A stretch of 64,000 nt of DNA. Origin: Sycon ciliatum. Taxonomy: Eukaryota; Porifera; Calcarea; Leucosolenida; Sycettidae. The stretch is from NCBI RefSeq assembly GCF_964019385.1, contig NC_088649.1, positions 6,033,035 to 6,097,034 on the forward strand, read 5' to 3'. The number at the start of each line of letters is the position of its first letter. The first letter of the stretch is position 1. Under the pieces are notes generated by a model that searched no databases, was not told the origin of the DNA, and saw nothing but the letters and a program-made list of their open reading frames with translations. Shown here piece after piece: positions 1-64,000 of this stretch. A program made the position numbers and the translations under genes.

Positions 1-140
1 GGACTCGGTACTTGGACAAACACACAGAAATGACACGACAAAGGCCTGGAAATGGGGGTGCGATGTATAACAGAATACAACTTATAATTGGGGAAATGCG
101 GTACATTACGAAATAGTGGTAGCGACCTCGGCAAAAATTT

Positions 141-222
141 TATAAGGAAGTTTGGTTTCTCCCACACTGGAGCTCGCGGGAAAGCGCGAGCTCCAGTGTG
201 GGAGCAACCAAACTTCCTTATA
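141..222. repeat. Near-perfect 38-bp-arm hairpin
   Basis: Arms 141-178 and 185-222 are reverse complements with a single mismatch, separated by a 6-nt loop. The arm ends read TATAAGGAAG and CTTCCTTATA, and the top of the stem is CG-rich. No target-site duplication is obvious and nothing next to it is coding. It could be a tiny MITE, a transcribed hairpin or a cruciform. The structure is certain; the function is unknown. Confidence 0.9.
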
Positions 223-223
223 A

Positions 224-524
224 ATGCGGTACATGTTCATAATAATAGGTCTACCTTTGCCGAAGCTTGCACGCCGCACGTTTGGCTGACTGCGTCTCCA
301 CCTGTTACTCTGCACACGTTGTCATCAAGGTCAGTTTCAGTCGAAGATGATGAACTTGTTATCCCACCTTGGACGGACATCATAAAGGGAACCTGGTGAC
401 AGATAATAGTTCATCAGTGCAGATAAAGAATATTATAATACGCACACACGCACACGCACGCGCGCGCACGCACGCAGGCAGGTAGGCACGCACGCACGGA
501 GGCACGCACGCCCACGCGCCCACG

Positions 525-567
<43 letters not shown>

Positions 568-807
568 ATAAGCATCATACCTGCAGTTCTAAGTTCCTAA
601 CTACATGTAGACATTGCAAAAGGATCTCAGTCGGAGTATTTCTCGCTCCCCAGGCACGACTTCACCTCGAAACTTTTTTTTAATTGCTCCAGCAGTTGAG
701 GCACAAGGCGTCGCAGTTGTCACAGGCTGAGCTCAGTCGCAGTGGCCTCACAACTCAAACCTGCAGCATGCACGTCTCCAAATCCGCATTACCGATTTGA
801 GCAGAGT
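224..807. other. Non-coding stretch with (CA)n microsatellite
   Basis: No supported gene. Positions about 440-562 are an imperfect then pure CA/CG-rich dinucleotide tract. The remainder shows nothing recognisable. Confidence 0.7.
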
Positions 808-1029
808 AAAGGGGGGTTCACAGAAGCTTTTTTGCGATGCGACCCGCGATGCGACTGCCGCGAAACCGGGAAATCCCCAAATCGCAGCCATCTCGCACCC
901 CACGCACCTGCCGCAACTGGGCCATAGCAGAACTTAAGCTTGGCTCAACCTTTGCGATGCGACAAGCGATTTGGCGTAAGATTTTGAACTTTTCTACAGC
1001 AAAGTTGTACAAAGGTTCAAAATTGCCTA

Positions 1030-4000
1030 CTTGGTCCGCGTCAGCGATGTTGTCGCTTATCTTTCAGCTTTGTTTATATGTCGCAAATGCTTACTTGGCA
1101 GCCCATTTCATCCCAATTTTGGTTGGCAAGTTAGTTTGCTAGTACCTGAAAGGTCTAGCTAGAGTTCGAGTGGATTTCGAGAGCGACAGGTGGGTGATTC
1201 TGATTGATACAGCGCCGCATCAAAATAGATTATCTTGTTACGCTGGTGCAGGCAAGAGCAGCGCAAGCCAAAAGAAAGTAATCGACTACTCGGAATCAGC
1301 TCCATTTTGCTGAACGGCCGAGATCGCTCACCTCAGGGATCGCTCATCAATCTGAGATCGCAGCTCCCTTACCTCCAGCTCCTCGCTCGGAGTATCCAGC
1401 GCGTCGTGGAGATTTGCAAGTACATGTACTGTACGTGTTGTCGTCGTCGTTCAAAATATGAGCCGGCGCAAGCGAAAAGGGACCTTATCCTGCTGCACGT
1501 GATTTTGAGAAAACCGCACTTGAAGTGAATCAGCTGATTCTCAGCTGTCACGTTCGGATCGAACTTGAAACTGTTCGTTTTTTGGCGATACGCGACTTCT
1601 TTGGAGCTCAGTCATTCTTTCTATTGGAGAGCCAGTATCCTACAGCTCCTGTAGAAGAAAACCCTGGCTAAATCGACCCACGTACCACCGATCGGCGATC
1701 AAAATCGATCGACCGTGACACGTCGACACCTACGCTGAATAGAATCGCACGCGCAAGCGGAAAGACAAAAAGTTGCTTTCACAGTTTCAGCGCAGTTGTC
1801 TTGCCGTCTTCGCTTTCTGCTAAGTCCTTGGGTCGGCGTAGCTCTTCACTATGAGCCATCGTAAATGTTTCACTGTGAACGAAGCGCTGAAATCTCTCCT
1901 GGAAGAGGATGAGGCTGAAGTTTTTGGTGAGGAAGACGAGTCGGACGCCAGTGATGTTTCGGTTCAATCTGACGACGGCGACGATGATGGCGATGACGAT
2001 GATGATGGTGAACACTTTCTTGAGCAGCGAGTGGATGTCGATGCAGCAGCAGAGCTGTATGTCGGAAAGGCAGAGCCCAAACCTCCGCAGGCTAGCTCCG
2101 CAGCAGCTTGTGCAGCGACCGTTGCGCCGCCAGAGGAGGATGACACTGTTCGTCAAAAAGAGAACTGCGGATGTTCAAAAAATTGCTTGCAGCAATTTGA
2201 CCCAGCTGACATCGAGACGTCGATCCTCAACATGAGAGAAATGGAGTCGCACGAGAGTGAGCTGGTGGTCCTGGGCCTTCTTGAAGCTTTGAGTCATCCT
2301 GAAACAGTTTTTAAGAGTGGAGAGAAGCGCAAGAGGGAGCGTTTTACCTACAAATTCCAAGGACTAACTGTTTGTGTGGGTGCGTTCCGTCACGTGTACG
2401 CACTGTCTAGCAAGAGGCTGAAACGGTACAGAAGCCACCTGGAGAAGAATGGGCTTGTGCCACTAGTGCACGGCAACACAGGCAAACGGCCACACAATGC
2501 CCTGGAGTTTGCTGTTGTGAAGTACTGCGTGGAATACATCACTGGGCACGCGGAAGTGTTTGGAATTCCACATCCTGCGCCGCTCCGTGGCAGAGACGAC
2601 ACGCCACCTATCTTCCTTCCAGCGTCGCAAACGTACAAGTCCGTGCATGGAGACTTCTGCGACTGCTGCCACAAGGAGGGTAAGAAGTCTGTATCCTTGT
2701 CGACGTTCCGCTCAATCTGGCACCAGACATTACCGCATATTAAGTTCATGACGGCTCGCATGGATGTTTGCCCTGTGTGCGAGGACTTGCGGCGCAACGT
2801 GATGGCGGCTGGGAGTGAGGAGCAGAAGACGACCGCATGCACTCAGCTGACTGACCATGTTCATAGGGCCCAGAGGGAGAGAGAAAGCTACCGGCAGAGA
2901 ACCACAGATGCTGCCGCTGAGCTTCAGCAAGTTTCAGCCATGTCTCCTGCTGATCGCCCGCCGTTAACAAAGTCCCACTACACGTTTGACTTTGCTCAGA
3001 TCGTCAGCTTGCCGTATACGGCCAGACAGGACCACTTTACTTCAAAGTGCCTCGGAAAGTCCACTTGTTTGGTGTATGTAATGAAGGCGTTGGCCAACAG
3101 GTGAACTACATTATTGACGAGGCAGAAACCATCGGTCCTGACGGCAAGAAGAGCCACAATCCGAACACTGTAATTTCTTTGTTGCACGACTATTTTTCCA
3201 CTTCTGTTGCTGATGAGTATGACTGCTACGTACATGCAGATAATTGCGCAGGACAAAACAAAAACAAGTCTGTTATAGCTTACCTTGCATGGCGTTGCAT
3301 TGTCAATTTGCACAGAAGTATAACATTGTCGTTTATGATAACCGGCCATACCAGATGCCTAGTCGACGGTATGTTTGGCTTGGTTAAGAGGAAATACCGT
3401 CGCTCTGACGTGTTCAGCATGCAGCAGTTAGCAGATGTGGTTGACTCCAGCGCTACCTCCAACATCCATCGACGGATCCCTGGCAATGTGACCTGGTTTG
3501 AGTGGGATACGTACCTCGCCCGGCTCTTCAAAAAAGTCCCCAACATCAGCCAGCAGCATCATTTCCGGTTCTCATCCGACGAACCTGGAGCAGTGGCAGT
3601 GATGGAGCTTGTGGATGGGATGGAAACCAAGGTGCAGCTGTTGAAGACCACACCTGAGCAGGTGAGGGCAGCAGGCCTTCCCCAAGTGTTGCCCCCAGCA
3701 GGTCTGTCACAAGAACGCCAGAAGTACCTGTTCAAGGATATCCGCCCGTTTGTGGCAGACCCTTACAAGGATGAGCTGTGTCCGCCTGTGCCGGAGGAAT
3801 GACAAACTTGCGTAGTGCAACACACGTTTTGAGCCTGATAATTGCTACAGTCTGGTGCTGTGTCAAAGCTACATGCCTCGGAACATTCTATTATTCTTGT
3901 ATCTAAAATGCGGCGTGCCTGCGTGGTACGGAAGGACGTGATGGCCCATCAGACGTCACGTTTGGCACTATAAATTCCATCACAGTGAAACTTATGCCAA

Positions 4001-4683
4001 CTGCCTAGTAGTGTGTGTATACTGTATCCTCCAGCCCTTCTGCTGGTGACTCGAAGGCTTCTGTAAGGCTTCTACGGCCAAATTATTGCAATTTACGCAT
4101 TTCAAAGATTATTCGTGAATATGTGCGATGTTTTGGTGAAAACAGTGTTGATTTAAACGTCCGTAACTTTGCTATATGTTGATGGATTTTCATTCGGTTT
4201 TTTTTACCTGATTCATACGTTGTCTGGCTACAAGAATCCGTTGCTAACTCAAAATGCCCAAAAAACGGATAAGGTCCCTTTTCGCTTGTGCTGGCTCAAT
4301 ATAATCTTGCAAAGAACGGCGTCTGATTTGAACCACACAGGCTGTCGTGCTGCCCAGGCGAAGTCCTATAGAGAAGGTGACCGTCACGATCGACTTCTCT
4401 TTACAAAATAGCCAGGCAGCGGAGAGGAAGAGAGATGAGCTTGCAAAAGCAAGAGAGTCGATCCCGAGCAAAATATTTGTCGCCAGCGCCGAGAGCAGCG
4501 ACGAGGAGGACCGAAAAAAGTAGGAACCCTTCCTTGGACAATAAATTCCTCGCAGGTAGTTGTCATTCTATACCTTCCCGTCCATCGTACCAAGTTGTAT
4601 CACTTCAAGTGCACGCGTTCATGTCCAAAGTCTAAGTTCAAATTGTCGAAAGATAAGCGACAATATTGCTAGCGCGGACCAAG
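1030..4683 (+). mobile_element. Autonomous-type DNA transposon with DUF7869 transposase
   Basis: The ends are inverted repeats of about 35 bp: the left starts CTTGGTCCGCG and the right ends CGCGGACCAAG, both followed inward by a shared TTGTCGCTTATCTTTC motif in the appropriate orientation. The left flank is TA and the right flank TG, compatible with a decayed TA target duplication; the shorter relative at 12651-13463 has TA on both sides. The only long coding region inside is the DUF7869-like protein at 1851-3802. The element lies inside repeat B, which gives an empty-site control. Assignment to a transposon is direct from the termini; the superfamily is not established by the sequence. Confidence 0.85.
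1851..3802 (+). pseudogene. DUF7869-type DDE-like transposase, one frameshift
   Basis: Two overlapping reading frames form one protein of about 650 residues. The first (1851-3104) has an acidic N-terminus rich in D/E, then paired cysteines (CDCCH near residue 275 and CPVCEDLR near residue 305) that look metal-binding. The second (in frame from about 3029 to 3802) carries the family hallmark HADNCAGQNKN, a block ending in ITGHTRCLVDGMFGLVKRKYRR, and FGVCNEG before it. These are typical of uncharacterised invertebrate DUF7869 proteins, presumed RNase H-fold transposases. The frames meet around 3027-3031, where one base appears to be missing (CAGGACCA), so the gene is broken or the assembly has a 1-base error. 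No introns are visible. The surrounding inverted termini argue that it mobilises this element. The catalytic role is inferred, not proven. Confidence 0.8.
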
Positions 4684-4870
4684 TGTAAATTTGTACAAGT
4701 TGTACCAAACCGCGCGAATATCATGGTGACGTACCCAAATCAGCAAGACTTTGTCGCATCGCCGACTTTTTCTGTGAATGGTATTTCGCGAGTTCACATC
4801 GCACGCGTCCATCGCAGATCCCGTCGCATCGCGTGTCGCATCGCAAAAAAAGCTTCTGTGAATCTCGCTT

Positions 4871-29081
<24,211 letters not shown>

Positions 29082-29624
29082 TCTCTTCGCTGCTCCGTTG
29101 TGCTCGTCGCACGACAACGCGACCGGTGCGGGTAGATCGGACCAGCGCCGAGCGGGTATCTGCCGACGTGCGCCCTGCTTCGCTCGATGAAAACCTTGAC
29201 AACAAGTCTCAGTGAAGAACAAAGCGGCTGATAATTATGAGCTCACGATCACGGCACTACAGCCTACGCTGGCCACAGTATGTAGGGGTACGCAGCAGGA
29301 CGAGTCCGTCGCAAACACCACCAGAGTGTGACGCTTCGCGATCTACGCTGAAAGACCTGGGCTGAGTGAGCTGAGAGCAAGCTGGAAGACAAAAAGAGAC
29401 AATAAAAAAATACTAAAAATCATTGAATCATCCTGTCATGTAGGAGTCTGTACTGTCTGTAGTGTAGGCTGTAGCCAGTGTAGGTCTGGTGTACATCATT
29501 GTAAGAGGGGGAAGTACATGTAAGTTCGGAGTCGCACGATGTTTTTCACATTTATACTGGCATAATTATCATAATTATTATAGAAAAATTACTTCGAAGT
29601 ATTATAATTATGCATCAAGTGCAA

Positions 29625-30070
29625 TGGGCGCTTTCGATTACACGTTTACACAATTCTGGAACTGTTTTTTTTTTAATTCTGGAATGACTAGAATGAGCGG
29701 ATTCCGGCCTTGTAAACGAACGACTGGAATTCACAACGCATTTTATTCATGTCATGTCACAAACAAAATTGATGAATCGTAAAAAGAGATCACGTACACC
29801 CTCGCGCACACGTGGACCTAGCATCGCGCACCCCCCTGCCAGGGAGGCTCTTCGCGCGCTAGAGTCATGACCAGACCGGTAACACACCGATTGTGCAATT
29901 CTGGCGCCAGAATTAGAGAAATTCCGCCCTCTCTTCAGAATTGACAGATTCGACGGAATTGGATAAAATCAATTCTTACGACAGAATTGTCACTTTTTGT
30001 GTAATCGAACTGTGCATCAACAATAACTAATTCTAGAATTGACCGAAATGCGTGTAATCGAAAGCGCCCA
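29625..30070. mobile_element. Inverted-repeat element L
   Basis: Ends TGGGCGCTTTCGATTACAC / GTGTAATCGAAAGCGCCCA, 19 bp perfect, with further AATTCTGGAA-type pairing inside. About 446 bp, non-coding. Confidence 0.85.
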
Positions 30071-31074
30071 ATGATACATGCATGGCTAGGAGAACTCACC
30101 TGCACTCTGCGTCTTGAGCAGGTAAGCAACTGTTACTTTGAGTTTGAGGCTGGCAGTGCAGTGGCACAGTGGTAGTGGTCGATTTACCACACTACGGATC
30201 ACCTGCTTCTGCACGAAATCAGTATCTAGGTTTTTGGCCCAGCAAGCGCTGCCGATACATGTACTAGCACTCGATCTTCATCCGTTCACAAGGTCTGATC
30301 GGGTACAAACCGACGCTGCGAACAAGCGCCAGGTGTTATATTGACACACACGCATGCATAGCATGCTCGATCGCAGCCAACGAAAGATGGGCCGGGCGGC
30401 CGGGCCGCGGGCCTGGCAAGGCCACATGCACACGAATCATGGTGGTGCCGCTTCGGCCTAGATAAAAATAATGTCATGTGAGCTGGCCAGCCGCCGAGAT
30501 GCGATCTCCCGATGTCGGATGAGGGATTTCCCCTCGTTAGCAGTTGTGTCTGGGGAAGTACCTGGTGTGGGATTCCTCTCGCACACCGCTTTCCGGGCAC
30601 GTGCATGATGCCCAATGGGCGATATATTGGCAAAGTAAGTAGTTATTTATTTTGGTGCAGCTGAGAGCCTGTTGCTGGAATGGCGGTATTTTCAAGTGCA
30701 AGAAATACGCTGCAATGGAGTTTGGGAATTCTGAAGAAACGTGCAGCAAGCACTTCAAGTTATAGTTCAGACTGCATGCAGCTACATTGACATTGTAGCT
30801 GGCACATCACATGCACAGGCTTCAAACCAGTACTGTACATGTACATGTACATGTACTTCAAAATACATGTACATGTACCAACAAGAGCATACTGCGTGCA
30901 TTATTGATCTTGGTTTTTCCATTATTATTAATTTTGCCATGGCGACCCCCGTAAGTCCTAATAACTGGCAGGGCAGGGTTGGGCCTTTTTCTTTTTCTAC
31001 GAGTCTCATTAGTATGTTCTGTTGCCCAAACAATTTTTTTAGTGTCTATTTGAATTCGGATAGCTCAACAGTAC
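30071..31074. other. Non-coding, with (ACATGT)n tract
   Basis: TACATGTACATG repeats at about 30835-30880; otherwise no supported feature. Confidence 0.6.
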
Positions 31075-32124
31075 GGCTGCGTTTACACGACAACGCTGGG
31101 AGTGAAAACGCAACAAAATCCTTTTATTTCGGATGCATGGTTCATTTACACGGTACGAAGAGCAAAACGTAAAAGTTGTACACCAAAACGGAAGAAAACC
31201 AAAACGCTGGCCAAGGTGGAAGAATTTGAAAACGGAAATGTTCTGCCGGATAAATTTGAGTGTGTAAACAGTCGAAACGGTGTGCTGGCCTCGTTTTCCG
31301 TCACGTTTGTTCCGTTTTCACCCGTTCGCACGGATCCGGCAATCCTTTTTTTTTACAATTTTCGTCATGTGACGAGTGTTGTTTTGTGGCCTGTTTATAA
31401 CTATTACTTGAGTGTGATTGGTGCTTCCACGACAACACTTACTTGGCACATGACGAACTTTTGCGGATCCTTTGCCCCCGTGTAGATGCGCGAAAACGAT
31501 ACAAACGGAGACCACCTCAGATCAACTTTGATCATGTAAACGCACGAAAAGGAAAGAAGAAATGCGGTAGGCCTCGACCAAATAGGCTTGCGCATATTTC
31601 CGCATATTTTGTGAGACAGCTCATATAATTATGGCATATTGAGCGACAAAGGGAATATTGGAATGGAGCCAGCATATAATTCAAATATTCTGAAGAAAAT
31701 GAGGACAAAACATTCATAATATGGACAAAATTCGTTCAGAAATGCCTTTTATGGATGAATTTGGAATGGTTGAAGCGTTTGCTACATTTCCCCATGGATG
31801 AACACTATCGCTACGGTTGCTGGGAATACACCCCAGCCATACTATTCGGAATGTGTTTTGATTTGCACCATAAGCATGATAGCCGTGAAGCCAATGAATA
31901 TTCCAAGGTTGTAATTTTACTGAAATGATCTACACTTTCTGCTTATGTCGAGCATATTTTGGCATATCTCTTTGCATATCATGCTAAGCCTTTGGCATAT
32001 TATGGACGTTTTCCCTGATATGCGACGAGCATAATATGCTCTCTTTTAAGCATATTTGGTCGAGGCCTAAAAATGCGGGACTGAAAACGGAAAACTGGCC
32101 GTGCGTTGTCGCGTAAACGCAGCC
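31075..32124. mobile_element. Inverted-repeat element C containing element D
   Basis: The left end GGCTGCGTTTACACGACAACG and the right end CGTTGTCGCGTAAACGCAGCC pair with one mismatch. Without the nested element 31568-32070 it is about 540 bp. Internal ACGGAAAAC-type words repeat. No transposase. Confidence 0.8.
31568..32070. mobile_element. hAT-like non-autonomous element D with 8-bp TSD
   Basis: Termini TAGGCCTCGACCAAATA.. and ..ATTTGGTCGAGGCCTA. Flanking AAATGCGG occurs at 31560-31567 and 32071-32078, an 8-bp duplication as in hAT elements. About 500 bp, AT-rich, with many GCATAT words; non-coding. Confidence 0.8.
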
Positions 32125-32235
32125 TAATAAGTATGACCTGATGACTGTGGACTTGTGGAGTTCAAACCCCAGTTGAGGACTTGATGTGCTTTTACCCATT
32201 TTCATTTCAAATTTCGCGGCACTGCAAAGTGTGCT
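32110..32235 (-). mobile_element. SINE-like repeat, second copy
   Basis: The reverse complement shares GCAGTGCCGCGAAATTTGAAA and a TTTGAACTCC B-box-like segment with 8945-9045. It abuts element C. Confidence 0.35.
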
Positions 32236-32378
32236 ATAAAAGCAACAAAATCAACAAAATCAAGTACCCGTAATTAGTACGGGAACTCACCAGAATTAGA
32301 GACCAGTTTTGATGAATGGACTAATATAGGAAGCCGGTGCTCAGGTCACCATATTCATGTCAGCGCGGTGGCTCTACG

Positions 32379-33813
32379 CAGGGGCGTACGCCGCTCGCCT
32401 CCTGGAGCGGTTCCCATGCCAACTGATGAACCAACATTCCACACAATTGAAGTGCTGTATTTCGTATCCCACGGAGTTTCTGCATATTCTCCTCAGACTG
32501 GGTGAAATTTTCATCCACAAGCTGCTAGACGATGTCATTGCTACGCATTTTTGATTTCAAAAGACTGAACTTTTCACCGTTTTATGGATGTTTTGTTCAG
32601 CATGACGATTGCGTGCAGTCTTGAAAGCTGCCTAAGTTTCGAATCATCTGGAGCAAACATCACACAGGGCAAGCAGAGGCCACCATTGCACGCCGGTCAA
32701 AAGACTACCCAAGGTAACTCCTGTAACAAGGATAGTTGAAAGTGGCGCTGTTTGCCATCCATCTGGACACGCACAGGAAATGAAATCCTTTGCCTTCGGT
32801 GGCGCACAATGATTGTCGGTGACGCCGGAAATCTTTTCCGTGTCCGGCAAATGTCGGGGGACTGGATTCCACTGTGGACGTCGACTTTCAGAATATTCCT
32901 TCGAACACATATCCCTTCCAACACACTCCCATGTCACTGAAGTAACAACGGTCGCTCTACAGCTTCGCCGACGATTTCTTCCTCAGCGCTGTTCGTTGCA
33001 TGCAGCCTTCGCTTGCAAGTCAGGTGCGTCACCATTCTCATCTATCTCTTGACCTTCGCCACTAGCACTGGCTACACGCTGTGCCTGCTGCTCAAAATAG
33101 CTCTGAATATAGCGCTGGCCCTCTGGATGTCGACGCTTCATTTTTCTTTTCCACAAAGCGAAAAATCGATCAAAACACGACGAACTTCGTCAAAACAAAC
33201 TGCAAAGGAAATTTGACTCTGAGATCGAGGAATCCGGCGATCTAGGTAGAGACTTTGTTGAACCCAGTCCAGTACTAGGTGTAATGGGTAGCCGAGTGGT
33301 AGGCGCGGTGAAATCAACAAGAATTACTTTTATTCTACTTCTTTCAGGTACACACCTGAGATATAATTATTAGTGAAAGAAGAAACGGCAAAATGACTGA
33401 CTTTCTCTCCGGTGCACACCTGGAGGTTGAATAGCTCGTTATTATCAAAATCTCATCTTCTTCAAAACAGAAATGCGCAGCCGCTTTTATGCAGCAGACG
33501 CCGTACGCTTACATACGGAGATACACTAAATATACATCAGGCAAAGCTCCGTATTAGTTCCGCACTGCTTCCGTATTGGTCGGGCAGGGATACTACAGTA
33601 CACTGTGTCCCAGCACCGCTTTCACACCTGGGCTAGTCACCACAGTCCTCGGACCGTCAGCATGGTCAGGCGCGGACTCCAGGCGCTAGGCATGCACTTG
33701 CACTGCGAGCGCTGGGCCTGAAAAAGCTGGATCCAAAATATTCTGTACCAATATCGAATATTTTTACTGGTTCCAGGGCATCCCGGGAACCGCGCGCCCT
33801 ATGTACGCCCCTG
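32379..33813 (-). mobile_element. Possible decayed hAT element (CAGGGGCGTAC termini)
   Basis: CAGGGGCGTAC at 32379 and GTACGCCCCTG ending at 33813 are inverted. A small minus-strand ORF at 32983-33141 inside begins MKRRHPEGQRYIQSYF, reminiscent of N-termini of ZMYM-type hAT transposases. No clear 8-bp duplication was found. Speculative. Confidence 0.35.
32983..33141 (-). pseudogene. Short ORF resembling a hAT transposase N-terminus
   Basis: 52 codons: a basic start (MKRRHPEGQRY), an IQSYFEQQ segment and an acidic tail, then a stop. The 'KR..I.SFF' pattern is seen in hAT/ZMYM-like proteins, but no catalytic region is present downstream in frame. Confidence 0.25.
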
Positions 33814-34218
33814 CATACGGAGTCATACATATACGGACCCTGACTAGGCTTTCCCCAAATCGGCCCGTTTTTCGCCTATTCAGCTTTTCGTTCGGTTAAA
33901 AAAATTATACATCAGACTCGGCTGCAAAATCAGCTGATTGTTCGAAAATCGGCTGCAAAATTGGAATATATTATTGGAAATCGGCTGAAAGAATCATATT
34001 ATTAAATCTTTATTTCTGGATTACCCAAAGGCTAACGCCTATCTGGGGGATCTCCTATATTTAAAAAAGAAAAGAACAAGCATGTAAATCAATGATTTAT
34101 TATTTTATTTAAAGAGTCGGCGTGGAGAAAGCAATTTTATTAGTGCAATTAGGAGTATAATCGATGCAGACATGGCCAGACAACAACGAGTTCATGGAAT
34201 TTTTAAGGATTTTTATGT

Positions 34219-34258
34219 TATTCAAAATCGATTTTCGTGTTCCGCTCATCAGTGAATA
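34219..34258 (-). ncRNA. Hammerhead-like fold (weak stem II), left arm
   Basis: Minus strand: stem I TATTCA/TGAATA (6 perfect pairs), core CTGATGA, GAAA, and a stem III of three pairs with a CG loop. The cleavage triplet would be TTT, allowed by the NUH rule but poor, and stem II has only two pairs around a mismatch. Probably degenerate or fortuitous. Confidence 0.4.
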
Positions 34259-34953
34259 GTATCGGAACTGAGGGTACTGTGTACAACAATAGAACATTTT
34301 ATAACAGCATAATTAATTAAAAGTGTGAACAACAAAGGAAGTGCTACAGCATTACATACTAGGTGTCAAACATAGTGCTAACGTATATAACTGAGTGCAG
34401 CCACAAAGCAAGAGGTGATACAGTGCAACATGACACAACATTTACATCTGATAACCAGCTACGAGAACAACTTTAGCGCGACTACATGCTTCTTTTGTTT
34501 ACAAAGAACAGTCGAAGGAAAGGAGCGGAATGAGACGGAAGAGAGCGACGTGAGCAAAAAGTCAGCTGTATTTTGTCACTTGTTATCACGTCCAGATTGT
34601 CTTGGTGTGTACGATGATTCTCACTTTTCTGTTTTGTGCCGTGCAAGTTATGTTAAGCAGTTGAAGGTTCTGGAAGCTGTATGTATTCGTGTGCATAATC
34701 CTGTTCTTTGTAAACAAAAGAAGCATGTAGTCGCGCTAAAGTTGTTCTCGTAGCTGGTTATCAGATGTAAATGTTGTGTCATGTTGCACTGTATCACCTC
34801 TTGCTTTGTGGCTGCACTCAGTTATATACGTTAGCACTATGTTTGACACCTATTATGTAATGCTGTAGCACTTCCTTTGTTGTTCACACTTTTAATTAAT
34901 TATGCTGTTATAAAATGTTCTATTGTTGTACACAGTACCCTCAGTTCCGATAC

Positions 34954-34993
34954 TATTCACTGATGAGCGGAACACGAAAATCGATTTTGAATA
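34954..34993 (+). ncRNA. Hammerhead-like fold (weak stem II), right arm
   Basis: Inverted copy of 34219-34258 with identical sequence: TATTCA-CTGATGA-GCGGAACAC-GAAA-ATCGATTT-TGAATA. Same strengths and weaknesses. Confidence 0.4.
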
Positions 34994-35098
34994 ACATAAA
35001 AATCCTTAAAAATTCCATGAACTCGTTGTTGTCTGGCCATGTCTGCATCGATTATACTCCTAATTGCACTAATATTATTTTATTACTAAATTTTGAAT

Positions 35099-35428
35099 AG
35101 GGCAGTCCCAAAGGCCTAGGGCCTTGGGATTGCACATCAAAGGTGTACCAGTGCAATTGAACTGATACTTAGCAATGTGAATACGTAAATGACGCTTGAA
35201 TTCAGATAGGGAATCTAAAGTTGTCAATCGGGGTGGAAGACAATTCCAAAGAGAACCAGTTTTCTGTAGGAAAAGGGACGGCACTAGCCGCGAGCTAGCT
35301 CGTAGTGATTTTATGATGGTGGTTGTTTTATTTCGCAAATCCAAACGGGAGTTTCTTCCGAATAACAAGGTAGCGAAGCACAGCACAGAGTATTGCAGGA
35401 ACCAAATACACTTCTGACCGTGTTTCAA
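35099..35428 (-). pseudogene. LINE reverse transcriptase C-terminal fragment
   Basis: The minus strand encodes FGRNSRLDLRNK..., then a conserved tail pattern (SLWNCLPPRLTTLDSLSEFK) typical of the C-terminus of APE-type LINE ORF2 proteins. No catalytic motifs remain. It ends beside the foldback. Confidence 0.6.
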
Positions 35429-35429
35429 G

Positions 35430-36125
35430 CCATCATTTAGAAATCACACAACGCTCAAAGGCAAGTGTTTTTCTCGAGCACTTCAGAGTTTTCAACAAGT
35501 TAGCAGCGACTTTGTAGGTGTAGCTTCTGTGACATACCCTGTTCGACTTGCAACTGCAATACTGCGACCAGTCAAGTCGTTGAATGACGCTTCGTCAGAG
35601 CAATCACTGTTCCGTTCTGAAAGCGCGACACTATGGCACTGCAGAAATTTCATGAAAACCAGATGGATTCTACAGCATTACCACGTGGAGTAGGCATATG
35701 CGGACAATGCGGCAGAACAACTGGCAGAATTCGTTACTTTTTCTGGTAAGTTTCATGCATGTTTGGTATGTGGATAAAGAAATGGAGCAGAATTCGAGGA
35801 ATTGCCCGCCATAAGGTTTGTATGGTTCTGCCAATTTCACTGCTTTTCGAGCAGAATCTGCCACCTTTTCGAGCATTACTAGCATCCGCCAATGCCTAAC
35901 ATGGAGAGCGAACTACCACAAAGACGACTTATTAATTTTATCGAATGAAAGGAAATCTCGACAGAAGTTTTTTCTTTGCAGTAAGATAATGACAATCGCT
36001 TTTGCAGAGCCTCCTGGTAAAGACATAGGCAGTTTGTAGTCAATACAGTCGTTTTCGTACGCATTCGACCTTCATTCCAGGTTTCTACAACTACTGTATA
36101 TTGACCTGAAAAAGACGAAAATAGT
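35430..36125. other. No recognisable feature
   Basis: No supported exon, terminal repeat or array on either strand. Confidence 0.5.
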
Positions 36126-36132
36126 ATGGACC

Positions 36133-36395
36133 CGCTGGGGTGGGCGTTTGCTGCGAAGTGGGCGTTTGCTGCGAAGTGGGCATTTGCTGCGAAGTGGGCG
36201 TTTGCTGCGAAGTGGGCGTTTACTGTGAAGTGGGCGTTTGCAGCGACGTGGGCGTTTGCAGCGAAGTGGGCGTTTGCAGCGAAGTGGGCGTTTGCAGCGA
36301 AGTGGGCGTTTGCAGCGAAGTGGGCGTTTGCAGCGAACTGGGCGTTTGCAGCGACGTGGGCGTTTGCAGCGAAGTGGGCGTTTGCTGCGAACTTC
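36133..36395. repeat. 18-bp minisatellite, about 14 copies
   Basis: Unit GTGGGCGTTTGCTGCGAA with CAGCGAA and ACGT variants. The unit length is divisible by three, so all frames stay open, which explains the long ORFs on both strands. No flanking coding evidence. Confidence 0.95.
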
Positions 36396-37900
36396 AGGGC
36401 TCACAGCATCACACAAAAGCGTGGGCGCCATTTTGGACAGGCCGCTGTCACGCGAGCCAGCCAGCATGCCAGAATCGTGTACATGCGATCAGGCAGATAT
36501 CTCTGAAAACTTGAAAGTGGGGTGCATTCAAAATGTTCATTTGTACCAATGCTTTTGCCTAGGCCTCTGAAACTCTAGGAACATACTCTCAATACCCATT
36601 GTAAAGATTTGTCCGAGAGTTTTTTGTTTTAATCGATACGGTTTGGCGTATATATGGAGCCAAAGTATCAGTTGGTGCAGGCGTAATTCTGATTTGGATT
36701 ATTGTACTAAAATTGAAAAGTCTCTCGGAGAAGTTCTTCTAATTTTCCTACTGAAAATTTTAAGCTATTGGCCATCAAAATCGGGCCAGAGACGGGTACA
36801 AACGAACATTTCAAACGCAACCCTATCTGCAGTGCAGCCGCGAGGAAGAACCGCGCGCGCTGCACTTGTTGTGAATGCGGAAACAACACTAGCAGCAAAG
36901 CAATTTTTTGAAATGTTTTTGCTACTCGCCTGGCGCTTCATCGCTGTGTCCTCCACTAGGCTCCAGGAGTTATCATGGTTATGGCAGACCGAAGAAATAC
37001 ATGGCCAGCACAACGGCGAAGCCATTGGACTTGTTCTCTTGCAACGAAACGGAGTGGCGAATCAAATAATTCACAACTCCACATCGTCACCACTGCGCTA
37101 CACGGCTCTTCGCAGACCAGCCGTATATTTACGTTTACACAACAGGACTTCACGGCGGAGAAACTAAAACTAGAACACGACGTGAGTCATTGCTCCATGC
37201 CGTCAAGGAATGCTAGTCCTTTCCCTCTCCCGTCACCCGCGCATGTGCATCAGCGGCGTAGCTGCCCGGCTGTAGATGTGGAACTCTTTCGAAAACGACT
37301 GCAGGATTCTGCTCGGGGCTACTTTTCGCAGGACTCCGTGTGCGGACAGTCTGAATGAAGCCTTCGGCCGATAAGGCCAACACTGCTCGCGAAATAATCC
37401 ACTTGGAAGGAAACAAGAACTACCGAAATGAAATAGAGATAGTGAGACAGTCTCCGGCTATCTCCTTCACCATTCACGACTCAGGACCTTGTCACAGCAA
37501 CTAAGCCCAAGCAAGTCAAAACAAAATCTCCTTGCGCGACTGCGTTCTACGCCTGCGCTTAGCGGTCACGCGAGTTCGTTTCTATGGTGATCAGATCCAA
37601 GATGTCCTCCCACGTAATCGAGGTTTTGGCATGGTTGCTGTGAGCCCTGAACTTTACGGTACACGTACAGTGTATATTATAGCAATAAAAACTGCTTTTA
37701 ATAAATTATGGCAGCTTTCTAAAAAAGTTATTGTGTTCTAGTCCTGGGTGCTTCCCCTATAGAAAGTTTATAAAAGTGCTTTCTAAACTGCCTTGACTCC
37801 GTCTAAAAAGTAAGAAATTAACAAAATGTGATTCCTGAAAATCAAAATTTCACACACAACCTCACAATAATAATCACAACACTTGAAATACTGCTTTCAC
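36396..37900. other. No recognised gene
   Basis: A 174-codon plus-strand ORF (36643-37167) covers part of this stretch but matches no family I know and has no splice-supported continuation. Left unannotated. Confidence 0.4.
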
Positions 37901-37959
37901 CACTTGTACTGCACCAACATGCATGCATGGGAAAGAGGATGACGAGGGGAAAAGGTCTT

Positions 37960-38260
37960 TTAGCTTTTTTCATCCTGTGTGTGATTATCTCTGCGTGGCT
38001 GGCACTTCCCCAAGAAGCTAAGGACCTTTCTTCCCTCCGCCTTTTTAAGAGCCTTGTCGCGCCTTGACTTTGATTTTGTGTTTCTCATTTTGTTGCAATC
38101 ACTGCTTATCCATGCCGGTTCCTTTTTTCTTCTCCTCCCCTTCTTCCTTCCTTGCCGTGGTTGGCTAACACCCTCTCTCTTTGTATTGGCCGGTGTTCTC
38201 ACTGTGCTATGAGATGCTGTAATAAATAAAGAAATAAATAAATTATGATGAGGTTTTGTG
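37960..38260 (+). pseudogene. LINE 3' end fragment
   Basis: The plus strand encodes LPQEAKDLSSLRLFKSLVAP-stop, the C-terminal pattern of LINE ORF2, followed by a ~190-nt tail ending in repeated AATAAA/AAATAAATAA. A 5'-truncated insertion is the simplest reading. Confidence 0.55.
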
Positions 38261-38609
38261 CGAAATTTTAATTTTCGGCAATCAATCAATTTTCGGCTCA
38301 ATACAATGTAAGAGAATGAGAGGAGAGAAGGCCAGCGGAGAGTCGAATTCAGAAGAGGGAGGAGAGAATAGCTGAAGTACACTGGTACTGTGCGAATTCA
38401 AATAAACCAAACCAACAGCAAAACAAGTACACAGCTCACGAGAATAAAGAGGACTGGAGCACAGAATTGAACTGCTGAAGTACACAGCCGACGAGAATAA
38501 AGACAGGAGCACAGAAAGGAACGGGAGGCAGTCTACGAAGTGGTGGTACCATCGGTGCATGCACCACGGTGCATTATAACATCATCGGCTTTGCAAAGTT
38601 CGTGGGTGC

Positions 38610-38950
38610 TGTTGTAAACCACCAGTTCTCAATTGGGAAAGGCCTTCGCGCTTATGGAATTGTATTCGTTGAAATGTTGTATTTCGACTCCGCCGTACCG
38701 CTGATATTGCTGCATGGCATACGCTATATGCGTTGTGTGCGTTTTTGCTGTATACGCTGTTATGTCCAGTTTTATCTGCTTATGTTCTGCGTGTACGCTG
38801 TTTTTGCATGCTATAAATAGCTGGTGTTATTAGTGTTCATTGTTAATTATCAGATGAAGTGAAATATACTGTGTAAAGGAAAAGAGTTGTCCTCGTGCCG
38901 TGTGGTCGTACGATCCTGACAATTTAGAGAATCTTGCAGGGTTCACAACA
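38610..38950 (+). repeat. 5' LTR
   Basis: 341 bp, shorter than the 3' LTR through internal indels. TATAAATAG at about 38811 may be the promoter TATA box. Confidence 0.9.
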
Positions 38951-38981
38951 TTTGGCGACCACGCCAGGATACGAAGCGAGC

Positions 38982-39962
38982 ATGGCACAGGAACTATGGA
39001 TCATCGAAGCCAGCTTTATCGCCAACGGAATTCGGTATGGATTTGAAGGCGATAGGTTGAGAGAATACGTGGAGAAGAGGCTCCGACAGAGCGAGGAGTT
39101 TGAAGAGCGCAGTGCTAGAAGGCAAGAGTGTGCGCTCCGCACAGAGTTTAACGAAAAGCTCAAGAAGATGGCCGAGCGCATCGCCGTCGGTACATATTAT
39201 GAGGAAGCAAAGCGAGATTTGCTTGCCTCGCCCGGAAGGACGCCGGACAAGGCGTGTAAGACTTTGCTTACAGACAAGCAGCGGTCAGAAGAGTATTCGA
39301 AGCCAGTGGGAGGATCAGATCCAAGGCCCACTGGGTCGGTGCAGTGCATGGTGACATCGGTCGGAGACGCTCAGAAGCAGCTGGAGTCTCGGCCGAACGA
39401 CGTAGAGGCGCAAGAGGCGCAAGAGTTAGAGGCGCAAGAGTTAGAGGCGCAAGAGTTAGAGGCGCAAGAATTGGAGGCGCAAGAATTGGAGGCGCAAGAG
39501 TTAGAGGCGCAAGAGTTAGAGGCGCAAGAGATAGAGGCGCAAGAGTTAGAGGCGCAAGAGTTAGAGGCGCAAGACATAAAAGCGCAAGGCGTAGAAGATA
39601 AGAAAATGAGAAGGGCGATACTACTGGTTAGCACGGAAGAAGTAAGCGGCGAGACTGTGTGGATCACAGAGATCCGATGTGTGTCCTCGGATTCCGCGCC
39701 CGCCGCGGGTCGAAGCAGTGTACCGGTGACCATGTCGTGTGTGACAGCCCACATCGTCGAGCTTTATGACATTATCGGTTGTGTGTTGTCTGGTCCAGCG
39801 TCTGCCCCATGTCGAAGTGGATCGGTAACAGTGTCGTGTGCGACAGCCCACAGCGGTAAGCTTCGCGATGTCGAGTTTTCTGAATTGGTGGGCATTAGTG
39901 ATATTCTACCATGGCCACCACCGCAGCAGCAGATGACGCGTAGTAAGCCCCAAATCGTTTGA
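38982..39962 (+). CDS. Truncated gag-like protein with EAQEL repeats
   Basis: The likely start is the ATG at about 38982 after the primer-binding site (MAQELWIIEAS...). The N-terminal ~80 residues (YGFEGDRLREYVEKRLRQSEE, then charged helices) resemble the leader segment of Gypsy-type gag proteins in invertebrates. The middle is a tandem (EAQEL)n block encoded by a 15-bp repeat at 39405-39590. The tail is Ser/Val-rich with two related VTMSCVTAH / VTVSCATAH segments, so part was duplicated. No zinc knuckle, protease or polymerase. It probably supplies nothing but packaging or RNA-binding functions, if it is active at all. Confidence 0.6.
   Translation: MAQELWIIEASFIANGIRYGFEGDRLREYVEKRLRQSEEFEERSARRQECALRTEFNEKLKKMAERIAVGTYYEEAKRDLLASPGRTPDKACKTLLTDKQRSEEYSKPVGGSDPRPTGSVQCMVTSVGDAQKQLESRPNDVEAQEAQELEAQELEAQELEAQELEAQELEAQELEAQELEAQEIEAQELEAQELEAQDIKAQGVEDKKMRRAILLVSTEEVSGETVWITEIRCVSSDSAPAAGRSSVPVTMSCVTAHIVELYDIIGCVLSGPASAPCRSGSVTVSCATAHSGKLRDVEFSELVGISDILPWPPPQQQMTRSKPQIV
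39405..39590. repeat. 15-bp coding minisatellite (EAQEL)n
   Basis: Unit GAGGCGCAAGAGTTA with A/G variants, about 12 copies, in frame within the gag-like ORF. Confidence 0.95.
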
Positions 39963-40006
39963 CTTGTGAGTTTGTACGGCGGTGAGAAGCCCTTTGGTGG
40001 GGAGAA

Positions 40007-40388
40007 TGTTGTGAAACCACAAGTTCTCGAGAGTGAAAGGCCTTCTCGCTTGTGACATTGTGTTCGTTTCAATGCAGCTGTATGCCGACTCCGCCGTACC
40101 GCTGATGATTACGACGTAGTATACGCTACATGCGCTATGTGCGGTTTGCTGTGTGCGCTGTAGTTGTATGTGTATGCTTTTCTCATATACGCTGTCATTT
40201 TCACGCTATAACTACCTGGTGGTTTTAGTGTTAGTTATTCAGTTCTTTCAGTTGTTTCAGTTGTTCATTCATTGTTCATCATTATTAGTCGATGGAAGTG
40301 AAAGATATTGTTGAGAATAAATAGTTGTCCTCGTGCCGTGTGGGGTCGTTCGTTCCTGATACTTTAGAGAACCAGAGGGTTCACAACA
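40007..40388 (+). repeat. 3' LTR
   Basis: 382 bp, TGTTGT...ACAACA, homologous to 38610-38950. Confidence 0.9.
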
Positions 40389-40426
40389 GGTGCTGAATAC
40401 CATGGTATGACCAACTGTGTAGCAGT

Positions 40427-41803
40427 CTACAACGTGTAGGGAATGGCAGCTCGGCGGAATGCTGGGATGTTGCCCATGGCTCGCACCGTGTCAGGTATAC
40501 GGTTCCATAACAGGCAACCGCGAGATGCCGGCCGGCATTGGCCTGCTCGGCTTCTGGCTATTGGTTGCTGTAGGCCCAGACTGCGCTGAAGGCGAGTTGC
40601 TCCGCAGTTGCGAACAAACAGTGCCTGCAGAGCAGGGCTGGCACGGTTATGAACGCACCGCCGTACCAGCACGAGCAGTTTCTGGCGATATACCTCGTCC
40701 ACGCGATAACCAGAGAGCCAGAGGTTACTGGCCCTGGTAAATCGTGGTCGTCCAAACACCGCCCTTGCTGTGCGGTTTGGGGCCACCTGCAAGCGGTTTA
40801 GCTGGTTGTGGGTCAAGCCGGAGCCATATGCTGACGATCCATATATCAAATCCGGCATGATGACAGATAGAAAGTACCTGCTTCGACAAGCTAGAGTGAG
40901 GCAGCGTCGCGCCCGCCACAGACTACCGATCTTCCTAGCAGTGCGTGAGATGCACTGGTCAACTTGCGGTTGCCAGGCCATTCGTTCATCGATCAAGACG
41001 CCGAGGTATTTCGCGCTGGTGGTGTGCGGAAGGACATCATTTCGACAGCGTACAACCACGTCCGGCTGCTGCCCACGGCTGCTGGTAAAAACCAATACAT
41101 TGCTCTTCTTTGCATTTAATCCAAGACCACGAGCGTCCAGCCAACTTGAGAGGGAGGTAACCGCCAAGCTGAGCGCATCAGACACCTCTTGCGCTGGCCG
41201 TCTTGCACATGTCAGGGCGATGTCATCCGCAAACTGCAGTGATGATGCCGGCGCAGATTCAGAGGGGACATCTCTGGTGTATAATTATGGAGAACAGCAT
41301 GGGTCCTAGTACAGAGCCCTGCGGCACACCACAAATGCACGGTACAGTTCTGCCCAGTCGGGAGCCCATACGAACGCGTTGATGGCGCCCAGACAGATAG
41401 TCCCGAAGCCATTTCAGGGCTGTGCCGGAGATACCGATGCTGAACAAGTCCTGGACGAAGGTGGCATGCTTCACCTTGTCAAAGGCTTTACTCATATCTA
41501 ACAGGCATGTTGCTACAACAGAACCATTGTCTCGGGCTTGGAGGACGGTGTCCGAGAGCAGTGCCAGCACATCTTCGGTCGAGTGTCCCGGGCGGAATGC
41601 AAACTGGGTGTTAGGGAGAGCTGGGTCGACGAAGTCAACCAGGGCTTTCTGCACCAGCTTTTCGAGTAGCTTAGAGATCACGGGTAACAGCGACACAGGG
41701 CGGTAGTTTGTGGGCACGGATGGGTCTCCGGCCTTGAACAGGGGTGTGACGTGGGCTAGCTTGAAACCTCTTGGCACTTCTCCGCTGGACAGGGACGCAT
41801 TAA
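40427..41803 (-). pseudogene. LINE reverse transcriptase, palm/thumb and C-terminus
   Basis: The minus strand encodes FNASLSSGEVPRGFKLAHVTPLFKAGD, NYRPVSLLPVISKLLEK, motif A (LLDMSKAFDKVKH), motif B (CGVPQGSVLGPMLF), motif C (FADDIALT) and a C-terminal tail ending near 40427. A frameshift lies near 41280 between motifs B and C. This is the 3' part of an APE-type (CR1/Jockey-like) LINE whose 5' parts are at 45048-45644 and 57788-58741, displaced by insertions. Reverse transcription at nicked target DNA is the family role; this copy is dead. Confidence 0.85.
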
Positions 41804-42319
41804 AGGGGCACTCCGGCTTCATTTTCGACGCCGCGTTTTCGATGCCAAGACGAAGGTAGGTGAAAGAGAAGACTCCTCGAACAAGAACGAGTCTCCAGAA
41901 GCGATCGAGTCGAGCAGGAAGACGACTTTTGAATTTCGCCGAGCGAGCGCTGATGACGTAATGAGGGATTAGCTTGCCAGTGGAAATGCATCTGCGCACA
42001 TACATTTCACATACTTTTTGGCCAATTTTCAATCGAAGAGGAGGTTGTTTTCCATGTTCTCTCAACGTCGTGAGCGATCCCGTCTTCTATACCCTTCCAG
42101 GTACCCTCAAGGTCCTCCAGAGGAGAATTTATCTCCAGCGAAGCGTTGTTGATCCGCTAAATTCGTCTCGAGACATATTCACCCAGTACAGTGCTGATAA
42201 ATGTAGAATGTTGAATCTGTGATAATTGTTGACGATGGAGAGAGAGGCTGATAGCCGCTGTCGCAGGGAGAGTGAAGCTGCTGGAAGTAACAACGGGGAG
42301 CCCGTTTGTATCACCTGAA

Positions 42320-42411
42320 CAACCAGACTTCAAAGCAGCTTGACCAAATCGGAGGGTGCCTCGTTGCTTATCGTGAATATTACACCGACATGAATTACTA
42401 CAAGTACACTG
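42320..42411 (+). pseudogene. Possible exon remnant inside the TTAA element
   Basis: The plus strand reads NNQTSKQLDQIGGCLVAYREYYTDMNYYKYT up to a GTGAGT donor. It may be part of the element's former protein; too short to assign. Confidence 0.2.
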
Positions 42412-43020
42412 GTGAGTTCTTATCTTGTTTTGTTCGTATGATAGTACCCTGGCCTGGAGTTCTCGTTAGCAAATTCCTATTCCCTGGCGTTTTCTAAACA
42501 TTCCGTGTAGTACTGAATACGTGATCAAGTATTCCGATTTGGGTAGATGTGGACTTTGGACATGTATTTTATAAAAAAATTCTATTTTCCCAATAGAGCG
42601 TGTGTAGTGAAATGGTTGCCCAAATACAACGAAATTGATTCTGCAGTTCTACAACTTGTACTGAAATCCAGTCAAAGTAAAAATGATTCTTCATGACAGT
42701 TGGGGTCAATGAAATCTGATCCAGGCATAACGAATAGTGACGCCTGCCACCCCGAGAACGAATGCCCATTTCGTGGGGGATACCTAAGTACTCGAAAGTG
42801 GTGCGTGTTTCAATGTGGCATGGAAGTTTTATAATATGATCTCTGGTCAATGCAACATACGATAGCCATCATGAATTGCAGGCCTCGAACGCAACTCAGA
42901 CCAGAATTGGCAGTTCCCTAAGTTTATAATTCCATGGCCCCAGCTGTGGTTATAGAAGTTTGTTTGCACATTATTCTTATAGTCGATAGGTTTATACTGA
43001 TAGCCACAAACAACGGCAGT

Positions 43021-44300
43021 TCAAACTTCACGGATGTGTTCATGAGCTGAGAGATTTCTCTCCACTATTTCTGTTGTGCATACAGGTCTGTCTAATATGC
43101 ATTGACCGTATTGGGATGGTATCTGCTCTGGGAAGGGAATCGCTGGAGCCACAGTCCAATTATACAGGCTTTCAAGAAACAGAGAGGATCCATCTTTCCA
43201 AGCTGATACCTGATGTGTACCGACAGAATTCTCACGAGATACCTTACGGACTACGTGTGGTGTGTACTTCATAGTACTCCTTCGACTACTACTACTTGCA
43301 CTACAAGTAGTATCTAGAATCAAGTCGACTGAAACAAGTTCAAACAACTCTGGCTTCAAACGAGCCGACGATTAGACGAACAAAACATTCTCTCATATAC
43401 TGGAGCACTCTGACAACTCACGACCTATTCCTAACGATTGCCACCGCTTATATAAATATGTAGAGTGCTGATTGGAATGTGCTCACAATCTCAACAATTC
43501 AGTGCTATAATTATTTGAACAATGCGTTAGAAATTATTCCACTTTTCCTTCCATAAATGTTGTATCCACATATAATCCACAGTGCTCCAAAGTTTCAGAG
43601 TACTCAGGGTATCAAACAAAATTATTTCAAATACAGTGAAATTGTTTGTGGACATTATAGCGTAACTAATTTACTTGTAGTTCCCTGGTCCTTTTCTTTG
43701 CTATAAATTAATCCTTTGCTCTCTAGCCGCCTGCGAGTCGAACAGTGAAATTGTTAGTTCATATTTATAATGTGGGTATGTGGGAGGGGGTTGAACTTAT
43801 TTTTTATATAAGGGACCTGCAACTGTAATACCACAGTACAGTAGCCGGCAAATATGTAGAAAACAGAAATGCATGCTCCCATCATTGTACATGGACAGGC
43901 GCAGCAGGCTGAAGCTATCAGCCAGAACAGGATTTACAATCACTTAGAGATGCTTGAGCTATTCCAGTATTCTCCGTGAGCTGTCCCATTCCACCATGTT
44001 TCATGCCACCATTATTTCTGGTAGTATCCATGTGCATAGTTCCAAGACCATCTCGGATTCTTCAGCAATTTGTGCCACGGCAAAAGGCAATGCTTGACTC
44101 AGTCACTGGGGCTGTCAAACTTCCCATCACAAATGAACTTCAATTTCTCATCTGTTTCAAGTATATTATGTACTGCCATGACTTGACCATGTTTCATCCA
44201 CAGCTGGGCGAAGATTGTGGCGTTGAATTCCATAGCGCACCTTCTTGCTGCCATGCAGGAGTATGTTGAGAGAAGTGAACATATTTTTACTAAAAAACAA
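43021..44300 (-). pseudogene. Decayed transposase remnants inside the TTAA element
   Basis: Open minus-strand segments at 43021-43359 and around 43970-44260 are interrupted by stops. The second includes FICDGKFDSPSD. No intact catalytic domain. Confidence 0.3.
43646..43710. mobile_element. Fragment of the 8009-8292 foldback MITE
   Basis: GTGGACATTATAGCGTAACT and CTTGTAGTTCCCTGGTCCTTTTCTTTGCTATAAATT match one arm of 8009-8292. It sits inside the TTAA element. Confidence 0.7.
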
Positions 44301-45047
44301 CAGCCACTGAAGAGGATAGCAATAGCCTTGGGTGAATTTCCTGCAGGTACACGTTGTTGGTAGGTCTACTGGTCGGTCTCCATATCGTCAAGTTCAGAAA
44401 TCACCTGTACTACACATCTTGTAGAAGGGATCCTGATCGAATAATTTTCTGGTCATAAAATTCACTAAACTGAGGGCGAGACAAATAGTCAGTACTCCCC
44501 GATTCCGTCAAGCTGCTTTGAAGTCTGGACGCACATGTGATGCTAACAAGCTCCCCGTTGTTACTTCCAGCACACTTTCCCTGCGACAGCGGCTATCAAC
44601 CTCTCTCTCCATCGTCGACAATTATCACAGATTCAATATTCTACATTTATCAGCACTGCACTGGGTGAATATGTCTCGAGACGAATTTAGCGGATCAACA
44701 ACGCTTCGCTGGAGATAAATTCTCCTCTGGAGGACCTTGAGGGTACCTGGAAGGGTATAGAAGACGGGATCGCTCACGACGTTGAGAGAACATAGAAAAC
44801 AACCTCCTCTTCGATTGAAAATTGGCCAAAAAGTATGTGAAATGTATGTGCGCAGATGCATTTCCACTGGCAAGCTAATCCCTCATTCCGTCATCAGCGC
44901 TCGCTCGGCGAAATTCAAAAGTCGCCTTCCTGCTCGACTCGATCGCTTCTGGAGACTCGTTCTTGTTCGAGAGGTCTTCTCTTTCACCTACCTTCGTCTT
45001 GGCATCGAAAACTCGGCGTCGAAAATAAAGCCGGAGTGCCCCTTTAA

Positions 45048-45644
45048 ACAGTGTGACCAGTGAAGGGGGAAGGATATCAGCGCTATGTTTCAGTACAAAA
45101 CCGGGTATGTCGTCACTTCCTGTGGCCTTGGTCGTGTTGATTGATCGTAGTAACCGCTCAACTTCCCTGACAGTAACCAGCGGAAAGGAGATGAGACATT
45201 GCTGTGGGGGTGGTCCGCTTGGTATCTGGAGACTTTGCGGCCGGCTGGTGTCCGTGATAACCTTGTGGAACGCGGTGGTTACTGCATCCATAGGGCATGC
45301 GGGCTCCTGGTGTTGACGGCTTCGTCCTGTGACCTGATTGATAACCGACCACATTTGACGAGGATTAGAGTTATTCTCACTGCATGCACTGGGTGCGGAA
45401 GTACTCATTGCGGTTGCTGCGGTACGCATTTAGCTGGAACAAGTCTCTATCCGACCAGGGTGGGTTTGATGGCCGTTTCCTCTGACTTGTAAGGATCTGC
45501 GGAGCATGCCTGTCCAGCACGTCCATGAACCCTCCATGCCACTGGTGCCACATTTGGTGCACGTTGGATCCAGGTGCAAATGCATACAAGTTGGCTGCGA
45601 TGAGGTCACGCCGAAAAGACTCGAAGTCCATCCGGTGTAGATGG
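45048..45644 (-). pseudogene. LINE ORF2 linker and RT N-terminus
   Basis: The minus strand begins MDFESFRRDLIAANLYAF (continuing the endonuclease part left at 57788) and leads to RQMWSVINQVTGR and NTTKATGSDDIPGFVLKHSADILPPSLVTLF, RT fingers motifs. A frame change occurs near 45390-45430. It is interrupted on one side by the MULE transposon and on the other by the TTAA element. Confidence 0.8.
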
Positions 45645-46019
45645 GCGAAAGGCTAAAGGGACAAGCTTATCTATTTTTGCGGATTTTCCATCATAAAAAA
45701 ATAAACGTCACAGCCAAGCCTTCGTACGTGGCCGCGTCGCGCGACCGCGATACCGATCGGAAGCTCCGGGACACTTGGCCGTGGCCATTGCAGGGTTGGA
45801 CAGATGACGGATGCATTTCAGCTTGCAGTCTCGTCGCGTACACGTACATACATACATTGTACAACAATACACATTATTTTATGACCTGAAACTTGAAAGG
45901 TCATTGCGGCGGGAAGGGAAGAATACCGGTAGTGACAGACGACGTTTTGGTTTTTTGGTTTGGTTTTTTAGATGGACACGTTTTGGTTTTGGTTTTTGTC
46001 CTGATCATGATCCGATATG

Positions 46020-49000
46020 ATGGCAAACGAGGTTAGAGTATTAGATGGAGCGGAGGAATTGGAGGATTTCCTGAAAGTTGCCCTACCACGCGCTAGCTTT
46101 GTAACGAGGACCACAGAAAAACCGTTCTCAAACAGGTAAAAATGAATTTGAAGACACCACTGCAGCTGTACTTATGGTTGATAAATATGGTGGCACGGTA
46201 AAGACACACCTGGCAAGATGGCGGTAAACACACGCCTGCCCACACACGCTCTCTAGGCTGCAAAGTTCTGGCACAGAGCTCTCCTTCTCACCACCACCAC
46301 CATCAGTTCGCGCCTGGCGCCTGGTCGATGCATGGTTGGCGGTATCCGGCATAGCAGGCTGGTACATCAAGTAGTGCATGGCACATAGCAAATGACACAG
46401 CAACGACATAGCTCGATTGCGACGTACGTTTCGTCCCCGCTGGACTCATCAGGCAATCTTCTTCTTGGATGTCTTCACACGGAGCTTGACTCGGGAGAAT
46501 GAATTTGAAGACACCACTGCAGCTGTACTTATGGTTGATAAATATGGTGGCACGGTAAAGGTACGTCGCAATCGAGCTATGTCGTTGCTGTGTCATCTGC
46601 TATGTGCCATGCACTACTTGATGTACCAGCCTGCTATGCCGGATACCGCCAACCATGCATCGACCAGGCGCCAGGCGCGAACTGATGGTGGTGGTGGTGA
46701 GAAGGAGAGCTCTGTGCCAGAACTTTGCAGCCTAGAGAGCGTGTGTGGGCAGGCGTGTGTTTACCGCCATCTTGCCAGGTGTGTCTTTACCGTGCCACCA
46801 TATTTATCAACCATAAGTACAGCTGCAGTGGTGTCTTCAAATTCATTCTCCCGAGTCAAGCTCCGTGTGAAGACATCCAAGAAGAAGATTGCCTGATGAG
46901 TCCAGCGGGGACGAAACGTAGACCCGGGTGCTCGAATCAGAAACGATTTGACAGGTGTGCAATTTCTCATCTGTAAATCTCAACAATGTCAGAATATACT
47001 TTTGGAGAGGCGATGGAACAGGGAAGAGAGTCTGGCTTGACCCACCCAGCAGGAATTCAGAACCTGGGTGCGCTACAACACAGCCTACAGTACGCAGTAA
47101 AATTGTCGTATTTCCTTCGGATTTTTTATTTGAAAATTGGGTGCTCGAATCAGAAACAGCGAACTCGTCAGATCGTCTCCGATTCAAGCACACAGGTCTA
47201 CCATCGTCTACGCTTGTTATGGCAGTTGAGGGCAGGGAGTAGTAACTTACTACTTCGTTTTTGAGAGCAAGATGGTCAGCGGAGCCGCAGATTCAGCAGT
47301 TCTTTGGCAGCACCGTACCGTAGACCCACATCCTCGAATCAAGGACCCAACAAAAAGTGGGTCGCGAGTATTTCAAAAACCGTTTACGGGCAGAGCTGAA
47401 ATTTGGCATACCGTTAGCGGGCCGTATGTTGATGGTATTTGTGAAAACTAAACGAAATCGGAATAAGTTTAGGTACAATTTCAAGCTGTTTCTGTTTTGG
47501 CACCCTGTGTCTCATTCGAGCACCCGGGTCTACGTCGCAATCGAGCTATGTCGTTGCTGTGTCATCTGCTATGTGCCATGCACTACTTGATGTACCAGCC
47601 TGCTATGCCGGATACCGCCAACCATGCATCGACCAGGCGCCAGGCGCGAACTGATGGTGGTGGTGGTGAGAAGGAGAGCTCTGTGCCAGAACTTTGCAGC
47701 CTAGAGAGCGTGTGTGGGCAGGCGTGTGTTTACCGCCATCTTGCCAGGTGTGTCTTTACCGTGCCACCATATTTATCAACCATAAGTACAGCTGCAGTGG
47801 TGTCTTCAAATTCATTCTCCCGAGTCAAGCTCCGTGTGAAGACATCCAAGAAGAAGATTGCCTGATGAGTCCAGCGGGGACGAAACGTACGTCGCAATCG
47901 AGCTATGTCGTTGCTGTGTCATCTGCTATGTGCCATGCACTACTTGATGTACCAGCCTGCTATGCCGGATACCGCCAACCATGCATCGACCAGGCGCCAG
48001 GCGCGAACTGATGGTGGTGGTGGTGAGAAGGAGAGCTCTGTGCCAGAACTTTGCAGCCTAGAGAGCGTGTGTGGGCAGGCGTGTGTTTACCGCCATCTTG
48101 CCAGGTGTGTCTTTACCGTGCCACCATATTTATCAAACAGGTAAGACCCACCAAAACGGAGCACGAAAATGCTGTCTTCATCGTGTTTATGTTGGTTCCA
48201 AAGGAGCAGTGAGTCGTATAATTCATAGGTTTTGAAGAGAAGAATATGCAGTGTGCATTGCCCTACAGTAGTGCACAGTGCATTACAGCCCTGCTAGCGG
48301 ATACACGTAAATGCATTCACACTTGCATAGAGCGGGACGATTATAAATTAGTTTTGATATCCACTGCACCCATCCCACATACTGTAGTGTCGCGTATAAA
48401 AGGCATGACCTGTATAGAAGCATGACTCGAATAGAAGCCGATTTTTTGAAGCCCGCTGTAACACAGTTGGTTTGAATAGAAGCCGCTCCCTGTAAAGTAC
48501 ATGTGCGAGTACATGCGTGGCAGTATCCACTGCACAGTGCAGAATGATGTTGACGTAGAAGCATATTTCGAATAGAAGCATAACTTGAATAGAAGCATGG
48601 TTTGGACCCCGGTTTGCTGTTATACGCGACATTACGGTATTAGAAACATTGGAACGAAGTATGGCAAGGATGCATCAAAAAAATTGATGGTCATGCTGTC
48701 TGTTAGTTCGTTGAGCAGGGTACGAAACCTTACACCCAGGGTGCTGAATCATGTTTTGGGAATTAGGCTCTAATTTGATTCCCTGTTGAGCAAGAATACC
48801 TCACATCCACTGTATTCCAACACATAACTAACCATTTTCCAACGCATATCTTTGCAGTGTACATAGCGTCGTCACTGGATTAACAGTAATGACTGCTGGT
48901 ATAATTATAACGTCTCGTACATGTATGTGTGCTATGTCCACAAATGTTGCAGTGTTGAAGAGATCTTCAAGGAGGCCATTCTGCGTCCAAAGGGGTTCAT

Positions 49001-52000
49001 ATGGAGCCAGGAACGTGGCACGAGCTGTGCACCGATTCCTTTTGATGGAGTTCCGTTCGTCTGCTGTGGCTTTCGCATACTAGAATGTCAATTTGGGAAG
49101 CACAGGTAATGGAATTAAATGGGCAGGAAGAATCTGAATGTGATCTATTTCATGCAATTGCTAGTTATCAATGAGAACAGTTGTACTATCTCTTGATTCT
49201 TTTGCATCACCTTTGTCAGTGACCAAGTGTTGTTGTGTCGGTAACATTACAGGTGCCACACCACAAAATCCACCGAGTCCTCTGATGATGTAACGAGTTC
49301 AGCATCTGATCATTCTTACCCCAAAGCCTCAGCTGATAAGAAGAAGAAGAAGAGGATAAAACTCCAAGGTCAGAAGCATACCCAGAGTCATGGTTATCTT
49401 TTTGGTGCACATTGCTGTAAAGCTAGGCATCGGTTTTTTTTAATTGTTGTTCTACATGTCATCATGTCAACTGCTATACAAAGATACGAATAAGGAATCT
49501 TTGCCACTATCCAGCAGTAATGCACCCAGCTTATAGTTGTACTGCATGTTGATGTCACTGTGGTATGCCCTGTAATTCTTATAGGGACAAGAAAAATTGG
49601 ATGTGAGGCATCGTGCAACATTCGTCGCATTCTGCGACTCCCCGCTTATTCGGTTGACTCAACTGGTCTTTCTGCTTCCGCCTTGGTAAAAGCAAAAGCG
49701 GGTAAAGTGAAGGAGCTTAAGATATCTATTTTGGCTGCTCTCGATGCTGGCGACCTGTCCAAACTCAATGTGTGCGATCGGTGAGTTATACTAACATTAT
49801 AACATACCTTTTTATGTCATAGTGCGAAAGTAATTGATTGTGTACAGTGATCGGTAGTTCATGTATGAATGCCACACTTGCCATGTAAGGTACGTAGGCC
49901 AATTAACCCAGTTGTATGGTACCATAGTATGTGTAATGTACGTAGCTCTGCAGAATCACCAATAAAAAGTCTTTCACGTATGTGCATGCCCACTAGGTTT
50001 ATCGTGAGCTACCCAACTGAGGGTAGTCACAGTGGTCATGATGTCATTACCGAGAAAGGTAAACTCGCCAGCGAGCTCAGCCAAAGACTCAGTCAGTCGG
50101 TTATCGACCGAATTCTCCAACTCGTCGAGAGTGGTCTAGGAGATGGCCGGGCTATCCAGACCATGTTCAAAGTGGACTATAGGCATGTAAGTACTTCCAT
50201 AGAGAACAATCTTCAGTGCTCAATCACCCAATAGTCACTTGATAGCTTTCTGTACGCATTCTTGTTGCTGTGCACTGACCATTGTGGTTAGACGGTAGTT
50301 AATGCACGTGATAACTTCCTGTGATAAAGGGAAGGCAATCTCCTTTAATACGACCTATGTCGGATATGCATTGTCTACTGCCCAGGAATTTGGCCGGGCG
50401 TACCACCCAGAGCTAAAGGACATCCGCTCCCACATAGCCCTGGCTACCCATAAGCTGCAGCAATCTAGACTGGACCAGACTCAGATGGCTCACAAGGTGA
50501 GTATGGATACGAAGAGAAACGGTGTTCGTGCATTCTGTTATCAATTCTAACCTGCTTGGGTTACATCAGACATTTCCCAATTCAAGCGATACTACAATAT
50601 TTTCGCGAAGAATAAAATCAATACTGGAAGACCTGATATTTGAACGTCAATTAAAGTTAGCGATCTCTGCATTTTGTTGGTCAACGCAACGAGGTGAAAT
50701 GTAATGACTGTATACGTACATTTTTGCACATAACCTTAAGTGTTCGTTAACATTAGTGGTTTTACAGGAGTACCGATCCACCTGTTTTCTTTTCCTTCCA
50801 GGTGAAGGCATGGTCTGAGTCCCCCCGCCCACCTGCGCTTATGCAGTTCCGGCCATATGTGCCAGATTCAGAACCATCAGAGTGCAGTGCTGCACCAGCT
50901 CTTTCCTTGGAAGCTGAAAGTGACTTGGAACCCAGTGATGGAAGGTACATTATAATAATTATATGCTATTTAGTATCTATTTAATATGCCTGCAACTGCT
51001 CCTTGCAAGTGCTGATTGTAAGTGCGTGGGCTCAGAGCAGTACCAAAATTAACAACAGCCGGAATGCCCTAACAAAGCTTTGTTGGCCACTGACATTGGT
51101 AAGCGACTTTTGCCTTTCTGACAGAGACTTGTTGTAAACCTTGTGATGTTGTAAATTTCTGACACAGGTATAAGGGCAGCGGCGGCGGTGATGACGAACC
51201 GCTAGTGGATCCCGTGCCAGCCTCTTCACGCCTCCTGGTAATACACCAGGAGGTATGGCAAAGAGAGCTTCTAGTAAAGTATGGCGAGCTCGTTCTTATG
51301 GACGCTACATACCGCACAACGTGCTATGACCTGGCCTTGTTTTTCCTGGTTGTGCACACTAATACAGGCCACATCGTTGTGGCAGGTAAGTGGCTTGCAA
51401 TGATGGAGAGTACAAGACTTCAATTACTGTTCACGATTCATGGTTCCTCTCAGTTGTCTTTTTGGCTTGGAATGATGGAGAGCACAAGACTTCAATTACT
51501 GTTCATGATTCATGGTTCCTCTCAGTTGTCTTTTTGGGCTTGGCACCCTCAAAGAACATGAGTCTTCTTTCACCTTTTTTAAGTCTTGCAAAGGAATAGC
51601 AGTTTTCCTGTCTGGTTTAATTTCACTGTGTGTAGAATTCTGTGTGCAATCCGAGAAACACGCTGATATAGCTGAAGCTCTCACTATAATCAAGCAACGG
51701 ACTCCGTCTTGGAAACCTAAATTCTTTATGACGGATTATTCCCAGGCTGAGATGCTTGCACTGGAGGAGGTAATTAGATTGATTTATTTAGAATTTTTGG
51801 AGGTGTGTGCAATATTAAACCGGCTCACCTTTGTGCATAGTTCAGTACGGTTATTGTTTTCATTATTATAAGCTTGTTCGCGTTGGCATCACCAAGCAAG
51901 CTATGGTTGTTGGTTAGGTATGATTACCATATGAGAATTTAAAAAATAAATGAGTAGGAGGTCCTCGTGGTGACAGTAATTTTTCTTCTGACTTTTCCCG

Positions 52001-55000
52001 CTTGCATCTTTCCCTCAAACCAATGATTAAGTAATATTTGAAGTTTGTAACATGGAATTGTGGGCACGAGTTATGCGATCGAGTCCACCAACTAAACCAG
52101 ATTTTTAACAGTCAGACGTGCACAATCTAGCACAAAACTGACAAGTGCCCACACTTTCCATGTTCCAAATTTTTCCTTGGCTCACCATCAGAGTTCTTCT
52201 AGTAGTAGAAGGTCATTATTTTTCCAGCAATCTTATTTTCCGCATGTATTCGCATGTTTCTACGTATCTTTGTGTGCTTGATGGAACTATAGGTTTTCCC
52301 TGGAGGGAGGATATTTCTCTGTGACTTCCACAGAGAGCAGGCTTGGCAGCGCTGGACCAAAGACCGTTCCCACGGCCTAAGTGATGATGAAGCCGTAACA
52401 CTGCTAGAAAGCTTGCGACAATTGGCTTATGCTTCACCGTGTCGAGAGGCGGGGCAATCTCCAGAAAAGTATGAGATTGAACATCTTGAGCCTTTGCATT
52501 TGTAGAGTTTTTCGCTAATTCAAGTTTTGAGTTCCCCTGATGTTGCAAATGCTTTGTGGTATGTGCGTATAATACCATGGATTTGCTCCTGTGTTTCAGA
52601 CACTACCGTGAAGCGGAATCAAAGCTACGTAGTCTTGATGTGTGGTGCGCCAATAAGCACGTGCGAAGTTGGCTGAATTCCAAATGGCTCTCAATCCCAG
52701 AGGTACATTTGTGTTATTATTATTATATTAGAGATCCTGCAGCGCAAATGCGACATTACTATTGCATATTGCATAACTAAGCTCTGGCTGCTTCTCGACA
52801 ATGTGCTGAACAATGCTCTTTAGAGCACGGGAATATTCGGAAGCGCACATACCATTTGGTTTTCAGTTTCTTCTTTCTGACACCCGGTTTGTTTTCAAAT
52901 AAAGGCGAAGATCAGCAGTAGTAGTAGCAGCAGTAGTAGTAGTAGTAGTAGTAGTAGGAATAGTTATTAAATTTTGATTGATTAGTTTTTATTGATTAGT
53001 GTGTCCGGAGTTGGATGGCTCGGAGGGTAGAATGTACTTGGTTGTATCTGAGAGTGTTCGGTATTGTGTTCTATTTCATACAGCGGTGGGCCAGGGCATG
53101 GACAGAGCGTGAATACCACCACAACGTGTTTACGAACAATGGGATCGAGGCCCAAAACAAGGTTCGCATATTTGGCATAGCGGATTAAGCCGGACTGTGC
53201 ACATGCACATGTCCCTGTGTTTATCTAGTTACATCCGAGATTGACTACTAGTATGTCACCGAGTGTTTGTTTCTTAGATGTAAGGCAATTATTCGTGTCA
53301 ATACAAACATGTTCTCTTTTCTCACAATTATATCTATTCTTATCTGATTGTCTTCTTTGAAAGGTCCTCAAATATGCCTTCCTTAAAAGTAACAACGGCA
53401 AGAAAAGGACGCTTAGTGATACCTTTACCATCATTATTGAGCAGTTCCTACCTGAGCAGCGAGATAAGAACCTGAAGAAGAATATCATGCAGCTGAGCTC
53501 CTTCCGAAGGTAAACGTCTTCACTGTTATGACCATATCCACATTTCACGTCACTGGCATCTAAATTGTACACCCCAACTCCTCTGTTTGGACACCCAATG
53601 TACAGTACATGTACTGCTTTACCTCTGTACGGGAACTGTTATTTGCGTTGTGTTTCTTCAGGTACAACGACTACGTACCCGTATACCTACGCGACCGGCC
53701 CAGGAATGTCATCCTGCACTGCATGGAACGCGAGCAGTCTTCTCAGGAGTACTTGCCAGGTAGGTCTTTCCTTGTTGAGTGCCCACAAAACGAGGTAACG
53801 AGAGCCTGTTTTCGCTGTAATTGTTCGTTATTATAACGCTTCACGCTCTGACCGATCGCCAGGCCTCATGTTCATTGTACCTAGTAGGCTTTGGTTTGAA
53901 ATATTGTCCATAATCTGTACTGCATATGCATCTCCTTGATCTCAGAGTTGCAACAAACAAGCCTCGCTCCACTTTTGTGCTGTGCAGGTCATGGATGTAT
54001 GAAAATCTGTCACGGTTTCACATGTATTCTAGCAAAAGGAACTTAAGAAAGTCCATATTGAGTCACCCATGCACCAATCCCTTTAAGAACTACTTATCAT
54101 TATTTTCTCCTCTTTCCCTGTAGAGAATGTTGAAGCTGTTGGGGATCACCAGTATAATGTCAAGTCATTTGGGAGGACTCGTCTCGTTAGCTTTGAAACA
54201 CCCTCATGTTCTTGCGAGGACTGGAATCTGAGAGCCCTACCGTGCAAACATATGTTTGCCGTATTCAAGAATGTACCCGGCTGCAGCTGGGAGTCGCTGC
54301 CCGAGACGTACCGCTCCAGCCCCAAAATGACACTAGACATCGATCTTGGAGATGGTGAGGTTCATTCAGAAGATTTGGAAGTGCCCGAGCAGGTGAACAA
54401 CTCGCATGAAGTTGGAGCCCAGCTGTCAGATCCAGTTTCAAATGAAATTCCTTTACACAGGGTAAGTTTGTTTATAGCTTGTTGTGCTTTTTGAGCCTTT
54501 TTCCCTTGCATATAATCGCCTGAAAGAAAATCATTGAGTAACATTTTTACAAAGGCTACGTGGAGACAATAATCTTAATAATAATGCATTGCGTGAAACT
54601 ATAGGCGCGCTATGATAGCATGGGACATTATATCCGTTGCTATGACTGTGATATGAGTGCGCCTATTGCATAATTAACGTTTGAAAACTTGTACATTATA
54701 TTCTCCGACAATTCTGATCTTTCTATTAATTTTTTTTAAATTTGCGACTACTTTCCTTTTGTACAGACACAACAGCAACAAAACCAACTCTCTGCAAGGC
54801 AAGCACGAAACATGCTCAAAGTAATCGATGCACAGACCTTCGTCTGTACAGACTCAAGTGCTCTAAAAAATCTCTGCGCTCAACTGGAGAAGCTGTCAGA
54901 AGAACTTGCGAAAAGTCTGCCCACTGATGAGTCTGGCTTGGTTATCCAAGAGGGTATGTATAGTGTCGTTAATCAAGATAAAAAATTGTCGATTCCGCAG

Positions 55001-56424
55001 ATATGGATCTTGTGTGTGCTAGTGAGCTGGTTTCATAAAGGTTTGTTGTTCGCTAGACTTTGATGTAATAGGCCTGGCCAGTCACTTGAGTTCCGCAAAT
55101 GCCACCTAACAAGTCTAAATAGCTAGCTATCCAAAGCCGATAGAGTACTGTTTGTGCTATTCTGTATGATTTCCTGCACAGCGTCTTCATTCACCTTGAA
55201 CCAACACTTTAGCGCCAGGCGCAGACTGCACGAAACACATAGCACTGCTGTCCCTGATCCAGCCTTGGAGTCAGGGCATGCCAAGCGTGGTCGACCTGCA
55301 GTCGAAAGACACCTCAGGTGTCGTGTCGGAGTTTCCGGAGAGACTGAGCGGAGGCAGTTCCTACAAGCTCAACAGCGTGAGAAAGGTGTGTGGTAGGCTT
55401 TCCTTTCCCCAGTTAATTTCATTTGCTGCCTTCCCCACTTAATTACATTTTCTTGTACGTTCTAGATGTACGTTTCCCCCCTATTATAATTCACGCGTTA
55501 TTTTCCTTGCCAATTTATGCCTCAAACATTTCTTACAGCCTCGACAAGACCTGGTTCCGTCACATTGACAGCATTGACGGGAAGTAGTTCAATACAACAG
55601 GCTGCAGCTCCCGAACGTAAGTGGCGATGTCTTCAGTGTGCATCTGTACACTGTACAGCCATTGGTGTTGCTCGGTGTAATCCACTCCAATAATCTATAA
55701 TAAGTATCTGTTCATCCATATCATGTTTTGATTTTGTGTCCAGCTGCCCCATGAGAGCAAAATCATGCTAATGTGTTTGTGTGTGTGGGTGTGTATGTAT
55801 GTGTGTGTGTACGTATGTGCTTGCGTGTTCGTGTGTGTCAACATATTACAGCTGCGCGTTTACTTCACTCTGCAGGAGCCACGTTGTATCCAATGCCTGC
55901 TACGTCTGTACCAGTATTCGCAACAGATAGGCTACAGCAAAGGACAAGATGCAATACAGGTATGCTCGTTTTTGTTTGCAGTATCCTCACAATTTTCCCT
56001 ATTTCAGTTTTAAATCGGCATCGAGGTGACAGAGTTCATCGTTCATTTGTGAAATAATCAAATAAAGCTTTCGGGTTTGTTCATGTCCTGTAGCTTGTAA
56101 TTTATTTTTCTTCGCATATGTTGCACCTGCAGAATGGTAAAAATTGTGTTCTCTTGCATTAGTAATATTATGCTAGGCTACAACACTGTGTGTGCATGTT
56201 TGTGTGTGTGTGTGTGTGTGTGCATGTTTGTGTGTGTGTGTGTATTTGTATTTATGTGTGTTGTAGGTCCGCAGCAGCCTAAGTGCTGTAACCCCAGCTG
56301 CGCATTTCCGCAGCTACCGACCAAGCCGTGCCGCAACAACAACTGCTCTCATGTGTTTCACCATGTTTGCAGTACGCACGACATGAGAACATACTGCAGG
56401 CATTGTCGTGTGAACGATTGGTGA
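46020..56424 (+). CDS. 20-exon MULE-type DDE transposase with SWIM zinc finger
   Basis: Exons: 46020-46135, 48953-49105, 49253-49368, 49585-49780, 49997-50186, 50386-50496, 50802-50944, 51168-51385, 51636-51769, 52293-52468, 52600-52702, 53084-53161, 53364-53509, 53662-53759, 54124-54461, 54767-54953, 55182-55385, 55539-55616, 55876-55959, 56267-56424; 3027 nt, 1008 codons, no internal stop, all GT-AG and all phases fit. Catalytic triad: D387 (LVLMDATYRTT), D448 (PKFFMTDYSQAE), E574 (NNGIEAQNK), with the MULE CDFHREQAW motif between. SWIM finger CxCx9CxH at 688-702 (CSCEDWNLRALPCKH). A Cys/His-rich C-terminus (957-1008) looks like a second zinc-binding module. The N-terminus (FKEAILRPKGFIWSQE, ILECQFGKHR) matches the FAR1-like DNA-binding part of this family. 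Unusually intron-rich for a transposase; intact and probably functional. Related proteins are often annotated as ZSWIM-like. Confidence 0.88.
46415..46458 (-). ncRNA. Hammerhead ribozyme, family 1 (inverted monomer)
   Basis: Minus strand copy identical in core to 47856-47899: GATTGC, CTGATGA, GTCC-AGCGG-GGAC, GAAAC, GTAC, GTC, GCAATC. Complete. Confidence 0.9.
46887..47542 (+). ncRNA. Hammerhead ribozyme, family 1, split by a 610-bp insertion
   Basis: The 5' portion (stem I GATTGC, CTGATGA, stem II, GAAACGTA) ends at 46920; the 3' portion (TACGTC|GCAATC) begins at 47531. The element 46921-47530 is inserted in the stem III loop, so this copy cannot fold locally. Confidence 0.85.
46921..47530. 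mobile_element. 610-bp inverted-repeat element nested in the ribozyme
   Basis: Ends GACCCGGGTGCTCGAAT / ATTCGAGCACCCGGGTC, flanked by TA (46919-46920, 47531-47532). Inner copies of GGGTGCTCGAATCAGAAAC (near 47139) and GACCCACATCCTCGAATC (near 47322) suggest it is itself composite. Non-coding. Confidence 0.85.
47856..47899 (+). ncRNA. Hammerhead ribozyme, family 1 (monomer junction)
   Basis: Stem I GATTGC (47856-47861) with GCAATC (47894-47899), six pairs; core CTGATGA 47862-47868; stem II GTCC/GGAC (47869-47872/47878-47881) with loop AGCGG; GAAA 47882-47885; a minimal stem III closed by A-U and C-G around GTAC; GTC 47891-47893 as cleavage triplet. All conserved core bases of a type I hammerhead are present. 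Cleavage would release exactly the 357-nt monomer. Confidence 0.92.
48384..48640. mobile_element. MITE J in intron 1 of the MULE gene
   Basis: The left end GTGTCGCGTATAA and the right end TTATACGCGACAT are inverted, with TA on both sides. The inside repeats GAATAGAAGC several times. A related degenerate sequence (GGCTTCTATTC words) lies at 25085-25250. Confidence 0.75.
51391..51536. repeat. 82-bp tandem duplication in an intron
   Basis: TGGCTTGCAATGATGGAGAG..CAGTTGTCTTTT occurs twice between exons 8 and 9 of the MULE gene. Confidence 0.9.
52916..52957. repeat. (AGT)n microsatellite
   Basis: Trinucleotide GTA repeats within an intron of the MULE gene. Confidence 0.95.
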
Positions 56425-57640
56425 TGCATGCTTGGGCGTTGGTGCGTATGCCGTATCCATGCCATCGACACGTGGACTTATGTCCCCACGTGACTAGATT
56501 GCAGGAATGATAATGAAGAGAGATAAAGACGAACACATCGTTTCTTTCCTTCTTGACTGCTAGTACTGTATACACCTAATGCTGATAGTGATGGGAGTGC
56601 TGGGAGGGTACAATCCACAAACTGAGGGTTGGCGGTTCGTTAAATGTCTCCTGCAATCAAGTAGAATTGACGGTTCCAATAGCCCTGCCATATCCCTTCA
56701 GTCGGCAGCTGGACACCAATAGAGGCTATGCGATTACAATATCAATAATTGATATGTGTGGGCCAAGTCGCGGCATAGCGATCGAATAGCGACTCGCGCT
56801 GTATACTGACCATTCGTTCCACAAAACGCATATCCACTTGCGGCAAAGACGATCTTGGAAATATACTGTTGTGCAAGTCTGCAGGCGAAATTAATGTGCC
56901 TATCATTTCGCACATCTCCTCTTGCTTCACGGCCCTATTATGTCTGGCCACAAATCATGACAGTCATGATGATATGTTGCTATGCTCTCTTGCACCGCAT
57001 CGAGTAGACCAATTCTCAAGCAGCACGAGTTAAAATCCTCAGATATCAGGCACATGAATTGAGGTGATTCTCTGGCAATGGGACAATTCTGGTACGTTTG
57101 CATGTTCAGCATGGTCCCTTCTCCAGGAGACGTGTCTGACGCCTCGCGCCTATTCATACAATGATTTCCCTGCATATAGTTCATGTACTGGTGCGTCACG
57201 GCCACACATATCTTGCATCAAAAACTTCCGCCGCTCCATAACAATGCCAGATTTTCGGGTAATCGAAAAAGCACAGCTCCATTTCAAGCTCCAAGGCAGA
57301 CAGTCCTGCAACTCGCACAGCATCAACTGCAAAGCTACCACGATGTTCTTAGGCTTGACATCTGCCAACGACAAAGCTCTTTTAATTCTTTTACCAGAGC
57401 CAACAGACGGAGGAAGAACCATCTAAATAATTACCGGTAATTGCAGTTGGCGCAATGCATAATCACAATCAGTTCGTATCATTATTAATTTTTCTCCTTC
57501 AACAAATTCTCTCTAGACGAGATAAGAAAAATACGGTATGCATACGGTACATACACCAGACTACTTCGTACAGTGTGTGTACTTCATGCGACTGATTCAG
57601 GTTGCTCATCCGTCTGACCTTGCAATGGCCACGGCCAAGT
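56425..57640. other. 3' non-coding part of the MULE transposon
   Basis: No exons with good splice support after the stop at 56424; short ORFs on both strands are not recognised. A second gene of the element cannot be excluded. Confidence 0.4.
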
Positions 57641-57787
57641 GTCCTACACCAGGCAACGAGCTTCCCGGTCGGTATCGCGGACCGCTGCGACGCGGCCACG
57701 TACGAAGGCTTGGCTGTGACGTTTCTTTTTTTATGAAAGAAAATCTGCAAAAATAGATAAGCTTGTCCCTTAATTTTAGTCCTACCC

Positions 57788-57989
57788 TGTAGATGGCGAG
57801 TGATGCGAGGTGCAGGACTAGTAGTTTGCGCAGTGATGAGATGGAGATGCGCTCTCACCAGGAAATGGTCGCTGATGTCACAGGGAATAACACTGCAAGC
57901 GGAGACGTTGGTGGGATCTGAAAGAACAAGGTCGATCACAGTTCCATGGGGATGCTCTGGTGTGACACGTGTTGGGAAGATGTATGTAA
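57788..57989 (-). pseudogene. LINE endonuclease, C-terminal part
   Basis: The minus strand encodes FPTRVTPEHPHGTVIDLVLSD, then ISDHFLVRAHLHL; the SDH motif is the conserved end of APE-type LINE endonucleases. It runs into the MULE terminus at 57787 and continues at 45644. Confidence 0.8.
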
Positions 57990-58315
57990 TCAAACACGCT
58001 CAGAAGGTCATGATGGCTGAATCTTGCCCGAGCCTGCAGCCCAAGGGCCGTAGGCCCGAGGGCTGCAGGCAAGGGCAAGATTCAGCCATCATGACAGACA
58101 GAGCGTGTTTGATTTGATTTCTTACATCGCGAAGCAACATAATATTATTAGGGAAGGTCAAAGGTGGAAAGGTTGAAAGGTCGAAAAATTATTCCCGAAA
58201 TGACGTCAAACGGTCCGAACATTCCCGAAATGACGTCAAACGGTCCTGATGGCCTGATTATGCCCGCGGCGGGAAGATCACCTATTGGCCATGGCCCCGG
58301 CAACGATCACGTGTC
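57990..58315. mobile_element. 326-bp insertion with a long hairpin
   Basis: ATGTAA flanks both sides (57984-57989 and 58316-58321). 57990-58114 is an inverted repeat (TCAAACACGCTC / GAGCGTGTTTGA, with GATGGCTGAATCTTGCCC arms). 58174-58234 contains a 28-bp unit twice, each with ACGTCAAACGGTCC. It splits the LINE endonuclease. Confidence 0.7.
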
Positions 58316-58321
58316 ATGTAA

Positions 58322-58741
58322 GAAAATGTGATATTTCAGGCCATATACGTCGCAGAGATCAAGCAAGTGGTGCACCTGATGACTATCTTGGCATACATCA
58401 GCGTTGAAGTCACCGAGTAGGGTCATCGACGGTGTCACTTGGGACGCCCGCTCAAGCTCTTGCTCTATCTGAGTCCAGTAGGCGATTGGCTCATTTGGCG
58501 GTCGATAGACGCATGCAAGTAGGTGAGGTCCGGACTTGCTCTTGACTTCAAGCCATATGATTTCAACGTTTTCTTTGCTTAGGTCAGGACGCGGTCTTGC
58601 CGGAAGTGTGGAGCAGTAGTAGATGGCTACGCCACCACCCTGTCTACCACGATCACGTCGTGCAATTGAGTATCCTGGGATACACAGTTCTCCATCTCCG
58701 ATTGTCTGATGGCTTCTCACTAGACCAGGTCTAGTTCTCAC
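58322..58741 (-). pseudogene. LINE AP endonuclease, N-terminal part
   Basis: The minus strand encodes GELCIPGYSIARRDRGRQGGG, IIWLEVKSKSG, LLACVYRPPNEP and MTLLGDFNADVCQ, the conserved blocks of APE endonucleases (GGG..., YRPP, GDFN). The first catalytic block (an N-terminal NxR/E segment) is missing, so the copy is 5'-truncated at about 58741. Confidence 0.85.
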
Positions 58742-60500
58742 AAATGATGAAGAATGTGAATGAACATGCTATTATTAAAAGCTAATGAAAAACAAGAAAT
58801 AGAAAAAGATGAGAAAAACTTGCGTTTTGTATTTTATGACGGTATTTGTATGTGAGTGACAGTGATTACATGACAAGGGAAAACACTTGCCTTTGTATAC
58901 TGTGCGTGCTTTGGACTGGTGGAAAGGTTGCACAGACTGGGGTACTATAATTATTAATTTTTGTCAACAGGCGAGTACTAATCTAGTACTAGCAAATGTA
59001 AAGCCTAGTTCACATCGGGATGCGACGGGACGCGACGTAAGGATCGACGGGATGCGACGGGACGCGACGTAAGGATCGACGGGAAGCGACGTGACGGTCT
59101 GAGGGAGCAGGGGTGTTTCGCAGTGACCACTCGCCAAGATGGCGGCAAATCCGAGAGTACAAAAATCTCGACTCTGCCTATGTGCTAGGCGGATGCGAAT
59201 TTCGCACGTGCATGCAAAATCTAGCCTTCTGCAGATCTGGGTAGAGCAAGTCACGGGTGTTTGCAGTGCATGAACTCTGGCCCAGTCGTCCCCGTACGCA
59301 AAATGCGTACGCATTTGAATCTACCGTACATTTCCTCGTGTTTTGGGCGAATCTGAGCGGTACGAGGCTGTCGAATTGGGCCTGCATTTGCCCTGAACCA
59401 GCCGCTATCGAAGTAAAATTAGGTGTTTTGAAGGCCACACGGGAACACTGCGGCCATGTCTTCTTTCCTGCGTCGTTTGTTTGAAAATCGGAGTGTTTTT
59501 GAGCTCGTAGTTTCGTCTTCGTTGTGGAATGGCCGTGCGTACATTCTCCTTGGAATTACCAAAGTCACACCCCCGTTTATTACATTACTAGGAGTTATTT
59601 TTTATTTTTTATTATTATATATTTTGAGGATTTCCCAAAGACGTAGTCTAAATTGAAGGGAGTTCCATTATAGTGGGAGGCTGTAGGGTTGAGATAGCAG
59701 CCCGTTGAGGGCTAATGATTGGTAATGAAAAGCCTAGCTAGAGAGATACAATTATGCTGAATGTTCCAGAATGGTCCTTTACTCAATAATACCTATAGCC
59801 TCGGAGTATGCCTTGAAATACGAATTATACCGAAACAGAAACACAAAAATTAATAAGAATAAGCGCTTTTGCCGGCAGCAGGACTTTTGCCAGCACCCTC
59901 GTGACGTTGCAGATATGTGGTTTTATTATTGTAGTTGACGTTGATTTAGTGACTTTGGCAAGTTTGAGTCGTGTCAAGAAGTCAGGTAGGATTCAGTACT
60001 AGGCAGTAGTGAAACGTGAGTGGCAGTCTTTGCCGGTTTCTGAGGGCATCCTGGATTTGGTGTGCAGCGCTGTGGAAATGGCTTGCTGTGGAGGTCCCAG
60101 CACTGGATGTTGTATCAAAGGTACGGCCTCGTAGCACGTGCTAAACCTAAAAAAATCAAAAATAATGACTTAGGTCTGTGGGAGTCCGTGAGAGAACGCC
60201 CACTCGTTCCGTTGTGACAGATTCCAGGGCCACGTTGAGGGGCCCTACCCCACCACCCATGGCTGCTTCTGGACTTGTTTTAGGTTTGGGTCCCGCGCAC
60301 GGACAGAATGGGCACGAAAATGTGAAAAAATGTAAATGCATTTGTTTGGCTCCTGGGTGGCTCGCACACTATGCCGGAAATTTGAGTTTTTCCGGCCTGG
60401 AAAGCCTGTCAGTGAGGCGCAAGAACTTGTAAATCATGTCCTGAGAGCCAGTGGCAGGAGTGTGTGGTCAAAATGTCACTCAAATCCACTGAGAAACACC
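58742..60500. other. No recognised gene; tandem GCGACG repeat
   Basis: 59013-59095 holds a ~37-bp unit (GATGCGACGGGACGCGACG..) two to three times, similar in composition to the ends of element B. The rest lacks supported exons. Confidence 0.5.
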
Positions 60501-60510
60501 AAAGTTACGG

Positions 60511-61560
60511 TCAATTGAATGCCATATGAAATTTATGGGTAGGCTGCCCCCTTAAGGAATGCTGCACATGCTGAGGGGCAGCGATAAGTTTGATTTTGTG
60601 AATGTATACGCAGGAGGATCGGTCAATGTAATGTTTCAGAGGAAATGTACAGCAATTTTCATAGAGAACGGCTATGTTGGTCTCGGGCGGCAAACGAAGT
60701 ATTGCCCGGAGAATCCGTCGATGCACAATCTCCAGTTTTGCAAAGAGGCCATTACCAGCGCCACACCACACCACACAGCAATACAAGAAAATAGGCAAAA
60801 CGTATGTATGATAAAAGGTCTTTCGGCATTCTGGTGAAATGTAGGGGAGATGGTCATAAAGAATACCGACGACTGAGTTTGCCCGCTTTTCCAGATTCTG
60901 GAAATGGTGGGACCAGTCCAATTTGCTATCAAGTGTAACGCCAAGGTGCTTGTGACGAGAGGTTATAGGTATCGGGGTAGGATCATCGGGGAAATGGAAA
61001 ATAAAAGTTTGAAGATGTGCAACATCTGATGACGCGTTGGGGACGACACACATGATCTCGGTCTTGGCGGAGTCCGGCCGGAGTTTCCACCTTCGCATCC
61101 ACTTGACCACACAGTCTACTCCTCACCTGCAGGTCTTGACACGCGACGGGTAGCGACCGGTGACTAGCCAGCAGAGTGATGTCGTAAGCATATAGCGAGG
61201 TGTTGAGAATTGCACCGATATCATTCACATACATTAGAAAAAGCAGGGGCCCCAGAATTGATCCCTGAGGGACACCAGAACACACGCGTTCAGGGTGGGA
61301 CAATTGACCCGAGATATTTACTTGCTGTGAGCGACCACACAGGTAACTCTCCAGCCACCGCAGTATGCGTCCTTGAATCGAGAATGATGCTATCTTAGCC
61401 ATCAGCCCACGGTGCCACACAGTATCAAAGGCTTTAGATAAATCGAAGAAGCAGACTAGGCTGTACTCGCTACGATGGCGATTGTCATGCAGGGATTGAA
61501 CAACTCGAAGTAGCTGCCAGGCTGTTGAATCATCTCGACGGAATCCGGACTGTGATTAAT
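60511..61560 (-). pseudogene. Second LINE reverse transcriptase, catalytic Asp mutated
   Basis: Minus strand from 61560: SGFRRDDSTAWQLLRVVQ, motif A FFDLSKAFDTVWH, RILRWLESYLCGR, motif B SGVPQGSILGPLLF, motif C YAYDITLLA, then after a frameshift near 61100, KWMRRWKLRPDSAKTEIM, HLGVTLDSKLDWSHH and a thumb/C-terminal part to 60511. Motif C should be Y/F-ADD; here the first Asp is Tyr (one-base GAC to TAC change). 5'-truncated and dead. A different family from the LINE at 40-58 kb. Confidence 0.85.
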
Positions 61561-61956
61561 GGAGATATGGATCTACATGTGCATATAACTTGTCATACAT
61601 TATTCGCTCACACAGCTTTTTTGGGGGCAACAAGTTGGTGAAGCTTGTGCAATGCTGTAAAAAGTGGGTTTTTTAAAACTTTACTTCCTGTTTTGCCTTT
61701 CGTGGACCCATAAATGGAAGAGTGCGAATTCTCAGCTTGGGTTAATATCTGAGCATGTATCGTGGCTATGCTTCACTGAAAAATGAGCACTTTTTGCCTG
61801 TTTTCACTAAAAAAGAGCACTTTTTCAGCGCCCCACCTAACAGGACTGATTCTCGTGATCCACGTGATTCCGCCGGGCATGTTGTATGCATATTCAATTT
61901 TATTTTACACTTTGGATGAAGTTTTCCCTTAGTCCTATTGGTATTGTTGCTACAGG

Positions 61957-62119
61957 GTGCGACAGAGCTCTCGACCATTGAACACCTCCACTCCACTGCG
62001 CTCTTTAGCCGACTAGACCCTCCTGCACACAACCATAACCATTGCGAGGACACTTCCGTAGACGATATTGATAAACTCCTTCAGACAGCTGTTTCGCTAA
62101 TACATAGCTCATCAGTGAA
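61957..62119 (+). CDS. Isolated possible exon
   Basis: The acceptor TTGTTGCTACAG and donor AAGGTAGAT bracket an open 163-nt stretch reading GATELSTIEHLHSTALFSRL... and ending SLIHSSSVK. No partner exon was found, so this is only a candidate. Confidence 0.25.
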
Positions 62120-62280
62120 GGTAGATGTTGGTATTGTTGCTAACGGCTTTTGTTGACGTCACTTCTGTCATTTCATTGTATCGTATTACTCTTCAGACAT
62201 CAATCCTGAATGGCATAAGCGAAAGTGGCACCCCCGGCACCTACGCGGACATGCTTTTAATAATAATAATAATAATAATA

Positions 62281-62502
62281 CTCAATCTGCGGACAGCATG
62301 CTGTTTCGTTCTTTTTGAACTCATCAGCGCAGCACAGAGAAAATGAGGCCGAACCTGATAGCAATGGAAATAAAAATTTCCAATCAGGCCCGAACGTACC
62401 TTGCCAGAGTGCTCAAACTGACAAGTCAGTGAGCTCTGCATAACGCAAACAGCAAAGGCACTACCCCACGCAAGAGTGCTCAACTGCTACAAGAGCAGGA
62501 GC
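62281..62502 (-). mobile_element. Hammerhead-bearing short element, family 2, copy 2
   Basis: Inserted in a TAA/ATA repeat (AATAATAATA before, AATAATAATAA after), so the target duplication is masked. It shares CTCAATCTGCGGACAG and CAGCACAGAGAAAATGAGGC with 19366-19453 but continues ~130 bp further, and is probably closer to full length (~225 bp). Non-coding. Confidence 0.7.
62287..62332 (-). ncRNA. Hammerhead ribozyme, family 2
   Basis: Minus strand: stem I CTGCG with CGCAG (five pairs), core CTGATGA, stem II GTTC/GAAC with AAAAA loop, GAAA, palindromic stem III ACAGC-AT-GCTGT, GTC cleavage triplet. Stem II carries compensating changes relative to 19374-19417 (GTCC/GGAC versus GTTC/GAAC), which supports a conserved RNA fold. 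Confidence 0.88.
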
Positions 62503-62519
62503 GAAATAATAATAAAACT

Positions 62520-63160
62520 TTTTCAGCATATTTTGAGGGACGCGAAAAGCACTAAGTGCGAATTAAAAGAGCACCTTTGGGAAAGGGCTATCAGAGGGCT
62601 CAATTTTTCCACTGGCTCTAATACTGCCATTACATGTACCATGATTACTGGGGCGAGATTGGGCACGATTCCAGAGAGGGCTCTAATCGCGCGAGTACGA
62701 TGCCTACATGTACCTGTACGTGAAGATCACATTTTAATAATTATGATGTACATGTACATACATGTATATGTAGGACTCAGCATAGAGTCCATGCACTATA
62801 TGATGTCCAGCACCCTATATAGAGTCCATTGGTCCAAAATCCAGAGTCCAGGAGTCCACTCAGTTTTTATCAGCTTCATCCTACCGCGCAATCCCCTATA
62901 AGGAGTACGCTTTTTCTACGAGTCCCCTATTCACAGTCCAGAAGTCCAGTTTATCCAGTCACACCGTCCTTTGTGTTGTGCCCGAAAGAGAACAAACACA
63001 TTTTCAGTTTTGCTTGCCTCGTGGCAGCGCATTCCTTTCTTCACTTCAGCCATGGCTGCTAGTTCTGCTGTGCAGTTGCTGACAGTAATCTGTCTCGAGG
63101 TAACCAAGGAGGATAAGGAGACGTTCAAAATCAAATCTGGAAAGCGTCTTGTGATTCTCT
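62520..63160. other. No recognised gene; ACATGT and AGTCC repeats
   Basis: Short TACATGTA arrays near 62745-62775 and repeated GAGTCCA words at 62785-62955. Nothing coding supported. Confidence 0.5.
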
Positions 63161-63440
63161 GAAGACGTTTCATCAGTGCGCGGGATGAAAGCAGAAATTG
63201 CAGAACGAGAAAAGTTCAGCACAGTTCAAATCTGACGAGTCAGGGACACTCTCTTTCGTTCGACGACGCCACAAGGATCCCCTGTTTGGCTGGCCACTGC
63301 TGCCAGTAAGACGTTTGAACGGTTTCATCAGAGCGAGGGATGAAAGCAGAGAGCGGAGAAAGAGAAAAGTTCAGCACACTTCCAATCTGACGAGTCAGAT
63401 ACACTGACACTCTCTTTCGTTCGTCGCCACAAGGATACCC
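63160..63440. repeat. ~145-bp tandem duplication
   Basis: GTTTCATCAG..GGGATGAAAGCAGA..AAAAGTTCAGCACA..AATCTGACGAGTCAG..CTCTCTTTCGTTCG appears twice in succession. The CTGATGAAAC word looks like part of a hammerhead core but lacks stem II. Confidence 0.75.
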
Positions 63441-64000
63441 CTGTTTGACTGGACAAGAGCTGCCTGTACCACCGTGTCAAAAGGCTGTCCAACTACATGG
63501 CAGGACGATGACTGAGGTAAGGAAGCTTTTACTGGTTTCGATTGGTCTGCTGTTCTGTCGTTATGCTTGAATTTTTTTCCATTTTCAAGGAGCGTATCGC
63601 GTTTGTTTGATGTTGCTTGAATGAATGCCCTAAAAGTAATCAACCACTTCGTAATAGTCCTCAAGGACTGCAACTGTGCAAGGACTTTGCATCAATCGTA
63701 TACGATCGTCTAGCTATGATCAATTATTATTTTATTTCATGAGAAATGTATTTTTATCCCTGTGATAATTATGTGAACTCCACGACACTCTTCCTCTAGT
63801 ATGATGTCAAATACAATGGGATCCACAAACGCAGTGCCAGTGTACTAGTAGGAGGAGGAGGATTGCTTGTATGCCAATGACAAGAAAAAGCTTCTCAAGC
63901 TAATACTCGTATTCCCTGAAGTAACCGTTTTGATGTCAGGAACATGACATTGTGTCAGTGAAACTGCCTCGTGACAACAAATCATTGCATTTCCATCTTG

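Follow-up and report, generated by a model that had tools for sequence, protein, structure and literature searches.

The locus at 46128-48144 of the window (the whole 64-kb stretch of DNA analysed here) raises the question of what kind of element left hammerhead-bearing tandem units at this position, and of how that element moved. The first-pass annotation had described a tandem of two full 357-nt monomers, the first counted without its nested insert, plus a truncated third, and we confirmed these as exact copies at 46568-46920 (completed by its last 4 nt at 47533-47536, beyond the insert), 47537-47893 and 47894-48136. The repeat that had been placed on both flanks was also confirmed, as the 12-nt direct repeat TCAAACAGGTAA; its last 11 nt, CAAACAGGTAA, are found at 46129-46139 and 48134-48144, and the twelfth is the preceding T. 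The features of the locus are listed in Table 1.

Anatomy of the insertion and its surroundings

The whole insertion is a single element bounded by the two copies of TCAAACAGGTAA. Since the TCAA at the right end is monomer sequence too, the target duplication is effectively 8-12 nt. The tandem on the plus strand is real, but a minus-strand copy containing a complete hammerhead had been overlooked in the earlier description. This inverted copy runs backwards from monomer nt 280 to nt 1 and continues into the next unit from nt 357 to nt 218, a single extra A (46140) lies between it and the left duplication, and it is arranged head-to-head with the plus block, the orientation switching at 46560/46561. 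The plus-strand units add up to 964 nt (7 + 357 + 357 + 243) and show no mismatch over 46561-48136 when the insert is left out. Together with the 420 inverted nucleotides there are 1384 element bases, and only 1 of them differs across all units, as expected from one template. The right-hand duplication adjoins nt 239-243 of the monomer and the left-hand one nt 280; both sites are internal, and neither is the cleavage site.

Table 1. Features identified in and around the insertion (mono, monomer numbering).
Feature	Position	Strand	Remarks
Left target duplication, TCAAACAGGTAA	46128-46139		
Inverted copy, 420 nt	46141-46560	minus	1 mismatch to the plus monomer
Complete type I hammerhead	46415-46458	minus	RF00163, 35.4 bits; predicted cut between 46421 and 46420
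Start of plus block	46561-46920	plus	7 nt upstream of the cleavage site, then mono 1-353 (46568-46920); 0 mismatches
Hammerhead interrupted by the nested insert	46887-47542	plus	Minimum-energy fold of 46885-47545
Nested insert, 610 nt	46921-47530		17-nt perfect terminal inverted repeats; in hammerhead stem III
Complete 357-nt monomer	47537-47893	plus	Cleavage site to cleavage site
Predicted hairpin UAUUUAU-CAACC-AUAAGUA (mono 234-252), end site 1	47770-47788	plus	AC-rich loop at 47777-47781
Second predicted hairpin (mono 262-272 with 301-312)	47798-47848	plus	Minimum-energy folds
Complete type I hammerhead	47856-47899	plus	RF00163, 35.4 bits; predicted cut between 47893 and 47894
Truncated unit, 243 nt (mono 1-243)	47894-48136	plus	Ends at site 1; 0 mismatches
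Right target duplication, TCAAACAGGTAA	48133-48144		

When the monomer was compared by BLAST with the 64-kb window outside the insertion, the best E value was only 0.13. The GC content is 53% in the retrozyme-like unit and 47% in the window.

Several other features were observed elsewhere in the window. RVT_1 fragments above the Pfam cut-off are located at 41262-42086 and 60986-61555, both on the minus strand, with a weaker one below the cut-off at 40430-41284; by their appearance, these minus-strand reverse transcriptase fragments are decayed non-LTR elements. Two overlapping plus-strand ORFs occupy 1842-3802, and the second (2990-3799) carries DUF7869. Relatives of this DUF7869 ORF occur in sponges, molluscs and other animals, the best named match being from Sycon ciliatum (59% identity). 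It also matches a fragment labelled scpid (86% over 21% of the query), a label that we take to stand for Sycon. Since Sycon belongs to the calcareous sponges, the host is probably one of these or a relative. Additionally, a 17-nt motif with GAATAGAAGC forms short tandem arrays on both strands (25118-25154, 48393-48438 and 48556-48598), and in a 344-aa plus-strand ORF (38928-39962) a 15-nt repeat encodes EAQEL units.

Hammerhead motifs and the nested insert

A hammerhead had been reported at every junction of the tandem. The motif at the third boundary is complete, whereas the first boundary (46567/46568) retains the 3' part only and the second is split by the nested insert. Both complete motifs score just above the RF00163 gathering score of 34, with an E value of 3.7e-5 for the 64-kb window, and the two matches are therefore more than chance. 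The Rfam search over 45900-48400, taken up to E 5, returned no family besides RF00163, and the split hammerhead was absent from the matches.

The nested insert interrupts the palindrome ACGUACGU and is flanked by a duplicated TA (46919-46920 and 47531-47532). Judged by this TA target, it is presumably Tc1/mariner-like. Extra partial copies of its own terminal sequence were observed inside it, e.g. at 47139-47157. The minimum-energy fold of the interrupted region keeps stems I and II together with a long stem III; because the inverted ends of the insert and the flanking ACGUA/UACGU pair as stem III, the split ribozyme is predicted to retain its fold. The split copy thus represents a transposon inside stem III of a ribozyme, with the ribozyme fold kept by prediction.

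When the 44-nt plus motif was folded in isolation, the energy minimum was -10.5 kcal/mol, as compared to -7.7 kcal/mol for the imposed hammerhead pairing. A predicted minimum other than the hammerhead fits a weak stem III that holds the palindrome ACGUACGU. Hammerheads with a weak stem III are reported to act as dimers in axolotl (PMC7229834; this and the other papers cited by accession are represented here by excerpts), and by analogy the present motif might work better as a dimer.

Where the copies end

Relatives of the unit were sought among ORFs on ENA contigs, which possibly include other species, using the 105-aa monomer frame as the sense bait and an antisense bait as well. The sense bait was matched by 119 of 121 candidates and the antisense bait by 28 of 39, 25 of which were new, giving a total of 144 related ORFs on at least 100 distinct contigs. 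The hammerhead-bearing repeat is thus dispersed, probably in a sponge genome. Exact matches to a 41-nt ribozyme pattern numbered 0 in viral contigs and 0 in genome contigs, both of them collections that may omit records of this genome or of a very close one. The 105-aa frame, the longest that opens with an ATG, was dropped as a coding signal; its length was reached by 157 of 1000 shuffles, and being no longer than chance it gives no sign of coding. The only ORF of at least 150 aa in 46128-48144 lies across the inversion (46396-46896), and the Pfam search of ORFs of this length gave no match, so that no reverse transcriptase or GIY-YIG endonuclease ORF was found in the insertion. Reading through the cleavage junction, i.e. 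tandem units, was seen in 14 of the 144 related ORFs. Head-to-head switches of orientation (antisense to sense) were present in 15 of the 144, at varying break positions, and tail-to-tail switches in none.

In each sense-bait ORF, the copy was taken to end at the final residue that was still identical with the family. Among the 119 sense-bait ORFs, 8 lacked the stretch in question, 17 stopped within 3 residues past the end of the match and 5 changed frame or unit, and the remaining 89 were kept as informative. Their 3' ends are clustered: 58 fall at monomer nt 235-253 (site 1), 18 at nt 274-289 (site 2) and 13 elsewhere, namely at 226 (one ORF), 232-234 (five), 256 (two), and 290, 316, 343, 355 and 427 (one each). 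A uniform distribution of ends over nt 226-472 would place 12.6 in the two bins together, as compared to the 76 observed; the corresponding binomial P of 6e-51 is a guide only, since the copies share ancestry and the bins were drawn up in the light of a first tally. A looser tally of ends (117 of 119 rows) contained spurious alignments and was set aside. The positions of the end sites are exact to a few nucleotides only, as they were read from translated ORFs. The 76 tails that follow the clustered ends fell into 70 groups by shared 6-mers, which indicates mostly separate insertions.

Out of the 25 new antisense-bait ORFs, 15 begin at site 2 (near which the antisense bait itself starts, so that ORFs ending there may be favoured), 4 at site 1, 1 at nt 304 and 3 at nt 346-355, these last reading on towards or through the ribozyme; 2 were left unplaced by the script. 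By eye, one of the unplaced ORFs (P0259) resembles site 2 and the other (P0260) starts within the unit, and P0114, tabulated at nt 244, begins earlier. The 13 sense 5' boundaries are scattered and carry little weight, since in at least two of the ORFs (P0070 and P0117) a further piece of the unit lies ahead of the boundary.

The window's own insertion ends at the same two sites, which lie 37-41 nt apart, the outer end of the inverted copy being site 2. The first-pass annotation had looked to further copies with ribozyme-bounded ends; the copies mostly end at the two internal sites instead, and a mobile unit bounded by ribozyme sites was rejected on the basis of the end positions in both the window and the related ORFs. 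In the predicted fold of the circular monomer (a single sequence was folded), the seven pairs UAUUUAU/AUAAGUA form with probabilities of 0.88-0.98 and site 1 is at the loop CAACC. Site 2 (47810-47825) is within the unpaired loop of the second predicted hairpin. Folding of the monomer as a whole is weaker than that of shuffles (z +2.0; 98 of 100 shuffles were at least as stable).

Comparison with known retroelements and a proposed route of movement

In metazoan non-LTR retrozymes, units of 170-400 nt are arrayed in tandem, each bears a type I hammerhead, and no coding function has been found; they are further characterized by target duplications of more than 4 bp, a GC content under 45-50% and highly self-paired RNA (PMC7229834, Cervera and de la Pena 2020). 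Such elements also lack LTRs, primer binding sites and polypurine tracts, and are self-cleaving RNAs expressed in linear and circular form. The 357-nt unit of the window resembles them in its tandem arrangement, its type I hammerheads, the 8-12 nt duplication of the window copy and the missing sign of coding. It differs in its GC content of 53%, in a monomer no stabler than shuffles and in the inversion of half of the insertion. Fixed internal end sites, as present in this family, are unmentioned for metazoan retrozymes in the excerpts of PMC7229834. By unit size, ribozyme, duplication and missing coding, the label of metazoan retrozyme is reasonable; "retrozyme-like" is the safe name, because the traits of low GC and high self-pairing fail and circles would be an inferred stage. 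The earlier proposal of a new family moved as RNA holds in part: the dispersal, the flanking repeats and the missing coding sign support a family moved as RNA, but the kind itself is known, animal retrozymes in the range of 170-400 nt having already been published. Plant LTR retrozymes are also non-autonomous units delimited by hammerheads, and have a circular RNA intermediate, but they differ by type III hammerheads in LTRs, circles of 600-800 nt and 4-bp duplications (PMC4918200).

In its ends, the insertion resembles those of Penelope-like elements (PLEs), which have been named a strong candidate for moving animal retrozymes, without proof (PMC7229834). The PLE protein PAc cuts and extends both target strands, and reverse transcription starts inside its RNA at two adjacent sites, most commonly at an AC-rich stem loop; the stretch between the two start sites corresponds to the 30-40 bp tail of genomic copies, and insertion in vitro is independent of hammerhead cleavage (PMC11167929). 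Direct pLTRs and an inverted pLTR occur together in Penelope copies of A. vaga, whose duplications measure 8-10 bp; one inverted pLTR carries a 31-bp tail, and the inverted arrangements are most often head-to-head (PMC3846280). The insertion in the window likewise combines tandem and inverted copies, placed head-to-head, with a duplication of 8-12 nt, a type I hammerhead and, in the hairpin predicted at site 1, an AC-rich loop. The end sites are again two neighbouring ones, a tail of 30-40 nt being present or absent, and the inverted unit extends outwards by 37-41 nt more than the direct one. Unlike in PLEs, the unit measures only 357 nt and no reverse transcriptase or GIY-YIG ORF was found in the insertion; the element itself is not an autonomous PLE.

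The combination of two starts within the unit, a 30-40 nt tail that may or may not be present, an inverted unit on the 5' side and a short duplication agrees with published PLE insertions. We consider it probable that the element is a non-autonomous, retrozyme-like retroelement of about 0.35 kb per unit and that a PLE-type reverse transcriptase moved it. Such movement would begin with the transcription of tandem units, which the type I hammerheads would cut to monomers, perhaps closed to circles. The reverse transcriptase/endonuclease of a Penelope-like element would bind this RNA and cut both target strands. Synthesis of cDNA would then start inside the RNA at neighbouring loops, at site 1 (monomer nt ~241) or site 2 (~280), the positions at which copies are seen to end, and would proceed round a circle or along a multimer to yield the identical tandem units observed. 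With extension possible on both target strands, a pair of cDNAs could finally meet by their 5'-truncated ends, which would make many insertions head-to-head, with site 1 or site 2 outermost and a short duplication; head-to-head order is what the window and 15 of the 144 related ORFs show. The near-identity of the units is compatible with either a circle or a homogeneous multimer; since PAc insertion in vitro does not depend on hammerhead cleavage, an uncut multimer may have served as the template in place of a circle.

Some observations count against a PLE-type enzyme. Thirteen of the 89 ends lie outside both bins. The right end in the window shares TCAA with the target, but the PAc start site has no homology to the DNA that is cut; PAc also prefers AT-rich ATT targets, a preference that the window's target may not share. 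On the same side stand the weak folding of the monomer, the Pfam search without a match, the limited precision of the end positions and the start of the antisense bait near site 2. Self-priming on an antisense template, which is another route, is favoured for head-to-head PLE copies in PMC3846280, and the 15-bp duplications of Nematostella hammerhead repeats have been compared to those of LINEs (PMC4918200).

In one alternative, a LINE-type reverse transcriptase moves the retrozyme-like RNA, the hairpin being read as a 3' tail and the inversions arising by twin priming. LINE-type reverse transcriptase fragments are present in the window, as the two RVT_1 matches above the cut-off, and twin priming does yield 5' inversions flanked by duplications (PMC2837659); the LINE-like duplications of the Nematostella repeats also fit this alternative. 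Twin priming alone, on the other hand, predicts neither an inverted part whose outer end is at site 2, where direct copies end too, nor two starts 37-41 nt apart, and downstream of the insertion's right end there is neither poly(A) nor a simple repeat. We regard this alternative as unlikely.

Rather improbable, in our judgement, is that, instead of an independent retrozyme, the units are an array of solo pseudo-LTRs (pLTRs), either remnants or derivatives of an autonomous Penelope-like element. PLE pLTRs do bear hammerheads, tails and inverted pLTRs (PMC11167929, PMC3846280). A 48-aa frame (47865-48011) also opens at the hammerhead ATG (47865), 29 nt upstream of the cut site, much as the PAc ORF opens in stem II, 26 bp before the cut (PMC11167929). 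This frame stops after the residues APGAN, the same final residues being found in at least 7 related ORFs, and so does not run into the tail, unlike in the A. vaga pLTRs (PMC3846280). The 14 related ORFs that read through the cleavage junction in tandem argue in the same direction. The related-protein searches took lengths up to ~184 aa, and a longer PLE ORF joined to the unit would lie outside their reach. Finally, a satellite or local duplication with incidental hammerheads and no retrotransposition would suit the near-identical tandem units, but is very hard to reconcile with the flanking direct repeat, the common internal end sites and the spread of the 144 ORFs over at least 100 contigs.

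Movement by a PLE-type reverse transcriptase can be put in a more specific form: animal retrozymes of this kind may carry a compact module of two adjoining hairpins that copies the reverse transcription start and tail signal of PLEs, and a PLE enzyme that works on the two strands of the target would prime on circular or multimeric ribozyme RNA to give the head-to-head insertion. We consider this proposal about as likely as not. Searches of openly licensed PMC papers turned up no animal retrozyme described with PLE-type ends. The mover of animal retrozymes was left open by their discoverers (PMC7229834), and the PLE-like ends described here bear on that question and allow a direct test in which purified PLE protein is combined with the 357-nt RNA. 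If the proposal is true, the two groups of hammerhead-bearing animal retroelements would be linked as parasite (the retrozyme) and helper (the PLE).
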